In this document: positions 1 to 64,000 of the stretch, piece after piece
Position numbering within the stretch: position 1 is the stretch's first letter
Layout: each line of letters opens with the position of its first letter
Assembly: GCF_000144695.1 (NCBI RefSeq)
Contig: NC_014378.1
Location: forward strand, 1,214,781 to 1,278,780
Origin: Acetohalobium arabaticum DSM 5501
GTDB taxonomy: Bacteria > Bacillota > Halanaerobiia > Halobacteroidales > Acetohalobiaceae
Direction of reading: 5' to 3'
Length of the DNA: 64,000 nt
The notes under the pieces: generated by a model
Databases searched by the model: none
The model's input: only the letters and a program-made list of their open reading frames with translations
Told to the model about the DNA's origin: nothing
Made by a program: the position numbers and the translations under genes

Positions 1-501
1 TCTTGCAAACGCTCCAGAAATCAGTCCTAGTCACTCAGCAGTAAATAAATCTTAGTGTTATGATTTAAAGATTCCGCTTTATATGTTAACTATTTTCTTT
101 TGTGGGACTGCTTTAAAGTCGCTTTTTGCAAGATATCAACTAATTATGCAAAATTATCTGAGAGGGCGTGTTTAAAACCAGATTAATGAAATTTCTATGC
201 TGTAATACCGAAAATAGTGAATATATGCTTGCAACAACTCTCATTAGTGATAACCATAGTAGTATATTCTATTATCAATAGTCAATATGTGTCCATAGCG
301 ACTCTTAAAACTGGTCCGGAACCACGGACGGTGGAGGACCAGTTTTTGACAGTGAGCGAAACAGGATGTTGAGCGAACGACAAGCGGCGGATACATATTG
401 ACTATTCCCGCAATATCATGAATGAACTCATATTGATTATACTAGGCAATTACAAATAAGAGGTATATACGAAAATATTGCAGGTGATACAATATATCAA
501 T
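1..501. repeat. Long interspersed element, copy 1 (MITE-like)
   Basis: This non-coding stretch is the reverse complement of the element at 37323-37749, with clear matches across most of its length (for example 120-230 against 37515-37620, and 1-60 near 37690-37715). Its inner end carries a degenerate form of the terminal repeat that is perfect in copy 2 (about 480-501). The other end probably lies outside the window. No open frame of note occurs, so this is a non-autonomous repeat. It is somewhat longer than copy 2 because of indels. Whether it still moves cannot be told. Confidence 0.7.
277..406. repeat. 130-bp structured core of the element, copy 1
   Basis: The core is bounded by near-perfect 18-bp inverted repeats: AATAGTCAATATGTGTCC at 277-294 and its complement, with one change, at 389-406. 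A second nested inverted repeat (AAACTGGTCC near 317 and GGACCAGTTT near 347) lies inside. The same 130-bp unit, inverted and roughly 85 percent alike by eye, is at 37384-37513. It is clearly richer in GC than its surroundings, as expected for a foldable mobile unit. Confidence 0.7.
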
Positions 502-554
502 ATAGCCATAGTTTACATAAATTTAACGCAAATTAGCGTTTAAATTGCTGATTA

Positions 555-1182
555 TTAGTAATTCTGGCTTATAGATTTTAAAGCTATAATAAATTCCTGG
601 GCAGAATTATACTGTTGTGTTTTATCTGAATGAATACCTTTATATAATATCTGTTGTAGATCTTTATCTATTGATTTTAAGTCTTTAATGGGATTAGGGG
701 AGACAAGTCCGCTAGTCAGTAAAATACATATTAGGACTGCTGCATATAGATCTTTATTTTTATATTTGGAATCTGTTTCAGTATGATTAGCTATCTTTAC
801 TGCATTTCCGAAATCTATAATTTTTATTGAAGCTGGATCATTATCTCTAATTAATATATTTTTTGGGCAAATATCATAATACAAAAAGCTTTTCTTGTGT
901 AAGTGACGGATTCCTTTTAAGATATTGAGTGTGATTTTAAGTGCTTGTCTTCTATTTTTCTTCTTACCTAACCAATAGGATCTGTTTGTCAATATCTCTA
1001 CCAAAGTAGACTAAACCATAATTTCCGATTTCAGTTGGATTGGAATTTAGTTCATAGTTCTTTATTCTTTTGGTGTTTATCTTAAACACCTCTTTTAATT
1101 TGGAATGTTCATAATATATAGTATGATGTCCGGGGTAATTATGGTAAATTTTCTTTGGGGATTTATAAATTATTTTATAATC
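555..1182 (-). pseudogene. Decayed Ser/Thr protein kinase-like gene
   Basis: The downstream part (1004-555) reads as a kinase C-lobe: a catalytic-loop variant YYDICPKNIL (HRD changed to YYD, Asp and Asn kept) and a DFG motif in IIDFGNA. About 60 residues upstream, in another frame (roughly 1182-1010), the sequence resembles an N-lobe, including a glycine-loop-like IGNYGLVYFGRD. That frame ends at a stop right after the loop. The segment that should hold the beta-3 lysine, helix C and hinge is missing. No good start codon or ribosome-binding site was found for either piece. Kinase ancestry rests on motifs alone. A divergent working protein starting at TTG 1004 is possible but less likely. Confidence 0.6.
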
Positions 1183-1267
1183 AGGTTAATAATTGGTTAG
1201 ATTTAAATATAAGTATATTATAAAGATAGAGGTTGTGATATTGGTGATTAAATAGGAGGGTTTAAAG

Positions 1268-1522
1268 ATGGGATACTGTAAAAAGAACACTTTTAAAAAT
1301 CAGCTTAAGGAACAGATAGGGGAATTTATTGTTGTTTTAATTAAATCTGGAGTAGACTGCTGTAAGAAAAAAGGAGTTTTATGTGGAATAGAAGAAGATT
1401 TCTTAGTTATAATGAATGATGATTCAAAGATGGAGATATCTTTAAAAGCAATTGTAGCTATCAAAAAGAGTATCAGTGGAACTAAACAGAATAATTATTT
1501 TGATGAATATTGTTATGAGTAG
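1268..1522 (+). CDS. Small Sm-like-fold protein, putative spore-surface
   Basis: This 84-residue protein follows a good SD (AGGAGGG) and begins MGYCKKN. Residues 12-65 show alternating hydrophobic positions (GEFIVVLIKSG, GVLCGIEEDFLVIM, ISLKAIVAI), resembling short LSm-like domains of Bacillus CotB/YuzF-type proteins. The same pattern recurs in the next gene, 15 bp downstream, so the two form an operon and probably a family. It has four cysteines and no signal peptide or membrane segment. The spore-coat role is inferred from the locus (SPOCS protein, repeat proteins, sigma-K-like promoter nearby). The exact family is not recognised. Confidence 0.5.
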   Translation: MGYCKKNTFKNQLKEQIGEFIVVLIKSGVDCCKKKGVLCGIEEDFLVIMNDDSKMEISLKAIVAIKKSISGTKQNNYFDEYCYE

Positions 1523-1537
1523 AAAGGAGGAAGAATA

Positions 1538-2254
1538 GTGGAGGAAACTAATGAAAGTTTTCCTACAGATATAGAAGAAATAGCTTCAGTTATTGAGAAT
1601 CTTGATTTTACCGGAGAAGAAATAGAATTTTTATTAAAAAAATTAGAAGACTTAAAGAATAATAATTCTGTTGATCAGTATTCGGAAGAATTAGCTAATT
1701 TTTTAATAAATCAATTAAACAAATTAAAACAAACTCAAGAGGAAGATGAAATTTCAGAGGAAGAATCCATCCATTTAGAAGGCTTTGGAAGTGATAATGG
1801 ATTGAATGCTTCTGATTTAAGATCTTTATTACAAAATAAAGTAGAGGAGTTTGTAGTTATTAATTTAATAATGGGAGGAGAATACTGTCAAATAGAAGGG
1901 GTTTTATGTAATGTAGGAGCAAATTTCATTACATTAATCTATCAAAATCAAATTATTTATATAAAGATAGAATCAATAGCTGCTATTGAAAGAAAGATGA
2001 ATAATTATTCTAAGCCAGATGATTTGCAGAAAAACAAGAGGATAAAAACATATAAGGATCAATACTATATGGATGAAACTATTGAAAATGTCCAACTAGA
2101 TGAAAGTAAAGAAGATAATGAAAATAATACTTCACAAAAATCTAAAGAGAAGTGCATTGAGTGCCAATCAGAGACTAAACCTCTAAATTCTCATAACCGG
2201 GGCCAAAAGATAAAGAAAGAGCAAAAAAGTTATACCGAAGTGAACGAAGAGTAG
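1538..2254 (+). CDS. Acidic protein with one Sm-like domain
   Basis: The 238-residue protein starts at GTG after AAAGGAGG. Its first 95 residues are acidic and helical. Residues 97-155 repeat the Sm-like pattern of the preceding protein (VEEFVVINLI, GVLCNVGANFITLIY, YIKIESIAAIERK). The last 80 residues are hydrophilic, Lys/Glu-rich and hold a CIEC pair. No signal peptide or membrane segment is present. It is probably co-transcribed with the 1268 gene and ends at the hairpin at 2283-2309. Function is unknown. A morphogenetic or coat role is inferred only from neighbours. Confidence 0.5.
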   Translation: MEETNESFPTDIEEIASVIENLDFTGEEIEFLLKKLEDLKNNNSVDQYSEELANFLINQLNKLKQTQEEDEISEEESIHLEGFGSDNGLNASDLRSLLQNKVEEFVVINLIMGGEYCQIEGVLCNVGANFITLIYQNQIIYIKIESIAAIERKMNNYSKPDDLQKNKRIKTYKDQYYMDETIENVQLDESKEDNENNTSQKSKEKCIECQSETKPLNSHNRGQKIKKEQKSYTEVNEE

Positions 2255-2282
2255 ATTTTAAATATGTTCCTTCCTAAATGTA

Positions 2283-2309
2283 AAAAGGAGAGGTTATTCC
2301 CCTCCTTTT
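2283..2309. terminator. Bidirectional intrinsic terminator
   Basis: AAAAGGAGAGG pairs with CCCCTCCTTTT across a 5-nt loop, with one mismatch. T/A runs on both sides serve the convergent genes ending at 2254 (+) and 2321 (-). Confidence 0.7.
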
Positions 2310-2320
2310 AAAGTTTGTAA

Positions 2321-2791
2321 TTAACAATCACAGTGTTTTATATTCTTTTCAGGAATTGCACAGATACAGAGAAGAACACATTTATTTATCTTCTTTTGGT
2401 CAATTAACTGGATTATTACATCTTCTGCTTTAACTTTAATGTCTTTGATATTTGTTTTCTTTGGTAATTTAATAAAGGTGCAAAAAGGAAAACAAAATTT
2501 AGCTGCATGAACACTCTGTTCGGGCTTATCAGCTACATAAAATACTTTTTCAGTAACTTTCCCCTGAATTATAACCTTAAAACCTTCTGGTGTACAGATT
2601 GTTTTGTGAGAAGTAATTGAAGGTTTAATAAGAGTTTTGGATAATTGTTCTACTTTCGGTTTTTGTTTTGGAATAGTAAGTGTCTTTTCTTTAATAATTT
2701 CCTTGCAGATTGCCTTTGATGGTAGATGTTGAAAATCATCTTCTACACTAACTAGTTCAAATAAATTATCCTGTTCTGGTTTTTCTTCCAT
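2321..2791 (-). CDS. SPOCS (DUF3794) domain protein
   Basis: The 156-residue protein starts at ATG with AGGAGGG upstream. Residues 65-155 match the SPOCS/DUF3794 pattern (GFKVIIQGKVTEKVFYVAD, then HAAKFCFPFCTFIKLP). This domain is found in SipL/SafA-type spore morphogenetic proteins of clostridia and in many duplicated stand-alone proteins. The N-terminal 60 residues are charged and look disordered. A Cys-rich tail (CVLLCICAIP, CDC) ends the protein. It is divergent from the gene at 2959. A role at the spore surface is family knowledge plus context, not proof. Confidence 0.75.
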   Translation of the reverse strand: MEEKPEQDNLFELVSVEDDFQHLPSKAICKEIIKEKTLTIPKQKPKVEQLSKTLIKPSITSHKTICTPEGFKVIIQGKVTEKVFYVADKPEQSVHAAKFCFPFCTFIKLPKKTNIKDIKVKAEDVIIQLIDQKKINKCVLLCICAIPEKNIKHCDC

Positions 2792-2958
2792 TTTAGTTAC
2801 CCTCCTTTCAAATTTGGGCTAATATATTTATATTCATAAGCTTTAGATGTGTTCTTGCAAATAGCTAATAATTGTTATGCTCCTACTTCTAAGTAATTAT
2901 ATAGACTAAATATGATAGCTTCAGGAATATGCAAATGCATAATAGAGGAGGAAAGGAG

Positions 2959-3480
2959 ATGTCAGATCTACAGAGATCTAGTCAAGAAGAAGCTTTAGTA
3001 GATATAGTAGAATCTATTGTTTCTAAACAGAATTCAGTTGGTTATTTTATCAATGCAGAAGTTGAAAAAATTCAGAGTTTTTCTGATCAGTCTGATACTT
3101 CCTTGGATGAAATAATTGATTTTCATACAGAAGTAGCTTCTAATATAAAGAATACTATGAAGTTGCAGATGTTATTACAATTTAAACTAGAAGAAATTTT
3201 AGAAAAGAAAAACTGGATCTCACAGAAAGCAGGAGAAACCAAAGCTAAGAAGAGTAAAGTATTGATAGATTTATTGGAGGCAGTAATCTTTGTAGAATCG
3301 GTTATAGAAAATTTTTTACAGATAGAGTTAAAAGTAAGAAAGAAGGTGGTTCAGAAGTACAACTTTTTGCCAAATAAAGTCAATGATTTTATGCGGATTA
3401 TGGATTTAATTATAAATAATGGTAAGCGAATACAGAAAGAGCTGGAGTTTGAAATAAAAATGCTTGAAAATTATCTTTAA
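2959..3480 (+). CDS. Helical NAE-EKIQ family protein, long version
   Basis: The start ATG at 2959 fits the GAGGAGG at 2945-2951. An upstream ATG at 2929 has no SD. The 173-residue product opens with the pattern shared by the next three proteins: a helix (EALVDIVESIV), FINAEVEKIQ, and MLLQFKLEEIL near residues 60-80. About 90 further helical residues resemble a second divergent copy. No signal peptide or membrane helix is seen. It lies 18 bp upstream of the 3499 gene in one operon. I do not know an assigned function. The family recurs in spore-former genomes, and the cluster suggests a spore-surface component. Confidence 0.5.
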   Translation: MSDLQRSSQEEALVDIVESIVSKQNSVGYFINAEVEKIQSFSDQSDTSLDEIIDFHTEVASNIKNTMKLQMLLQFKLEEILEKKNWISQKAGETKAKKSKVLIDLLEAVIFVESVIENFLQIELKVRKKVVQKYNFLPNKVNDFMRIMDLIINNGKRIQKELEFEIKMLENYL

Positions 3481-3498
3481 AAAGGAGCTGGTATAAAA

Positions 3499-3822
3499 AT
3501 GTCAATGCCGGAGCTGCCTGAAGGGAAGGATTTTAAAGATGCTTTGGTTGATTTATTGGAATCGATTGCTTTAGAGGAAGTGAGTTTGGCCCATTTTGTT
3601 AATGCAGAAGCGGAGAAAATTCAAAAAGTTGCTAAAAGTAAAAAGATAACTCCAGAAGAAATGATTAAGTTTCAAAAGAATATATCCAAAACTATGAGAA
3701 GTACAATAAAAAAAGAAATGCTATTACAATTTAAGTTAGAGGATATATTGGATTTTAAAGGAAAAGGTAAAAAGGATAATAGCTGCGGCGGTGGAGATGA
3801 TGATCCCTGCAAAGAGTATTGA
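3499..3822 (+). CDS. Helical NAE-EKIQ family protein with Gly/Asp/Cys tail
   Basis: The 107-residue protein contains the full family core: ALVDLLESIALEEVSLAHF, VNAEAEKIQ and MLLQFKLEDIL, followed by a low-complexity tail (SCGGGDDDPCKEY). The tail cysteines could crosslink, which would suit a coat or appendage protein. It is in an operon with 2959 and is followed by a terminator at 3863-3892. There is no signal peptide. Function is otherwise unknown. Confidence 0.5.
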   Translation: MSMPELPEGKDFKDALVDLLESIALEEVSLAHFVNAEAEKIQKVAKSKKITPEEMIKFQKNISKTMRSTIKKEMLLQFKLEDILDFKGKGKKDNSCGGGDDDPCKEY

Positions 3823-3862
3823 AAAGTAAGAACATAGTTGATAAAATCGAATATTTTTATTT

Positions 3863-3892
3863 ACTACCAGTTCTTAAAGCTGGTAGTTTTTT
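3863..3892 (+). terminator. Intrinsic terminator
   Basis: ACTACCAG pairs with CTGGTAGT over a 9-nt loop and is followed by a run of T. It closes the 2959-3822 operon. Confidence 0.8.
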
Positions 3893-3917
3893 CTTGTAGA
3901 AAAGTTTATAAATTCTG

Positions 3918-3945
3918 CACGTTTATAAGAACGACGCATATAATA
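3918..3945 (+). promoter_or_regulatory. Sigma-K-type promoter candidate
   Basis: CATATAATA at 3937-3945 fits the Bacillus sigma-K -10 pattern CATAnnnTA. An AC dinucleotide (CAC, 3918-3920) lies 16 bp upstream, the usual spacing. It precedes the ATG at 3985 by about 40 bp and no sigma-A hexamers fit better. If real, the 98-residue protein is made late in the mother cell. Confidence 0.45.
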
Positions 3946-3984
3946 TATTGAAAATAATATTGACTTAAAGGGGGATGCATATTA

Positions 3985-4281
3985 ATGGAACCAGATTTAC
4001 CAGATCCAAATGGAGACTTTACTCAACCAGAAGCATTAACTCAGCTTTTATTATCAATTGCACTAGAGGAAGTTTCACTAGCACATGTAGAAAATGCAGA
4101 AGGTGAAAAGATTCAAGCAATTGTTGATGCTTTTGAAGCTGGAGATATTGGTTTTCAGCAAACATTGGATTTACAAGACTCAGTTAATGATACTTTAAAG
4201 ACGACAATTAAGAAGCAGATGTTACTACAGTTTAAGCTAGAAGATGTTTTAGATTTCAAAGGAGAACTAGAGTTACCATAA
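3985..4281 (+). CDS. Helical NAE-EKIQ family protein, duplicated copy A
   Basis: The 98-residue acidic protein carries the family core (LLLSIALEEVSLAHVENAEG, then EKIQAI; MLLQFKLEDVLDFK). Its first 91 codons differ from the 4591 gene at only two silent positions (4183-ish gac/gat and the final Phe codon), yet the upstream regions and the last few residues are unrelated. It is monocistronic, with a sigma-K-like promoter upstream and a strong terminator at 4307-4344. No signal peptide. The near-identity points to very recent duplication or gene conversion. Confidence 0.55.
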   Translation: MEPDLPDPNGDFTQPEALTQLLLSIALEEVSLAHVENAEGEKIQAIVDAFEAGDIGFQQTLDLQDSVNDTLKTTIKKQMLLQFKLEDVLDFKGELELP

Positions 4282-4306
4282 TTAATAATGTCCAATTTGA
4301 TTTTTA

Positions 4307-4344
4307 AATAATCAAGAGAATATTTTTATATTCTCTTGATTATT
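4307..4344 (+). terminator. Intrinsic terminator
   Basis: A perfect 16-bp stem (4307-4322 with 4329-4344) with a 6-nt AT loop and T-rich tail follows the 98-residue gene. Confidence 0.75.
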
Positions 4345-4590
4345 TTATTCTAAAATATTAACCCAATTATTAATAAAGATTTTAAAAAACTTATTTTTAA
4401 TTATATCTTTATTTACAATATATAGTTATATTTATTATTTAGACAAGCTAATATTCATATCATCAGGATGATAATCACATTTTAGTCAACAATTCATATT
4501 ATGTAGTACAAAGATTAAAGTTATAACAAATTACAACATTTGATTTTATTAAACTTTAATCTTAATTATTTTTAAAAGGAAGGTGATTAT
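4345..4590 (+). other. AT-rich leader of the 4591 operon
   Basis: No open frame or stable hairpin is seen here. CATATTAT at about 4495 could be a sigma-E-like -10 box, with a weak TCACATT-like -35 about 14 bp upstream. The match is poor and is only a suggestion. A clear SD (GGAAGGTGAT) precedes the ATG at 4591. Confidence 0.3.
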
Positions 4591-5001
4591 ATGGAACCAG
4601 ATTTACCAGATCCAAATGGAGACTTTACTCAACCAGAAGCATTAACTCAGCTTTTATTATCAATTGCACTAGAGGAAGTTTCACTAGCACATGTAGAAAA
4701 TGCAGAAGGTGAAAAGATTCAAGCAATTGTTGATGCTTTTGAAGCTGGAGATATTGGTTTTCAGCAAACATTGGATTTACAAGATTCAGTTAATGATACT
4801 TTAAAGACGACAATTAAGAAGCAGATGTTACTACAGTTTAAGCTAGAAGATGTTTTAGATTTTAAAGAACGTGAACCTAGAGTTATTCAAAATACAGCTA
4901 CCATTACAGCAACATTCAACGATGAATCTGTTACAGCACAAGATATTGCATTTTATAATACTAACACAACTACATCAATACAGGAGGTGAGTAAATCATG
5001 A
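4591..5001 (+). CDS. Helical NAE-EKIQ family protein, duplicated copy B
   Basis: The 136-residue protein is identical to the 3985 product through residue 91, then has its own Thr/Asn-rich tail of 45 residues (NTATITATFNDESVTAQDIA and on), which looks beta-forming rather than helical. Its stop overlaps the start of the 969-residue repeat protein by 4 bp (ATGA), so the two are translationally coupled and probably assemble together. No signal peptide. A domain linking a helical base to a repeat filament is an inference. Confidence 0.55.
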   Translation: MEPDLPDPNGDFTQPEALTQLLLSIALEEVSLAHVENAEGEKIQAIVDAFEAGDIGFQQTLDLQDSVNDTLKTTIKKQMLLQFKLEDVLDFKEREPRVIQNTATITATFNDESVTAQDIAFYNTNTTTSIQEVSKS

Positions 5002-7907
5002 CGGTAATTGGTGGAATTGATTTAGGTAATTTAACTGACTATTTGTTTTTCTTTGCTGACGGCAGTACAGATGCCAACTGGCAGGGAGCTACAAAAGGAT
5101 TTGTAGGAGACGTAGCGGTAGATGGTATTCAAGCTAGCGAGGGAACTTCAGGTAGTGTTCCTTATGCTGGAACAATTTCGACAAATGATGCTACTCTTGG
5201 AGCTTGGCAAGATATAGTAGACCAGAATGATCCACCGGAAGTTGATCCAGCTCAGGCCTTTGCTTCAACTAACAATGGAGCACTTATTACAGGTCTTGAG
5301 TCGGATCTTGCCAATGCTTTTACTCAAATTAATGCTCTTACAGCTAATCCTGGAGATCTTCCAGCTCCTTTTGATACTAACTTTGATGGCACTATACAAT
5401 CCCTTGATGGATTAGATACGCAGAATGGAACTGACGAGGTATTCGTCCTTGACATTACTTCAAACTTTTCTGGGATTTCAACTCAAATAAGTATTACTGG
5501 TGATGCTGGTGATGTATTTATTTTCCGTTGGGATACTGATGGTGATCCATCAAATGGATATCAAGGCCAAGTAAAATTTCAAAGTGGAGGTGCTATTGTC
5601 CCTGGAGGAGGGTTAGTACCATCTAATTTCATCAATGTAGCCGGGGATATTAATGCATCTGGCGGAGGTAGTACTCCTCCACCACCTTATCCGCAAGGAC
5701 CCCGTTTCGATGACGGAACTGGATCATCGATAGTAAACGGTAGTGATTTTAGCGGAGGTGGATTTTTCACAGGATATTGGCTAACTACAGGAGATCCAAC
5801 AAATGGTGAGACTCAATCATTAAGTAATGGTATATTTGTAGGAGGGTGGTATACGACCACAACTAAATTCAGTATGACCTCAGGAACTAGTGGAGTATAT
5901 GTTTCTCCTAATGAAGCTACTTTGACCAATCCAAATATTGATGTTGAAAAAGAAGTATCCAACGATAACGGAACAACCTGGTTTGATGCAGATGATCCTC
6001 CAGGTCCAAACGTTGTTCAGGGAACGGCCCCACAGTTTAGATTTACAGTGACCAATACTGGTAATGTTACGCTTACTAATGTAGTGGTTTCAGATGATGT
6101 CTTTGGTCAAATAGCAACTATACCAAGCTTAGCCCCGGGAGAATCTCAGCAGTTTATTCAAGTTGGAACCTGGGTTCTAGGTCAGCAGGTGAATACTGCT
6201 ACCGCTACAGGAGACTTCGATGGCCAAACGGTGAGCGACACAGACCCAGCACATTGGGTCGGAGTTGAAGCTCCAACAGCAGCAATAGATGTTGAAAAAG
6301 AGGTATCTCCAGATAACGGAGCAACCTGGTTTGACGCAGATAATCCTCCGGGACCAGATGTTGTTAATCCAACCAATCCACAATTTAGATTTACAGTGAC
6401 AAACACAGGTAATGTAACTTTAACTAATGTTGAAGTAACAGATGATGTCTTTGGTCAAATAGCAACCATACCAAGCTTAGCCCCGGGAGCATCTCAGCAG
6501 TTTATTGTTAATGGAACCTGGGCTCAAGGTCAGCAGGTGAATACTGCTACAGCTACAGGAGACTTCGATGGTCAAACGGTTAGCGACACAGATCCGGCTT
6601 ACTGGGTCGGAGTTGAAGCTCAAGTTCCAGCAATCGATGTTGAAAAAGAAGTATCCAACGATAACGGAACAACTTGGTTTGATGCAGATAATCCTCCAGG
6701 ACCAGACGTTGTTCAGGGAACTAATCCCCAGTTTAGATTTACAGTAACTAATACCGGTAATGTAACTTTAAGTAATGTTCAGATTACAGATGATGTTTCC
6801 GGACTAATAGCAACTATACCAAGCTTAGCCCCAGGAGCATCCCAGCAATTTATTGTTAATGGAACCTGGGCTTTAGGTCAGCAGGTGAATACTGCTACCA
6901 CTACAGGAGACTTCGATGGTGCAACAGTTAGTGACACAGACCCCGCACATTGGGTCGGAGTTGAAGCTCCAACACCAGATATTGATGTTGTAAAAGAGGT
7001 GTCTCCAGATAACGGAACAAACTGGTTTGATGCGGATAATCCTCCAGGACCAGAGGTTGTTAATCCAACCAATCCACAATTTAGATTTACAGTGACCAAT
7101 ACTGGTAATGTTACGCTTACTAATGTTGAAGTAACAGATGATGTCTTTGGTCAAATAGCAACCATACCAAGCTTAGCCCCGGGAGCATCTCAGCAGTTTA
7201 TTGTTAATGGAACCTGGGCTTCAGGTCAGCAGGTGAATACTGCTACTGCTACAGGAGAATTTGATGGTCAAACGGTTAGTGACACAGATCCAGCACATTG
7301 GGTAGGAGTAGAAGAGGCAGTACCATCAATCGATGTTGTAAAAGAGGTATCTCCAGATAATGGAGCAACCTGGTTTGATGCAGATAATCCTCCAGGACCA
7401 AATGTTATTAATCCAACCAATCCACAATTTAGATTTACAGTTATCAATACCGGCAACGTTACCCTAAGTAATGTTCAAGTAACTGATGATGTATTCGGTC
7501 TGATAGCTGTTATTCCAAGCTTAGCAGCTGGAGCTTCCCAGCAGTTTATTCAAGTTGGAACCTGGGCTCCAGGTCAGCAGATGAATACTGCCACTGCCAC
7601 AGGAGAATTCGATGGCCAAACAGTTACAGACACGGATCCAGCAAACTGGTTTGGTGCGGATATAGCAATTGATATTGTAAAAGAAGTTTCTGTTGATAAT
7701 GGAGCAACTTGGATAGATGCTAATACATCTCCAGGACCAACCTTACCTGAAGGAGTTACTCCACAATTTAGATATACTGTTACTAATACTGGTAATGTAA
7801 GCTTAACTAATCTTACTCTAGAAGATAGTAATTTAGGTAATATACCAATTCCAGCAGGGAATGACCCACTAGATCCTGGGCAATCTTTTTCAGTAATAGC
7901 ACCATAA
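4998..7907 (+). CDS. Giant DUF11/DUF7507-like repeat protein, probable spore-surface
   Basis: The 969-residue protein starts at ATG with CAGGAGGTGAG upstream. Residues 1-240 form a unique Gly/Asp-rich domain (WQGATKGFVGDVAVDGI, VFVLDITSNFSG, then a Pro/Gly linker) that loosely resembles choice-of-anchor-A or ice-binding-like folds. From residue 313 come five repeats of about 116 residues and a sixth, shorter one. Each begins IDVxKEVSxDNG and contains FRFTVTNTGNVTL, SLAPG and DTDPAxWVG, typical of DUF11/DUF7507 beta-sandwich repeats. No signal peptide, LPXTG or C-terminal membrane anchor exists. A secreted adhesin is therefore unlikely, while a mother-cell-made spore coat, exosporium or appendage protein fits. 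Confidence 0.65.
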   Translation: MTVIGGIDLGNLTDYLFFFADGSTDANWQGATKGFVGDVAVDGIQASEGTSGSVPYAGTISTNDATLGAWQDIVDQNDPPEVDPAQAFASTNNGALITGLESDLANAFTQINALTANPGDLPAPFDTNFDGTIQSLDGLDTQNGTDEVFVLDITSNFSGISTQISITGDAGDVFIFRWDTDGDPSNGYQGQVKFQSGGAIVPGGGLVPSNFINVAGDINASGGGSTPPPPYPQGPRFDDGTGSSIVNGSDFSGGGFFTGYWLTTGDPTNGETQSLSNGIFVGGWYTTTTKFSMTSGTSGVYVSPNEATLTNPNIDVEKEVSNDNGTTWFDADDPPGPNVVQGTAPQFRFTVTNTGNVTLTNVVVSDDVFGQIATIPSLAPGESQQFIQVGTWVLGQQVNTATATGDFDGQTVSDTDPAHWVGVEAPTAAIDVEKEVSPDNGATWFDADNPPGPDVVNPTNPQFRFTVTNTGNVTLTNVEVTDDVFGQIATIPSLAPGASQQFIVNGTWAQGQQVNTATATGDFDGQTVSDTDPAYWVGVEAQVPAIDVEKEVSNDNGTTWFDADNPPGPDVVQGTNPQFRFTVTNTGNVTLSNVQITDDVSGLIATIPSLAPGASQQFIVNGTWALGQQVNTATTTGDFDGATVSDTDPAHWVGVEAPTPDIDVVKEVSPDNGTNWFDADNPPGPEVVNPTNPQFRFTVTNTGNVTLTNVEVTDDVFGQIATIPSLAPGASQQFIVNGTWASGQQVNTATATGEFDGQTVSDTDPAHWVGVEEAVPSIDVVKEVSPDNGATWFDADNPPGPNVINPTNPQFRFTVINTGNVTLSNVQVTDDVFGLIAVIPSLAAGASQQFIQVGTWAPGQQMNTATATGEFDGQTVTDTDPANWFGADIAIDIVKEVSVDNGATWIDANTSPGPTLPEGVTPQFRYTVTNTGNVSLTNLTLEDSNLGNIPIPAGNDPLDPGQSFSVIAP
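5934..7904 (+). repeat. Tandem 348-bp coding repeats
   Basis: Repeat units begin at about 5934, 6282, 6630, 6978, 7326 and 7665. Spacing is exactly 348 bp for the first four steps and 339 bp for the next, and the last unit is truncated. Long nucleotide stretches are shared between units, so homogenisation by recombination is likely and repeat number may vary between strains. Confidence 0.85.
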
Positions 7908-7930
7908 TTTGTGTGATATAGTAAATTAAT

Positions 7931-7953
7931 AAGGGGGCAATATATGCCCCCTT
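7931..7953 (+). terminator. Intrinsic terminator
   Basis: AAGGGGGCA pairs with TGCCCCCTT across a 5-nt loop just downstream of the repeat-protein gene. The tail is T-rich but interrupted. Confidence 0.75.
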
Positions 7954-7970
7954 GATTTAATTATTGTAAG

Positions 7971-8117
7971 GTAGAAAAATTAGTTTCAGTAGATGGTGGT
8001 ACAACATTTGTAGATGCTGATACTCCTCCTGGGTTATTTATCGAGCAAGGAACTGATCCACAATTCAGGTATATCCTAACAAATAATGGAACTGAATCTA
8101 TTACTATATACTGTTAA
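7971..8117 (+). pseudogene. Stranded fragment of a DUF11-type repeat
   Basis: Downstream of the terminator, one frame reads VEKLVSVDGGTTFVDADTPP, then PQFRYILTNNGTESITIYC and a stop. This is about 48 residues of the same repeat type as the 969-residue protein. It has no start codon and no SD. It looks like the remnant of a longer C-terminus or of a deleted paralogue. Confidence 0.65.
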
Positions 8118-8189
8118 TTATAGGTGATGTTTTGAATGACAAGCTTAGATGATTGACAACCTTGTCTAAGTTCTGTCATAGTTGTCAAT

Positions 8190-8369
8190 TTAACCGCCGA
8201 GATCGATATTATCAATCTCTTCATCCTCCAAATCTTCATCGCCTTCAGTAACTGACTCCATATTTCTATCATCAAATTCTTCATTTAATTCCTCTAGTCT
8301 GTTTTCTTCATCATCTTTTTTATTCTTAATATTTTTCATCTCAGGCTGTTCATTTTTATCTTTTGTCAT
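8190..8369 (-). CDS. Small acidic protein, 59 residues
   Basis: An ATG at 8369 with a perfect GGAGGTG SD (8375-8381) opens a 59-residue frame beginning MTKDKNEQPEMKN and ending NIDLGG. Over a third of the residues are Asp or Glu, with a Lys-rich patch near the start. There are no cysteines and no membrane segment. The strong SD and clean length argue that it is real. Highly acidic small proteins occur in spores and in halophile-related bacteria, but no family is recognised. Confidence 0.55.
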   Translation of the reverse strand: MTKDKNEQPEMKNIKNKKDDEENRLEELNEEFDDRNMESVTEGDEDLEDEEIDNIDLGG

Positions 8370-8489
8370 TTTTTCACCTCCAAAAATTAGTATGTAAGTA
8401 ACGAAGCAAAAAATGTTAGAACTTATTGGAAATCCTTGAGATTAATTTTAAGGTTCGATACCTTTGTATTCCTGAAATAATTCGTCAAA

Positions 8490-8575
8490 TTAGGGATAAT
8501 GGGGTTGCCTGTTAAGCAGGCGGAGACTTAATTACCATACTTCTTTTGAAGCCTCCGTTGCTTGTTTCGGAGGTG
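8490..8575. other. Structured non-coding segment
   Basis: Two GC-rich hairpins stand out from AT-rich surroundings: GCCTG-TTAAG-CAGGC (8507-8521) and CCTCCG with CGGAGG (8552-8573). It lies about 90 bp upstream of the LolA-like gene. Motifs of SAM, TPP, lysine, cobalamin, c-di-GMP and T-box leaders were looked for and not found, and a tRNA fold does not fit. It could be an unassigned leader RNA or a mobile-element scar. Confidence 0.3.
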
Positions 8576-8661
8576 GTTCACGAGTATTGATTAACTATGG
8601 ATTATTGGATATAATAAAGGTATATAAGTAATTAATAGTAATGGAATAGGAGGTGATAGAT

Positions 8662-9420
8662 ATGAAGAATAGGTTAATTATTTCATTAATACTTATAGGT
8701 TTACTTTTTGGAATTATAACTTTTACTACGGCAGCTAATCTTAATGGAGATGAGGTATTAACCAAAATTAAAGAGGCCAATAATGCTAAATCAGTAAAGC
8801 TGACAGCTAAAATGGAATCATATGATGCTAATGGCGATAAAATGGAACACAAATTAAAGTGGATAAGCAAAAATGGAAGGGTTGATAAATCATTAATTAG
8901 ATTATTGGCTCCAGCTAATTTAAAAGATACTGCTTTTTTAACTAAAAATAAAAACAACAGTAGAGATATGTATCTTTATTTATCAGAGCTAGAATCTTCA
9001 ACAAAGCTTACTGGTAGACAACAGAATAGTAGCTTTCTGGAAACAAATTTTAGCTATCGAGACTTAGCTACCTTAAATGATCAAGATTACAAACAAGACT
9101 ACCGAGCTATTATACTAAGGGAGAATTCTCAGGAATTCTTATTACAGATAATACCGATTGAGGCTGATATTAATTATAATTATGGTAAGATGTGGGTAGC
9201 AAAGAAGAACTGGTATCCGGTTAAGATTGAATTCTATAATGAAGAAGGAAAGTTATATAAGGTATTGAGAAATAAGAAGTTAAAGAAGATAAATGGTTAC
9301 TGGAGAGCACAACAAATAGTGATGGAGAATCATCAAACCGGAAGCAAGTCTATTCTTTATGTAGATAAGATAGATTATGACCAAAGGATTGATGATAAAT
9401 TATTTCAGGTAAATAATTAG
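8662..9420 (+). CDS. LolA-like outer-membrane lipoprotein-sorting protein
   Basis: The ATG at 8662 sits 7 bp behind AGGAGGT. A GTG at 8653 overlaps that SD and is rejected. The 252-residue product has a Sec signal peptide (MKNRLIISLILIGLLFGIIT, cut near TTAA) and then a LolA/RseB-like half-barrel domain (VKLTAKMESYDANGDK, YLSELESSTKL, IIPIEADINYNYGKMWV). Members of this family escort lipoproteins or sit beside RND exporters. It heads a set with an outer-membrane-type protein and an MMPL exporter, and this order supports an envelope-export role in a diderm cell. Confidence 0.75.
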   Translation: MKNRLIISLILIGLLFGIITFTTAANLNGDEVLTKIKEANNAKSVKLTAKMESYDANGDKMEHKLKWISKNGRVDKSLIRLLAPANLKDTAFLTKNKNNSRDMYLYLSELESSTKLTGRQQNSSFLETNFSYRDLATLNDQDYKQDYRAIILRENSQEFLLQIIPIEADINYNYGKMWVAKKNWYPVKIEFYNEEGKLYKVLRNKKLKKINGYWRAQQIVMENHQTGSKSILYVDKIDYDQRIDDKLFQVNN

Positions 9421-9451
9421 AGTTAAATTATAAATTAATAATTTTAATACG

Positions 9452-9481
9452 GCATTTCCTGAACCTAGGAAGTGCTTTTTT
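9452..9481 (+). terminator. Intrinsic terminator between lolA-like gene and next gene
   Basis: GCATTTCCT pairs with AGGAAGTGC (one G-U) over a 6-nt loop and is followed by six T. It is only 4 bp before the next SD, so the 9499 gene is either expressed by read-through or uses its own promoter. Confidence 0.7.
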
Positions 9482-9498
9482 ATGAAGGAGGAGATGGA

Positions 9499-10920
9499 AT
9501 GAAGAAATATATAAAGTGTTTTACGGTATTAATAATAGTAGTATTATTAAATTTGATATTCATGGGAGGAGCTTATGGAACTGAGGCTGAAGCTGAATCA
9601 AAGTCAGATGTGAAAGTAGTAAAAGATAAGAGTTTTTTTGGTGAAATGGTTAATAAAGTTAAAGGTTATTATACTATTGATGAAGAGACAGAAGAGAAGC
9701 ATGTTCCTTTTGTTTATTATGTAAATGAAGCTGGATTAATGGTCGGGGACTTTTATTATAATACGGATTTATTTGACAACCAGACAAAATTAATTTCAGC
9801 TAGTATGTATTCACCGACTAAAGAAACCTTTACTTCTTTTACTAATGTAAAGGATTATCCTCTATCAGACAAGTGTAGCTTGGGCGGAGACCTTAAGATA
9901 ATTAAATATAATGAGATTAAGAATAGTGCTTTAGGTAATGATAGTTCTGATGAAGAGATTCCAGAATCTACTCTTGATGTTATAGATTCATTTAAAGATT
10001 TAAGTCCCACTAGTCAGCAGAGGGTTGAGGATGCACTTATTGCTACTTTGGATGATTCTGATGATATTGATCCAAAAGAATCTTTAGAAACTGACAAAGA
10101 AGAAAAAGTATATTCAAGCTTATTAAATGAAGCTCAAACAAACGGAGATAAAATGGATGGATATCAATTGTATCATGGCTGGAATAATAGTATCACAATT
10201 GATTTAACTTATAAAATTAATGAAACTAATGACATTGTAACTGCCTATACATATGAAGAACTAGAAAGTCAAGTTACGGATTATAAGTCTGATACTATCT
10301 CTTTAGCTTGGGAGAATGAGGAGATTGACCGCAAGAATAATCCCCGGCAGGGACATAAGTTGATTACCAAAGTAGAGAAGAGTCTAGATTGGTTAGGCCA
10401 TGACAGCGAAAATAGTTGGGATTATACTAAGTATACTTTAGATGCTCGAAAATACTTACCTGTCTTCGAGGAATCCACATTAGCATTTAGATTTAGAACA
10501 CAGAGTACTACAGGAGAAGAAGTTAAAGATCAAGAAAGGACCTTTTTAAATATGTTATCTGGAGATTCCAATCCTGAAGTTACTACCTATGCTCCATTCT
10601 TTGATATGTCACTATTAGGCGATCTAAATACCATGAAGGGTTATAATTACTACCGTTTCTATGATAATAACTCTGTTCTCTATCAGACAGAGCTAAGATT
10701 TCCCCTGGATAATATCTTACCTAGACTGCAGGGGAATATATTTGCTGAAGCTGGGCGGGTAAGTAGTGACTTTGATCAAGAATTATTTACTGAAGACATG
10801 CATTACTCCGGCGGCTTTGGAGTTAGGTACTTTTTCAATCAGGATGTAGTTGTACGGACAGATGTTGGGTTTTCTGACGAGGGTACTAAAATGAGAATGA
10901 ATATAGGTCAGACTTTCTAA
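9499..10920 (+). CDS. Putative outer-membrane beta-barrel protein
   Basis: The start ATG at 9499 follows AAGGAGGAG. The 473-residue product has a signal peptide (MKKYIKCFTVLIIVVLLNLI, then FMGGAYG). The mature part is rich in alternating aromatic/polar strands, and the C-terminus (FNQDVVVRTDVGFSDEGTKM to IGQTF) ends in Phe, as outer-membrane barrels do for BAM recognition. An acidic helical insertion lies around residues 150-220. It lies between LolA-like and RND genes, suggesting the outer-membrane partner of that exporter. No precise family is recognised. Confidence 0.6.
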   Translation: MKKYIKCFTVLIIVVLLNLIFMGGAYGTEAEAESKSDVKVVKDKSFFGEMVNKVKGYYTIDEETEEKHVPFVYYVNEAGLMVGDFYYNTDLFDNQTKLISASMYSPTKETFTSFTNVKDYPLSDKCSLGGDLKIIKYNEIKNSALGNDSSDEEIPESTLDVIDSFKDLSPTSQQRVEDALIATLDDSDDIDPKESLETDKEEKVYSSLLNEAQTNGDKMDGYQLYHGWNNSITIDLTYKINETNDIVTAYTYEELESQVTDYKSDTISLAWENEEIDRKNNPRQGHKLITKVEKSLDWLGHDSENSWDYTKYTLDARKYLPVFEESTLAFRFRTQSTTGEEVKDQERTFLNMLSGDSNPEVTTYAPFFDMSLLGDLNTMKGYNYYRFYDNNSVLYQTELRFPLDNILPRLQGNIFAEAGRVSSDFDQELFTEDMHYSGGFGVRYFFNQDVVVRTDVGFSDEGTKMRMNIGQTF

Positions 10921-10944
10921 AAAATTAAAGCTAAGGATTATATT

Positions 10945-10996
10945 TTCCCTCCAAATCTGGAATGATATAGGTAGTCATTCACAGGTAGGGAGGGAA
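10945..10996 (+). promoter_or_regulatory. Hairpin masking the ribosome-binding site of the RND gene
   Basis: TTCCCTCC (10945-10952) is complementary to GGAGGGAA (10989-10996), which contains the whole SD of the next gene. Inside, CTG plus GAATGA pair with TCATTC plus CAG with a one-base bulge, giving one long stem-loop. Translation of the exporter should be low unless the stem is opened. The tail has no T run, so it is not a plain terminator. Confidence 0.6.
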
Positions 10997-11000
10997 TAAT

Positions 11001-13271
11001 ATTTTAGATAAAGTAATTAATCTATCTCTTCGCTTTCCTAAAATAGTTATTATTATCTTTTTGCTGATAACTTTCTTTTTTGCATTCCAGATTCCTCAAA
11101 TAGAAATTAATACTGCCTTGCAGAGCAATATAGCTAAGAATATGCCGGCTAGAGTAAAGTTGGATAAAATAAAAGAAATATTCGGCGGTACAGAATTTAT
11201 AATAATTAGTTTAACGGCTGATGATGTATTAAATTTATCCACTTTGAAGAAAGTAAAAAAATTAGAAGAAAATTTAAAGGAATTAAAACAAATAAAGAAA
11301 GTAAAGAGCCCTTTTAGTATGCATTCAATAACAGGAAAGAATAATAATTTAATTATTGATGATCTTATTAAGAAAATACCAGAAACTACTAGTAAGAAAC
11401 AACAATTAAGACAAAAGATTAAGAATAATAACTTGGTTTATGGTAATCTAATTGCGAAGGATTTCAAAGCAGTTGCAGTAGTTGGATATTTACAGAAAGA
11501 TTCCGATGATCAACTGTTGCTTAAAAAATTAAATAAGATAATTGATAAATCATCTGAGGATGAAAGGATATATTTAGCTGGAATGCCGGTTATTAGGGCT
11601 AAGATTGCTTCTAATATCATTTATGACATAAAGAGGTTTATGCCTAGCGGTTTATTAATAGTCTTAGTTTTTCTGTATCTATGTTTTAAACAGCTGCGGG
11701 GAATTATTCTCCCCTTTATTGTAGCAGTAATGTCGATTATAGTGTCAATAGGGTTAGCATCACTGCTGAATTGGAAGATACATCTAATTACAGTTATTTT
11801 ACCGGTAGCTTTAATGGCAATTACTAATGACTATGGAATCCATATTATTGCTTACTATCAAGAAGAAAATTATCAACAAAGATCAATTAATGAAGTAGAG
11901 TTATCACGGTTAGTGGTAAGAAATTTAAGCCGGCCGATTATTGCTACGGGAATAACGACAATAATAGGGTTATTATGTCTCTTAGCCCATATTATCGTTC
12001 CGGCTCAGCAGTTAGGTGTTTTAGCAGCAGTTGGAATTGGATTTGCATTGTTAGCAAGTATATTATTTATGCCGGCAGTCTTGTCTTTGCTTTCTAAACC
12101 GAAACCTGTTAAGATAACTGAGAAGAATAATAACTCTCGTTCTATGGAAAAAATGTTATTTGGAATCTCTGATTTTGTTACCAGCTATCCGAAAAAGATA
12201 ATTACTGCTTTTCTGTTAGTTATAATCTTAGTTTCTTCTGGAATCTGTCTGCTTAAAGTAGATACAAATCCTATCAATTATTTTAGTCGGAATTCCCAAA
12301 TAGTTAAATCAAATAATATAATCAATAAGTACTTTGGGGGAACAAGCACTATTTCTATAGTTGCCAAAGGGGATATTGAGGATCCAGCAGTAATGAAGAA
12401 GATAGCTAAATTAGAAGAGAGGCTCAAAGAATATAAAAAAGTCGATCAAGTAACAGCTATTTCCAATGTAATGCGAAATATTAATCTAGAACTACATAAT
12501 AAAAATGAGAAATTTGCAAGAGTACCTACAACTCGAAATGCAATCTCACAATACTTTCTACTTTATTCAATGTCTGAAGAATCAACAGAATTAGTTGATT
12601 TTGAACGAAGACATGCCCTAATTAGAGCTAGAATTAAGACCAATAGTACAACTGAAATTAATAAAATAGTAGATTCTATTAATAAAAATATTGATAATTC
12701 CAATCAGTCATCTTTTGTCTTTATAGGTGGAATTGGAGATTTACTAGCAGAATTGGTTGATTCAGTAGTGAAAGGACAGGTTTTTAGTTTGACTCTTTCG
12801 GTAATCAGTGTAGCATTGATTGTAATATATCTGTTTAGTTCTCTTACAGCTGGAGTAATAGCCATTTTACCTCTAACTTTAGCAATAGTAACTCTCTTTG
12901 GTTTAATGGGATACTTTGGAATTGAGTTGAATATGATTACAGCATTATTATCTTCAATTATGATTGGGGTAGGAGTTGATTATACAATTCACTTTTTATG
13001 GCGGTATCGAAAGGAAAAAAAGAATAGAGACTCTAAAGCTGCTGTAAAGAAGACATTGATGACAACAGGAAGAGGAATTATTTTTAATGCATTATCAGTG
13101 ATTGTAGGTTTTGTTATCTTATTGGGATCAAACTTTTTGCCGGTTAAGTTCTTTGGATTCTTAGTAATAATCTCAATTAGTGGTTGTTTAATTGGATCTT
13201 TAATTCTCCTGCCGGCAGTCTGTATTATCTTTGAACCTGAATTTTTAGAATCATCAATAGCTGATAGTTAA
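11001..13271 (+). CDS. RND/MMPL-family exporter, apparent ATT start
   Basis: The protein has the two-fold RND layout: TM1, a large loop, a bundle of TMs (about residues 215-345), a second TM (about 400) and loop, then a final bundle (about 600-745). It resembles MMPL/HpnN-type lipid or lipoprotein exporters. The only ATG/GTG/TTG that keeps the frame is TTG 11061, which has no SD and cuts into TM1. An in-frame stop lies at 10986. Between them, ATT at 11001 stands 6 bp behind GGGAGGG and gives a sensible N-terminus (LDKVINLSLRFPKIV). It likely works with the two upstream envelope genes. Confidence 0.75.
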   Translation: MLDKVINLSLRFPKIVIIIFLLITFFFAFQIPQIEINTALQSNIAKNMPARVKLDKIKEIFGGTEFIIISLTADDVLNLSTLKKVKKLEENLKELKQIKKVKSPFSMHSITGKNNNLIIDDLIKKIPETTSKKQQLRQKIKNNNLVYGNLIAKDFKAVAVVGYLQKDSDDQLLLKKLNKIIDKSSEDERIYLAGMPVIRAKIASNIIYDIKRFMPSGLLIVLVFLYLCFKQLRGIILPFIVAVMSIIVSIGLASLLNWKIHLITVILPVALMAITNDYGIHIIAYYQEENYQQRSINEVELSRLVVRNLSRPIIATGITTIIGLLCLLAHIIVPAQQLGVLAAVGIGFALLASILFMPAVLSLLSKPKPVKITEKNNNSRSMEKMLFGISDFVTSYPKKIITAFLLVIILVSSGICLLKVDTNPINYFSRNSQIVKSNNIINKYFGGTSTISIVAKGDIEDPAVMKKIAKLEERLKEYKKVDQVTAISNVMRNINLELHNKNEKFARVPTTRNAISQYFLLYSMSEESTELVDFERRHALIRARIKTNSTTEINKIVDSINKNIDNSNQSSFVFIGGIGDLLAELVDSVVKGQVFSLTLSVISVALIVIYLFSSLTAGVIAILPLTLAIVTLFGLMGYFGIELNMITALLSSIMIGVGVDYTIHFLWRYRKEKKNRDSKAAVKKTLMTTGRGIIFNALSVIVGFVILLGSNFLPVKFFGFLVIISISGCLIGSLILLPAVCIIFEPEFLESSIADS

Positions 13272-13293
13272 AAAAGATATAAACTTTTAAAAG

Positions 13294-13875
13294 TTAAGCT
13301 GGAATAGCAAAAAAGAAGAGTTCATTATAAAGAATCATCTTTTTATATTTAGCAATAGGATTGACTTTATAATACTGATTCTGGAATAATTTGAAGTATT
13401 GATTCGGATTACGAATGTAATCTCCATTATCCATTATCTTCATAAAGTAGTTATTAAGATAAGAGTTAGAAAAAAAGCAGGGTTCAATGACAATAATTTT
13501 ACCAGTAGATTTTAATATCTGATGAAATTGCTGAAGAATATCTCTTAACTCGTCTGATGGAATATGATGTAGAACAGCTATCATGAGAATATAATCAAAG
13601 GAATTAGCTTCAAAATCTAACTTACTTTTATCTAAAGTTTGAAAATCATAATCAGAATACAGCTGTTGAGCATATTTTATTCTTTCTTGATCCGGGTCTA
13701 TACCTAGATAATCTTCTGGATTAAAGATAGAACTAGTAGAACCTATTCCACAGCCAAAATCTAATACATCTTTATTTTTAAGAATAAAGTTTTCTTTAAG
13801 TAAATCATTAATGTATATATTAGTTAACCATTCAGGTCTAACAAGCCAATTATATAACTTAGGCGGTAACTGCAT
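13294..13875 (-). CDS. Class I SAM-dependent methyltransferase
   Basis: The 193-residue protein carries motif I VLDFGCGIGS (about residues 37-46), the acidic end of strand 2 (YLGIDPD) and post-motif sequences YILMIAVLHHIP and GKIIVIEP, all typical of small-molecule or lipid methyltransferases (Methyltransf_11/25). The substrate is unknown. The GGAGG lies 16 bp before the ATG, longer than usual, so the start may be slightly off, but no other start codon is in frame. It is convergent with the RND gene. Confidence 0.75.
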   Translation of the reverse strand: MQLPPKLYNWLVRPEWLTNIYINDLLKENFILKNKDVLDFGCGIGSTSSIFNPEDYLGIDPDQERIKYAQQLYSDYDFQTLDKSKLDFEANSFDYILMIAVLHHIPSDELRDILQQFHQILKSTGKIIVIEPCFFSNSYLNNYFMKIMDNGDYIRNPNQYFKLFQNQYYKVNPIAKYKKMILYNELFFFAIPA

Positions 13876-14086
13876 GGTATTTAATAATTTACCTCCTTAT
13901 CATTCTCTTAATTTATCTTTAAAGTTACCAATTGTCACGGCATATATTCTTGTTTATGAAGTATAATCAAATAACAAAACTGAAACATTATAAATAATAG
14001 CTAAAATCAAATTTTAAAAAAGTTAGTATTATATTTAGCACTAGGAAGTAAAGTAATGAATTTTTTTAATATTATCTGGATAAAGT

Positions 14087-14116
14087 TCTATAATGTATTT
14101 TATTTTACATTATAGA
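14087..14116. promoter_or_regulatory. Perfect 11-bp inverted repeat upstream of ykuS
   Basis: TCTATAATGTA (14087-14097) and TACATTATAGA (14106-14116) flank an 8-bp AT spacer, 58 bp before the ykuS start. It could be an operator. It is AT-only at the loop and lacks a T tract, so a terminator is less likely. The bound factor is unknown. The stretch 13876-14086 shows no gene. Confidence 0.35.
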
Positions 14117-14173
14117 GCAAAATATTAATGATGATCTTTAAATTAATATATTTACTTAAAGAGGTGATAAAAA

Positions 14174-14419
14174 ATGGCACGTAAAATTTCAGTAGCTGTC
14201 GAAGATGATTTGAGCAATGTAAGCCAGGAGTTAGAACGAAGAGGATATGAAGTAATGGATTTAGAAGAAGATAATCTTCAAAAAGTTGATGCAATTGTTA
14301 TTAGCGGTGAAGACAAAAATGTAATGAATATGTCGGATATTAAGAATGAAGCATCGGTTATTAATGCTGATGGACTTTCTGCTGTTGAAGTAAGTGAAGA
14401 ACTACAGAATAGAATATAG
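14174..14419 (+). CDS. ykuS: YkuS family (UPF0180) protein
   Basis: The 81-residue protein matches the YkuS/UPF0180 pattern: ISVAVEDDLSNV, RRGYEVMDL, then AIVISGEDKNVMNMSDI and VINADGLSAVEV. The fold resembles a small response-regulator or DRTGG-like domain. The biochemical role is unknown in all members. It starts at ATG with AGAGGTGAT upstream and is 14 bp from the next gene, so the two are co-transcribed. Confidence 0.8.
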   Translation: MARKISVAVEDDLSNVSQELERRGYEVMDLEEDNLQKVDAIVISGEDKNVMNMSDIKNEASVINADGLSAVEVSEELQNRI

Positions 14420-14433
14420 AGGAGGAATTAATT

Positions 14434-14691
14434 TTGAAAACTTCTAATGTAATGGCAATCTTAATTGATAAGCGGACCAATTCAGCTCCTAAAGTACAAG
14501 AGATACTTACTACCTACGGCAGTATTATAGAAACAAGATTAGGAATTCACGAAACTGATGACAGCCAAGAAGAAGGTTTAATCTTATTAGTGCTACGTGA
14601 TGATAAGGAAGAAATTTCTAATTTAGCAGATGAGTTAAAAGAAGTTACTGGAGTGAAGGTAAATACTATGGAGCTAAAATTTCATGAATAG
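14434..14691 (+). CDS. ACT-like protein, TM1266 type
   Basis: The 85-residue protein starts at TTG behind GAGGAGG. Its pattern (VMAILIDKRTNSAPKVQEIL, YGSIIETRLGIHE, GLILLVLRDD, VTGVKVNTMELKF) is the ferredoxin-like ACT fold of TM1266-type proteins, annotated as putative regulators of iron-only hydrogenase systems. That role is an old annotation rather than demonstrated fact. It is in an operon with ykuS, and no hydrogenase genes are in the window. Confidence 0.6.
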   Translation: MKTSNVMAILIDKRTNSAPKVQEILTTYGSIIETRLGIHETDDSQEEGLILLVLRDDKEEISNLADELKEVTGVKVNTMELKFHE

Positions 14692-14696
14692 GCCAA

Positions 14697-14725
14697 TTGA
14701 CATTATTACTAAAATATGTTATCAT
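14697..14725 (+). promoter_or_regulatory. Sigma-A promoter of the met operon
   Basis: TTGACA (14697-14702), a 17-bp spacer and TATCAT (14720-14725) lie just upstream of the SAM riboswitch. The -35 box touches the end of the preceding gene. Confidence 0.75.
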
Positions 14726-14753
14726 TACTTAAGAATCAAATAATTATGTATTA

Positions 14754-14873
14754 CTCTCTTATCAAGAGTGGTGGAGGGACTGGCCCGATGAAGCCCGGCA
14801 ACCATCCTTGGCTATAGCCAGGGAAGTGGTGCCAACTCCTGCAATGTTGCAATGACATTGAAAGATAAGAGAG
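14754..14873 (+). promoter_or_regulatory. SAM-I (S-box) riboswitch
   Basis: P1 is formed by CTCTCTTATC (14754-14763) and GATAAGAGAG (14864-14873). Between them are the S-box signatures: AGAGTGGTGGAGGGACTGGC, CCGATGAAGCCCGGCAACC and AGTGGTGCCAACTCC. With SAM bound, the terminator at 14891 should form and switch off metY-metX. This is a textbook member of the class. Confidence 0.95.
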
Positions 14874-14890
14874 GTGGAGATCTAGCGATT

Positions 14891-14927
14891 AAAGCCTCTT
14901 CTTATCTAAGAAGAGGCTTTTTAATTT
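14891..14927 (+). terminator. Riboswitch-controlled terminator
   Basis: A perfect 14-bp stem (14891-14904 with 14907-14920) followed by a T-rich tail is placed directly after the SAM aptamer. It is the expression platform of the riboswitch. Confidence 0.9.
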
Positions 14928-14963
14928 TTAGTAGAATTCAAATTAAGAAATGGAGGAATAAAA

Positions 14964-16160
14964 ATGACAGAAGAGAAGAAAGAGAAGCTAGGATTTGATA
15001 CGCTATCTGTTCATGCAGGTTACGAGCCAGAACCAACTACTGGTTCGCGGGCAGTGCCTATCTATCAGACAACATCTTATGTATTCGATGATGCTGAGCA
15101 TGCTGCAAATTTATTTGCTCAGGAGGAAGAAGGGAATATCTATACTAGATTGAGTAATCCAACTAATGCAGTATTTGAGAAGAGAGTAGCAGCTTTAGAA
15201 GGAGGAGAAGCCGGTTTAGCTATAGCTTCAGGTATGGCAGCTATAAATTTAACTGTTTTAACGCTGTTAGAAGCTGGTGATGAGATTGTTGCTTCGAGAT
15301 CTATCTATGGTGGTACATTCCATTTATTTACGGAAACACTACCTAAATACGAAATCGAGACTACCTTTGTTGCTCCAGATGACTTAGCAGAATGGGAAGC
15401 AGCAATTACGGAAGATACAAAAATCATCTATTTAGAGTCACCAGGTAATCCACTATTAGATTTAGTTGATATTGAAGCAGTGGCTGAGATTGCTCATAAA
15501 CATGATATCAAGGTAGTTGTTGATAATACCTTCAATACTCCTTATCTGTCTCAGCCTTTAAGCTTGGGTGCAGATATTGTTCTGCATTCGGCAACAAAAT
15601 ACATCGGCGGTCACGGAAGTTCAATAGGCGGTATTGTTGTTGGGCCTAAAGATTTGATTGATCAGATGAGAAGTGAAGGTTATAGAGATACTGGCCCAGC
15701 ATTGAGTCCAATGAATTCCTGGTTATTTATTCAGGGATTAGAAACCCTTTCTTTACGAATGGAGAAACACTGTGAGAATGCCCAAAAGATAGCAGAATGG
15801 TTAGAAGAGCATCCTAAAGTAGACTGGGTACGTTATCCTGGACTTGAAAGTCATCCACATCATGAATTGGCTAAAAAACAGCAAAGAAGCTTTGGCGGAA
15901 TGATCTGTTTTGAAGTTAAAGGTGGCTTAGAGGCAGGTAAACAGCTGATTAATAATGTGAAGTTATGTTCGTTATTGGCTAATATAGGCGATACTAGAAC
16001 TTTAATTATTCATCCGGCTTCTACAACTCATGAACAGTTATCCAAAGAAGACCAACAAGCAGCCGGTATTACAGAAGGATTGATTAGATTATCAGTAGGT
16101 ATTGAGAATGTAGAAGATATTATTGCTGATCTAAAGCAGGCTTTTTCTAAGCTGGATTAA
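14964..16160 (+). CDS. metY: O-acetylhomoserine sulfhydrylase / cystathionine-gamma-synthase family enzyme
   Basis: The 398-residue PLP enzyme has the signature start FDTLSVHAGYEPEPTTGSRA with PIYQTTSYVFDD, the phosphate-binding SGMAAI, and the PLP lysine in SATKYIGGHG (Lys212). The sequence is closest to OAH sulfhydrylases, which make homocysteine from O-acetylhomoserine and sulfide. It is shorter than the classical 420-430 residues, so related gamma-lyase activity cannot be excluded. The adjacent acetyltransferase, 31 bp downstream, and the SAM riboswitch support a direct-sulfhydrylation methionine pathway. Confidence 0.85.
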   Translation: MTEEKKEKLGFDTLSVHAGYEPEPTTGSRAVPIYQTTSYVFDDAEHAANLFAQEEEGNIYTRLSNPTNAVFEKRVAALEGGEAGLAIASGMAAINLTVLTLLEAGDEIVASRSIYGGTFHLFTETLPKYEIETTFVAPDDLAEWEAAITEDTKIIYLESPGNPLLDLVDIEAVAEIAHKHDIKVVVDNTFNTPYLSQPLSLGADIVLHSATKYIGGHGSSIGGIVVGPKDLIDQMRSEGYRDTGPALSPMNSWLFIQGLETLSLRMEKHCENAQKIAEWLEEHPKVDWVRYPGLESHPHHELAKKQQRSFGGMICFEVKGGLEAGKQLINNVKLCSLLANIGDTRTLIIHPASTTHEQLSKEDQQAAGITEGLIRLSVGIENVEDIIADLKQAFSKLD

Positions 16161-16191
16161 TTGATTCTAAACTAAGAAAGGAGGGAGTAGG

Positions 16192-17328
16192 TTGAGTATT
16201 CCTAGTAAAAGACTTAATTCGGTAAATAGTGTAGGTTTGGTAAAGACAAAAGAGTTAACTTTATTTGAGGAGGAAGAATTTTATTTTGAATCAGGAGCTA
16301 AATTAAGTCCAATAGATGTTGCATATGAAACATACGGTACACTAAATTCAAAGAAAGATAATGTAGTTTTAATCTGTCATCCTTTAACAGCCAGCGCTCA
16401 TGCTGCTGGCTGGTATACTAAGGATGATAAAAGACCAGGACTGTGGGATCCCTTAATTGGTCCTGGAAAAGCAATTGATACTAATCAGTATTATGTAATC
16501 TGTAGTAATATTTTAGGAGGATGTTATGGTACTACCGGTCCTGCTTCGATTAATCCTGAAACAGGAAAGGAGTATGGACTTAATTTTCCAGTAGTAACTA
16601 TCAAGGATATGGTTAATTTACAGAAGGCTTTATTGGATAGATTAGGAATTAAACAGCTTGCTGCTGTAATTGGCGGTTCAATGGGAGGAATGCAGGTTCT
16701 AAGATGGGCTGTTGAATATCCGGATTTTGTTGAAAAGATTATTCCTATTGCAACTTCAGGCCGCTTAAAAGCAAGAACTATGGCCTATAACCAGTTGGCA
16801 ATTGATGCAATTAAGAATGATCCGGATTGGCAGAATGGCGATTATTATGATTCTAATCGTAAGCCTACTAAAGGCATGGCCCTAGCCCGCAAAATCGGTA
16901 TGATTACTTATCGAACTTCTGAAGCTTTCCAGTCTGAATTTGGTAGGGATAGAATCGAGGATAAAGATTTTTATAGTCTGGATAATCAGTTCCAGATCAA
17001 TAGTTATTTGGATTATCAGGGAGAAAAGTTCATGAACCGTTTTGACGCTAATTCTTTTATTTATCTTACTAAAGCAATGGATCTTTTTGATTTAAGCCGC
17101 GATTATAAATCTTTTGAAGCAGCATTAAGCAAGATTGAGGCTGAAAATCTATTAATTACTATTGATTCTGATAAGCTATTCCCCCCAGAAGAATCAATGG
17201 AAATAGTAGAAGGAATTCAGAAAGTAGGAGGAAAAATTAAGCATCATCAGATCAATTCTGAAGTAGGTCATGATTCATTTTTGATTGAGTTTAATAAATT
17301 GGATGATCCAATTCGGAACTTTCTTTAA
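16192..17328 (+). CDS. metX: Homoserine O-acetyltransferase
   Basis: The 378-residue alpha/beta-hydrolase starts at TTG, 6 bp behind AAGGAGGG. It shows the MetX hallmarks: CHPLTASAHAAGWY, NILGGCYGTTGP, nucleophile elbow GGSMGG (Ser163), and a C-terminal Asp and His (IDSDKLFPP, VGHDSFL). It acetylates L-homoserine, giving the substrate of the upstream MetY. A serine-forming or succinyl variant cannot be ruled out from motifs. The gene is the last of the riboswitch operon and ends in a terminator. Confidence 0.88.
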   Translation: MSIPSKRLNSVNSVGLVKTKELTLFEEEEFYFESGAKLSPIDVAYETYGTLNSKKDNVVLICHPLTASAHAAGWYTKDDKRPGLWDPLIGPGKAIDTNQYYVICSNILGGCYGTTGPASINPETGKEYGLNFPVVTIKDMVNLQKALLDRLGIKQLAAVIGGSMGGMQVLRWAVEYPDFVEKIIPIATSGRLKARTMAYNQLAIDAIKNDPDWQNGDYYDSNRKPTKGMALARKIGMITYRTSEAFQSEFGRDRIEDKDFYSLDNQFQINSYLDYQGEKFMNRFDANSFIYLTKAMDLFDLSRDYKSFEAALSKIEAENLLITIDSDKLFPPEESMEIVEGIQKVGGKIKHHQINSEVGHDSFLIEFNKLDDPIRNFL

Positions 17329-17357
17329 GGCTGAGTGATTACTTAGCCTTTTTTTAT
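17327..17357 (+). terminator. Intrinsic terminator of metY-metX
   Basis: AAGGCTGAGT pairs with ACTTAGCCTT (one G-U) and is followed by seven T. The stem includes the metX stop codon. Confidence 0.85.
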
Positions 17358-17450
17358 ATATAATGGTTTATATATACTTAGTCACTTATAACCAAACATC
17401 AATATTAAAAATCTTAACTTAACAATCAAAAATCAAAAATATAATTAAAA

Positions 17451-17493
17451 AAGTACCTAAAACCTCCTAGAATTTAGGAGGTTTTAGGTACTT
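17451..17493. terminator. Strong bidirectional hairpin
   Basis: A perfect 19-bp stem (17451-17469 with 17475-17493) is flanked by A-run and T-run on either side. It mainly terminates the minus-strand operon ending at 17499. Confidence 0.85.
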
Positions 17494-17498
17494 AATTT

Positions 17499-18488
17499 TT
17501 AGTTATCAGCTAAAAACTGCCACAGTTCATCCTGCGGTGCTTCCTCTAATTCAATCTCTTCAGTATCTGTTCTAATAATTCGCTGGCTTTCAGTAATTTC
17601 ACCGACAATGGCTGCGGGGATATCTTCTTTAGTTAACTCTTTAATTAATTCTTCTCCTCTAGAAGTAGTTAAAATCATCATACCAGATCCAATTAATTGG
17701 TATGGATTTAATTCTAGTGCTTCTATAATGCTTTCTGTTGCTGGATGAAGCGGTACTTTCTGTTGGTCTATCATAAAACCAGTCTCTGCTGCTTCTGTCA
17801 ATTCATAGAGTGAACCATAAAGTCCGCCTTCGGTTACATCATGCATAGCATTTACCCCAAATTCAGCTCCAATCAATCCTTCTGGAAGGACACTAATCTG
17901 ATTACCAAAGTTTTTAGCAGTTGCTAACGTTTCTTTACCAACACCTAACTCTAATAATTTATTATAGTAATCTACAGCCAAGATAGAAGCTCCTTCCAAT
18001 CCAGTCCATTTAGTAACTATGATATCATCGCCTATTTCAGCTCCAGAAGAAGTAACAAACTTCTCTTTAGTGGTTTTACCAATAGCGGTGCAGGAGACTA
18101 GGGGTTTATTAACAATATCTGTAATTTCAGTATGTCCGCCTAAAATATCGATTCCTAACTCTTTAGCACCCTGATTAATATCACGCGTGATAGCAATAAT
18201 TTCGTCTTCGGTAGTCTCTGGAGGTACTAATAATGTCTGTTGAATCCCAATCGGTTCCGCACCATTAGCTGCTATATCATTACAGGCTACATTGACGGCT
18301 AAGCTGCCCATTCCTTCCTGAACTCCAGTAATCGGATCAGTAGAAATAACTGCTACAAATTCCCCAAAATCTATTACTGCCGAATCTTCTCCAATATTTG
18401 GTTTAACTAATACATCCTGGTTAGTGGCTGAAATTTGGTCCAGAATCAAACTTTTAAGATTATTTATGTTTAGTTTACCTGCTTTCAT
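17499..18488 (-). CDS. AIR-synthase-related (HypE/ThiL-like) protein
   Basis: The ATG at 18488 follows GGGGTGAT. The GTG at 18497 overlaps that SD. The 329-residue product has the PurM/HypE layout: an ATP-binding N-domain (PNIGEDSAVIDFG, STDPITGVQEGMGSLAVNVA, ANGAEPIGI, ILGGHTEIT) and a C-domain (MHDVTEGGLYGSLYELTEAA, GSGMMILTT). The C-terminal Cys that classical HypE needs for cyanylation is absent, so it is not a standard hydrogenase maturase. Its substrate is unknown. It is 26 bp behind an ECF S component, suggesting linkage to cofactor or thiamine precursor metabolism. Confidence 0.7.
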   Translation of the reverse strand: MKAGKLNINNLKSLILDQISATNQDVLVKPNIGEDSAVIDFGEFVAVISTDPITGVQEGMGSLAVNVACNDIAANGAEPIGIQQTLLVPPETTEDEIIAITRDINQGAKELGIDILGGHTEITDIVNKPLVSCTAIGKTTKEKFVTSSGAEIGDDIIVTKWTGLEGASILAVDYYNKLLELGVGKETLATAKNFGNQISVLPEGLIGAEFGVNAMHDVTEGGLYGSLYELTEAAETGFMIDQQKVPLHPATESIIEALELNPYQLIGSGMMILTTSRGEELIKELTKEDIPAAIVGEITESQRIIRTDTEEIELEEAPQDELWQFLADN

Positions 18489-18514
18489 AGATATCACCCC
18501 AATTAGTTTAAAGC

Positions 18515-19030
18515 TTAATTATTCAGATAATCCAATATATTACTTTTGATAATAGCAAAGATGATCGGGAAGACAATAATTGCTCCCCCAACTGCCTGAA
18601 TTATATTCCAGGGAATACTGCTTAGAGGTACAATAAGACTATTAGTTAAGACAGCACCGGCCAAGTAATAACCTAATACCATCCAGCCGCCTCCAATAAA
18701 AGCGGCAATAATATCTTTGATTCTCAGGGAAGTATTTCGAGCTGTTTGATGGACAATTTTACCGATGATTAATCCTTCTAACCCTTTAATAATCAGTGTA
18801 GGAAAGGCCCAATGTGCATAGCCAGAAAAGAGATCAGCTAGAGCTGATCCTAATCCTCCGGCTATCAAGCCTGTTTTCCAACCAAAGAGGATTGAAGCTA
18901 AATAGATCATGCTATCTCCTAGATGAATGTAACCTTCTGTAGCTGGAACAGGAACTTTAATAGCCATAGTTGCTATAGCTACTAAAGCAATTAAGATTCC
19001 ATTTAATGATAATTCTTTAGTTTTATTCAT
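18515..19030 (-). CDS. ECF transporter S component
   Basis: The 171-residue protein has about five or six membrane helices and an N-terminus (MNKTKELSLNGILIALVAIA, then PATEGYIHLGDSMIYLASILFGWKTGLIAGGLGSALADL) typical of ECF S components of the HmpT/YpdP-like group. Such proteins bind a vitamin or precursor and use a shared ECF ATPase encoded elsewhere. It is the first gene of the operon with the AIR-synthase-like protein. No riboswitch was found upstream, so the ligand stays open (HMP or pantothenate-like molecules are possible). Confidence 0.75.
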   Translation of the reverse strand: MNKTKELSLNGILIALVAIATMAIKVPVPATEGYIHLGDSMIYLASILFGWKTGLIAGGLGSALADLFSGYAHWAFPTLIIKGLEGLIIGKIVHQTARNTSLRIKDIIAAFIGGGWMVLGYYLAGAVLTNSLIVPLSSIPWNIIQAVGGAIIVFPIIFAIIKSNILDYLNN

Positions 19031-19228
19031 TATGTTTCTTCCTCCTCAATTTTCAAAATCAATTATAAAGATTCCATTATAAATTATATCACCTGCAGTC
19101 ATAAAAAAAACCACCTAAAGAAGATTTATCATTAGAATTTAAATTTATAGATAAAGGAAAAAGAATATTACTATAGAATAAAATAAAAATAAAAGTAAAT
19201 TTTAGTTATCGAAAAAGGAGTAGATAGC

Positions 19229-20695
19229 ATGGATATTAAGATGCTGACAGATGAGTTTGAGCAATTTGTAGAAGAAAACAAGGGGAATTCAACTGATAAT
19301 TATATTGAAAATAATATCATTAAGTTCATTCAAATTTTACGGGGGTTAGGTTTTAATATCAGTTTAGTTGAAAGTATTGAAGCTGTTGATTCGTTAAAAA
19401 CAATAGATATCTTGAATAAAAAAGAATTTAAATTAACATTACAGGCATTACTAGTTAAGAACTATGAAGAAAGAAAAATTTATAACCAGGTTTTTGAATT
19501 ATTCTTTACTTCTGAAGGTTTGAAAAATGAAAAAGAATCTGTTTTTGTTGAGGATAAAGATGAAATTTCAGAAGATGATGAAGTTATCCACGATCCTATT
19601 GATAGAAAAGATAAAGAAGATAATGATTCGGATGACGAAGATGATGAAGAATGGGAGATAGAAATAGATAATTTGGATCAAGAACAGCAGGAGTTATATG
19701 AAGAACTAGACCCGGAAGTTAAAGAAAAAGTAAATGAACAAGTGCGGGATAAATTCGGAGAAACATTACTACAAGCATCTAAAACTGATTCTATGGTAAA
19801 AAATTTTATTCAAGGTAGTTTACAGTATTGGAAAGCAAAATTAAATCAAAACCGACAAGGGATTATTGATCTGGATTCAACTATTGATGTACGTAAGACT
19901 GGGGATCGAGAAGTAGATAGTAAATTACGGAGTATAGTTAATAAGTTAGATGATGAATCAGAGTTTATTTTGGCCAAAGATATCAAAGAGATAGCTGAAG
20001 AGAATTTAGAGGAAACTATGGAGGTAATAAAGCGTTTGTCTCGTAAATTGGCTACTAAGTTTTCAAGACGACAGAAAAAGAAGAATAAGTCTCGTAAGAT
20101 AGATATTCGGAGTACATTACGCAAGAATATTAAATACGGAGGTACATTAGTTGAGTTAAGCTACCAACAGCGCCGGCGCCAGAAACCGAGATTTCTTTTA
20201 ATCTGTGATGTATCAGATTCAATGGCTAAGTATTCTACTTTTATTCTTCAATTTATTTATGGATTCTCCGATGTAATTAAAGAAATAGAGAGCTTTATCT
20301 TTTCTGAAGATTTAGAGCGGATAACTGATTATTTTGAAGATAATAAGTCCTTTGGTGCTAAGATGTCTGAAATAATTGGCGACAGCAAAGAATGGAGCGG
20401 GGCTACTAATTTAAATCAAGCATTAGAAACTTTTAATCAGGAGTATGAATCACTGCTAACTTCTAGAACAGTTGTTTTTATTGTCAGTGATACCAAAACT
20501 TTAGGATTGGAGGAAGCAGTACAGAAGGTTAAATCAATAAAAAGTAAGGTTAAAGATATAATCTGGCTCAATACATTACCTAAATCAGCTTGGGAAAATA
20601 GAGATTCAGTTAAGCTGTTTAAGAACCACTGCCAAATGTTTAAATGTAATAGACTTAAAGATATGCAACAGATAATTAAAAAGAAGCTTCTATAA
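19229..20695 (+). CDS. CoxE-type VWA-domain protein
   Basis: The 488-residue protein starts at ATG after AAAGGAG. Residues 1-100 are a helical N-domain, 110-180 an acidic spacer, and from about 318 a von Willebrand A domain begins with FLLICDVSDSM, giving the MIDAS residues Asp327, Ser329 and Ser331. SGATNLNQAL supplies the MIDAS threonine region and VFIVSDTKTLG the final Asp. CoxE-type proteins usually pair with a MoxR AAA+ ATPase for metal or complex assembly. No MoxR gene is adjacent, so its partner is elsewhere or it acts alone. Cytosolic. Confidence 0.75.
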   Translation: MDIKMLTDEFEQFVEENKGNSTDNYIENNIIKFIQILRGLGFNISLVESIEAVDSLKTIDILNKKEFKLTLQALLVKNYEERKIYNQVFELFFTSEGLKNEKESVFVEDKDEISEDDEVIHDPIDRKDKEDNDSDDEDDEEWEIEIDNLDQEQQELYEELDPEVKEKVNEQVRDKFGETLLQASKTDSMVKNFIQGSLQYWKAKLNQNRQGIIDLDSTIDVRKTGDREVDSKLRSIVNKLDDESEFILAKDIKEIAEENLEETMEVIKRLSRKLATKFSRRQKKKNKSRKIDIRSTLRKNIKYGGTLVELSYQQRRRQKPRFLLICDVSDSMAKYSTFILQFIYGFSDVIKEIESFIFSEDLERITDYFEDNKSFGAKMSEIIGDSKEWSGATNLNQALETFNQEYESLLTSRTVVFIVSDTKTLGLEEAVQKVKSIKSKVKDIIWLNTLPKSAWENRDSVKLFKNHCQMFKCNRLKDMQQIIKKKLL

Positions 20696-20777
20696 TATCT
20701 TGAATTTTCTAAGTATAAATTATGCTAGCGAGGATATTCTATAAAGGAAAGTGATTATAATAAAGGAGGAAATTAAA

Positions 20778-21053
20778 TTGGGACCGAAATCTCATGTACA
20801 CTGTACTGTTGAGAACTGTAAGTGGTTTGAAGAACCAAATCTATGTGTTGCGGAAAAGATTTTAATTACTAGCGATGATTTTTCTAAAGAATTACCCAAT
20901 GAAATGGATGTCGAAGAGACTAACCAGATTGTTAATCAAAAGGGACTTTCTCCGATTACAGAATGTTATCAAAGTAACTGTAAAACATTTGTACCAGAAG
21001 ATAAATATGATCAGGGATTAGGCGGTACAAACCCAAATAACCCAGACCAATAA
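20778..21053 (+). CDS. DUF1540 Cys-rich protein
   Basis: TTG at 20778 stands 9 bp behind AAAGGAGG, while the further upstream GTG has no SD. The 91-residue product has the DUF1540 pattern VHCTVENCKWFEEPNLCVAEKI with a second pair (ECYQSNCKTF). Four cysteines probably bind a metal. Such small proteins are common in clostridia and their function is unknown. It stands alone between the VWA gene and a promoter-terminator unit. Confidence 0.7.
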   Translation: MGPKSHVHCTVENCKWFEEPNLCVAEKILITSDDFSKELPNEMDVEETNQIVNQKGLSPITECYQSNCKTFVPEDKYDQGLGGTNPNNPDQ

Positions 21054-21085
21054 TTAATTTTATATAGGTTTTTTATAAAAAACAC

Positions 21086-21114
21086 TTGACATTATCTATG
21101 ATCTTCTATATAAT
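21086..21114 (+). promoter_or_regulatory. Consensus sigma-A promoter
   Basis: TTGACA (21086-21091), exactly 17 bp, then TATAAT (21109-21114): both hexamers are perfect. Transcription should begin near 21121, only about 8 bp before a terminator hairpin. Confidence 0.85.
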
Positions 21115-21128
21115 TGTATGGTGATAGG

Positions 21129-21157
21129 CCCTGCTGAAAGCAGGGTTAATTTTTTTA
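21129..21157 (+). terminator. Intrinsic terminator just after a promoter
   Basis: CCCTGCT (21129-21135) pairs with AGCAGGG (21139-21145) around a GAA loop, followed by TTAATTTTTTT. RNA from the promoter at 21086 would be about 35-40 nt long unless read-through carries it into the sigma-factor gene. The rest of the spacer to 21336 shows only a weak TTGACT box at 21212. Confidence 0.85.
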
Positions 21158-21336
21158 GACATGCTTTTATATTGAATTCTTTTTCTTTGGTTTCCCAAAA
21201 GGAGTCAATTGTTGACTTTATGGATTCTTAAAAAATAAATGTTTAAAAATTAATCTAAACTTTAATTAATTAGTGATTGATAACAGAGAAAAGTAATAAT
21301 TTAGCTTAGTTATAAAATGAGAAGGAGGTTTATCAA

Positions 21337-22158
21337 GTGAGTATTAATCAATATTATCAGGAAATGGGTCATGACCTTCTTTCAAAAAAGGAAGAAGCTA
21401 AGTTAGCTAAAGGGGCTCAAAATGGAGACCAAGAAGCGAGAAAGGAATTGATTGAGCATAATTTAAGATTAGTGGTTAGTATAGCCAAAAAATACCGGGG
21501 TAAAGGTATGGAATTTGAAGACATGATTCAAGAAGGAAATTTGGGGCTCATGAAAGCAATAGATAAGTTTGATCCAGATAAAGGGTATAGATTCAGTACT
21601 TATGCTACTTGGTGGATCAGACAGAGTATAACTAGAGCCCTGCCGGAAGCCAAAACTATAAGAGTTCCGGTGCATGTCTGGGAAAAGACAACAAAAGTCT
21701 TTAAAGCAAAGGAAAAGTTATATAATCAATTAAATCGTGAACCGACTTTTGAAGAAATTAGTGAGGAAACTGGAATTGATTCAGAAAAAGTTAAAGAAAT
21801 TATCAGAATTTCATCTGATCAAAATCTTGCTTCGCTGAATAATTTAGTTGGCGATGATGAAAATACAGAATTAGGTGAATTAATAGCTGATGATGACGTA
21901 GAAGAGCCAATGACTGATTTAAATCGTCAATTTCTACAAGAAGATCTAGAAGAAGTTCTAGAAGAATTAACAGATAGAGAAGCAGAAATAATTAGATTAC
22001 GTTTTGGATTAAAAGATAACTGGCCTAAGACTTTACAGGAAGTTGCAGATAGATTTAAGTTAAGCCGGGAAAGGATCAGGCAGATTCAAGAGAAGGCATT
22101 ACGTAGACTAAGACATCCTTCCAGAAGTAAAGCACTAAAGGCTTATATAGCAGGATAG
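21337..22158 (+). CDS. Sigma-70 family RNA polymerase sigma factor
   Basis: The 273-residue protein starts at GTG behind GAAGGAGG. It holds region 1.2/2 ([35 protein letters not shown]; region 2.3-2.4 [20 protein letters not shown]), region 3 ([16 protein letters not shown]), and region 4 ([15 protein letters not shown], then a helix-turn-helix ending [19 protein letters not shown]). It resembles primary or group-2 sigma factors but lacks region 1.1 and the long spacer, so it is more likely an alternative RpoS/SigA-like factor than the housekeeping one. Confidence 0.85.
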
Positions 22159-22186
22159 AGTTTTATTCTGCTATATAAGTTTTTTA
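22142..22186 (+). terminator. Intrinsic terminator overlapping the sigma gene end
   Basis: CTTATATAGCAG (22142-22153) and CTGCTATATAAG (22168-22179) form a perfect 12-bp stem followed by six T. The stop codon lies in the loop. Confidence 0.8.
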
Positions 22187-22362
22187 TTTTTATATTAGTT
22201 TATTTTTACTTAGTCATTTATTACCACAATTCAAATAAAATCTAATATTATCTAAAAACTTTACTTACATACTTTTTATCTAGTCTAATTTAGTAAACAG
22301 TATAATATATTTTACTTGCTATTGTAAATTTGATATTATAATTATCTAAGGAGGGAGAAAAG

Positions 22363-22707
22363 ATGATTAGAATGCAAGACTTAATTATAACTTTAAGTGA
22401 ATATATATCTTATTTGGCCCAATTATTTGCAATAATTATAATCGCTCACGGAATAATAGTTGTTTTTTGGATTAATTTAAATAATGTTTTTACTAAAGAA
22501 GATGCTGTAGATGTTATGAAAAGAAGCAGAACAAAGTTAGGTTATTCATTTTCGGTAGGATTAGGCATATTGATTGGTTCCAGTATCTTACGAAGTGTAG
22601 TAGCTCCTACCTGGAATGATATAGGTCAGCTGGCAGCAATAATAGGAATCAGAACCGCTTTAAACTATTTTTTAAACAGAGATCTTGGAGCTATATTGAA
22701 TAATTAG
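22363..22707 (+). CDS. DUF1622 membrane protein
   Basis: The 114-residue protein has three hydrophobic segments (about 8-38, 64-82, 88-104) and the DUF1622 signature GLGILIGSSILRSVVAPTWNDIGQLAAIIGIRTALNYFL. Function is unknown across the family. Monocistronic, with a good SD (AAGGAGGGAG). Confidence 0.8.
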   Translation: MIRMQDLIITLSEYISYLAQLFAIIIIAHGIIVVFWINLNNVFTKEDAVDVMKRSRTKLGYSFSVGLGILIGSSILRSVVAPTWNDIGQLAAIIGIRTALNYFLNRDLGAILNN

Positions 22708-22849
22708 AATCAATGTAGTAAACCTCTCCATTCAGTGTCATTATATCATACTATCTTAGATATTTTAAGGTTAAATATTCGCTAATAAATCATAATTATA
22801 TTGTATAATTTTTCTTCTGGTAGAACAGAATAAGGAGTGAGGGTAAAAA

Positions 22850-24202
22850 ATGAATGAAGAAGAGAAGAAAGAGGAAGATATTGAAGGTTTAGCAGTAATT
22901 GAAACATACGGCTGCCAAATGAATGAACATGATTCAGAAAAATTAGCTGGAGTATTGAAAGAAAAAGGCTATAAACTAATAGAAGATACAGAAAAAGCAG
23001 ATGTAATAATTCTTAATACTTGCTGTATTAGAGAGAATGCAGAGGTTAAAGTTCACGGTAAAATAGGATATCTAAAGCAGTATAAAAGAGAAAATCCTGA
23101 TCTAATCATTGGAATCTGCGGCTGTATGATGCAGCAGGAAGGAATGGCAGAAAAGATTAAAGATAAGCATCCTCATGTAGATATAGTATTTGGAACTCAT
23201 AATATTCATGAATTTTCTCAGCTTCTGGATGCAGCAGAGGAAGAATCTGAAACTATTATTGATATTTGGGGAGAAAAGGAAGAGTTGATACCTGATCTTC
23301 CAACAAGGCGTGAAACTGATCATAAAGCTTGGGTAACAATCATTTATGGTTGTAATAATTTTTGCACTTACTGTATAGTACCCTATGTTCGAGGCCGTGA
23401 AAAAAGCCGTTCTTCAATAGATATAGTAGATGAAATTAAAGAATTAGCTGATGATGGAGTAAAAGAAGTTACATTACTCGGACAGAATGTTAATTCTTAT
23501 GGATATGATTTGGATAGAAAAATAGATTTTGCTGATTTATTAGAAGAATTAGATCAGATAGAAGGTATTGAGCGAATTAGATATATGACTTCACATCCGA
23601 GAGATTTTACTACTAAATTAATTAAGACAATTGCTGACAGTAATAAAGTATGTGAACATTTCCATTTACCGATTCAATCAGGCAGCAGCCGCATTCTAGA
23701 GAAAATGAATCGCGGCTATACTCAAGAAGAGTATCTAGCATTAGTAGAAGAGATTCGCAGTTATATTCCACAGGCAGCAATTACTACAGATTTTATTGTC
23801 GGTTTTCCCGGTGAGAGAGATGAGGATTTTGCTGAGACATTGAAATTAGTTGAAGAAGTAGAGTTCGATATGGCTTATACTTTTAAGTATTCACAACGCA
23901 GTGGAACACCAGCAGCAGAAATGGAAGGACAGATTGAAGAAGATGTTAAACAGAAGCGGCTTCAGAAGTTAATGGATATTCAGAGTGATATCAGTGCCCA
24001 AAAGAATAAGAAGCTGTTAGGCAAGACAGTAAAGGTTCTCGGAGATGGTGAAAGCAAAAATAATCCCGAGCGACAGACGGGCAGAACCAGAACTAATAAA
24101 ATAGTTGTATTTAATTCCGATAAGGATTTGACAGGCAAGCTAATAAATGTTAAGATAAATAAGGCGTCGAGTTGGACGTTAACTGGAGATTTAGTGAAAT
24201 AA
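22850..24202 (+). CDS. miaB: tRNA-2-methylthio-N6-dimethylallyladenosine synthase MiaB
   Basis: The 450-residue radical-SAM methylthiotransferase has the N-terminal UPF0004 domain with its auxiliary-cluster cysteines (TYGCQMNEHDSEK, NTCC, GICGCMMQQ), the radical-SAM triad CNNFCTYC (Cys168, 172, 175) followed by YVRGREKSR, and a C-terminal TRAM domain. It adds a methylthio group to i6A37 in tRNA. The i6A-forming enzyme miaA lies downstream in the same cluster. Confidence 0.93.
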   Translation: MNEEEKKEEDIEGLAVIETYGCQMNEHDSEKLAGVLKEKGYKLIEDTEKADVIILNTCCIRENAEVKVHGKIGYLKQYKRENPDLIIGICGCMMQQEGMAEKIKDKHPHVDIVFGTHNIHEFSQLLDAAEEESETIIDIWGEKEELIPDLPTRRETDHKAWVTIIYGCNNFCTYCIVPYVRGREKSRSSIDIVDEIKELADDGVKEVTLLGQNVNSYGYDLDRKIDFADLLEELDQIEGIERIRYMTSHPRDFTTKLIKTIADSNKVCEHFHLPIQSGSSRILEKMNRGYTQEEYLALVEEIRSYIPQAAITTDFIVGFPGERDEDFAETLKLVEEVEFDMAYTFKYSQRSGTPAAEMEGQIEEDVKQKRLQKLMDIQSDISAQKNKKLLGKTVKVLGDGESKNNPERQTGRTRTNKIVVFNSDKDLTGKLINVKINKASSWTLTGDLVK

Positions 24203-24217
24203 TTTAAAACATAGGAG

Positions 24218-24245
24218 AATATTAATCTTTTAAAAGGTTAATATT
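24218..24245. other. 28-bp palindrome between miaB and ylbF
   Basis: The sequence is self-complementary over 28 bp apart from one T-G position, with no loop. It lacks a following T run, so it is not an obvious terminator. An operator or an mRNA-processing hairpin is possible. Confidence 0.3.
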
Positions 24246-24273
24246 GTAAACACACCCGGAGGTGGATTAATTT

Positions 24274-24645
24274 ATGTCAATTATGGATAAAGCAGAAGAA
24301 TTAGGAGACGAAATTTTAGAATCATCTGAGTATAATGAATTAAAGGATGCAGAAGAAGCTGTAGAAAGTGATGAAACAGCAAAGAGCCTATTAGATGAGT
24401 TCCAAGCTGCTCAAAAGAGACTACAGATGGCACAAGCTAACGGCCAAGAAGTAACTCAGGAACAGCAACAAGAAATCCAATCTATTCAAGCTAAGATGCA
24501 GGAAAATGAAAAGATTAAAGAATTTATGGAAGCTCAGCAGAATTTCAATAAGATTATGCAGACAGTAAACCAGGTAATTACTTCTGCACTACAGGGAGAA
24601 GAAGCAGCTGCTGAAGACGAATGTCCTAGTGGATGTAGTTGCTAA
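24274..24645 (+). CDS. YlbF/YmcA (RicA/RicF) family protein
   Basis: The 123-residue helical protein (IMDKAEELGDEILESSEYNE, the AxxxVxxD-like core, QQEIQSIQAKMQEN, NFNKIMQTVNQVI) is a YlbF/YmcA homologue. In B. subtilis the Ric complex promotes competence, sporulation and RNase Y processing and carries Fe-S clusters. The C-terminal tail here, DECPSGCSC, supplies three cysteines that may bind such a cluster. Strong SD (GGAGGTG). It is upstream of mutS but separated by a terminator. Confidence 0.8.
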   Translation: MSIMDKAEELGDEILESSEYNELKDAEEAVESDETAKSLLDEFQAAQKRLQMAQANGQEVTQEQQQEIQSIQAKMQENEKIKEFMEAQQNFNKIMQTVNQVITSALQGEEAAAEDECPSGCSC

Positions 24646-24666
24646 CTTAATAAACTTTTTGCTTAC

Positions 24667-24698
24667 AAAGCCGCAGGTTTATAGCCTGTGGCTTTTTT
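24667..24698 (+). terminator. Intrinsic terminator
   Basis: AAAGCCGCAGG pairs with CCTGTGGCTTT (one G-U) around a 7-nt loop, followed by T. Confidence 0.85.
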
Positions 24699-24803
24699 GA
24701 TAATTATACTTCTTTATCTTTAGAATTGAATATGATACAATATTATGTTGAAAATATTAATCAGCAAAGTATTTACATAGATTATGGTTAGGAGGTAGCA
24801 GAG

Positions 24804-27485
24804 ATGGCTAAAGAATTAACTCCAATGATGCAGCAGTACTTTTCAATTAAAGATGAATATGATGATGCAATTTTATTATTTAGATTAGGCGATTTTTATG
24901 AAATGTTTGCTGATGATGCTGAGTTAGCAGCTAGGGAACTAGAATTAACCTTAACTTCTCGAAATAAAGGTAAAGGCAAGAAGACGCCGATGGCAGGCAT
25001 TCCTTATCATTCAGCCGAATCATATATTGCTACCTTAATCGATAAAGGCTATCGGGTTGCTATCTGTGAACAGGTAGAAGACCCCAGTGAAACCAACGGC
25101 TTAGTCAAGCGGGAAGTGGTTAGAGTAATTACCCCGGGAACTGTAATTGATAATGAAATGTTAGATGATAAGAATAATAATTATCTTTCAGCAGTTGTAG
25201 CTAATGAAGAAGGTTTTGGTATTGCCACAATAGATATCTCGACCGGTGATTTTTCAACAACAGAACTGACAGGAGAAGAAGCTCAGTCTAATTTAATAGA
25301 TGAATTGGCCCGCATAAATCCTGCGGAATGTTTAGTTGATACTAATTTATACGAAAAGACAGAGGTAATTACTTATATTAATCAGCAGTTAGATCCGATT
25401 ATTAATGAAATCAAGGAACGATTTAATTATAGTCAGGCTTATGATTTATTGATAGATCATTTTGAAGTTAATTCTTTAGATGGATTTGGCTGTGAAGATT
25501 TAAAGTTTGCTGTAACTGCTGCTGGAGCTGTACTAGATTTCTTAATTGAAACTCAAAAACGGACTTTAGGCCACTTAAATCAGTTAACTACCTACTCAAC
25601 CAAGGATTATATGACTTTAGATGCCAATACGAGGCGGAATTTAGAACTGACAAAGACAATCCGTGACCAATCATATAAGGGGAGTCTACTCTGGGTATTA
25701 GATCAGACAGTCACAGCTATGGGAGGACGTAAGTTACAGAAGTGGTTAGAACAGCCGCTATTGGATGTAGAAGGAATTAATAACCGGTTGGATGCAGTTG
25801 GAGAGCTTAAGGATAATATCTTTCTTAAAGAGGAGCTAAAGGATAATTTAACTGAAGTCTATGATCTTGAGCGGCTAATGAGTAAGATTACCTACGGTTC
25901 AGCCAATGCTAGAGACTTAATTGCTCTCAAAACTTCAATAGCCAATCTACCGGCGATTAAGGAATTATTAACTCAGTTTGAATCTTCTAAATTAAAATCG
26001 GCTGCTGATAAGTTAGATACTCTAGAAGATGTTCATGAATTAATTGAAAGTTCCATTAAAGAGGAACCGCCGACAACAGTAACTGAAGGGGATATAATTA
26101 AAACAGGTTATGATGAAGAATTAGATGAATTTAGACAGGCTATGAATGAAGGAAAAGACTGGATTGCTAATTTAGAAAAAGAGGAGAAGGAACGAACAGG
26201 AATTAAGTCATTAAAGGTTGGGTTTAATAAGGTCCACGGCTATTATATAGAAGTAACTAAGGCTAATCTGGATTTAGTGCCTGATAATTATGAACGAAAA
26301 CAGACTCTTTCTAACAGCGAAAGATATATTACACCTGAACTAAAAGAAAAGGAGTCCAAAATTTTGGGCGCTGAAGAGAAAAGTGTTGAGTTAGAATATC
26401 AATTATTTACTGAAATTAGAGAAAAGGTAGCCCAGGAGACGGAAAGAGTTCAGAAAGTAGCCGATATTGTAGCTCAACTAGATGTGCTGGCTTCATTAGC
26501 AGAAGTAGCTATCAATAATAACTACTGTCATCCTGAGGTAAATGCCAGTGATGTGATTGATATCGAGGACGGACGCCATCCTGTGGTTGAAGAGATGTTA
26601 GAAGAAGAAAGCTTTGTTCCTAATGATAGTTATATTGATTGTGATCAGGACCGCTTTTTAATCATTACCGGTCCTAATATGTCCGGAAAGTCTACTTATA
26701 TGCGTCAGGTGGCTTTAATGGTTTTAATGTCTCAAATCGGGAGCTTTATTCCAGCAGATGAAGCTAAAATAGGTATTGTAGATCGCATCTTTACCCGGGT
26801 AGGTGCTTCGGATGATTTAACTACTGGACAGAGTACTTTTATGGTGGAGATGAATGAGGTTGCTAATATTCTCAATAATGCTACGCAGAATAGTCTTGTT
26901 ATTTTAGATGAAGTCGGACGCGGAACTAGTACCTATGACGGTTTAAGTATTGCCTGGGCGGTAACAGAATATATCAGTGATCAGAGCAATATTGGAGCTA
27001 AGTCGCTCTTTGCTACTCATTATCATGAGCTAACTGAACTGGAGTCTAAATTACCGGGGGTAAAGAATTACAATGTTGCTGTCAAAGAAGAAGGCAGTGA
27101 TATCACCTTCTTACGAAAAATTGTACCTGGTAAAGCCAATGATAGCTACGGAATTGAAGTAGCTAAACGGGCCGGAGTGCCTAAGTCGGTAATTGATAGA
27201 GCCAATGAAGTTTTAGAAAAGCTAGAGACTGAGATAGATAATTATGAACAGATAAATAACAGTTTAGAGTCTGAGAAGGTAGCTGAAGCCAAAGCTGAAA
27301 TTACATCAGAGTCTGAATTACAACAGCAGAACCAGTTGGCCTTATTTGCAGCCCAAAATAGCGAACTTATACAAAAGCTTGGTGAGTTAGATATTATGTC
27401 AATGACTCCTCTAGAGGCTATGAATAAACTCCACCAGCTACAACAGGAAGCAAGGGAAGAGTTAAAGAGTCAGGAATTAGCTTAA
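24804..27485 (+). CDS. mutS: DNA mismatch repair protein MutS
   Basis: The 893-residue protein begins with the mismatch-recognition domain (MMQQYFSIKDEYDDAILLFR, with the Phe-x-Glu-type GDFYEMF). Connector, lever and clamp regions follow (the YYIEVTKANL segment near 480), then the ATPase: Walker A GPNMSGKSTYMRQ (from residue 623), Walker B ILDEVGRGTSTYDG (about 700), and FATHYHEL. Length is slightly above the 850-870 norm because of a Glu/Gln-rich linker near the C-terminus. It recognises mismatches with MutL, encoded 23 bp downstream. Confidence 0.97.
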   Translation: MAKELTPMMQQYFSIKDEYDDAILLFRLGDFYEMFADDAELAARELELTLTSRNKGKGKKTPMAGIPYHSAESYIATLIDKGYRVAICEQVEDPSETNGLVKREVVRVITPGTVIDNEMLDDKNNNYLSAVVANEEGFGIATIDISTGDFSTTELTGEEAQSNLIDELARINPAECLVDTNLYEKTEVITYINQQLDPIINEIKERFNYSQAYDLLIDHFEVNSLDGFGCEDLKFAVTAAGAVLDFLIETQKRTLGHLNQLTTYSTKDYMTLDANTRRNLELTKTIRDQSYKGSLLWVLDQTVTAMGGRKLQKWLEQPLLDVEGINNRLDAVGELKDNIFLKEELKDNLTEVYDLERLMSKITYGSANARDLIALKTSIANLPAIKELLTQFESSKLKSAADKLDTLEDVHELIESSIKEEPPTTVTEGDIIKTGYDEELDEFRQAMNEGKDWIANLEKEEKERTGIKSLKVGFNKVHGYYIEVTKANLDLVPDNYERKQTLSNSERYITPELKEKESKILGAEEKSVELEYQLFTEIREKVAQETERVQKVADIVAQLDVLASLAEVAINNNYCHPEVNASDVIDIEDGRHPVVEEMLEEESFVPNDSYIDCDQDRFLIITGPNMSGKSTYMRQVALMVLMSQIGSFIPADEAKIGIVDRIFTRVGASDDLTTGQSTFMVEMNEVANILNNATQNSLVILDEVGRGTSTYDGLSIAWAVTEYISDQSNIGAKSLFATHYHELTELESKLPGVKNYNVAVKEEGSDITFLRKIVPGKANDSYGIEVAKRAGVPKSVIDRANEVLEKLETEIDNYEQINNSLESEKVAEAKAEITSESELQQQNQLALFAAQNSELIQKLGELDIMSMTPLEAMNKLHQLQQEAREELKSQELA

Positions 27486-27508
27486 AAGATTCTAAGGAGT
27501 GAAGAAAT

Positions 27509-29491
27509 ATGCCGAAACAGATTAAGAAACTGCCTCAGGAAGTTGTCAGCAAAATAGCAGCTGGAGAGGTAATAGAGCGTCCTGCTTCTGTAGTTAAAGA
27601 ATTAGTAGAGAACTCAATAGATGCTGACAGCGATAAAATTGAAATCAAGGTTAATAACGGAGGGAAAGATTTAATCCAGGTTATCGATACAGGCTACGGT
27701 ATGACCCGTGAAGATGCAGAGTTGGCTCTTGAGCGCCATGCTACCAGTAAGATAACTGAAGCCAATGATCTCTTTTCAATCCGTAGTCTCGGTTTTAGAG
27801 GAGAGGCTTTACCCAGTATTGCTGCTATTTCCCGGTTGACGATGAAGACAAGAACTGAAGATAAACTAGGAGGTACTTTAGTTAAAATAAACGGCGGAGA
27901 GATTAAAAAGATTGAGGATGCGGGATGTCCTATTGGAACTAATATTATTGTTAAGGATCTATTCTATAATACTCCTGTCCGCTATAAGTATCTCAAGACA
28001 TCTGCTACTGAGATAAGACGGATTAGTGATATTGTTAATCGATTGGCTTTGGCCTATCCAGAGATTACCTTCAAGTTAAGCCATAATCAGAAGAAAGTAT
28101 TAGAGACGCCTGGCAATGGTAATTTAATGGATACAATTTTAAGTGTCTATGGTAAAGAGGTCGCTAAAAGCATGATAGCTGTAGATTATGAAGATAAGTA
28201 TATGCAGGTAAGCGGTTATGTCTCAAAGCCGAATATCAGCCGGGCTTCGAAAAAGCATCAGTCATTCTTTATTAACCGTCGCTATATTAAAAGTAGAGCT
28301 TTAAGTGAAGCTATATCCAAAGCCTACCATACACTTTTAGCTAAAGGGCGACATCCTATTGCTATTTTAACGATTAAATTAAATCCAGTGTTAGTAGATG
28401 TTAATGTTCATCCGACGAAAATGGAAGTTAACTTCAGCCGCGAAAAGGAAGTGGCTTCTGTTCTACAGAATGGAGTAAAAGAAGCATTGAGTAATGCTGA
28501 TTTAATTCCAGAAGTAAAGTTGAATTCTAAAGATAGTACTGCTGTTTCAAAGAAGGATTCACAGGATTCTAAGCAGCAACAGGAGTTGGAATTAACTAAA
28601 AAAAGAAAGTTTAGTTCAGAAAAAAACAAAAAGAAGTCTCAGAAAAAAGAAAAATCCACGCAGAAGACTACTAATGATAATCAAGATAAAAGTATCCAAA
28701 CGGATCAGATTAATGAAACGAAGGAATCTAGCGATAGAATTAACAGAAAAGAATCAGCAGAAGAACTTAAAAATGGTATTGAAAAACAGAGTAAACAAGC
28801 TGATTATTTCCAAAAGAGAGAACAAAGCAATGAAAAAGAAAAGAAAAATAAAGAGTCGGTAGCAATAAAAGAAAGCCAGTCAGACTATAATAAAGACGAT
28901 GCGACAAAGTCTCTATCAAGCTTTCTTCCCTTAGGCCAGATTCATAATACTTACATTATAGCTCAAGGAGAAGACGGCTTCTATATTGTTGATCAACATG
29001 CTGCTCATGAACGTATCCTCTATAATGAATTAATGGAGAAGTTTAAACAAGCAGAGATTAAGTCCCAATCTTTATTGATGCCGGTTCGACTGGAATTAAC
29101 TAATCCTGAAATAGAGATTTTAGAGGAGAATAGTGAACATCTAAAGAATTTAGGTTTTGAATTTGAAGCTTTTGGAGGCCAGACATATCTAGTAAGAGCT
29201 GTACCTAACCTACTCCATAAACTGGATATCAAGGAATTATGTTTAGATATAATTGATAATCTATTGGATAAGGGGAAGATACAGGAACCAACAGAGATAA
29301 TCGAAGACTTACTTGTAATAATGTCCTGCCGCGGTGCAATTAAGAGCGGTAAAAGTTTGGTGCCGGGAGAGATGGAGAGTTTATTACAGCAGTTAGAAGA
29401 AAGCGGAAACCAGCATACCTGTCCGCACGGTAGACCAACGATTATTCATTTTTCTAAAAAAGAGTTAGATAAGAAGTTTAAACGTATTTAG
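27509..29491 (+). CDS. mutL: DNA mismatch repair protein MutL
   Basis: The 660-residue protein has the GHKL ATPase N-domain (KIAAGEVIERPASVVKELVE, DTGYGMT, GFRGEALPSIA), a long Lys/Glu/Ser-rich linker (about 330-465) and a C-terminal dimerisation/endonuclease domain. The metal motif DQHAAHERILYN departs from the canonical DQHA-x2-E-x4-E: the last Glu is Asn. The other endonuclease motifs, SCRGAIKSG and CPHGRPT, are intact. Nicking activity may thus be kept or altered. Co-transcribed with mutS and miaA. Confidence 0.96.
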   Translation: MPKQIKKLPQEVVSKIAAGEVIERPASVVKELVENSIDADSDKIEIKVNNGGKDLIQVIDTGYGMTREDAELALERHATSKITEANDLFSIRSLGFRGEALPSIAAISRLTMKTRTEDKLGGTLVKINGGEIKKIEDAGCPIGTNIIVKDLFYNTPVRYKYLKTSATEIRRISDIVNRLALAYPEITFKLSHNQKKVLETPGNGNLMDTILSVYGKEVAKSMIAVDYEDKYMQVSGYVSKPNISRASKKHQSFFINRRYIKSRALSEAISKAYHTLLAKGRHPIAILTIKLNPVLVDVNVHPTKMEVNFSREKEVASVLQNGVKEALSNADLIPEVKLNSKDSTAVSKKDSQDSKQQQELELTKKRKFSSEKNKKKSQKKEKSTQKTTNDNQDKSIQTDQINETKESSDRINRKESAEELKNGIEKQSKQADYFQKREQSNEKEKKNKESVAIKESQSDYNKDDATKSLSSFLPLGQIHNTYIIAQGEDGFYIVDQHAAHERILYNELMEKFKQAEIKSQSLLMPVRLELTNPEIEILEENSEHLKNLGFEFEAFGGQTYLVRAVPNLLHKLDIKELCLDIIDNLLDKGKIQEPTEIIEDLLVIMSCRGAIKSGKSLVPGEMESLLQQLEESGNQHTCPHGRPTIIHFSKKELDKKFKRI

Positions 29492-29506
29492 CAGGGAGGG
29501 ATTAAG

Positions 29507-30469
29507 ATGCAGGAACCACTAGTAGCCATTATTGGACCTACGGCTGTAGGTAAGACGGAATTATCTTTTACATTAGCCAAGGAGCTGAATGCGGAGATTA
29601 TTTCTGGTGATTCAATGCAGGTCTATGAGGGAATGGATATTGGTACAGCTAAGCCGACTGTAGAAGAACGCCAGGGTATTCCTCATCATATGATAGATAT
29701 ATTGACTCCTGATCAAGATTTTAGCGTAGCCGATTTTCAAGAGCGAGTAGATGAATTGATTCCTGAAATAGTAGAACGCGGTAGACTGCCGATGTTAGTT
29801 GGAGGTACTGGTTTATATGTTAAGGCTTTGATTCAAGGCTTTATCTTTCCCGAAATGGAAACTGACTGGGATCTGCGGAAACAGCTGGAAGCAGAAGCGG
29901 AAGAGCATGGTACAGAGTATGTCCATGATAAGCTAAAGGAGATCGATCCTACTTTAGCCGATAAGCTGCATCCTAATGATCTAAGACGGGTAATTCGCGG
30001 AATTGAAGTTTATCAGCAGACAGGAAAAACTTCTACCCATTTTCGTCAGAAGGCCAAGGAAAGGCCGCCTAGATATCGGGCAGTCAAGATTGGGTTAAAG
30101 AGGGACCGGGATGAACTCTATGAACGGATTAACCGCCGGGTGGACTTAATGATTGATAATGGATTAATAGAAGAGGTTAAAGAATTATATGAAGCCGGTT
30201 ATGAACGGGGATTAACTTCAATGCAGGGATTGGGTTATAAAGAGTTAATCGGTTACTTTGAAGGAGAATATGATCTAGAAGAAGCAATTAGATTAATCAA
30301 ACGGGATACCCGTCACTTTGCTAAAAAGCAGCTAACCTGGTTTAGAAAAGATGATGAGATTCACTGGTTCGATGTTGGAGAATATGAAGATGAAGAGTTA
30401 GTTTCTGATGTAGAAGATGTAATCAAGGAGAAATTATCTTCTGAAGATATGGAATTAATAACTTCATAA
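29507..30469 (+). CDS. miaA: tRNA dimethylallyltransferase MiaA
   Basis: The 320-residue enzyme has the P-loop GPTAVGKTEL near residue 10, SGDSMQVYEGMDIGTAKPT, HHMIDI, and VGGTGLYVKALI, all standard for MiaA. It prenylates A37 of tRNAs reading UNN codons, producing the substrate for MiaB. It lies 15 bp after mutL. A terminator follows at 30483. Confidence 0.96.
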   Translation: MQEPLVAIIGPTAVGKTELSFTLAKELNAEIISGDSMQVYEGMDIGTAKPTVEERQGIPHHMIDILTPDQDFSVADFQERVDELIPEIVERGRLPMLVGGTGLYVKALIQGFIFPEMETDWDLRKQLEAEAEEHGTEYVHDKLKEIDPTLADKLHPNDLRRVIRGIEVYQQTGKTSTHFRQKAKERPPRYRAVKIGLKRDRDELYERINRRVDLMIDNGLIEEVKELYEAGYERGLTSMQGLGYKELIGYFEGEYDLEEAIRLIKRDTRHFAKKQLTWFRKDDEIHWFDVGEYEDEELVSDVEDVIKEKLSSEDMELITS

Positions 30470-30482
30470 TTGGGCTAATTGG

Positions 30483-30517
30483 CTTCTGAGAAAATTTATT
30501 TCTCAGAAGTTTTTTTA
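30483..30517 (+). terminator. Intrinsic terminator after miaA
   Basis: CTTCTGAGAAA pairs perfectly with TTTCTCAGAAG and is followed by seven T. Confidence 0.9.
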
Positions 30518-30593
30518 TTTTGCACGATTTTAATCAACTTACATATAATATTTAAAGCCACTAATTGCTAATCAGAAAAGGGGTGATTAGCAG

Positions 30594-31526
30594 TTGAAGA
30601 AAAGGGAGATTATTGAACAGATTGAGAATGGTAAGATGTCAATAACAGAGAGTTTTCGCTTTTTAAATGACAGCAGTCTGGCTTTGAAAGAACAACAGAT
30701 TAATAATAATGATTCTAAAGAAAAGCTTAAAGAAGTTAAGGCTAAACTGGATAGATTAGTCGGATTGGATAAGCTGAAAAGATTAGTTGATGAACTAGAA
30801 GCCTTTGTGAAGATACAGCAGAAGCGACAGGAGAATCAGTTAGCTACTGAACCGTTAGTGATGCATATGGTCTTTAAAGGAAACCCTGGAACCGGAAAGA
30901 CTACAATTGCCCGCATCTTTGGGGAATTATTTAAAGAATTGGGCCTATTGAGTGAAGGACATCTTAAAGAGGTTGAACGGGCTGATTTAGTAGGGGAGTA
31001 TATCGGTCATACTGCTCAAAAAACAAAAGATGCTATTGAAGAAGCTTTAGGAGGAATTCTTTTTATTGATGAAGCATATTCATTAGCAAGAGGCGGTACT
31101 AGAGACTTTGGAAAAGAATCTATTGATGCTTTAGTTAAAGGAATGGAGGATAATCGTGATGATTTAATAGTTATTTTAGCTGGTTATCCTCGGGAAATGG
31201 AAGAATTTTTGGAGACTAATCCTGGACTTAGTTCTAGATTTCCGATCAAGGTTCATTTTGATGATTATACTTTAGATGAATTAATTGAAATTGCTGAATT
31301 GATGTTAGAAGAGAGAGAATATGAATTAAGCCAAACAGCTGAAAGTAAATTATATAAGATTTTAGCTAAAAAGAGACAGAAATCAGGTTCTGAGAGAGGA
31401 AATGCCCGGACAGTGAGAAACTTAATTGAACGGGCAATTCGGGTTCAGGCTATGCGGGTAGTTGAGAAAGAAGATATTTTTCGGAAAGACTTAATGTTGA
31501 TTCAGCCTGAAGACTTTGAAGAGTAA
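30594..31526 (+). CDS. spoVK: SpoVK-type AAA+ ATPase
   Basis: The 310-residue protein starts at TTG after AGGGGTGAT. The AAA+ core shows LDRLVGLDKLKRLVDEL, Walker A GNPGTGKTTIARIFG (about residue 97), pore-loop region VGEYIGHTAQKT, Walker B GGILFIDEAYSLARGG and sensor region SRFPIKVHF. This is the CbxX/SpoVK group. SpoVK is needed for spore maturation in Bacillus, but related proteins have other roles. Position between miaA and a GTPase gene before hfq is common in clostridia. Confidence 0.82.
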   Translation: MKKREIIEQIENGKMSITESFRFLNDSSLALKEQQINNNDSKEKLKEVKAKLDRLVGLDKLKRLVDELEAFVKIQQKRQENQLATEPLVMHMVFKGNPGTGKTTIARIFGELFKELGLLSEGHLKEVERADLVGEYIGHTAQKTKDAIEEALGGILFIDEAYSLARGGTRDFGKESIDALVKGMEDNRDDLIVILAGYPREMEEFLETNPGLSSRFPIKVHFDDYTLDELIEIAELMLEEREYELSQTAESKLYKILAKKRQKSGSERGNARTVRNLIERAIRVQAMRVVEKEDIFRKDLMLIQPEDFEE

Positions 31527-31554
31527 GTAATGATTATTGAGGAGAGGAGCAGTT

Positions 31555-32160
31555 ATGGCTAAATCTCTAGTAGTAGGCCAGACAAATGCAGGTAAGACCT
31601 GTTTTACTATTAATTTTGCCGATTATTTAGGGATAAATGAGTTAAAGTTTACACTTAAGCAGCCGGCAGGATTCTCATCCCAACGGACTTATCAGCTGCA
31701 GGCAGCTAGGGAAGAGTTAGTATCATCAAGAAGCCATACTACCACAGAAATTCAACAGGTACAGCTACAGCTGCCGGTAGGGAAGGGAAAGAAAGAATTA
31801 AAGCTTATGGATACCTGTGGTTTAGTGGAAGGGATTCATTCTGATCGCGGAATTCGAAAGGCTATGGCTCAGACTCTGACTAAACTGCGTCAGGCGGATA
31901 TAGTTTTACATATTATTGATCTGGCTAAGTTGAGTAGTGAAGGAATACAGAAAATTTCAGAATTAGATTTAGAAATTTATAATTATTGTAAAGTAGAAAA
32001 ATGTTATGCCGTTTTAGCCAATAAAACCGATCTTAAAGTAGCCCAGAAGAATTTATCCTTTCTGCAGGAAAAGCTTAATCAGGCAAAAATAATTCCTATT
32101 TCTGCTCTCTATCAACAGGGATTTAGAAAAGTAAAGAGGTTTTTATTAAAGAATCTTTAG
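31555..32160 (+). CDS. P-loop GTPase
   Basis: ATG at 31555 follows GAGGAG. An upstream in-frame TTG at 31537 is rejected because the SD lies inside it. The 201-residue protein has G1 GQTNAGKTCF at residue 8, a G2-like RSHTTTEIQ, G3 DTCG (in KLMDTCGLVEG), and G4 NKTD (in VLANKTDLKV) with SAL as G5. It is a TRAFAC-type GTPase related to Era/YihA proteins, but no named subfamily is certain. It is probably translated with spoVK, 28 bp upstream. Confidence 0.75.
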   Translation: MAKSLVVGQTNAGKTCFTINFADYLGINELKFTLKQPAGFSSQRTYQLQAAREELVSSRSHTTTEIQQVQLQLPVGKGKKELKLMDTCGLVEGIHSDRGIRKAMAQTLTKLRQADIVLHIIDLAKLSSEGIQKISELDLEIYNYCKVEKCYAVLANKTDLKVAQKNLSFLQEKLNQAKIIPISALYQQGFRKVKRFLLKNL

Positions 32161-32237
32161 AAAAACTAATCAGTAAAGGATGACTTACAGGAGGTATTGA
32201 AGTTTCCTAAAACAGTGAATAATTAGAAGGTGAGAAT

Positions 32238-32834
32238 TTGTTAAAGATTATTATTCCCTCAATTCATGATCTGTTAGCAGTCTTATTTACTGGAATAAGT
32301 ATTAAGTTAATGGATGATTATTTAGACCAGATTTTGGATAGACTACAAAATAAGAAGACTTTAGCTTTAAAATGGGGAAGAGCAACCCTTCCTTATACTT
32401 TATTATCTTTTTCGTTAGCTGTTGTTTTTAATTATTCCTGGGCTGTATCTTTATTTTGGGCCAGTTATATTTTAGGTATGGGATATGATTTAACTGATGA
32501 GTTACCAACTGGGCTTAAGGCTTACCAAGAAAGTCTCTTGCTTTTATTAATTGGCATTTATATATTACCAATCGAAAATTTTCTTTCTTCTTTATCAGTT
32601 ATGGTTGGTATTCAGTTAATTGATGACTTAATAGATCTAAAATATGATAAAGAGGTTTACCGCAATAATTCTGTATATTTGTTAGGGAAACGGCAGGTTA
32701 TTTTACTGCTTATTGCTGTATTGGCAATTGGAGTTTATTTTGACCCAAAAAAGACTTTAACTGTATTGGTGGTTACTCCCTTGATTGTATTATTGCTGGA
32801 AGATGAAACTGGGAGGGGAAGGAAAAATCAATGA
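32238..32834 (+). CDS. Multi-pass membrane protein with two Asp-rich motifs
   Basis: The 198-residue protein starts at TTG behind AAGGTGAG. It has about five or six membrane helices. Two Asp-rich segments, KLMDDYLDQIL near residue 23 and LIDDLIDLKYD near 131, resemble the paired DDxxD motifs of UbiA-type prenyltransferases, though the overall length is short for UbiA. No firm family assignment. It lies between the GTPase gene and hfq and overlaps the next gene. Confidence 0.5.
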   Translation: MLKIIIPSIHDLLAVLFTGISIKLMDDYLDQILDRLQNKKTLALKWGRATLPYTLLSFSLAVVFNYSWAVSLFWASYILGMGYDLTDELPTGLKAYQESLLLLLIGIYILPIENFLSSLSVMVGIQLIDDLIDLKYDKEVYRNNSVYLLGKRQVILLLIAVLAIGVYFDPKKTLTVLVVTPLIVLLLEDETGRGRKNQ

Positions 32835-33036
32835 GATTATAGTCTTTAGTTTCTTTATTATATTAGGAGTTGGATACTTAATTGGCTATTATTTTGGCCG
32901 TCAGGATGGAATTAAAAAAGGTAGAGTAAAAACAGAAATTTCACTGCGAGAAGAATCACTGCAGAAAGGGTACTGTGTTTTATGTAAGGATAATAAAAAT
33001 ATTCAAGCTTTGCAGGAAAAAAATAGAGACATCTAG
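32827..33036 (+). CDS. Small membrane-anchored protein, apparent ATC start
   Basis: The frame encodes a hydrophobic helix (NEIIVFSFFIILGVGYLIGYYFG) followed by a charged tail with a CVLC pair (GYCVLCKDNKN). ATGs at 32785 and 32803 are in frame but lie inside the previous gene without a convincing SD. A strong GGGAGGGGAAGG (32811-32822) points to ATC at 32827, placing the helix at the very N-terminus and overlapping the preceding stop by 8 bp. Start remains uncertain. Function is unknown. Confidence 0.5.
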   Translation: MNEIIVFSFFIILGVGYLIGYYFGRQDGIKKGRVKTEISLREESLQKGYCVLCKDNKNIQALQEKNRDI

Positions 33037-33077
33037 AAGTAATTAATATAAATATATAAAGGGGGCTCTATATCAAT

Positions 33078-33320
33078 ATGACGTCTCAAATCAATCTCCA
33101 GGATAGCTTTTTAAATCAAGTCCGCCGTGAAGATATTACTGTTACAGTTTATCTAGTAAATGGCTTTCAGTTAAGTGGAAAGGTAACCGGTTTTGATAAT
33201 TTTACAGTTATTTTAGATACTGATGACCAGCAACAGATGATTTATAAACATGCTATTTCTACTATTACTCCAGAAAAAGCTGTTGAAAGTTTATTTAAAT
33301 CCAATAATGGTACAGATTAG
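33078..33320 (+). CDS. hfq: RNA chaperone Hfq
   Basis: The 80-residue protein has the Sm1 motif ([40 protein letters not shown]) and the Sm2 motif ending [11 protein letters not shown], including the proximal-face residues QDSFLN and YKH. It binds small RNAs and poly-A/U tracts as a hexamer. The mutSL-miaA-hfq order is conserved in many bacteria, here with four genes inserted. A strong terminator follows. Confidence 0.95.
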
Positions 33321-33345
33321 AGTAATTAATAGCATTGGAATTAAG

Positions 33346-33382
33346 AAAAACGGTTGATAGACAATTCTATCAACCGTTTTTA
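33346..33382 (+). terminator. Intrinsic terminator after hfq
   Basis: A perfect 15-bp stem (33346-33360 with 33367-33381) has A-run before and T-run after. Confidence 0.9.
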
Positions 33383-33437
33383 TAATAGGCTTTATAATAT
33401 AATTTAGGAAATTATTCAAAATTGGTGGTGAAATTTA

Positions 33438-34079
33438 ATGAAGAGACTTGATATAGTTTTAGTTTTGATCATATTATTGGTTTTTGGAGTGTTTAATAAT
33501 TCAGCAATCAGTAAAAGTAAATATCAATCTGAATGGAAGGATTTGATTGAAACTAACCAAAAGTTAATCAAGCAAGAAGAGAAAGATAACCCAAAAAATA
33601 TTAAGGCCCATTTTCGTTTAGGGGTTGCCTATGCTAATTTAGGAAAGATTGATTTAGCCAAAGAAGAGTTTGATTTTCTTGATGAGTTGGATGAAAAGAA
33701 GGAAGATAAAGAATTAAAGAAGCTGACCAAATATTATGAAAAGCAGCTTGATGAAACTTCCAGTGGTCCTCTTTTACTTAATTATTTAGGTTTTGCTTAT
33801 TATGCTGATCATAATTATGAATCATCATTACAGATATTTAAGAAGATAGTTAAAAAAGATTCGGAAAATATCTGGTCTCATAATTATTTAGCAACTGTCT
33901 ATGGTAAGTTAGGAAAGTATGATAAAGCTGAGAAGGTATTAAAAAGATCGATGGAAATTAGGGATGATGATTATACTCATTTTCTATTAGGAGCTGTTTA
34001 TTATAAACAGGGAAGTATATTTAAGGCCTTATACCATGTAGGAAAATCAGGCAGTGTAGCTACTAAATTATTGGATTAA
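33438..34079 (+). CDS. Membrane-anchored TPR protein
   Basis: The 213-residue protein starts at ATG behind GGTGGTGA. An N-terminal hydrophobic segment (about 5-20) acts as a signal or anchor. At least four tetratricopeptide-like repeats follow (KAHFRLGVAYANLGKIDLAKEEF; PLLLNYLGFAYYADHNYESSLQIF; IWSHNYLATVYGKLGKYDKAEKVL; YTHFLLGAVYYKQGSIFKAL). It is a scaffold-type protein with unknown partners. An IS3 element lies immediately downstream without disrupting it. Confidence 0.75.
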   Translation: MKRLDIVLVLIILLVFGVFNNSAISKSKYQSEWKDLIETNQKLIKQEEKDNPKNIKAHFRLGVAYANLGKIDLAKEEFDFLDELDEKKEDKELKKLTKYYEKQLDETSSGPLLLNYLGFAYYADHNYESSLQIFKKIVKKDSENIWSHNYLATVYGKLGKYDKAEKVLKRSMEIRDDDYTHFLLGAVYYKQGSIFKALYHVGKSGSVATKLLD

Positions 34080-34157
34080 CTTTTCGTTAGATGACCCTCC
34101 CCCAATTTGTTAGACACCCAGTTAAGCGATATAATAGAAGTAACGGAGGTGCTACAA

Positions 34158-34460
34158 TTGGGAGAAAAACGAAAAAGTTATACAGAAGAATTCAAAAAAG
34201 ATGCTGTTGAACTATCAAATAGATCAGATAAAACAGTTAAAGATGTATCTGAAAATCTTGATATACCCTATGGAACTTTAGTTAGATGGCGTCGAGAGTA
34301 TAAAGATAAAGGTGATCTTGCTTTTCCAGGCCATGGCAAACAGAAACTAACTTCTGAACAAAAAGAAATTCAAAGACTAAAAAAAGAATTAAAAGATGCT
34401 AAAACAGAGCGTGATATTTTAAAAAAGGCCGTAAGCATCTTCTCGAACGAACCGAAGTAA
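34158..34460 (+). CDS. IS3-family transposase OrfA
   Basis: TTG at 34158 follows CGGAGGTG. The 100-residue protein has a helix-turn-helix ([41 protein letters not shown]) and a leucine-zipper-like coiled coil ([22 protein letters not shown]). It binds the IS ends. A slippery A-AAA-AAG heptamer at 34421-34427 near its end allows a -1 shift into the OrfB frame. Confidence 0.88.
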
Positions 34461-34498
34461 TTTACGGTTTTATCAGGGACCACAGTGATCAATTTACT

Positions 34499-35320
34499 GT
34501 GGTGAAGATGTGTCAGGTTTTAGAGGTGTCCCGCTCTGGATATTATAAATGGTTAAATAGAAAACCATCTCAAAGAGAAAAAATAAATAAAAAATTAAAA
34601 CTTAAAATAGCTGAAATTTACTGGCAGCATAATGGAACATATGGTAGCCCTAGAATTCATAGAGTGCTGCGAAAAGAGGGTTATACAGTGAACATTAAAA
34701 GAGTTGCTAGGTTAATGCGGATAATGGGTTTAAAAGCAATTCAAAAAAGAAAGTTTAAAAGAACTACCAATTCAAATCATGACTTACCTTTAAAAGAAAA
34801 TCTCCTAAAAAGGGATTTTGATATAGATAAACCAGATAAAGTCTGGGTCTCTGATATTACTTATATATCAACTAAAAAGGGTTGGCTTTACCTGGCAGTT
34901 GTAATTGATCTCTATTCAAGAAAAGTAGTTGGCTATTCTATGAGTAAAAGAATAAATACAGATTTAATAATGTCAGCAACTAAGATGGCTATAAGTCGCC
35001 GCAACCCTGAAGCAGGACTTATATTCCACTCTGATAGAGGTAGCCAGTATGCAAGCCACAAATTACAGAATTTATTTAAACAGCATAGCATTAGATCCTC
35101 AATGAGTCGTAAAGGTGACTGTTGGGATAATGCAGTTGCTGAGAGTTTCTTTGGTAGTTTGAAGACTGAGTTAGTTTATCATAAAAAGTATTTAACCAGA
35201 AATCAAGCTAGGTTAGATATATTTGAATATATTGCTGGTTACTATAATAAAGTTAGGCTACATTCATATTTGAATTATATGAGTCCGAAAAACTACGAGA
35301 AAGAGAGAAAAATGGCTTAA
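34499..35320 (+). CDS. IS3-family transposase OrfB (DDE integrase)
   Basis: The rve/DDE domain shows all catalytic residues: D in [11 protein letters not shown] in [12 protein letters not shown], and E in [16 protein letters not shown]. The N-terminal HTH_21 segment ([20 protein letters not shown]) is present. In the -1 frame after the slippery site, reading continues without stop from about 34428 ([20 protein letters not shown]) into this frame, so the active protein is the OrfAB fusion. The frame is intact, so the element may be active. Confidence 0.88.
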
Positions 35321-35367
35321 TATAGTGTCTAATTTAATGGGGGAACCTCAGTTTTGGGGTGTTGGAG

Positions 35368-35662
35368 ATGGAACTAGATATATTACATGTAGATATGGAT
35401 GTCTTTTATGCAGCTATAGAGATAAGAGATAATCCTGAATTAAAGGACAAGCCGGTGATTATCGGTGGGACAAGTAAACAGGGAGTGGTAAGTACTGCTT
35501 CCTATGAAGCCCGAAAGTATGGGATTCATTCTGCTATGCCGATTTTTAAGGCTAAACAGCTCTGTCTAAGATGAGGTATTAAAAAAGAAAATTAGATTAA
35601 TTGGTGTCTCTTTATCCAATTTAAAGCGAAATATTTATCAACAACTAAAGCTATTTAATTGA
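35368..35662 (+). pseudogene. dinB: DNA polymerase IV remnant with internal deletion
   Basis: ATG at 35368 opens a clear Pol IV N-terminus ([50 protein letters not shown]), including the first catalytic Asp residues. It stops after about 68 residues (35574). In another frame, 35570-35662 encodes the C-terminal end of the little finger (KKIRLIGVSLSNL, then QQLKLFN and stop). Some 270-300 residues between are gone, so no functional polymerase is made. The IS3 element lies 18 bp upstream and may have taken part in the deletion. Confidence 0.88.
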
Positions 35663-35688
35663 TAAGAATATAGAAAAGGAGGCAATTT

Positions 35689-37293
35689 ATGCAGGAACGT
35701 ATATTTAAAGAAGAACCAATGGTTAATATAAAGCAATATATTAATAGCGATCGATTTAATGTTTATCAGCGTAATGAAGCAGGTTTAACTCCTTTGATGC
35801 TTGCGGCTAGGGATAATTCTAGTATTGATGTTGTAATATCTTTAATTAAACAGGGAGCCGAAGTAAATAATCGGGATGAAACCGGCCGAACTGCTTTGAT
35901 GTATGCTGCAGAAGAGAATCCTAATCCTTATCTGGCAGCTACTTTAATTGAGCAGGGAGCAAAGGTTAATGTAGAGGATAAGGATAATAGAACTGCATTA
36001 ATGTATGCTGCTCAAGATAATTTAAATCCCCAAGTGATCAAGATTTTAATGGATAATGGAGCTGAAGTTAATGCTCAGGATAAAGATGAAAGAATCTCTT
36101 TAATGTTTGCTGCGTATAAGAATGATAATCCGGAAGTTATAACTACTTTAATTAATAATGGAGCTAAATTAGAGGCTAGAGATAAATATGGACGGACTGC
36201 TTTGATGTATGCGGCAGCCAGTAATTTTAATTTGGATATCATTACTGCTTTAATTTATAACGGAGCTAAGATTGAAGTTAGAGAAGAAAGCGGTAAGACG
36301 GCATTAATGGTTGCTGCTGAATATAATTTAAATCCTGAAGTTTTGATTGCTTTAATTGAAAATGGAGCTGAGATTAAGGCCAGGGATAAGGATGGATTAA
36401 CGGCTCTAATGTATGCAGCATGCAAGAATGATAATCCGGAGATACTGGATCTTTTAATTGAACATGGAGCAAAGATTAAGGCCAGGGATAGGGATGGATT
36501 TACTGCTTTAATGTATGCGGCGGTGAATACTTCTAATCCAAAAATAATAACTACTTTAATTAATAATGATGCTGATGTAAAGGCTAGAGATAAAGACGGC
36601 TTAACACCTTTGATGTATGCAGCCCAGGGAAATCCTAATTCGAAGGTGATAACTACTTTACTTGATAATGGGGCAGCGATTGACGCTAGAGATAAAGACG
36701 GCTTTACGGTATTGATGTATGCGGCAGCAAATAATTCTGCTTCTGAAATAATAACTACTTTAATCAGTAGTGGAGCTGAAATAGAGGCTAAAGATAGTAA
36801 TGAGAAGACAGTATTAATGTATGCTGCTCAACATAATCCGTATCCAGAAGTAATACTTACATTACTCAATAATGGAGCTGAAATTGATTGTTGTGATGTA
36901 GAAGGTAGAACACCTTTGATGTATGCTGCTGAGAATAAAAATACTAGAATACTTACTACTTTACTTAGTAATGGAGCAGAAGTTGGAGTTAAGGATGAAG
37001 AGGGAAGAACTGCTTTAATCTATGCTGCTCAAAACAGCTCTGATCCTGAGGTAATAAAGACTTTACTTAATAATGGATCAGAAATTAATATTCGGGATGA
37101 TAAAGAGAAGACACCGTTAATCCATGCAGCAGAAAAAAATAGTAATCCGGAGGTAATTGAGGCTTTATTGGAGCATGGAGCCGATGCTAAGTTAGATAGT
37201 GCTGGAAAGGTAGCGATTGATTATGCTGATGAAAATCAGTCAATAAAGGATACAGAAATTTATTGGAGGTTGAATGATAAGAGTTTTAATTAA
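35689..37293 (+). CDS. Ankyrin-repeat protein
   Basis: The 534-residue protein starts at ATG behind AAAGGAGG. About 15 consecutive ankyrin repeats fill almost the whole length, each near 35 residues and centred on TALMYAA...NPEVITTLINNGAEV-like sequence. There is no signal peptide, membrane helix or other domain. The repeats run longer between helices (N-P-x-V) than the usual 33-residue unit. It is cytosolic and a protein-binding scaffold. Partner unknown. It sits between the dinB relic and a mobile repeat, so horizontal gain is possible. Confidence 0.85.
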   Translation: MQERIFKEEPMVNIKQYINSDRFNVYQRNEAGLTPLMLAARDNSSIDVVISLIKQGAEVNNRDETGRTALMYAAEENPNPYLAATLIEQGAKVNVEDKDNRTALMYAAQDNLNPQVIKILMDNGAEVNAQDKDERISLMFAAYKNDNPEVITTLINNGAKLEARDKYGRTALMYAAASNFNLDIITALIYNGAKIEVREESGKTALMVAAEYNLNPEVLIALIENGAEIKARDKDGLTALMYAACKNDNPEILDLLIEHGAKIKARDRDGFTALMYAAVNTSNPKIITTLINNDADVKARDKDGLTPLMYAAQGNPNSKVITTLLDNGAAIDARDKDGFTVLMYAAANNSASEIITTLISSGAEIEAKDSNEKTVLMYAAQHNPYPEVILTLLNNGAEIDCCDVEGRTPLMYAAENKNTRILTTLLSNGAEVGVKDEEGRTALIYAAQNSSDPEVIKTLLNNGSEINIRDDKEKTPLIHAAEKNSNPEVIEALLEHGADAKLDSAGKVAIDYADENQSIKDTEIYWRLNDKSFN

Positions 37294-37322
37294 TTTAGAG
37301 ACTTGCACAAGATTAAAGCATA

Positions 37323-37749
37323 ATTGATATATTGTTGCAGTTTCCATTTAGATCTAATATGATTTCATTCATGATATTGCGGGAATAGTCAATATGTATC
37401 CGCCGCTTGCCATTCGCTCGACGTCCTGTCTCACTCATTCTCAAAAACTGGCCCTCCGTCGTCCATGGTTTCGGGTTAGTTTTAAGAGTCGCTCTGGACA
37501 CATATTGACTATTTGCAGCATAGAAATTTCATTGATCTGGTTTTAAACACGTCCCTTTAAATAATTTTGCGTAATTATTGTTGATATATTTCAAAAAGCA
37601 ACTTAAAGCAGACCCAAATAAAAGAATTATTAGCATATAAAGTGGAAATTTTAAGTTATAGCTCTAAGTATAATTTATTGCTAATTGATAAGGTCTGATT
37701 TTGGCAGCGTTTGAAATATATCAACTCTAAACTGCAACAATATATCAAT
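37323..37749. repeat. Long interspersed element, copy 2 (MITE-like, intact)
   Basis: The 427-bp unit is bounded by perfect 21-bp inverted repeats (37323-37343 and 37729-37749, starting ATTGATATATTGTTGCAG). It contains the 130-bp core at 37384-37513 and flanks that match copy 1 in reverse. No transposase-sized frame exists, so mobility would need an enzyme in trans. Flanking target duplication is not obvious beyond TA. Confidence 0.75.
37384..37513. repeat. 130-bp structured core of the element, copy 2
   Basis: AATAGTCAATATGTATCC at 37384-37401 is the inverted partner of 37496-37513 with one change. Length is exactly that of copy 1 (277-406). The inner arms corresponding to AACTGGTCC/GGACCAGTT are partly decayed here (GGGTTAGTT), while in copy 1 they pair well. 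Confidence 0.7.
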
Positions 37750-37773
37750 ATAGTTACACCTTCATCTGTAACA

Positions 37774-39321
37774 TTAATTCAGAATACGATCTATATCTCT
37801 AGAGGTAATGCCACCGGTTGTAATTAAGATTGCTAAATACCCAGTCATCCCAATACTTACGGCTAAAAAAGTGCTTAATAGATTATTCTGACTTAACTGC
37901 CAGAAATATTGATAAATTGACGTTAGGCTAGCAGCTAAGAGTCCAGCAGCCAAAAATGGTTTTATAATTAGCTGTTTAAGATTTAAAGTTAAATCTACTT
38001 TTCTGTAAATAGCAACAAAATGCAGCATAGCAATTACTATAAATCTAACGGTAATGGCAAGAATTGCTCCTTTTAGCCCAATATCCGGTTGGCTGACTAA
38101 GAAATAGATTAAGACTACTTCAAAAATAAGTCCTACTATAGAGTTAATAACTACTATATTGGGATCACCCAACCCTTGAAGAATTCCTTTTAGAATCTGT
38201 AATAGATATAAAAAGATTGCTCCCAGCGCAAATAACTGCAGAATTGAACCTGCCTGCGGATAGCCAAAGAGAAGACTACAGATCTTTTCTGGCAGCAAGA
38301 AGAAGATCACTGCTGCCGGTAATCCGGTGTAAATAGTTAACCTCAATGCCTGCTGGTAGTGGTCCTGGAATCGTTTATGATTGTTGGCAGAAATAGCTTC
38401 GGAAACTGCTGGAATCAGACTGGAAGTAACGGCTACAGTAATTACAGTTGGCAGATGAACAATCTGGAGAACCATACCTGACAGCTGTCCATAGAGGCTA
38501 GTAGCTTCTGTAACGGAATAACCGGCTGCCTGTAGTTGGGCTGGAATCAAGATAGCTTCTAAACTGTAGATTAAAGAAGCGACTACTTTACCTATAGTAA
38601 TAGGAAATCCGAACTTAATTAATTCCTTAAATAGATTCCAATTAGTTTTTATATCGATAGTAGGCTGTATCTGCTTAATGATATCTGTTTTTACTTTAAA
38701 GAAAATTAACAACAATGTAAGCAGACCCAAACCCTCACCGGCACTAATTCCTAATGCTGCACCGGTAACCTGGTATTTAAGCTGATAATCCAACAAAGCT
38801 TTAATCACGACTAAAGTAACAATGATTCTAGTTATCTGTTCTACAATTTGTGAAGTAGCTGTCGGAATCATCATTCTAAGGCCCTGAAAGAAGCCACGAA
38901 ACATAGAAGCTATAGCTACAAAGAATAAGGCAGGAGCAATGGCTTTGAGTAAAAGTTCTGTTTTAGCATTATTTAAAACTTTATTAGCTACAAATGGTGC
39001 ATTGAAATAGAGGATAATAGCAAAGAAACTACCGGTAATTACAGCAAATATTACAGCTATCTTAAGTATTTTTAAGATTTCATGGTAGTTGTTCTGGCTA
39101 ATTCTTTCTGAAACAAACTTAGATATAGCTACTGAAAAACCAAAAGTAGCAAGAATGGAAAAAGTGATAAAGACAGGGAAGACCATCTGAAAGAGTCCGA
39201 TACCTTGGTCCCCAATGATTCGAACCAGAACTAACCTTAATCCAAATCCTAGAGTGCGATTTATAAGCCCAGCAATCATCAAGACAAAAGCGCCTTGGAG
39301 CAATGTCTGTTTTTTAAAGAT
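37774..39321 (-). CDS. spoVB: SpoVB/MurJ-like polysaccharide flippase, apparent ATC start
   Basis: The protein has about 14 membrane helices and the MATE/MVF pattern of SpoVB (GAFVLMIAGLINRTLGFGLR, RIIGDQGIGLFQMVFP, GFFQGLRMMIPTA, ILKGILQGLGDP). It probably flips lipid-linked cell-wall precursors, in sporulation or growth. TTG 39303 lies 26 bp from the SD. The SD AAAGGAGG (39337-39330) points to ATC at 39321, giving the N-terminus FKKQTLLQGAF as expected for the family. Start is therefore probably non-canonical. Confidence 0.8.
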   Translation of the reverse strand: MFKKQTLLQGAFVLMIAGLINRTLGFGLRLVLVRIIGDQGIGLFQMVFPVFITFSILATFGFSVAISKFVSERISQNNYHEILKILKIAVIFAVITGSFFAIILYFNAPFVANKVLNNAKTELLLKAIAPALFFVAIASMFRGFFQGLRMMIPTATSQIVEQITRIIVTLVVIKALLDYQLKYQVTGAALGISAGEGLGLLTLLLIFFKVKTDIIKQIQPTIDIKTNWNLFKELIKFGFPITIGKVVASLIYSLEAILIPAQLQAAGYSVTEATSLYGQLSGMVLQIVHLPTVITVAVTSSLIPAVSEAISANNHKRFQDHYQQALRLTIYTGLPAAVIFFLLPEKICSLLFGYPQAGSILQLFALGAIFLYLLQILKGILQGLGDPNIVVINSIVGLIFEVVLIYFLVSQPDIGLKGAILAITVRFIVIAMLHFVAIYRKVDLTLNLKQLIIKPFLAAGLLAASLTSIYQYFWQLSQNNLLSTFLAVSIGMTGYLAILITTGGITSRDIDRILN

Positions 39322-39435
39322 AACAGCTTCCTCCTTTATAAATTACGATAGTTACAGTTAATTATATTCAATTAAAAATGATTAAATTAATTGAATGACT
39401 GATATTTCTAAGTGAAGGAAGCTGTTAATAGTGAT

Positions 39436-40368
39436 TTACATATCCGGCATTTCATCAATTGCACTTTTTCGCTGTTCTTTATCAGTATGGGTGTAGATTT
39501 GAGTAGTGGAGATATCACTGTGGCCTAATAGGTCCTGTAATACTCTCAAATCTTTAGTCTTCTGATAGAGCAGAGAAGCAAAGGTATGTCTTAGTTTATG
39601 AGGAGTTATCTTGCTTGCATTTCGAACGCCGGCTTTTTTAGCATATTTTTTGACCATCTTTTGAATAGTACGAACAGAAATTCTTCTTCTTTGATTAGAT
39701 AAAAATAAAGCTTGGCGTGCATCTTGGTTTTTAGGAGTAATTTTATTTCTATCAGGTAGATAATCTTTAATTGCCGTAAGAGCTTCTTGATGTAAAGGTA
39801 CATAACGTTCTTTGTTTCCTTTGCCGAAGAACTTTATAGATTGATCTTCATAATTTATATCATCAAGATTTAGATTAACTAATTCTGAGATCCTTAAACC
39901 ACTATATAAGAATAATTTATTGATAGCTAAGTCTCTACTGCAGTATTTAGAATTATAGTTTTTAATAGCCTCAAGATATTTCTCCATGTTTTTTTCGTTG
40001 AGATAGATGGGTTCTGATTTTAATTCTGATTTACTGGCTTCAATGGAATCAGTAGGATTATTTTTGATTATGTTTCGTTTTTTAAGATATTCAAAGAACG
40101 AACGTAAGCTATATAATTTTCTATTTCTAGCTTCTGGGCTATTATCTTTTACTAATATAATATCACTTAGAAATTCACTTACTTCAAATCGATTAATGTT
40201 AGTTACATTTAATTCTTCTAAGTTGCAATCAAATTCTTTTTCAAGATATCTACCAAATACTGATAAATCATGCTTATAATGGTTTACAGTAGATTCAGAA
40301 TATCCACGTTCCGCAATTAAGTATTTAGTAAAGCTATTAATTGCTTTGTGATATGTTAAATTTCTCAT
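39436..40368 (-). CDS. Tyrosine recombinase, XerC/XerD-like
   Basis: The 310-residue protein has an N-terminal SAM-like core-binding domain (INSFTKYLIAERGYSESTVNHYKHDLSVFGRYL) and a full catalytic domain: Arg in YSGLRISELVNL, HKLRHTFAS, LGHSDISTTQIYTH with the nucleophilic Tyr near residue 291. All residues for DNA cleavage are present. It may be a chromosome-resolution XerC/D or an integron/element recombinase. A perfect 11-6-11 palindrome lies just upstream (40400-40431) next to a second recombinase-like gene. Confidence 0.88.
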   Translation of the reverse strand: MRNLTYHKAINSFTKYLIAERGYSESTVNHYKHDLSVFGRYLEKEFDCNLEELNVTNINRFEVSEFLSDIILVKDNSPEARNRKLYSLRSFFEYLKKRNIIKNNPTDSIEASKSELKSEPIYLNEKNMEKYLEAIKNYNSKYCSRDLAINKLFLYSGLRISELVNLNLDDINYEDQSIKFFGKGNKERYVPLHQEALTAIKDYLPDRNKITPKNQDARQALFLSNQRRRISVRTIQKMVKKYAKKAGVRNASKITPHKLRHTFASLLYQKTKDLRVLQDLLGHSDISTTQIYTHTDKEQRKSAIDEMPDM

Positions 40369-40399
40369 TATTTTGTCCTCCTTAGTTTATTTTCTTCTA

Positions 40400-40431
40400 A
40401 ACCTTCGTTAAATATATGTTTAACGAAGGTT
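40400..40431. other. Perfect palindrome with dif-like geometry
   Basis: AACCTTCGTTAAA (40400-40412) and TTTAACGAAGGTT (40419-40431) flank TATATG. Trimmed to 11-bp arms and a 6-bp centre it has the layout of a Xer recombination site, and the centre resembles the TATATA of Firmicute dif. The arms do not match dif consensus. It could also be a terminator for the gene at 40438, although T runs are poor on both sides. Confidence 0.4.
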
Positions 40432-40437
40432 ATTATA

Positions 40438-41382
40438 TTATAAAACTTTATGATTAAGTTTTATTTCATTGATACGGTTTTTGCCTATACCACAAATACT
40501 CTTTATCAAATCAAAATTATCTGTAATTGTTAATAATGTTTTGATAAAGAGTTGTCTTAAGTTATTAGCAGTTAGTTTAAAATTTAATTTATCCTCTATT
40601 ATAGAACGATACTTTGCAATTACCATCTGCAAAGATCTATGATTCATTCTATTACCTCGTGTAGAAACAAATAAGGGTTTATTTTGAGATTCAATATTAT
40701 TCTGTATATGTCTTTCTAGTGTTGGTATTAATTCTTTATTTATTGGCATTAAGTGAGTTTCATTGTTTCTAGTAAATATTAATGCTCTTTTGGATAAATC
40801 TATATCTTTATAATCTAAATCTATTAATTCTGAAGTTCTTAAACCAGTATAAGAGATTAATTTTATTGCTAGTGAATTTCTTATCCAATTTGTTTTTTGT
40901 TCTGTTTTAATAGTTTGAAAAAGTTTATTGATATTCTTTGGAAGGTATTGATCTACTTTTTGAATAATTTCTTTTTTATCTTGGAAAGTTATTGCTTGGC
41001 TTTTAGATTGTAACTTTCCAAGCCATTCACTATAAATATCAAGGTAATATTCTAAGTCTACTCCTGCTTTTTCAACATGCTTTGTATTTGAAAAACTTAA
41101 TTCTGGTAATTCTACAGTCAACGGACAATTAAATTTATTTTCCTTATTATTACATGGGTTATATTTATTTATATAAAATATTTCATACATTGCTAATTCA
41201 TAGTTATTATTAACTTTAGCATAATCATAGTATCTTATATTTTTGCGCCAAAATGAATCAAGATTGTACTTTTTGTAATTACTAAAATGGGTTCTGATTC
41301 TTAATTCTATTCTTTCCAATTTAGTCCTTCCAATATAAATTATCTCCTTATCTTTATTATATAATCGATAAATATACACTTC
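40438..41382 (-). CDS. GIY-YIG nuclease domain fused to a degenerate tyrosine-recombinase domain
   Basis: GTG at 41382 lies 8 bp behind GGAGG and starts VYIYRLYNKDKEIIYIGRT, exactly a GIY-YIG domain. In-frame starts further upstream fall in a terminator. Residues 1-75 are GIY-YIG-like, including R...HF and a Glu (ELAMYEIFYINKYNP). Residues about 150-314 follow a phage-integrase fold with the first Arg in SYTGLRTSELIDLDYKDIDL, but the His-x-x-Arg box is NNLRQLF and no Tyr nucleophile follows (the box reads CGIGKNRINEIKLNHK). Thus the recombinase part likely binds DNA without strand exchange. It is upstream of, and on the same strand as, the complete recombinase. Confidence 0.75.
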   Translation of the reverse strand, partial: EVYIYRLYNKDKEIIYIGRTKLERIELRIRTHFSNYKKYNLDSFWRKNIRYYDYAKVNNNYELAMYEIFYINKYNPCNNKENKFNCPLTVELPELSFSNTKHVEKAGVDLEYYLDIYSEWLGKLQSKSQAITFQDKKEIIQKVDQYLPKNINKLFQTIKTEQKTNWIRNSLAIKLISYTGLRTSELIDLDYKDIDLSKRALIFTRNNETHLMPINKELIPTLERHIQNNIESQNKPLFVSTRGNRMNHRSLQMVIAKYRSIIEDKLNFKLTANNLRQLFIKTLLTITDNFDLIKSICGIGKNRINEIKLNHKVL

Positions 41383-41419
41383 ATTTTCCTCCAATTTAAT
41401 CATAAATAGATTTAACAAA

Positions 41420-41446
41420 AAAGCAACCACTGTAAATGGTTGCTTT
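41420..41446 (-). terminator. Intrinsic terminator of the Cys-rich gene
   Basis: AAAGCAACCA pairs with TGGTTGCTTT. On the minus strand a TTTTTT tail follows. Confidence 0.85.
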
Positions 41447-41455
41447 CATAAATGA

Positions 41456-41629
41456 TTATTCATATTTGATATCTGAAACTTCAATGGCTCTAAATTCTTG
41501 ATTACCCTCTATGCATTCCATGCAGTTATCACATATTTTGGTTTCGTCGAGGTCACAATAATTACATTCCCCGCAGTCAGTACAGGGTTTATGTTCTAGC
41601 ACACACTCAGATATTTTCGATGTACTCAT
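41456..41629 (-). CDS. Cys-rich mini-protein, 57 residues
   Basis: The frame begins MSTSKISECVLEHKPCTDCG and has eight cysteines arranged C-x7-C-x2-C-x2-C-x2-C-x8-C-x2-C-x2-C, ending DIKYE. The spacing suits two zinc or iron-sulfur sites. Similar small proteins occur in clostridia, but I know no function. The SD is weak (AGGGTTGG). The downstream terminator supports an independent transcript. It stands near lexA and the recombinases. Confidence 0.65.
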   Translation of the reverse strand: MSTSKISECVLEHKPCTDCGECNYCDLDETKICDNCMECIEGNQEFRAIEVSDIKYE

Positions 41630-41806
41630 TTATCCAACCCTACCTTTTTGAGATTAGAATTTTTAATGCACCATTTTTATTATACCATATGTCTATTACA
41701 TAATATACTATTCATGAAGAAAAAAATTGTGAATATTAATTGAAATCTTCTGTATTTATGTTTATTTTATATTTTAAATTAATATCCTGCAAATTTCAAG
41801 GGGTAA
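41630..41806. other. AT-rich spacer
   Basis: No gene is visible. On the minus strand, TATAAT lies about 45 bp upstream of the Cys-rich gene without a good -35 box. Nothing else stands out. Confidence 0.3.
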
Positions 41807-42024
41807 TTAAGTTTTGGGAATTTTAATTACCTCTCCCGGATAAAGTTTAGCAGAAGATAAATCATTAATTTCTCTAATCTGATATACCTTCTTTCTAAGA
41901 TCTACTTCTGTAGAATAACGCAGATGAAAATTAATACTAAACTAAAAATTACTTTTTTAGAAAATAGATGATTACTTTTCTTATTCTGGTCTGCTGGATA
42001 GTAATTGATAACTCTTTTTTTCAT
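41807..42024 (-). pseudogene. YneA-like SOS division inhibitor, broken
   Basis: ATG at 42024 with a perfect GGAGGGAG SD opens MKKRVINYYPADQNKKSNHL and a membrane segment (VIFSLVLIFICVIL), then stops after about 39 residues. A neighbouring frame continues with the end of a LysM domain: DLRKKVYQIREINDL, LYPGEVIKIPKT and a stop at 41807. The start of LysM (the GDTLW region) is missing. The layout (membrane anchor plus LysM, divergent from lexA, between SOS boxes) is that of YneA, which blocks cell division during SOS. A frameshift plus deletion has inactivated it. Confidence 0.72.
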
Positions 42025-42053
42025 TATATCTCCCTCCTACTGTTGATCCGTAT

Positions 42054-42139
42054 AGAACATAAGTTTCCAGAACATGTGTTCTAATAATATTATATCCGAA
42101 CATCTGTTCTGTGTCAAGTCCGAATCGAACAGAAGTTTG
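42054..42139. promoter_or_regulatory. Four LexA (SOS) boxes
   Basis: Matches to the Bacillus box CGAAC-n4-GTTCG: AGAACATAAGTTTC (42054-42067), AGAACATGTGTTCT (42069-42082), CGAACATCTGTTCT (42097-42110), CGAACAGAAGTTTG (42126-42139). They fill the divergent spacer between lexA and the yneA-like gene. The last box overlaps the lexA -35 region, as needed for autorepression. Confidence 0.85.
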
Positions 42140-42165
42140 CTTTTGTAAATTAGTTATGATATAAT
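42137..42165 (+). promoter_or_regulatory. lexA promoter
   Basis: TTGCTT (42137-42142), 17 bp, TATAAT (42160-42165). The -35 box overlaps the fourth SOS box. Confidence 0.65.
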
Positions 42166-42198
42166 ATACAAGCAATTTCAGGCAAGGAGGTAAAGATA

Positions 42199-42822
42199 AT
42201 GGAAGACTTATCAGCTAGACAGCAGCAGATCCTTAATTTTATAATTGAAGAGATAAACCAGAAAGGCTACCCCCCTTCTGTTCGAGAAATAGCCGATGCA
42301 GTAGGATTGAGCTCTCCTTCAACAGTACACTCTCACTTAACAACTTTAGAAGAGAAAGACTACATTCGTAAAGATCCAACTAAACCGCGGGCAATTGAAG
42401 TTCTGCATGAACCAATAAGTGAAGAAGAAACAGAAAAAGAGATGGTGAATATCCCTCTATTGGGTAGAGTAACAGCCGGAAAACCTATCTTGGCTGTCGA
42501 AAATATTGAAGATACTTTTCCTATATCATTGGAGTATATCAGTGATACTACAGATCAGTTGTTTATGCTTACTGTCGAAGGTGAAAGTATGATTGAAGCA
42601 GGAATTTTAGATGGAGACTATGTTATTGTAAAGCAGCAGAATACTGCCCAGAATAGAGATATTGTTGTAGCCTTATTGGATAAAGAAGTTACTGTTAAAC
42701 GCTTTTTTAAAGAAGAAGACCATATCAGACTACAGCCAGAAAATGAAACTATGGAGCCTATTATTACTTCTGATGTTCAGATTTTGGGGAAAGTAGTTGG
42801 AGTTTATCGTCAACTTAGCTAA
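42199..42822 (+). CDS. lexA: LexA repressor
   Basis: The 207-residue protein has the winged-helix N-domain ([44 protein letters not shown]) and the S24 self-cleavage domain. Cleavage is expected at Ala93-Gly94 (RVTAGKP), with Ser130 in EGESM and Lys167 in TVKRFF. Their 37-residue distance is canonical. It represses the SOS regulon and itself through the boxes upstream. Its likely partner target, the yneA-like gene opposite, is broken. Confidence 0.96.
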
Positions 42823-42826
42823 GTTA

Positions 42827-44332
42827 TTAATAATACCTCATTAGTAGCAAACCTGTACTAATTAATGTAATTAAATATATAAAATAATTACCAAATCTGC
42901 TGTAAACTGTTTTTTCTGGCTCTTTTATTCTTAAGTTATAAGTAAAAGTCTTAGCTTGAAAGGGAGTAATCTGTTTTACAACTCTTCCCTGAGCATTAAT
43001 TACACCGCTAATACCTGTATTACTTACTTTAATGACCGGCTTTCGATTTTCTACTGCTCTAAAGATAGTCGACTGCCAAGTTTGAATTGGTCCACTACTT
43101 TTTTTAAACCAGGCTTCATTTGAAATATTGATTAGAAAATGATTATTAACTGCTAATTTACTGACTAAATCTGGATTCAGAATTTCAGAACAGATAGGAT
43201 TGCTCCAATTTATTCCTTGATAATTGAAATTATTTAACTTAGTTCCAGGAGTCTTATCATTGATCATCCCTCTTATAAATTTAGGAAAGTAATCTTTATA
43301 AGGAAGATACTCTCCAAAAGGAACAAGTTTTACTTTGCTATATTTATCTATAATATCTAAATTATAATTTATTAATAAAGCTTGATTATAAATGATACCA
43401 TTAGTCTGGTTTAAAGCTCCTGTTAGCAAAGGTAAATTCCAGCTATCGATCTTTTGGAATAATTTCTTCTGCTGTAGACGACCATCATTCAATATGAAAG
43501 GAACTGCTGTTTCAGGCCAGATTATTAAGTCTATCTCTTTATTTGTTAGAAGCTCTTCAGTTAAATCTATATATTTATCAATTATCTTACTTTGATGGTT
43601 TCTATTCCATTTGATTTTTTGGCGAATATTAGGCTGCATCATTCCTAATCTTAAGGTCTTCTCTTTTTGATTCAACGGAGAATTAATATCTAACTTAACT
43701 ATACCATACCCAACTGTAATTATTAAAATCAAACAACTGATTATAACTTCCTTTTTAGTTAAGATATTCTCTAATGCTAAATATAAAATCACTTTATAAA
43801 TCAAAATATTAAGTAAAATTACCAAAAATGTAACTCCATAGACACCAACTAAATCAGCAATCTGGATTAATAACGGGAGATAGGCTTGGCTATAACCGAT
43901 AATTCCAAAGGGTAGATTCTTAAAGGTTACTAATACGCGTAAGTATTCTAAAGTAGTCCAGGCAGTTGGAATTAATAAAAAACTCCAGATTCGATGATTT
44001 GTAAGTATATAATTGGCAGCTACAGAAAAGATACCGATAAAGAATGCCAATAGACTACATAATAAAACCACTGTTCCTATTGCTAGTATTATCGGTAAAT
44101 CAAAAATCATCTGTGGATAAGCCAGCCAATAAAGAATGAATCCAAAGAATACTCCTCCGCTGATTACTCCACTCTTAAAAACCCCTTTAACTGACTGATT
44201 CTTGATAACCAATAATAAAGGTATTAATCCAATCCAATTTACAAAGTATAATTCAGGAAATTGAAAAGGTATTCCTAATAATATCCCGCTTAATATAGGC
44301 ATTATAAATCTTGAACCTGATTTATTATACAT
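42827..44332 (-). CDS. lnt: Apolipoprotein N-acyltransferase
   Basis: The 501-residue protein has about six N-terminal membrane helices, a periplasmic carbon-nitrogen hydrolase domain and a last membrane helix. Key residues are Glu in IWPETAVPF, Lys in YSKVKLVPFGEYLP, and the nucleophile region. The usual Cys motif is replaced by or shifted to NPICSEIL, followed by NISNEAWF and RAVENRKPVIKVSNTGISG. It N-acylates lipoproteins after signal cleavage, a step linked to lipoprotein sorting in diderms. Convergent with lexA, only 4 bp apart. Confidence 0.9.
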   Translation of the reverse strand: MYNKSGSRFIMPILSGILLGIPFQFPELYFVNWIGLIPLLLVIKNQSVKGVFKSGVISGGVFFGFILYWLAYPQMIFDLPIILAIGTVVLLCSLLAFFIGIFSVAANYILTNHRIWSFLLIPTAWTTLEYLRVLVTFKNLPFGIIGYSQAYLPLLIQIADLVGVYGVTFLVILLNILIYKVILYLALENILTKKEVIISCLILIITVGYGIVKLDINSPLNQKEKTLRLGMMQPNIRQKIKWNRNHQSKIIDKYIDLTEELLTNKEIDLIIWPETAVPFILNDGRLQQKKLFQKIDSWNLPLLTGALNQTNGIIYNQALLINYNLDIIDKYSKVKLVPFGEYLPYKDYFPKFIRGMINDKTPGTKLNNFNYQGINWSNPICSEILNPDLVSKLAVNNHFLINISNEAWFKKSSGPIQTWQSTIFRAVENRKPVIKVSNTGISGVINAQGRVVKQITPFQAKTFTYNLRIKEPEKTVYSRFGNYFIYLITLISTGLLLMRYY

Positions 44333-44412
44333 ACTTTAACTCCTAACTTTATCTTTGGAAGTTATTATACCATATCTTTTTAAGTAAATCTATTTAATTT
44401 TATAATCAAAAA

Positions 44413-44446
44413 AGGCTGCTTAAAGTATTTCTACTCTAAACAGCCT
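44413..44446 (-). terminator. Intrinsic terminator of the NhaC-like gene
   Basis: A 15-bp stem with two mismatches (AGGCTGCTTAAAGTA with TACTCTAAACAGCCT) and a 4-nt loop. On the minus strand TTTTTT follows. Confidence 0.75.
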
Positions 44447-44471
44447 TATTACCCCATTTATCATTTAATTT

Positions 44472-46052
44472 TTAACTTGAACTTGCTTCGACAGTTTCTT
44501 GACTTTCAATTACCTCTTTACTTTCGCTAACTTCTTTTCCCAAAAGATTAACAGTTACGTATAATGCAATTAATCCTATAGGAACTAAAAATACAGCTGA
44601 AATTCCCAATCCAGCCGGTATAAATCCAAATACAACTGCAATTACTCCAGCCGTAATAGCATAAGGAATCTGAGTCTTGACATGATCAATATGATCAGCT
44701 GCTGAAGATGTTGAAGACATAATAGTTGTATCAGATATTGGAGAACAGTGGTCTCCAAAAACACAGCCTGTCAATACTGCTCCAATTGTCGGAGTTAAAG
44801 GAGCACCTAATTTAACTGCCATCGGAATAGCCAACGGCATAATAATTGCGTTCGCTCCCCAAGATGTACCAGTAGCAAAAGCAACAACACAGGGCAGTAC
44901 AAACATCATTGTTGGTACTAAGAAGGGAGGAACAACACCTTTAGTTAATTTAACAATATAATTAGCAGTTCCTAATTCATCGATAACTCCACCTAAAGAC
45001 CAGGCTAAAATTAAGATAGCTGAAGCAATAGCCAAAGACTTAGCCCCATCTATCCAGGCCTCCATCACTTCTTCAATCGAAAGTACTCTTTTGCCAAATG
45101 ACATTAAAGCAGCAATTATAGTACCGCCGAAGGATGCCCAAAGCAGTACTACGCTGGAATCGGCATCGCCAAAGGCTTTACGAATAGTTGCTCCTTCTGC
45201 TCCTCCTCCATTGTACCACAGGCCTATCAAAGTAATTATTATTACTGAAACAATCGGAATAAAGGCATCATACCAATTTAAAGCATTTTCATCCGGAGTC
45301 TTCATTTCTGTTAATTCTTTGGAAGCCATAGGAGTTGCATCATCTCTAAGTAACTTTCCTTCTTTCCTAGCTCTCATTTCAGCATCATACATTGGGCCGT
45401 AATCTTTTCCTAAAGAAGCAATTATCAAGACTAAGAATAAAGCAAAGACACTATAGAAACGATACGGTACTGTCTGTAAAAAGGTTGCATAGATATTCCG
45501 TTCAATACCTAATTTAGTAAATGCATCCTGAATTAATCCCATTTCATATCCAACCCAGGTTGAGATTAATGCCATACTAGTAACAGGAGCAGCAGTACAG
45601 TCAACAATGTAGGCCAATTTTTCACGAGAAATCTTTAATTTATCAGTAATTGATCGCATTGTATTTCCTACAATTAAAGTATTAGCATAATCATCAAAAA
45701 AGATTAATAATCCCATAAACCAGGTTGCAATCTGGGCTTTACGAGCTGTCTTCGCCTTTTTAGCTAAATAATCAGCTACAGCTTGAGTTGCTCCCGAGCG
45801 ACTTATAATACCAACCATACCGGCTAAAGTTAATAAGAATAATAATATTGATACATTCCAGGAATCAGTTAATGAATTAACCATATAAGTATCGACTGTT
45901 CTCATAAACCCAACTAATGGGTTGAAATCTGCTAAGATTGTTGCTCCCACTAAGATACCAATAAATAAAGAAATTAATACTTCTCTACTCCACCAAGCTA
46001 AAATAATAGCTAATAATGGCGGAAGAATAGATAATACACCATATTCACTCAC
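44472..46052 (-). CDS. NhaC-family transporter under lysine control
   Basis: The 526-residue protein (GTG start after AAGGAGGG) has about 12 membrane helices and the NhaC features: FFDDYANTLIVGNTMRSI, DCTAAPVTSMALISTWVGYEMG, GTSWGANAIIMPLAIPMAVKLG, CVFGDHCSPISDTTIMSS. The family exchanges sodium and protons or imports amino acids. A lysine riboswitch in its leader (46091-46312) strongly suggests it carries lysine, as proposed for LysW-type NhaC members. The C-terminal tail is Ser/Glu-rich. Confidence 0.85.
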   Translation of the reverse strand: MSEYGVLSILPPLLAIILAWWSREVLISLFIGILVGATILADFNPLVGFMRTVDTYMVNSLTDSWNVSILLFLLTLAGMVGIISRSGATQAVADYLAKKAKTARKAQIATWFMGLLIFFDDYANTLIVGNTMRSITDKLKISREKLAYIVDCTAAPVTSMALISTWVGYEMGLIQDAFTKLGIERNIYATFLQTVPYRFYSVFALFLVLIIASLGKDYGPMYDAEMRARKEGKLLRDDATPMASKELTEMKTPDENALNWYDAFIPIVSVIIITLIGLWYNGGGAEGATIRKAFGDADSSVVLLWASFGGTIIAALMSFGKRVLSIEEVMEAWIDGAKSLAIASAILILAWSLGGVIDELGTANYIVKLTKGVVPPFLVPTMMFVLPCVVAFATGTSWGANAIIMPLAIPMAVKLGAPLTPTIGAVLTGCVFGDHCSPISDTTIMSSTSSAADHIDHVKTQIPYAITAGVIAVVFGFIPAGLGISAVFLVPIGLIALYVTVNLLGKEVSESKEVIESQETVEASSS

Positions 46053-46090
46053 AGTTCAGCCCTCCTTAATTAATTTGAATAATAAATAAA

Positions 46091-46312
46091 AAATCCTCAT
46101 CTTTACTTAACTTAACATGAGATAGCACTTCACTAAAGATATATTTAGTGACAGTCTAATACCTATTAAGTATTAGCCCAACTCTAAAAGTTACAGAACT
46201 TCTAGAGTTTCGGCAGTTACCCTGTTTACTTCAAATCAAACTATACCTTAATTGCTTACTGAAGCTACTTGTGGCTAACTGCGCCTCTACCCCATCATTA
46301 GAGATGAGGTTA
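46091..46312 (-). promoter_or_regulatory. Lysine riboswitch (L box)
   Basis: On the minus strand the conserved parts appear in order: GGGGTAGAGGCGC, a GTAG segment, GGGTAACTGCCGAAA, TTGGGCT with a short hairpin, and CTATCTCAT closing P1 (GGTAG with CTATC). A possible terminator (CTCAT with ATGAG, then six T) follows at about 46093-46121. High lysine should stop transcription of the NhaC-type gene, whose start is about 40 bp further on. Confidence 0.9.
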
Positions 46313-46343
46313 AATAATTATTACTTATTAAATTTCTAAAAGT

Positions 46344-46372
46344 AGTATAACATACATAAGTATTTTCTGCAA
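46344..46372 (-). promoter_or_regulatory. Promoter of the lysine-riboswitch transcript
   Basis: Minus strand: TTGCAG (46372-46367), 17 bp, TATACT (46349-46344), about 30 bp ahead of the aptamer. Confidence 0.7.
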
Positions 46373-46438
46373 CATATTTGACTTAATTTGGGTATATCCT
46401 AGACAATTTAGAATAAATTAGATACTTACAAGAAAAAA

Positions 46439-46681
46439 TTATTCGCTTTCATTAAATTTTTTCTTGTAAGTATCTGAAATTGTCAAAAGTCCCTCTTCAT
46501 TTTTGAGTGAAAATAACTCATTTGGAATTTCATAATCATCATATTCATCTTGGATTACTGTATAATAATCTCTTAAGATTTCAACAATTACTTCTTCTTC
46601 TGAAATTCCTTCTTCAAAAGATAATGTAGTAATGAAATTATCAATTTCTTCTGATAAGTAAATAGTTATCTCTCGGCTCAT
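46439..46681 (-). CDS. Small acidic protein, possibly ribbon-helix-helix
   Basis: The 80-residue protein starts at ATG behind AAGGAGGAG. The first 45 residues (REITIYLSEEIDNFITTLSF, then EEEVIVEILRDYY) resemble a ribbon-helix-helix strand plus two helices, but basic strand residues are few. The rest is acidic. It may be an antitoxin-like or regulatory protein. No toxin gene adjoins, and the assignment is weak. Confidence 0.45.
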   Translation of the reverse strand: MSREITIYLSEEIDNFITTLSFEEGISEEEVIVEILRDYYTVIQDEYDDYEIPNELFSLKNEEGLLTISDTYKKKFNESE

Positions 46682-46764
46682 TCTTTCTCCTCCTTTACTA
46701 TAAATTTCATTATTATTTTAACCACTAATTCAAAAAATATAATTTAGAAAGGAGGATATAGAAA

Positions 46765-47052
46765 TTACATAACTAAATTACCAAGAGCATCTTTTAAAAC
46801 AAAAATACCAATTACAATAAAAATCACTCCTGCTCCTAGTTGTAAATAGGATTCAGGAACATATTTAGTAATCATATTGCCAAAAAAAGCAGCAATTAAA
46901 GTTACAGTAATTAATGCAGCTGAAGCTCCTAAAAAAATGGGGATTGGTGATTCATTTTGAGTTACTAAAGTGAATACAGCTAATTGAGTTTTATCTCCTA
47001 ATTCAGCTAAGAATAACATAGCATAAGTCGTAAAGAATAATTTCCAGTTCAT
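46765..47052 (-). CDS. TMEM165/GDT1 (UPF0016) family membrane protein
   Basis: The 95-residue protein holds one unit of the family: ELGDKTQLAVFTLV in the first helix pair, then two more helices. The family transports manganese or calcium. Half-length versions work as pairs, but no second copy is adjacent and no yybP-ykoY riboswitch was recognised upstream. It starts at ATG behind AAGGAG. Confidence 0.85.
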   Translation of the reverse strand: MNWKLFFTTYAMLFLAELGDKTQLAVFTLVTQNESPIPIFLGASAALITVTLIAAFFGNMITKYVPESYLQLGAGVIFIVIGIFVLKDALGNLVM

Positions 47053-47162
47053 AACTGTTAACGCTCCTTAATTATCAGTTTTAAGATAATTTTATTAAAT
47101 TTAGTTTTACTTTATTATTAATTTAATCTTAAAAAACAGATTAAATTCAAAAATAAGAAAAA

Positions 47163-47194
47163 AAGCTAGATAATAATTAATTATTATCTAGCTT
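47163..47194 (-). terminator. 32-bp perfect palindrome, minus-strand terminator
   Basis: The sequence is fully self-complementary. The minus strand continues with seven T. It lies at the end of a TnpB-relic region and may mark the former transcript end. Confidence 0.7.
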
Positions 47195-47373
47195 AGTCCT
47201 TGTCAGCTTTTCCACTCAAATCATAGATTTGGATAGAACTTGCTAAGTTCAGATATGCTGAGCATATCCTAAGAGTCAAATTGGTGATTCAGGTTAAAGA
47301 AAGAAAGTAACGAGTTCGCCTGACAAGATTACGCCCATTCTTACTGTAAAAAACAATAAGAACTACGAGTTAT

Positions 47374-47555
47374 CTCATATGCTATCTTTTAAATTAGCTT
47401 TGTGTTTGATAAGTTCTTTTAATTGATAGAAAGCCCAAGAGTTCTTTTCATAATTATTCAAGGCATTATCATTAGTAATATTCTTTCTGATATTTTTTAA
47501 GCCTTCAAAGACAATCTATGATGTATAATATGATGCTTATCACTCAAAGTAATCA
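47374..47555 (-). pseudogene. IS200/IS605-type TnpB remnant
   Basis: From about 47515 the frame reads IVFEGLKNIRKNI, ..., NSWAFYQLKELIKHKAN and a stop at 47374. This is the conserved RuvC-adjacent segment of TnpB (IVxEDLKxIR, WxFYQLxxFIxYKA). The upstream RuvC portion and downstream zinc ribbon are gone. A GTG-led scrap (ITLSDKHHIIHH) joins it to the small gene at 47557. The non-coding stretch 47195-47373 may be what remains of the element's right end and its guide-RNA region. Confidence 0.72.
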
Positions 47556-47556
47556 C

Positions 47557-47685
47557 CTACTTTTTATCATAGTAAGAATCAAGAATATATCTAATCAATT
47601 CCGAACGAGAAATACCTTTTTTATCAGCAGTTTTGTCAAGTTTATCAATTAAAGGTTGTGGTAATGAAATTTGAGTTCTTTTCAT
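47557..47685 (-). CDS. Ribbon-helix-helix protein, 42 residues
   Basis: MKRTQISLPQPLIDKLDKTA, DKKGISRSELIRYILDSYYD is a compact CopG/MetJ-type ribbon-helix-helix: a polar strand, then two helices around a GISRSEL turn. The SD is GGAGTGAT. It ends right before the TnpB relic and was probably the small regulator of that element, or an orphan antitoxin. Confidence 0.65.
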   Translation of the reverse strand: MKRTQISLPQPLIDKLDKTADKKGISRSELIRYILDSYYDKK

Positions 47686-47775
47686 TGTTATCATCACTCC
47701 TTACATCATATTATACATTATATTAATTAAAATGTCAACATTAAACATTAGAAAGACAGGTAAAAACCGTAGCAA

Positions 47776-47814
47776 TTCCCCTCCATCCTATTTGCCTATT
47801 TGGATGGAGGGGAA
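47776..47814. other. GC-rich 13-bp hairpin
   Basis: TTCCCCTCCATCC pairs perfectly with GGATGGAGGGGAA around a 13-nt loop. No T run follows on either strand, so it is not a usual terminator. It could be a mobile-element end or an RNA-stabilising structure. Confidence 0.35.
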
Positions 47815-47835
47815 AAGAAAAAATACTTCAAAAAT

Positions 47836-47871
47836 AATAAGGGGTAAGGTCTAAAGACCTTACCCCTTATT
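47836..47871 (-). terminator. Strong intrinsic terminator
   Basis: A perfect 17-bp stem with a 2-nt loop immediately after the gene ending at 47881. The minus strand continues T-rich. Confidence 0.85.
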
Positions 47872-47880
47872 AAATAGTTA

Positions 47881-48381
47881 TTAATGGAAACTATTACCTG
47901 ATAAATAATACATACCGGGAACTAGACAGGTTAAGATGCTAACAGCTATAGCATACCATCCGGTTAATTTCGCAGAAACCTTTTCGTTAAGGAAAGCTAC
48001 AAATATAGCATACAAGATTATGTAACTACCCATCAAAATTAGCCAGACCTGATAGCCAGCTAGAGCCATATCTACAAAATAATAGGCGACGAAAATACCA
48101 AGCATTCCTAGAGCACTAGCCAGTGCATCCGTAGTCATTTCCTTGGCGAATATATAGCCTGCGTAAAGAAAAGTAATAGCAAATATCCAGACTAAGAATC
48201 CATCATATGCATTATTCAATAGGAAAATAAGTATTAGACCATTAATTAACTGGAAGAATCCGCCAATGAAAGTAGCTATTCCTGCAGTTTTTACTTTTCC
48301 ATACCCCAAAGTTTCTGCACCTAAGACAAAGAGCACAAAGGCATCCACAAATAAAACAGCAGCAATGATAATTTCATACAA
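47881..48381 (-). CDS. AmiS/UreI-like membrane protein
   Basis: TTG at 48381 sits 8 bp behind GGGGTG. A GTG at 48390 overlaps that SD. The 166-residue product has six or seven membrane helices, matching the AmiS/UreI family of urea or short-amide channels in size and in features such as AGIATFIGGFFQLINGLILI and the final short tail. No urease or amidase genes are near, so the substrate is open. Family assignment is moderate. Confidence 0.6.
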   Translation of the reverse strand: MYEIIIAAVLFVDAFVLFVLGAETLGYGKVKTAGIATFIGGFFQLINGLILIFLLNNAYDGFLVWIFAITFLYAGYIFAKEMTTDALASALGMLGIFVAYYFVDMALAGYQVWLILMGSYIILYAIFVAFLNEKVSAKLTGWYAIAVSILTCLVPGMYYLSGNSFH

Positions 48382-48517
48382 CTTAATCACCCCTTTTTTG
48401 AAATTTCTTTATTGTATTAATATTATAACAAAATAACAAATGTTTGTCAAAATAATTTAAAAATTGGTAATAATGATCCCTCTTGTACCTAATTAAGAAC
48501 TAAACTATTGTTTTAAT

Positions 48518-49201
48518 TTATATAATCCTTTTTAACCCAAGTAAATCCTTAATTACAATCTGCTGGCGAGAAGTAGCAATTAAATCTTTTTCTTTTAATT
48601 TCTTTAAAACTCTAGAGATTGTTTCCCGAGAAGCTCCAACTAGGTTAGATAATTCTTGTTGGCTTAAAGACAGATTAATTTCTACTTGGTTTCTATTTTT
48701 ACCATCAATACCATGTTCTTTAGCTAAATAGAGTAGAATACTAGCTGTTCTACTTTCGGTATTCTTTAATCCCAAATTTCTAATAGTCTGTTGGGCTCTT
48801 CTTAATCTTTTACTCATCACCTTTAAAATTTTTAATGCAATCTCTGGTACTTCTGTAATTAATCTTTCAATGTCTTTATTTCTCAAAATACCAATCTGTG
48901 AATCTTCCATAGCAATAGCTGTAGCTGGATAGTTACTTCCATCAAATAACACAACTTCAGCAAAAATTTCTCCCTGTTTAAGAATATGTAAAATCTGTTC
49001 TTCACCACTCTCTACTATTTTAGCAATTTTGACTTTGCCTGATTTAATAAAGAATAATCCTTCTCCTTTTTCTTCCTCGAAAAAGATAATCTCTCCTTCT
49101 TTATACTCACGTACAAACATTAGATTTACAATTTTATCTAAATTTTTCTCAGACAGCGTAGCAAAATAAGAAGAATTCTTCAATACTTTCTTTTCTATCA
49201 T
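48518..49201 (-). CDS. Crp/Fnr-family transcription regulator
   Basis: The 227-residue protein has an N-terminal cyclic-nucleotide-binding-type barrel (EYKEGEIIFFEEEKGEGLFFIKSGKVKIAKI), a dimerisation helix (ALKILKVMSKRLRRAQQTI) and a winged helix with recognition segment LSQQELSNLVGASRETISRVLKKL. No Fnr-type cysteine cluster is present. The neighbouring ferredoxin-like gene suggests control of redox or nitrosative stress, as in HcpR-type regulators, but this is inference. Confidence 0.85.
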   Translation of the reverse strand: MIEKKVLKNSSYFATLSEKNLDKIVNLMFVREYKEGEIIFFEEEKGEGLFFIKSGKVKIAKIVESGEEQILHILKQGEIFAEVVLFDGSNYPATAIAMEDSQIGILRNKDIERLITEVPEIALKILKVMSKRLRRAQQTIRNLGLKNTESRTASILLYLAKEHGIDGKNRNQVEINLSLSQQELSNLVGASRETISRVLKKLKEKDLIATSRQQIVIKDLLGLKRII

Positions 49202-49252
49202 TAATTTTCCCTCCTTATATTTAACTATATTATTATTTATTTAAAAATAAAA

Positions 49253-49276
49253 AGCCCTATCTAGATAGATAAGGCT
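49253..49276 (-). terminator. Intrinsic terminator after the ferredoxin-like gene
   Basis: AGCCCTATCT pairs with AGATAAGGCT (one G-U). On the minus strand a TTTTTATTTTT tail follows. Confidence 0.75.
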
Positions 49277-49283
49277 GAAATAC

Positions 49284-49982
49284 TTATTTATTTAGTTCAC
49301 CATTAACTCCAATTGTTACTACTTCTATATTCAAATTACTTTCTGCTTCAACCAGTGCTTCTTTTACTATTTTAACTAATCCGCTACAACAGGGAACCTC
49401 CATGCGGGCTATAGTAATACTATTTAGGTTATTATTTGCAATAATTGCTGATAACTTATTGACATAACTAGAAGCATTATCAAGTTTAGGACATCCCATT
49501 ACTGCTATTTTATCTTTTAATAATTGTTGGTGATAATCACCATAAGCTGCTGGAACACAGTCTGCTGTTACTAATAAATTAGCATTTTCAAAATAAGGTG
49601 CTTCAGACGGCAATAAATGAATCTGAATGGGCCAGTTCTGTAATTGAGACTTAACTGTTACTTCATTATCTTGGTTTTCTTCTGTTTCCTTATTCATAAC
49701 TTTTATTTTACTTCCAGGACAACTACAGCTAGATTCTTTCATTTTTTTGACATGCTCCTCAGTTGCTTCAGGATCAAATTCCTTAGCTGCTCTTTTTTCT
49801 ATTGTTAAAGCTCCAGTAGGACAATTTCCAATACAGTCCCCTAAGCCATCACAGAATACTTCATTAACCAATTTTGCTTTACCATCAACAATCTTCAAAG
49901 CTCCTTCTTCACAGTCAACAACACAGTTACCACAACCATTACATTCTTCTTCATTGATTTTGATAATCGGTCTTTTTTTCAT
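49284..49982 (-). CDS. Two-cluster ferredoxin with extra C-terminal domain
   Basis: ATG at 49982 follows GGAGTGTGAT. The 232-residue protein has a 4Fe-4S motif (CNGCGNCVVDCEEGAL) and a second, variant one (CDGLGDCIGNCPTGAL), where one Cys is Leu. The C-terminal 130 residues hold further cysteines (SSCSCPG, VTADCVPAAY, MGCPKLDN, VPCCSGL) and resemble the region found in ferredoxins encoded beside hydroxylamine/NO reductase systems. It is a soluble electron carrier. Its partner is not in the window. Confidence 0.75.
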   Translation of the reverse strand: MKKRPIIKINEEECNGCGNCVVDCEEGALKIVDGKAKLVNEVFCDGLGDCIGNCPTGALTIEKRAAKEFDPEATEEHVKKMKESSCSCPGSKIKVMNKETEENQDNEVTVKSQLQNWPIQIHLLPSEAPYFENANLLVTADCVPAAYGDYHQQLLKDKIAVMGCPKLDNASSYVNKLSAIIANNNLNSITIARMEVPCCSGLVKIVKEALVEAESNLNIEVVTIGVNGELNK

Positions 49983-50100
49983 TATTATCACACTCCTGTT
50001 ATATTATTATTAAATCTGATTAATATCTTTTCTATTTTTATAATATCTGTTTTGTAATTAACTTTCTGTTAAGTTCATCACAGAAGATTAATTAAATAGA

Positions 50101-50751
50101 TTATTCTTTATTATTTTTATTGATAATAATGAGTAAAGTACCGGTATCAAATTTAATCGAAGCTTTCTTATCACGAATAATATTACTTAGTCCTAAGGTA
50201 TTTCCTCGATAAAATGTTGTACCATCTAATTCATATTCAAAACCTGAAAGATGAATATTAGTTACCTTTTTAGTCAATGGTAATAAAGAAATAGTTCGGT
50301 TAATCTTGTTTTTGATAATCTTATTATCCTTTATTACTTCAATTATTTCTTCTGAACTTACTAATTTTATAGTAATATCTGATTGATGCAATCCCTCCAA
50401 TAAATAAAGATTACCTAAAGAATGATCAAATCTTCCACCTAAGGCTGCAAAAATAATTATCTTCTTATATCCCTTTTTAATTAATTCTTCTATAACAAGC
50501 TGAGTATCAGTCTTATTCTTTCTAGCAGGATACTGCTGCCATTCTACATTTTGATTACGGTAATATTTAAGTATTTGTGAAGAAATCGAATCCAAATCTC
50601 CTAAAATTAAGTTAGGTTCAATTCCTAATCGATATGTATACTCTGTTCCTCCATCAGCACAAACAATAAAATCATCATTATTAATGTAATCTTGATAAAA
50701 CTTATCCCGTCCTTTTAATTCGCCATTAGCAAATAAAATAACTCGCTTCAT
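50101..50751 (-). CDS. thiN: Thiamine diphosphokinase
   Basis: The 216-residue protein has the TPK signature: FIVCADGGTEYTYRLGIEPNLILGDLDSI, PARKNKTDTQLVIEEL, and FAALGGRFDHSLGNLYLL, plus a C-terminal thiamine-binding domain with SGFEYELDGTTFYRGNTLGLSN. It makes TPP from thiamine and ATP. It is 12 bp behind thiT, under one TPP riboswitch. Confidence 0.93.
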   Translation of the reverse strand: MKRVILFANGELKGRDKFYQDYINNDDFIVCADGGTEYTYRLGIEPNLILGDLDSISSQILKYYRNQNVEWQQYPARKNKTDTQLVIEELIKKGYKKIIIFAALGGRFDHSLGNLYLLEGLHQSDITIKLVSSEEIIEVIKDNKIIKNKINRTISLLPLTKKVTNIHLSGFEYELDGTTFYRGNTLGLSNIIRDKKASIKFDTGTLLIIINKNNKE

Positions 50752-50763
50752 TCTCTCACTTCC

Positions 50764-51312
50764 TTATTTAGTAGCAATAAAGCTTGATGATGATTTAACC
50801 AAAAAGATCATAACAATAATTGTAATTAAAATTTCTGGCAGCATATAACTAGCATTATAACCTAAAGAATATAGCCAGACATTCTGTCCTTTTGGAGTAT
50901 ACTCTCCAAAAAAGATAACTCCAGAGATAATATGTATCAAAAGCCGAAATCCCCCGGCTAATATAACACTACTAAAGATCAATATTCCATTTTCTTTTAA
51001 GTTATTCTTATCGATCCAGTTATGAATTATTCCTGCTAATCCTAAACTACCAAAAGCTACTGGATAATCCAAAATGGCCTGTAAGGGATAAAATATTTTA
51101 GCTCCCAATATCAACTGGAGAATTCCATACATACCTCCTAATGTAATCCCTTCTTTTAACCCCCAACGCAGAGCAATAAAAAAGATAGGAATCATCTCTA
51201 ATGAAACAGAACCACCTTGAGGTAATTGATAAATACGGACAAAATTTAGGATTGTAGCTAAAGCCAATGCAATTCCTAATTCAGTTAATCTTCTTACTTT
51301 TTGATCATTCAT
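50764..51312 (-). CDS. thiT: Energy-coupled thiamine transporter ThiT
   Basis: The 182-residue S component has six membrane helices and the ThiT ligand residues context (LPQGGSVSLEMIPIFFIALRWGLKEG; LDYPVAFGSLGLAGI; GEYTPKGQNVWLYSLGYNASYMLPEI). It imports thiamine with a shared ECF module encoded elsewhere. The TPP riboswitch and the thiN partner confirm the substrate. Confidence 0.93.
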   Translation of the reverse strand: MNDQKVRRLTELGIALALATILNFVRIYQLPQGGSVSLEMIPIFFIALRWGLKEGITLGGMYGILQLILGAKIFYPLQAILDYPVAFGSLGLAGIIHNWIDKNNLKENGILIFSSVILAGGFRLLIHIISGVIFFGEYTPKGQNVWLYSLGYNASYMLPEILITIIVMIFLVKSSSSFIATK

Positions 51313-51363
51313 ATAAATTTCCTCCCTAATATTTAATTATTATAGAAAGTGAATAAAAATAAA

Positions 51364-51394
51364 GAAACACAACTCCCACAGGAGAGTTGTGTTT
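51364..51394 (-). terminator. Terminator of the TPP riboswitch
   Basis: An 11-bp stem around ACACAACTC / GAGTTGTGT with a T-rich tail on the minus strand lies between aptamer and thiT. It is the expression platform. Confidence 0.88.
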
Positions 51395-51408
51395 TAAAAT
51401 TAAAGACA

Positions 51409-51496
51409 ACTTTCCTGCGCTAGTACTAACCAGATCAGGTTCAAAGGGTCAAGAGATTCCATCCCTTTCTCAGCCCTAACAGAGCTCCCCTAGTTT
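51409..51496 (-). promoter_or_regulatory. TPP riboswitch (THI element)
   Basis: Minus strand reads AGGGGAGC, GGGCTGAGAAAGGGATGG, GACCCTTTGAACCTGATCTGG, then TAGTACTAGCGCAGGAAAG: all conserved parts of the THI box in order. Bound TPP should promote the terminator downstream and cut thiT-thiN expression. Confidence 0.95.
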
Positions 51497-51528
51497 TTAA
51501 GATTAATATTTAATTTTTAGTTATTAAA

Positions 51529-51557
51529 ATTATAACAGATTAAATACGAATTTGCAA
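51529..51557 (-). promoter_or_regulatory. Promoter of thiT-thiN
   Basis: Minus strand: TTGCAA (51557-51552), 17 bp, TATAAT (51534-51529), about 35 bp ahead of the aptamer. Confidence 0.8.
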
Positions 51558-51569
51558 CCATACAATTTT

Positions 51570-52961
51570 TTAGTTATTATTGTTTGCAATTTTCTTACTT
51601 TTATTCATAATCCTGTCTATCACTGTTAAAATAGAAACTCCTTCTAACCAAAAATCTTCATAATTCTTATTAATTACATTTTGTATTTTATTTTCGCATT
51701 TAGCTTTATCAAAACCACTGGGACTTTCTACAACTCCGCGCTTGTTATAGCTTAATAACTGCTCTTTTAATCGAACCCTTAACTTTACTTCTTCTCTCCA
51801 CAGAGATTCTAAAGGTAGATAAGCTGGCAATATCTTTAACTTCTTAGCTATAAATAAATTCTTCTGCTGATTAAGAAACTTAGCAAACTTATAAGCCGCT
51901 TTAGTATGATCATCCCCTTTATACTCCTGCTGTCTAAAGAGAAGTAAACCAGCCACATCTACAGGTACTTTCTTCGCTTCAAGATTCTTTGTAGGTAAGG
52001 GCAGTAAAGTTAATTTAACATCTGATTCTTCTTTATTCTTTTGATAGAAGTTATTCAACAGCCATATATTAACCGGAGCAATAACGCCTGCTTTCTGCTG
52101 CCAGAAGTTAGGTAACATTTTTTTATTCATTTCCTCTGGTTCTCTAGGAAAAACCTCATTACTGCGTAGATCATCTAAGAACTCAAAAGCCTGTTTTAAG
52201 TCATCACTAGTAAAGGCTAAGTTTCCTTTCGAAGTTACTAATCTATCTTTTCCGTTAGCACTTAATAATTGATAAAATAACTTAGGGTTATAGGGATTAA
52301 AAATAATTGAAGTATTCTTATCCAAATCTGCAATTTCTGATGCTATTTGTTGGAACTCTCCCCATGTCCAACCATTCTTTTCTATCTGATCTACTGTTGA
52401 ATTTGTCTTACTAAATAGTTTTTGATTCCCAGCCCAGACCTGCGGTTTAATCCAGTTGGGCAGCCCCCAGACCTGCTGATTATACGTAAAGGCCTTAAGC
52501 CCTACTTTGTTGTACTTATCTCTTTCCGATTCTTCTTTCTGCTTAAAAAAGATATTAACAGGAATCTGCAACTTTTTATTCATTAATTTATTACCAAAAA
52601 TACCGTGGTAGATATCAGGAGGATTTCCCGCTTCCAGACTATTCTTTAGTTTATCTCGTCCTTCAATAAAAGATAATAGCTTATAATTTACTTTGATATT
52701 TGGATACATATCATTAAATTCACTAATTGCCTCTTTTAAAAAGTTTTCATATTCTTTTTCTTGGCCAATAAAAAGAGGATAATCCCAGTAAGTAATTTCA
52801 TACTCTTTTTTAGAATCTAACTGTACTTTAGGATCAATCTTAAAACCTTTCTGTCCTTCATAATTAAAATAAAAAGTTAAAGCTCCAGTTGTAATTATTA
52901 TCAACAGTACCATTCCAACCAATAGCAGCCAATTTACATCAGAAAAGAATTTCTTCAACAC
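51570..52961 (-). CDS. Extracellular solute-binding protein, family 1 type
   Basis: The 463-residue protein has an N-terminal membrane anchor (VNWLLLVGMVLLIIITTGAL) with no lipobox Cys. The binding domain has the MalE-like pattern (YEITYWDYPL, NDMYPNIKVNYKLLSF, GNPPDIYHGIFGN, KAFTYNQQVWGLPNWI, KTAAYKFAKFLN-type helix). No ABC permease or ATPase genes adjoin, so the transporter is elsewhere or the protein has another job. It lies 19 bp from the L,D-transpeptidase gene upstream and may share its transcript. Confidence 0.75.
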   Translation of the reverse strand: MLKKFFSDVNWLLLVGMVLLIIITTGALTFYFNYEGQKGFKIDPKVQLDSKKEYEITYWDYPLFIGQEKEYENFLKEAISEFNDMYPNIKVNYKLLSFIEGRDKLKNSLEAGNPPDIYHGIFGNKLMNKKLQIPVNIFFKQKEESERDKYNKVGLKAFTYNQQVWGLPNWIKPQVWAGNQKLFSKTNSTVDQIEKNGWTWGEFQQIASEIADLDKNTSIIFNPYNPKLFYQLLSANGKDRLVTSKGNLAFTSDDLKQAFEFLDDLRSNEVFPREPEEMNKKMLPNFWQQKAGVIAPVNIWLLNNFYQKNKEESDVKLTLLPLPTKNLEAKKVPVDVAGLLLFRQQEYKGDDHTKAAYKFAKFLNQQKNLFIAKKLKILPAYLPLESLWREEVKLRVRLKEQLLSYNKRGVVESPSGFDKAKCENKIQNVINKNYEDFWLEGVSILTVIDRIMNKSKKIANNNN

Positions 52962-52980
52962 ACCTATACTATCCCCTTTC

Positions 52981-53919
52981 TTACTTGAGATTTAAGATGT
53001 AAAAAGTATTTTGATCGGCTGTTAGATCATCCTGTAAACCGTAGATATACTTAAACTCTTTTATAGCTTTTTCTGTACTATCGCCAAATCTTCCATCAGT
53101 ATAGCCTGGATCAAATCCATACTCTCTAAGCTTCTCCTGGAATAACAGAACATCCTTTCCAGTCTGGCCCGGACGAAGATTATGAGTAATCTTGATTGGA
53201 TCCCGTTTACCGATAATCTTGACTCTAGTACCAATATCCACCCAGGAGTAGAGTATCTTTACATGACGGTTGTACATTCTAATACAGCCGTGGCTGGCAG
53301 CCGTACCGATAGATCCCGGCTTGTTGGTACCATGAATACCAAAGATACCCCAGGGCACATTCAGCCTCATCCAGCGAACTCCAAAACCGCCGCCCCAGTG
53401 GGCATCTTTGGCAATTATTGCCCATTCACCAATAGGTGATTTAGTTGAAGGTTTTCCTACTGCTACTGGAAATTCATGATAAGGTTCGCCGTCAGAATAA
53501 ACTGTCATCTTCTTTTTATAAGTATCAATTAGAAGAAAGACCTCACCTTCAGGAGCTTCTAAATCATCACTGGAGGCTTCAGTTATCTTCTCCCCTTTTT
53601 TAAGCTTATGGGCTATCTGCTGCCAGATCGATTCGTTTACCACCCCTGTAGTTGGAAGATCATTTGCTTTCTGAAACTCTTTTACTGCCAAATATGTACT
53701 CCAATTATAAGTTGAATTTAACTGCTGATCATAGAATCCTAACTTCTTTAGCTCTCTCTGTAATTCCCAAATATCATTGCCTTCCATTCGGGATTCAGTT
53801 AATTTTAACTGACGGTACTCTTGACAACTACAGGAAGTTTCTGCATCTTCAGCTAAAACTGATGATGAAAAGATAAAAAGCATTACTATCAAAAGTATAC
53901 TTATTTTCTTTAAGCTCAA
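52981..53919 (-). CDS. L,D-transpeptidase (YkuD) with two peptidoglycan-binding domains
   Basis: A TTG at 53919, 6 bp behind AAAGGAGG, gives a signal peptide (SLKKISILLIVMLFIFSSSVLA). The TTG at 53925 touches the SD. A PG_binding_1 domain (about 35-95, GNDIWELQRELKKLGFYDQ) is followed by the YkuD domain (about 130-235) with the catalytic HGTNKPGSIGTAASHGCIRM and a second PG_binding_1 (NLRPGQTGKDVLLFQEKL). It crosslinks peptidoglycan through L,D bonds or anchors proteins. It acts in the cell wall or periplasm. Confidence 0.9.
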   Translation of the reverse strand: MSLKKISILLIVMLFIFSSSVLAEDAETSCSCQEYRQLKLTESRMEGNDIWELQRELKKLGFYDQQLNSTYNWSTYLAVKEFQKANDLPTTGVVNESIWQQIAHKLKKGEKITEASSDDLEAPEGEVFLLIDTYKKKMTVYSDGEPYHEFPVAVGKPSTKSPIGEWAIIAKDAHWGGGFGVRWMRLNVPWGIFGIHGTNKPGSIGTAASHGCIRMYNRHVKILYSWVDIGTRVKIIGKRDPIKITHNLRPGQTGKDVLLFQEKLREYGFDPGYTDGRFGDSTEKAIKEFKYIYGLQDDLTADQNTFYILNLK

Positions 53920-54034
53920 TTTCAACCTCCTTTCTTGCCTAAACCTCTTTAGCTAGCTAATCCTTGGTATTAAATGAATACGTAATAAAAAATTAAAATA
54001 TACTATTAACCCGAAATAAATTAAGTTATAAAAA

Positions 54035-55153
54035 TCAAAGAACTCTTTTTATTTTCTGTTTAAACTTTCTAAAGGGATTATCAATGTAAAATAGAATAGC
54101 TCCAAGTATGATAAAGATAAAGTTAGTTAACCAGGCAGCTACTAACGGAGAAAAGACTTCATTACGTCCTAGAGAACGGCTTAATGATAATAAGAGATAG
54201 TAAAAAAAGATAATTATAATAGTAAACAGAATATTAACTCCTTTGCTATTTTTACCTTTGATGCTTAAAATCGAACCTACTAAAATAAAAATTAGCGCTG
54301 AAAACGGCATAGCAAACTTCAAATGGTATTCTACTAATAACGAATTCGGATCTGCTCCAATCTTCTTTAAAAACTCTATCTCTTCTTTTAATTCCTTTAT
54401 ACTCATTTCCGATGGAGACTGCTGGTCAGCAAATCTATTAATATTTGCTTTAAATCCAACAGTTATATCTTTAAATTTATCTTTATTTATTAGATTACCA
54501 TCATTATTATATTTATAAATATATCCCTCATTTAATTCCCATTTATTATCCTTATAGACTCTCCCTTTATTAGCCATAATAATATTAGGATAATCCTGTT
54601 TACTATCAAGTTCATAAATAACAATATCCTTTACAGTAGATTGACTTTCATTATATTTTCCTATATAGAAAAGTTTATTTCTAGTACCCTTAAAGAAGAT
54701 ATTTTCTTTGATTTCAGGCATCCGGGACTTTAAAACAGTTTCATTCATAATAACCTGGAATCTTTTATTTGAAAAGGGAACCACTTTTTCATTTAATAGG
54801 TAATTTCCTCCACTGATTATTAATCCTAAAATTATTAAAGGGAGTATTAATCTATAAATACTGATTGACCCCATCCGTAAAGCCGTAATTTCATTATCCT
54901 TACTTAACCGACCTAAGCCTATAATAGTAGCAAATAAAACTGACATAGGAATTGCTCTTACAATAATAGTAGGTAACTTATAAATAAGTAATTTTAATAC
55001 CGAACTTAATGCTACTTTTCTGATAATAATTAAATCAGTTAGTTCAAATAAAAAGGAACTTAACATTATAATTGAAATAATAATTAATCCAATTAAAAAT
55101 AGTATAGTTACCTCTTTCAGTATGTATTTATCAATTAATTTAATAGGTATCAT
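54035..55153 (-). CDS. LptF/LptG-family (YjgP/YjgQ) permease
   Basis: The 372-residue protein has three N-terminal membrane helices, a periplasmic jellyroll (about 125-260: RNKLFYIGKYNESQSTVKDIVIYELD) and three C-terminal helices. LptF/G extract lipopolysaccharide from the inner membrane with LptB. Only one family gene is present, so it may act as a homodimer or pair with a gene elsewhere. It is a strong marker of a diderm envelope. Its start overlaps the recQ stop by 4 bp. Confidence 0.88.
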   Translation of the reverse strand: MIPIKLIDKYILKEVTILFLIGLIIISIIMLSSFLFELTDLIIIRKVALSSVLKLLIYKLPTIIVRAIPMSVLFATIIGLGRLSKDNEITALRMGSISIYRLILPLIILGLIISGGNYLLNEKVVPFSNKRFQVIMNETVLKSRMPEIKENIFFKGTRNKLFYIGKYNESQSTVKDIVIYELDSKQDYPNIIMANKGRVYKDNKWELNEGYIYKYNNDGNLINKDKFKDITVGFKANINRFADQQSPSEMSIKELKEEIEFLKKIGADPNSLLVEYHLKFAMPFSALIFILVGSILSIKGKNSKGVNILFTIIIIFFYYLLLSLSRSLGRNEVFSPLVAAWLTNFIFIILGAILFYIDNPFRKFKQKIKRVL

Positions 55154-57285
55154 CCTTCAAGAATCTCCTTTTTACAGGCCATAGCTTTAATCTGGAAATA
55201 ACTTATCTCTTCCGGTAGTGCTTCTTTTATCGGTTTTAATCTATCATTACTACTTTCTTCTATCTTCTCTAAAATCAACTGCCGGTATTGAGCAGGTACA
55301 AATGAATCTAAATCTACTTCCTGTCCTTCCTCAGCTGCTCTAATTATATGATTCTGCACAGTAGTTAAGGCCAAATCTCTCATCTCAGCTATCTCTTCTA
55401 AGTTATTATCTGACTGATATAATTTATAACTTTTCATATAGCTCTTTAACTCTTTATTCTTGATTATCTTATCTTTCTCTTGTTTTATTCTTGTCTTTTC
55501 CCGATCAATGTCTTTATTTACACAGTACTGATTAATCTTTTCTAGGAATTGAAAACCATATTTTTTAAATTTAATTTTTCCCATCCCGCTAACCTTCATC
55601 ATTTCTTCCTTATTAGAAGGAAGTTTCTCAACCATATCCTGAAGAGTGCTATCATGAAAAATGACAAAGGGAGCTACCCTCTCCTCGGCAGCTATCTCTT
55701 TTCTTAACCTCCGCAAGATATCAAAGAGTTCATTATCCTCAGAAATCTTTTCTGTCTCTTTTCTAACTATCCGTTTTACTTTCTTTTCATCCTGTAAAAC
55801 AGAATAGGCCTTATCAGTAAGTTTAGTTACTGAATACTTTCCTTCAGTTAGGTAAATATAACCTTCTGCCACTAAGAACTTAATTAAGTTCTTGATTTCT
55901 TTAATGGTATATTCAGGCATTATTCCATAGGTAGATAGTTCATTCAGGTCTAACTCCAGAATAGCTTTGCTTTTTGAACCGCTCAGCACCTTGGCAGTCT
56001 TGGTAATACCATACCGTTCATTCATTCGATAAATACAGGATAGAATCTTCTGGGCTTTAACAGTTATATCCTTTATCTCCTGGTTATCATTACAGTTACT
56101 ACAGTTATTACATTCAGCCGGCGGGTTATCCTCTCCAAAATACTCCAATATATAGTTGCGCAGACAGCTATCAGTATAAGAATAATTTATCATCTGCTGC
56201 AGCTTTTTATGGGCCAACTTTTTTCGTTCTAAAGATAGATTGGATTCTTCGATAAAGTATTTAGGTAATCTAGTATCACTAGGTGAAAATAACAAAACAC
56301 ATTCACTCTGCTCTCCATCCCGACCGGCCCGTCCTGCTTCCTGATAATAAGACTCTATATCCTTGGGCATATTATGATGAATTACATACCTTACATTAGA
56401 TTTATCGATTCCCATACCAAAAGCATTAGTAGCCACAACAACCTCTATCCTATCATATAAGAAATCATCCTGGGTTTTCTTTCTAACTACTGAACTTAAA
56501 CCAGCATGATACTTCCCTACAGCAAAGCCTTCTTCTTGTAGGAAAGAATAAAGATTATCCACCTCTTTTCTAGTAGCAGCATAGATAATTCCTGCTTCCC
56601 CGCTGTTTGTAGCTACATATTCCTCTATAAAATCTCGTTTATCTTCTCCTTTGATTAATTTAAAGTTTAAATTTGGTCGGTCAAAGCTTGTAATGAAGAT
56701 ATTTGATTCTTTAATATCCAAAATACTGCCTATATCCTTTCTAACATCCTCCGTAGCAGTAGCCGTAAAAGCAGTTACAATAGGATTATCATCTAATTTA
56801 TCTAAAAGATTAGAAATTAAAAGATAAGCTGGTCTAAAGTCATGACCCCATTGAGAAATACAGTGGGCTTCATCAACAACTATTAAAGAGATATCAATAG
56901 TCTTTAATAAAGAAAAAAATTTATTAGACTCCAAACGCTCAGGAGCTATGTAAAGCAGGTCATACTGATCTAACTTAACTCCTTCTATTCTATTCCTAAT
57001 TTCTTTTCTACTCAAAGAACTATTAATAAATGTTGCATCAATCCCTACTGCTCGTAAAGAATCAATCTGATCCTTCATCAATGAAATTAAAGGGGAAAAT
57101 ACAACTGTAACTCCTGATAAACAGACAGCAGGAATCTGAAAGCAGATTGACTTGCCGCCTCCAGTAGGTAGAATACCAATAGTATTATTACCGGCCAATA
57201 TATTATCAATAATTTCCTTCTGTCCCGGTTTAAATGACTTATAACCAAAGTAATTCTGTAAAATCTGTTTTGGTCTTCTTGACAT
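55150..57285 (-). CDS. recQ: ATP-dependent DNA helicase RecQ
   Basis: The 711-residue protein carries the helicase core (FKPGQKEIIDNILAGNNTIGILPTGGGKS, DEAHCISQWGHDFRPAY, TATATEDV, FDRPNLNFKL, HNMPKDIESYYQEAGRAGRDG). A zinc-binding Cys set follows (CLRNYILEYFG, CNNCSNC), then an RQC winged helix (about 400-500), an HRDC domain (about 515-590) and a C-terminal helix-turn-helix extension near 640. It unwinds recombination intermediates. Confidence 0.95.
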   Translation of the reverse strand: MSRRPKQILQNYFGYKSFKPGQKEIIDNILAGNNTIGILPTGGGKSICFQIPAVCLSGVTVVFSPLISLMKDQIDSLRAVGIDATFINSSLSRKEIRNRIEGVKLDQYDLLYIAPERLESNKFFSLLKTIDISLIVVDEAHCISQWGHDFRPAYLLISNLLDKLDDNPIVTAFTATATEDVRKDIGSILDIKESNIFITSFDRPNLNFKLIKGEDKRDFIEEYVATNSGEAGIIYAATRKEVDNLYSFLQEEGFAVGKYHAGLSSVVRKKTQDDFLYDRIEVVVATNAFGMGIDKSNVRYVIHHNMPKDIESYYQEAGRAGRDGEQSECVLLFSPSDTRLPKYFIEESNLSLERKKLAHKKLQQMINYSYTDSCLRNYILEYFGEDNPPAECNNCSNCNDNQEIKDITVKAQKILSCIYRMNERYGITKTAKVLSGSKSKAILELDLNELSTYGIMPEYTIKEIKNLIKFLVAEGYIYLTEGKYSVTKLTDKAYSVLQDEKKVKRIVRKETEKISEDNELFDILRRLRKEIAAEERVAPFVIFHDSTLQDMVEKLPSNKEEMMKVSGMGKIKFKKYGFQFLEKINQYCVNKDIDREKTRIKQEKDKIIKNKELKSYMKSYKLYQSDNNLEEIAEMRDLALTTVQNHIIRAAEEGQEVDLDSFVPAQYRQLILEKIEESSNDRLKPIKEALPEEISYFQIKAMACKKEILEG

Positions 57286-57329
57286 CTAACTTCCTCCTAA
57301 CTACAAACCTATTTATTTATTCTAGATTT

Positions 57330-58739
57330 TTAATCTGATTTCCTGTGGATTACTTCAGTATAATTAAATTTATTTTTTAGTTTTTTTAAATATTCCACTG
57401 CTTCAGTTCGGTTCTCTATTTTACCTTGGGCTTGGGCTTCTCTAATTTTATCCAAGATTCGTCCTACCTGAGGTCCTTCCTCTATATTAAGTAACTCCAT
57501 TACATCATAACCGGTTAACAGTAGCTTAGAGGTCCTTTTTTTCATCTTTTCTGTATCACTAATTAATTCTTTAATAAAGTCTAAATTATCGGCAATTTCC
57601 TCTCTGCGTTCATTCCACAACTTTGTTGCTAATATGTCAGCAGCAGCAAGCAGACATACATCACCTACTACTCCTTTAGCCGCTCGAAAGAAACGGTACT
57701 TACCCTTCTGAGTTAGGTTATCAGCAGAATAAAGGGATAAAGGACGCATATGGTATCTGATTAATCTTTTGATATATTTTATCTTGCGGCGGCTAAAAGT
57801 AAGCTGCCGTAGAATTGGTACTATTTTCTTAGCCCCTTCTTTATGATGGCCATAAAAATGAACCTCACCATCGATCATCTCTTCCGTCCATAACTTACCG
57901 ATATCATGGAAAAGAGCAGCCAGCTTAAGCAGTGGAATCTGATCATTACTTACCTGTTTGCTCCAAAAAACATCCCGTAACAACTCTTCTAACTGCTCAA
58001 CGGTATATAGCGAATGAGTCCAGACATCTTCTTTATGATACTTACACTTCCCTATTTTTTTCATCATTTTTATTTCCGGAATTAAGTATGAAAGTAATCC
58101 GCTCTTCTTTTCTAGATACTCTAGATTATCAGCAGCTTTATCCGCCGCTGCTATTTTTAGTAATTCCTCTTTGATCCGCTCCGAAGCTACTTCAGTAATT
58201 AGCTGCGAATCCTTCTGCATTAATTCTTCTGTTTTAGAATTAATGGTAAAGTTCAATTCCGCTCTAAATCTAACCCCCCGCAGCAGCCGAAGTGGATCTT
58301 CTTTAAAGGTTTCTTTATTTATTGCTCTAATTGTCTTCTCTTTAAGATCACTTCTTCCTCCAGTAGGATCAATTATCTCTCCGGACAAACCTCTATCTTT
58401 ATCCAAATCTATTCCATCTATATCACTAGCTAAAGCATTGATAGTAAAGTCCCGCCCTAGTAAATCTTCATAAATAGAATCACCTATAATCGGTGCAAGA
58501 TCGTAATTTAACTCTTCAGTAACTACTCTATAAGTATCCCGCTTTTTATCCAAAACTACAAAACCACCTGTAACCAAATCGGCAAATTTTCTAGCTATTA
58601 TCCTAACCTTATCATTAATTGCTACATCAATATCTTTAATCTCTCGTTCCAATAAGTAATCACGAATTATTCCTCCGACTAAATATCCTTTAATATTATG
58701 TTGGTTCAATATTTCAACTAAATAATTGAGATGTTCCAT
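57330..58739 (-). CDS. CCA-adding/poly(A) polymerase-type nucleotidyltransferase with HD domain
   Basis: ATG at 58739 is 9 bp behind AAGGGG. A TTG 18 bp earlier includes the SD. The 469-residue protein has the class II nucleotidyltransferase head (GYLVGGIIRDYLLEREIKDIDVAI; RDFTINALASDIDGI; KEDPLRLLRGVRFRAEL) and a C-terminal HD domain (LKLAALFHDIGK, RYHMRPLSLY). It may add CCA, or just A or CC, to tRNA 3' ends. Motifs alone do not settle which. Confidence 0.88.
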   Translation of the reverse strand: MEHLNYLVEILNQHNIKGYLVGGIIRDYLLEREIKDIDVAINDKVRIIARKFADLVTGGFVVLDKKRDTYRVVTEELNYDLAPIIGDSIYEDLLGRDFTINALASDIDGIDLDKDRGLSGEIIDPTGGRSDLKEKTIRAINKETFKEDPLRLLRGVRFRAELNFTINSKTEELMQKDSQLITEVASERIKEELLKIAAADKAADNLEYLEKKSGLLSYLIPEIKMMKKIGKCKYHKEDVWTHSLYTVEQLEELLRDVFWSKQVSNDQIPLLKLAALFHDIGKLWTEEMIDGEVHFYGHHKEGAKKIVPILRQLTFSRRKIKYIKRLIRYHMRPLSLYSADNLTQKGKYRFFRAAKGVVGDVCLLAAADILATKLWNERREEIADNLDFIKELISDTEKMKKRTSKLLLTGYDVMELLNIEEGPQVGRILDKIREAQAQGKIENRTEAVEYLKKLKNKFNYTEVIHRKSD

Positions 58740-58821
58740 ACCTATTAGCCCCTTCAATTTTTAATCAAATCCCACTATAATACTACTATAATTAATAATT
58801 AATTTCCTGCTAAATAACAAA

Positions 58822-58850
58822 AGTCCTATGCCGATAATTAGCACAGGACT
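58822..58850 (-). terminator. Intrinsic terminator
   Basis: AGTCCTATGC pairs with GCACAGGACT (one G-U). The minus strand continues TTTTG. It ends the operon whose last gene stops at 58881. Confidence 0.75.
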
Positions 58851-58880
58851 CTGTTTACTTTATATTACCACTAATACTTA

Positions 58881-59345
58881 TTAAATTATACCTTGAATCT
58901 TTAACACAAAATGAGAAATTATTGCTGAACCAAAGAAAGTACCTATAAATACTGCAATAGCTACGATAAATACTTTCCAACTTAATCTTTTTAAGGTTTC
59001 TATTTTATTACCTACAGAAATTCCGGCAAAGGCAAGTATAGGAGTTGTAGTTCCTAAGAAGCTTACCTGGTCAGTATACTTTAAGAACAGCTCTGCGGTA
59101 GGCATAAAAGGCATACTTAAGATTAAAGCCGTCATTGAAGCCCAAGCAAAAGCCGGAAACTTAATATTTGGAAATAAATCTTTGATAATTAATGCCAACA
59201 TAGCTATACCTATGACTAACACTATACCTGGAATAGCTTTAGTAATCGACATTCCATAGCCAATTTTCTGTCCAATTAGAATCATAATTCCAACTATTAT
59301 CATTGCCTTTAATTGGTTTAATGTTTTTCGTCCCTTAAGCTTCAT
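58881..59345 (-). CDS. Small membrane protein paired with the DUF3100 protein
   Basis: The 154-residue protein has about five membrane helices (KAMIIVGIMILIGQKIGYGM; GIVLVIGIAMLALIIKDLFP; ASMTALILSMPFMP; TPILAFAGISVGNKIETLK; VFIVAIAVFIGTFFG). It overlaps the DUF3100 gene by 11 bp, so the two probably form one transporter. The layout suggests a DUF340/lysine-exporter-like half, but the family is uncertain. Confidence 0.6.
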   Translation of the reverse strand: MKLKGRKTLNQLKAMIIVGIMILIGQKIGYGMSITKAIPGIVLVIGIAMLALIIKDLFPNIKFPAFAWASMTALILSMPFMPTAELFLKYTDQVSFLGTTTPILAFAGISVGNKIETLKRLSWKVFIVAIAVFIGTFFGSAIISHFVLKIQGII

Positions 59346-60207
59346 TAGTCTCTTCCCCTTCCTCGCTACCGATTACTGGTTCTAGCTTATCATAAAGGAA
59401 ATTCACCGCAGGTAAACCGATAAATATAACTGAATATAACCCGGTAACTCCTGTTAGCATATTACTGGTAGCAGCATAAGCCAGAATAGTATCCTTCATT
59501 TCTGGTACTGCTTCGGCTAATGAACCAGAAGCAGCAGTCATCATACTTCCACTCCCCATTCCACTAGCCATTGCTAAAGCATAAGGATGGAGACCGGTTA
59601 GGCTGGCTGATAAAGCTCCCAGTAATCCAAAAAAGATAGTTCCAAATACTGTTCCTGTCAAATAGGTTCCTAATACTCCGGTTCCCTCGGGAGAAGCAAT
59701 ACCATACCTTTCTCCTATTACTCCTAAAGTAGGCTCTCTACATATACTTGCAGTAGCCCCAACAGCCTCCCGCTTCATACCTAAAAATAGAGCAAAAGGT
59801 AAAGCTATACATATTGTTCCTAAATTACCTAGTTCCTGAAGTAAAAAAGCAGGACCAGCCTGAACAACTTTGACAATATTAGGACCAACAAGAGTACCAT
59901 ATTTTACTCCTAAAGGCAATAAAGAAATCATTACTAATGGACCTGCTGTTTCAATCTCTTCTTTAGAAACAAGATTCTTCAAACCAGAAATTGCCTTCCC
60001 TAATAAATCAGGAGTAATTGCCATTCCAATAATAACTGCAAATAACATTGGGAGTAAAACAACCTGTCCTGGTCCTAATGAAAACTTAATAATTCCAATA
60101 GCTTCCGTTATCATTACAATTAATAATGCTGTTAAATATAATCTGATAAAGATACTAGTTCGACCCTTAGTTTCAAGTAATTCTTCTGGTTTTTTCTTTT
60201 CCTCCAT
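59335..60207 (-). CDS. DUF3100 membrane protein
   Basis: ATG at 60207 follows GAGGAGGT. The 290-residue protein has about eight membrane helices and the DUF3100 pattern (PMLFAVIIGMAITPDLLG; GPLVMISLLPLGVKYGTLVGPNIVKVV; LGNLGTICIALPFALFLGMKREAVGATASICREP; GMGSGSMMTAASGSLAEAVP). The function is not established. Its operon partners (an M20 hydrolase and RidA upstream) suggest transport of an amino acid, dipeptide or amide. Confidence 0.78.
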   Translation of the reverse strand: MEEKKKPEELLETKGRTSIFIRLYLTALLIVMITEAIGIIKFSLGPGQVVLLPMLFAVIIGMAITPDLLGKAISGLKNLVSKEEIETAGPLVMISLLPLGVKYGTLVGPNIVKVVQAGPAFLLQELGNLGTICIALPFALFLGMKREAVGATASICREPTLGVIGERYGIASPEGTGVLGTYLTGTVFGTIFFGLLGALSASLTGLHPYALAMASGMGSGSMMTAASGSLAEAVPEMKDTILAYAATSNMLTGVTGLYSVIFIGLPAVNFLYDKLEPVIGSEEGEETNEA

Positions 60208-60241
60208 TATCACACTACCTCCTCATTTAAATAACTTTTCT

Positions 60242-61570
60242 CTAATCTTTGAAATCCTCTTTAATGTCTCTAGTTATTCCGTCTAAAAATCCTAGATACT
60301 CTTCTTTAGTAAGTTCTGGATCGAAATCATCAATAATTTCTTTGGCAGTCTGAGCTTCATCAAAAAGTAAATCTACGATTGTAGTCGCTAATGTTTTGGC
60401 AGGAGTAATAATTGCTAATTCTGGATCATCTAATCTAAAGTCACGAGTATGAATATCTCCCTTTACCCCTCCAAAGAATGGATGGAGACTCGGCATTAAA
60501 TGGGAAACATCCCCAAAATCGAAGGAGCCAGTAAAGCTTGCTCCTTCCTGAATATTATTCTCTCCAATAAATTTTGTTAAATTTGATTTAAATAAAGTAT
60601 CAAATTCAGTATCAGTTAATAACGGTAAATATCCAGGCATATCAGAAATATTAATCTCAGCTCCTACTGCCATAGCCCCAGCTTTTAAGGAACGATTAAC
60701 CTTTTTGTTAGCATCTATTATTCCTTCAATAGTTCTCGCCCTTACATAAGTTTCTATTCTAACATCAGCCGGAACAACATTTACTATATCCCCTCCTTTA
60801 GTAATAATTGGATGAACTCTTACCTTCTCCTCTTCAGGAAAAGTTTCGCGTTGAGCATGAATATTCGACATTGCCAGCATAGCTCCATTTAAAGCATTTA
60901 CCCCTTCTTCCGGTGCAGAACCTGCATGGGACTCTTTACCGACAAACTGTACTTTTTTACCGACAAATCCGTTACCGCTTCCGCCGATTAAAGCTTTCTT
61001 GTCACCTAAATCTAGCGAATGAATCATCATTGCTAAATCAACATTATCCAATTCTCCCTGATAGATAAGCTCCTGTTTACCACCAAAAAACTTAATTTTC
61101 CCTTCCTCTAAAAGTTTTGATCTATATTCCAACTCTACATACTCCTCTGCCGGTACAGCAATAAATTCTACATTTCCCTCAAGTTCATTAACAACATTTG
61201 ATGAAACAAGTCCTATTGCTGCTCCCAACATTGCTGATAATTGAATGTTATGGCCGCAGGCATGCACAGCACCAGTTTCAGGGTCTGCATCAGGATGTTC
61301 CGGACAGGTTATGGAATCTAATTCTCCCAATAAAGCTATTGTAGGGCCAGGATTCTGGTTTTCTATTCTCCCCTTACAGCCGGTAACTGCAATATCCTTT
61401 TTTACTTTTAATCCTAAATCTTTTAACTCCTGACTAATAGCCTCAGTACTGAAGGTCTCCTTATATCCCAATTCAGGATTATCATAAATCTTTTGATTAA
61501 AAGCAATGATTCTTTCTCTATTTTCATCGATCACTTTACAGATTTTCTGTTTTAATTCTTCTTTATTCAT
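60242..61570 (-). CDS. M20-family amidohydrolase, AbgB-like
   Basis: The 442-residue protein has M20 metal-site motifs (AVHACGHNIQLSAMLGAA with His; VPAEEYVELEYR with Glu) and a dimerisation domain (GKKVQFVGKESHAGSAPEEGVNALNGAMLAM). Features such as NPELGYKETFST and GSFDFGDVSHLMP are typical of AbgB/amidohydrolase members, which cut N-acyl or aminobenzoyl amino acids. The substrate is unknown. It is upstream of the DUF3100 pair in one operon. Confidence 0.85.
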   Translation of the reverse strand: MNKEELKQKICKVIDENRERIIAFNQKIYDNPELGYKETFSTEAISQELKDLGLKVKKDIAVTGCKGRIENQNPGPTIALLGELDSITCPEHPDADPETGAVHACGHNIQLSAMLGAAIGLVSSNVVNELEGNVEFIAVPAEEYVELEYRSKLLEEGKIKFFGGKQELIYQGELDNVDLAMMIHSLDLGDKKALIGGSGNGFVGKKVQFVGKESHAGSAPEEGVNALNGAMLAMSNIHAQRETFPEEEKVRVHPIITKGGDIVNVVPADVRIETYVRARTIEGIIDANKKVNRSLKAGAMAVGAEINISDMPGYLPLLTDTEFDTLFKSNLTKFIGENNIQEGASFTGSFDFGDVSHLMPSLHPFFGGVKGDIHTRDFRLDDPELAIITPAKTLATTIVDLLFDEAQTAKEIIDDFDPELTKEEYLGFLDGITRDIKEDFKD

Positions 61571-61642
61571 CTTTTATTCACCTCACTCTACTTAATTAGA
61601 TGTTAATAGTGTATAATATTATAATCGATATTTTTTATTTAT

Positions 61643-62023
61643 TTACTTAACTGCAATTACTGAAATTTCCACTGCAACATCTTTAGGTAAACGTGCCACT
61701 TCCATGCAGGCTCTGGCCGGCGGTTCTTCAGCAAAATATTCAGCATAAATATCATTAACAGAGTCGAAATTGTTGATATCATCCAAAAAGACTTCAGCTT
61801 TAACTACATCTTTTAAAGTGCAGTCTGTTTCCTTTAGAATCGCAGTTAAATTATCCAATACCTGCTTAGTCTGAGCTTCTACATCACCATCAATTAATTC
61901 CTCTGTTTCAGGATCAATAGCAATCTGACCTGAAACATAGATAGTATCTCCTACTTTAACCGCCTGTGAATAGGAACCAACAGCTGCTGGTGCTTCATCA
62001 GTATGAATTAATTCCTTTGTCAT
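61643..62023 (-). CDS. ridA: RidA family enamine/imine deaminase
   Basis: The 126-residue protein matches RidA closely: AVGSYSQAVKVGDTIYVSGQIAIDP, QTKQVLDNLTAIL, VVKAEVFLDDINNFDSVNDIYAEYF, PPARACMEVARLPKDVAVEISVIAVK, with the catalytic Arg in PARAC. It hydrolyses 2-aminoacrylate-type intermediates formed by PLP enzymes. Its place between the regulator and an M20 hydrolase fits amino-acid breakdown. Confidence 0.95.
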   Translation of the reverse strand: MTKELIHTDEAPAAVGSYSQAVKVGDTIYVSGQIAIDPETEELIDGDVEAQTKQVLDNLTAILKETDCTLKDVVKAEVFLDDINNFDSVNDIYAEYFAEEPPARACMEVARLPKDVAVEISVIAVK

Positions 62024-62116
62024 TATTGATTCCCCCTTATCATATTATAATTTAATTTCTCCGCTTAACCTGATATTCATCTTTATTTAACATAATAATA
62101 ATTTTATCTATCCTTA

Positions 62117-62785
62117 CTAAATTTCCTTTAAATAATTATAGACTGTATAACGAGAAACACCTAGATCATCAGCAATTCTTTCTACTGCTCCTTTAATTAT
62201 AAAAGCACTTTTCTGTTCTAAGAATTCAATCACTTTGAGTTTATCCTCTTTTTCCATAAAAGGCACTGGCTTATTTACCTGGTCTATAGCTGCTTTTATC
62301 ATCTTATTTAATACATCATTGATATCATTAGCAAAGATTTCATACTCTATTTCTTTTTGATTAGAATCTTTGTTACTATCTTCTTCCATTGCACAGAAAT
62401 TATTAATAATATTCTGAACTAAAGATAATTTAGTTACATCATAATTAATACATAAACAACCGATGACTTCTTCCCTATCATCTTTAATAAAGAGAGTTGA
62501 AGATTTAAAGGTTCGACCATCTTCTGTCTGATTGCGGTAATTTACGATATCCTCTGGATTGGACTCTTGGCGCAGAGTCTTTAAAACTAAATCAGTTACT
62601 GGTCCTCCTAACTCTCTATCAGTTAACCCTCCTGCTAGAAAGATAATCGAACTAGTAGGATCACTTAAATCATGAATAACAACTTCCGAATCTTGGCCCA
62701 AAAATTTATGTATTCCCTTAGCAATTGATTTTACATTCTCTAAATATGGATGGACCTCTCGAGTATCATCTACTAAAATTCTCAT
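62117..62785 (-). CDS. YheO/DauR-type regulator
   Basis: The 222-residue protein has an N-terminal YheO-like PAS domain (ENVKSIAKGIHKFLGQDSEVVIHDLSDP; SIIFLAGGLTDRELGGPVTDLVL; SSTLFIKDDREEVIGCLCINYDV) and a C-terminal helix-turn-helix (RIADDLGVSRYTVYNYLKEI). DauR controls D-arginine catabolism with RidA-like neighbours in Pseudomonas. Here it is upstream of ridA on the same strand, so it probably controls this cluster in response to an amino acid or amide. Confidence 0.85.
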   Translation of the reverse strand: MRILVDDTREVHPYLENVKSIAKGIHKFLGQDSEVVIHDLSDPTSSIIFLAGGLTDRELGGPVTDLVLKTLRQESNPEDIVNYRNQTEDGRTFKSSTLFIKDDREEVIGCLCINYDVTKLSLVQNIINNFCAMEEDSNKDSNQKEIEYEIFANDINDVLNKMIKAAIDQVNKPVPFMEKEDKLKVIEFLEQKSAFIIKGAVERIADDLGVSRYTVYNYLKEI

Positions 62786-62822
62786 CTAATATTCCCTCAC
62801 TTTATCTACAAAATATCAGAGG

Positions 62823-62858
62823 AAAAGCTGGCTACTAAAAAAATAATAGCCAACTTTT
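62823..62858. terminator. Hairpin between NhaC gene and regulator
   Basis: AAAAG-C-TGGCTA pairs with TAGCCA-A-CTTTT with one mismatch, T/A-rich on both sides. On the minus strand it follows the NhaC gene end. Confidence 0.65.
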
Positions 62859-62882
62859 TTACTCTTATTCCAATATAGTTAT

Positions 62883-64000
62883 TTAAATCTCCATTCCCAT
62901 TGAATTTTCCTTGGCTTCAGGTATTTCCTTGACCGGTTCGCCGTTTGGTCCAATATATCGTCTCCCAAATCCAGTAATTACTGCTCCAAACATTACAAGT
63001 ACTAAGAACCAGCCGTGGAACACATAAGGCCATAATTTAGTAGTTGGAATTACATTTACAAAATCATATTGACCAGCTACATTCTGTAAAGTACTGTAGG
63101 CCAATAAAACTGCTCCACTCCAAGGGAAAATATAACCTAAAGCAGAAGTTGTTGCATCTAATAAATTAGCTCTACGATACGGATGGATATGAAAGTCTTC
63201 CCCTACTTCTTTAACAAAAGGAGCTGCTGCAATTTCAGCTGCTGTATTGATTGTAATAAAAACATTCAGTCCAGCAATTAAAAGCCACATAGACAGTTCT
63301 GCTCGGGAAACCTTATTCTGGATCTTAGATGCAAGCCATTTCTTCATAGACTCCATTGTTCCTCCGCACTGCATTATATAACCAGCAGCAACAATCAATA
63401 GAATTAATACTGCCATCGGTACATATCCCATAACACCGTCTACAATAGCTCCAGTAACTACTCCTTCTTCTCCATTTATAAATAACAGGTCCTGGATCTT
63501 AATTAATCCTGTTGTCACTCCCATAACTGAAGCTGTCAGAATCCCCCAGGTTAATGAAATAATCAAGTGATTACCGCTCATAGCTAAATAAATTACTAAT
63601 GCAAACGGAATTAAGAATAATAATCCTATCGGCTCAGCCGAATTGGACATATATTCTGTAGCCTTAGCAGCACTAATTCCCATTTTACCAGATGCTGTTC
63701 CAAATATAAATAATAGAATCATAGCCGGAATAGCTGCTATAATACAATACTTAAACCGAGACCGGACTACACCGGGTACATCAGTTTCTTGAGTTACCGC
63801 CGAAACAATAGTCGTATCCGATACCGGAGCTAGATTATCCCCAAAGGCTGCTCCGCTTAAGATACCGGCCAATAACACAATTGGGTGGGCTCCCATAATA
63901 ATTCCAGCTGGATACATTAAAGTTGTAAATGCAACTACTGTACCATAACCTGTTCCCACAGCAGTTGAGAATAATGCTGCCAATAGAAAAGTAACAATTA
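62883..64000 (-). CDS. NhaC-family antiporter (5' end outside window)
   Basis: The frame stays open to the window edge (IVTFLLAALFSTAVGTG upstream of the first Met at 63983), so at least 372 residues of the C-terminal part are present. Motifs include GTGYGTVVAFTTLMYPAGIIMGAHP, SGAAFGDNLAPVSDTTIVSA and AGLNVFITINTAAEIAAAPF. It is probably a sodium/proton or sodium-coupled amino-acid exchanger. It is adjacent to the regulator-ridA-M20 cluster and may supply that pathway's substrate. Confidence 0.82.
   Translation of the reverse strand, partial: IVTFLLAALFSTAVGTGYGTVVAFTTLMYPAGIIMGAHPIVLLAGILSGAAFGDNLAPVSDTTIVSAVTQETDVPGVVRSRFKYCIIAAIPAMILLFIFGTASGKMGISAAKATEYMSNSAEPIGLLFLIPFALVIYLAMSGNHLIISLTWGILTASVMGVTTGLIKIQDLLFINGEEGVVTGAIVDGVMGYVPMAVLILLIVAAGYIMQCGGTMESMKKWLASKIQNKVSRAELSMWLLIAGLNVFITINTAAEIAAAPFVKEVGEDFHIHPYRRANLLDATTSALGYIFPWSGAVLLAYSTLQNVAGQYDFVNVIPTTKLWPYVFHGWFLVLVMFGAVITGFGRRYIGPNGEPVKEIPEAKENSMGMEI

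Follow-up and report, generated by a model that had tools for sequence, protein, structure and literature searches.

A GIY-YIG nuclease joined to an inactivated Xer-type recombinase domain beside the probable dif site of Acetohalobium arabaticum: a possible homing-like nuclease aimed at dif

INTRODUCTION

Why should a gene for a GIY-YIG nuclease with a recombinase-like tail be located directly beside a palindrome and an intact Xer-like recombinase gene, and what may its product do there? The question is raised by a locus of Acetohalobium arabaticum DSM 5501, contained in a stretch of 64,000 nucleotides that is referred to here as the window (NC_014378.1, positions 1,214,781 to 1,278,780; all coordinates below are those of the window). 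The original prediction, made from the letters alone, proposed that the tail may direct the nuclease either to control recombination or to target a specific site. The features needed to follow the argument are these:

39436-40368, minus strand: Xer recombinase of 310 aa, intact; a mosaic gene, conserved here throughout the 13 genomes of the order
39650-41410 (approximate), no strand: tract foreign relative to the congener G001, made up of the fusion gene, dif, and about 700 bp at the start of xer
40400-40431, no strand: very probable dif site, 28-bp core 40402-40429, CCTTCGTTAAA-CATATA-TTTAACGAAGG on the minus strand
40438-41379, minus strand: GIY-YIG/inactivated Xer-type recombinase fusion, 313 aa, GTG start
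40438-40998, minus strand: inactivated tyrosine-recombinase catalytic-domain tail, about residues 128-313 (Pfam, alignment, AlphaFold2, Foldseek)
41080-41379, minus strand: predicted GIY-YIG nuclease head, about residues 1-100 (Pfam, alignment, profile, structure search)
41456-41629, minus strand: gene for a 57-aa Cys-rich protein, a conserved neighbor in most genomes of the order that marks the native upstream flank

RESULTS

The fusion gene and its two halves

The chimeric gene is real. It is a single open frame on the minus strand (40438-41430 in the list of open reading frames) with a likely GTG start at 41377-41379, eight bases after a GGAGG, giving 313 residues. Pfam assigned consecutive stretches of this one protein to GIY-YIG (34.1 bits, curated cut-off 22.6) and then to Phage_integrase (65.5 bits, curated cut-off 27.1), so that the clear GIY-YIG head seen earlier and the integrase-like tail both hold in HMM searches. 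The survey for the same fusion found a second example in Natroniella sulfidigena, with 44% identity and the same start residue, and this rules out an erroneous joining of two frames. Both halves are basic, and the fusion genes of Acetohalobium and Natroniella have a GC content of 24% and 22%, respectively, versus 34% for the whole window. A promoter scan around the gene yielded no more sites than were found in shuffled sequence.

In the head, Y4, Y15-x-G17, R27, H31, E66, and N78 are invariant in an alignment of three sequences, the fusion, its Natroniella orthologue, and a relative on the viral contig L088. These correspond to the established active-site positions of the GIY-YIG family; the Tyr, Tyr, Arg, His, Glu, and Asn expected of the superfamily are thereby present together with the domain score. 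A profile built from the three heads found the GIY-YIG domain of UvrC with an E value of 1.1e-6. The structural model of the head was of low confidence (pLDDT 53), and its top matches were again UvrC GIY-YIG domains (E value of 0.07). Phage GIY-YIG families, some of them endonuclease families, match the head as well. Identity between the two fusions is 63% over 108 residues of the head and 44% for the whole protein. Judged by its conserved residues, the head is a GIY-YIG domain predicted to be an active nuclease.

The tail is, by alignment and predicted fold, a Xer-type recombinase domain that has been inactivated. Aligned with intact Xer proteins, it retains Arg-I within TGLRTSEL in the window protein, where the Natroniella orthologue has a Lys, and it retains Arg-II. 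The Lys of the beta hairpin is missing, the His of HxxR is replaced by Asn, and the protein ends just behind the third His box, with Tyr and the C-terminal helix gone. It does not, therefore, carry the R-K-H-R-H-Y set of an active tyrosine recombinase. The earlier reading that TGLRTSEL was kept and the catalytic Tyr lost agrees with this alignment, in which no such Tyr could be found in the tail; the statement that the His box had been lost needs a correction, since the terminal "NHK" may be what is left of the third such box. Homology to the Xer catalytic domain is indicated by the Phage_integrase score, by the AlphaFold2 model (residues 128-305 with a pLDDT of mostly 80 to 90), and by its Foldseek matches to XerA, Tn1549 Int, and XerH. 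It begins near the end of the N-terminal domain, with the GIY-YIG head occupying the place of the core-binding domain. The tail diverges fast. In the tree it is nearest to the neighboring xer, which favors a descent from that gene, yet a grouping with the other Xer family was not rejected (AU P of 0.415).

The palindrome and the intact recombinase

The palindrome at 40400-40431 has the 11-6-11 symmetry of dif sites and is unique in the genome. It precedes xer by 33 bp, and on the chromosome (2,469,596 bases in one contig) it lies at 50.8% of the length. The GC skew switches its sign here, with the cumulative peak at 40,108, about 0.3 kb away. In 12 of the 13 genomes of the order, all but G005, the orthologous xer was preceded by a dif-like site, and in most of these 12 the local skew peak was within or near xer. 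The palindrome is thus very probably the dif site of the chromosome, and site, replication terminus, and adjacent recombinase gene together have the make-up of a Xer/dif locus for dimer resolution. The neighboring 310-aa recombinase is intact, as had been stated, and occurs at this locus in all 13 genomes, with 51 to 75% identity and a gene order that is mostly conserved. Because the palindrome qualifies as dif and xer is conserved throughout the order, this protein is very probably the core dimer resolvase. Symmetrical dif arms would suit one recombinase for both halves of the site. No second dif-like site was found between 37 and 45 kb, the sole one being the dif beside the fusion. A Xer-exploiting element or a dif-module cassette was ruled out on this basis, since a module moved by Xer itself should have a second flanking dif.

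An apparently broken gene was observed elsewhere in the window. A two-frame IS3-type transposase (34107-35574) lies directly upstream of a 71-aa fragment of dinB, the gene for DNA polymerase IV, whose product has 351 aa in the congener, so that the window copy appears to be broken. The gene beside it (35689-37293) encodes an ankyrin-repeat protein of 534 aa that is also present in the congener.

Distribution and insertion site

Most genomes of the order have a conserved block composed of the Cys-rich gene, dif, xer, and a MurJ-like gene. The fusion gene is located between the Cys-rich gene and dif in both of its carriers, which belong to genera of different families, so that the pairing with dif and the 310-aa recombinase holds in both. 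Its reading frame stops 8 bp short of the dif arm in Acetohalobium and 6 bp short of it in Natroniella, where the one orthologue found (294 residues, genome G006, L034:5001-5885) has the same position. Carriers account for 2 of the 13 genomes of the order and 2 of the 59 of the class, and a search of 398 genomes of the phylum yielded no other; phyla beyond that of the window were covered by one pattern scan of genome contigs for fusions of the same plan. Phage records, plasmids, and viral contigs yielded single-domain matches but not the fusion. Empty alleles were present in 11 of the 13 genomes of the order, and a search of these for relics of the fusion gene gave nothing better than chance. 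The empty allele of G002, which has identical dif arms, reads terminator-AAAAGAAAA-dif. A gene inserted at this point, behind the terminator and in front of dif, disrupts neither dif nor xer, and the host would keep its dimer resolution. In occupying a fixed spot that is empty in relatives, the gene shows a feature of free-standing homing endonucleases.

Another gene was observed at the same spot in G011, a 134-aa open reading frame (L076:6988-7392) between the Cys-rich gene and dif that looks like a membrane protein by eye, with an apparent remnant in G012. The spot beside dif accepts other inserts, too.

Mosaic flanks

Comparison of the window with its congener G001 in bins of 150 bases showed about 78 to 88% identity in the MurJ-like gene and the end of xer, a drop to 63 to 73% at about 39,650 inside xer that persisted up to the fusion, and a return of similarity at about 41,410 on the far side. 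Windows of 90 bases gave 92% identity to G001 at the start of the last xer part, and the earlier parts of xer were mostly closest to G002, G009, or others. Trees agreed with this break. For xer bases 1 to 690 a clade of the window and G001 was rejected (AU P of 2e-88), the window grouping instead with G002, G009, and G008 (100/99), which share its dif type; for bases 721 to 930 it paired with G001 (92/90), as it did in the trees of the MurJ-like gene and Lnt. By these relationships the fusion gene, dif, and about 700 bp at the start of xer form a foreign tract in Acetohalobium, and the last 210 bp and both flanks are native. Natroniella and its congener G009 gave a similar picture, with their clade rejected for bases 1 to 690 (P of 0.008) and supported for the last 210 bases (92/92), which points to a mosaic xer in this pair also, although either one may be the changed member.

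Two dif types, with TTCGTTAAA and TTCGCAAAA arms, track different clades of the first xer part across genera (L071-L081). The dif site and the first part of xer thus seem to travel together, with exchange points inside xer, and dif and the specificity of the recombinase seem to be exchanged as a module. G002, G008, and G009 have the same dif type and related 5' parts of xer without the fusion, which indicates that not every exchange depends on the gene. These genomes may have lost it, or their exchanges may have been ordinary recombination. Co-conversion of flanks during homing would leave a mosaic tract such as this one, yet similar swaps exist in genomes without the fusion gene.

DISCUSSION

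A nuclease that may home to dif

The explanation that we prefer, giving it about an even chance of being correct, is a free-standing, single-gene, homing-like GIY-YIG nuclease that is aimed at dif by an inactivated Xer catalytic domain. The tail would bind dif as a whole or in part, and in chromosomes without the gene the head would cut or nick a few bases beyond the end of the site. Repair from a gene-bearing homologue would then place a copy of the gene beside dif and bring in the donor's dif and 5' part of xer as well, so that cleavage would be the cause of the mosaic tract. The inserted gene would leave dif and xer intact, and the host would retain chromosome-dimer resolution. Several observations argue for this: nuclease residues are intact and the recombinase is dead in both orthologues; the gene ends 8 or 6 bp from the dif arm in genera of two families; 11 genomes have empty alleles without relics; the foreign tract, which contains an AT-rich gene, has one end within xer and is bordered by native sequence on either side; and the head matches phage GIY-YIG families, with precedents in Odn, TnsF, and dif-adjacent insertion sequences (see below). 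Patchy distribution and mosaic flanks speak for a mobile, homing-like nuclease and against a permanent partnership with the recombinase. Against homing, the family has two members only, and dif type and xer 5' parts move or persist without the fusion. The core-binding domain helps tyrosine recombinases to grip DNA, and its replacement by a nuclease makes binding of dif by the tail alone uncertain. The suggestion that the protein targets a specific site fits well with these data, the palindrome flagged at the time being very probably dif, to which the tail would bind.

A bolder version is tentative and would sooner fail than hold: the nuclease homing to dif may drive the replacement of dif and of the specificity-bearing first part of xer, so that a selfish gene would reshuffle dimer resolution.

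A host accessory of the Xer/dif system is unlikely. The dead tail would join Xer on dif, and the head would nick to regulate or aid dimer resolution, in keeping with the same spot beside dif and an intact xer in two distant genera and with a head that is more constrained than the whole protein. However, the fusion is absent from 11 of the 13 genomes having the same xer/dif locus, and its tract is AT-rich and foreign. Xer subunits swap a C-terminal part with their partners, and the tail is devoid of this part. Control of recombination, the other role originally proposed, is less likely, with xer in all 13 genomes of the order and the fusion in two only.

There is a slim chance that the protein is a nuclease for defense or competition that cuts incoming elements with dif-like sites, for instance Xer-integrating ones. 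Odn is such a chimera serving as immunity (PMC8263062) and Xer-exploiting elements are known (PMC5357621), but the cell's own dif, intact 8 bp away, would need to be spared, no dif-bearing invading element was near the locus, and no defense genes were recognized beside the fusion. Equally improbable is a decaying passenger without present function, once a nuclease-recombinase gene, that arrived when ordinary homologous recombination swapped the dif-xer segment. Such a passenger would agree with the fast divergence of the tail and with swaps of this segment in genomes without the gene, but not with an open frame, a shared start position, and a full set of nuclease residues in two lineages at 44% identity.

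Relation to known systems

The nearest mechanistic relative of the homing-like nuclease is, by analogy, Odn (Gp88) of phage ICP1, a GIY-YIG-superfamily nuclease whose RepA_N domain aims it at the replication origin of a satellite (PMC8263062). Both combine a nuclease related to homing endonucleases with a domain captured from the normal binder of the target site; Odn is phage-borne and uses RepA_N for a satellite origin, whereas the fusion uses a Xer catalytic domain and is located on a bacterial chromosome beside its presumed target, dif. With free-standing GIY-YIG homing endonucleases of the I-TevI/Seg type it shares the nuclease head, the single gene beside a presumed target, empty alleles, and mosaic flanks. 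Known GIY-YIG homing endonucleases mostly have NUMOD-type binding domains (PMC1564403), unlike the recombinase domain here; in the text of this survey of the superfamily, integrases are unmentioned and no member with a recombinase domain was found.

An inactivated tyrosine recombinase also serves as target selector in TnsF of Tn6022, and Tsy elements encode a TnsF-like protein, a separate GIY-YIG nuclease, and an active recombinase (PMC10293859). TnsF is like the fusion in using a dead recombinase for target choice; in contrast to it, the TnsF and Tsy components are separate proteins of larger transposons, with insertion into comM, zinc fingers, and two CB domains. Insertion sequences of the IS1202 family insert 5 bp from a dif arm in fixed orientation (PMC10132070), which indicates that insertions next to dif can be tolerated. 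They are similarly close to the dif arm but have a transposase, terminal inverted repeats, and target duplications, whereas the insert described here encodes only the fusion. A limited literature search found no report of a GIY-YIG/Xer fusion. GIY-YIG nucleases themselves are known; the type of targeting domain on such a nuclease and the presumed target appear to be new.

Nearly all bacterial chromosomes have a dif site, so a nuclease able to recognize it would have a target almost everywhere. Like Odn, the fusion may illustrate how a nuclease can be aimed by a domain that apparently came from the protein family serving the target. Homing would suggest why dif and xer are swapped as a unit, and this would make the evolution of recombinase specificity testable.
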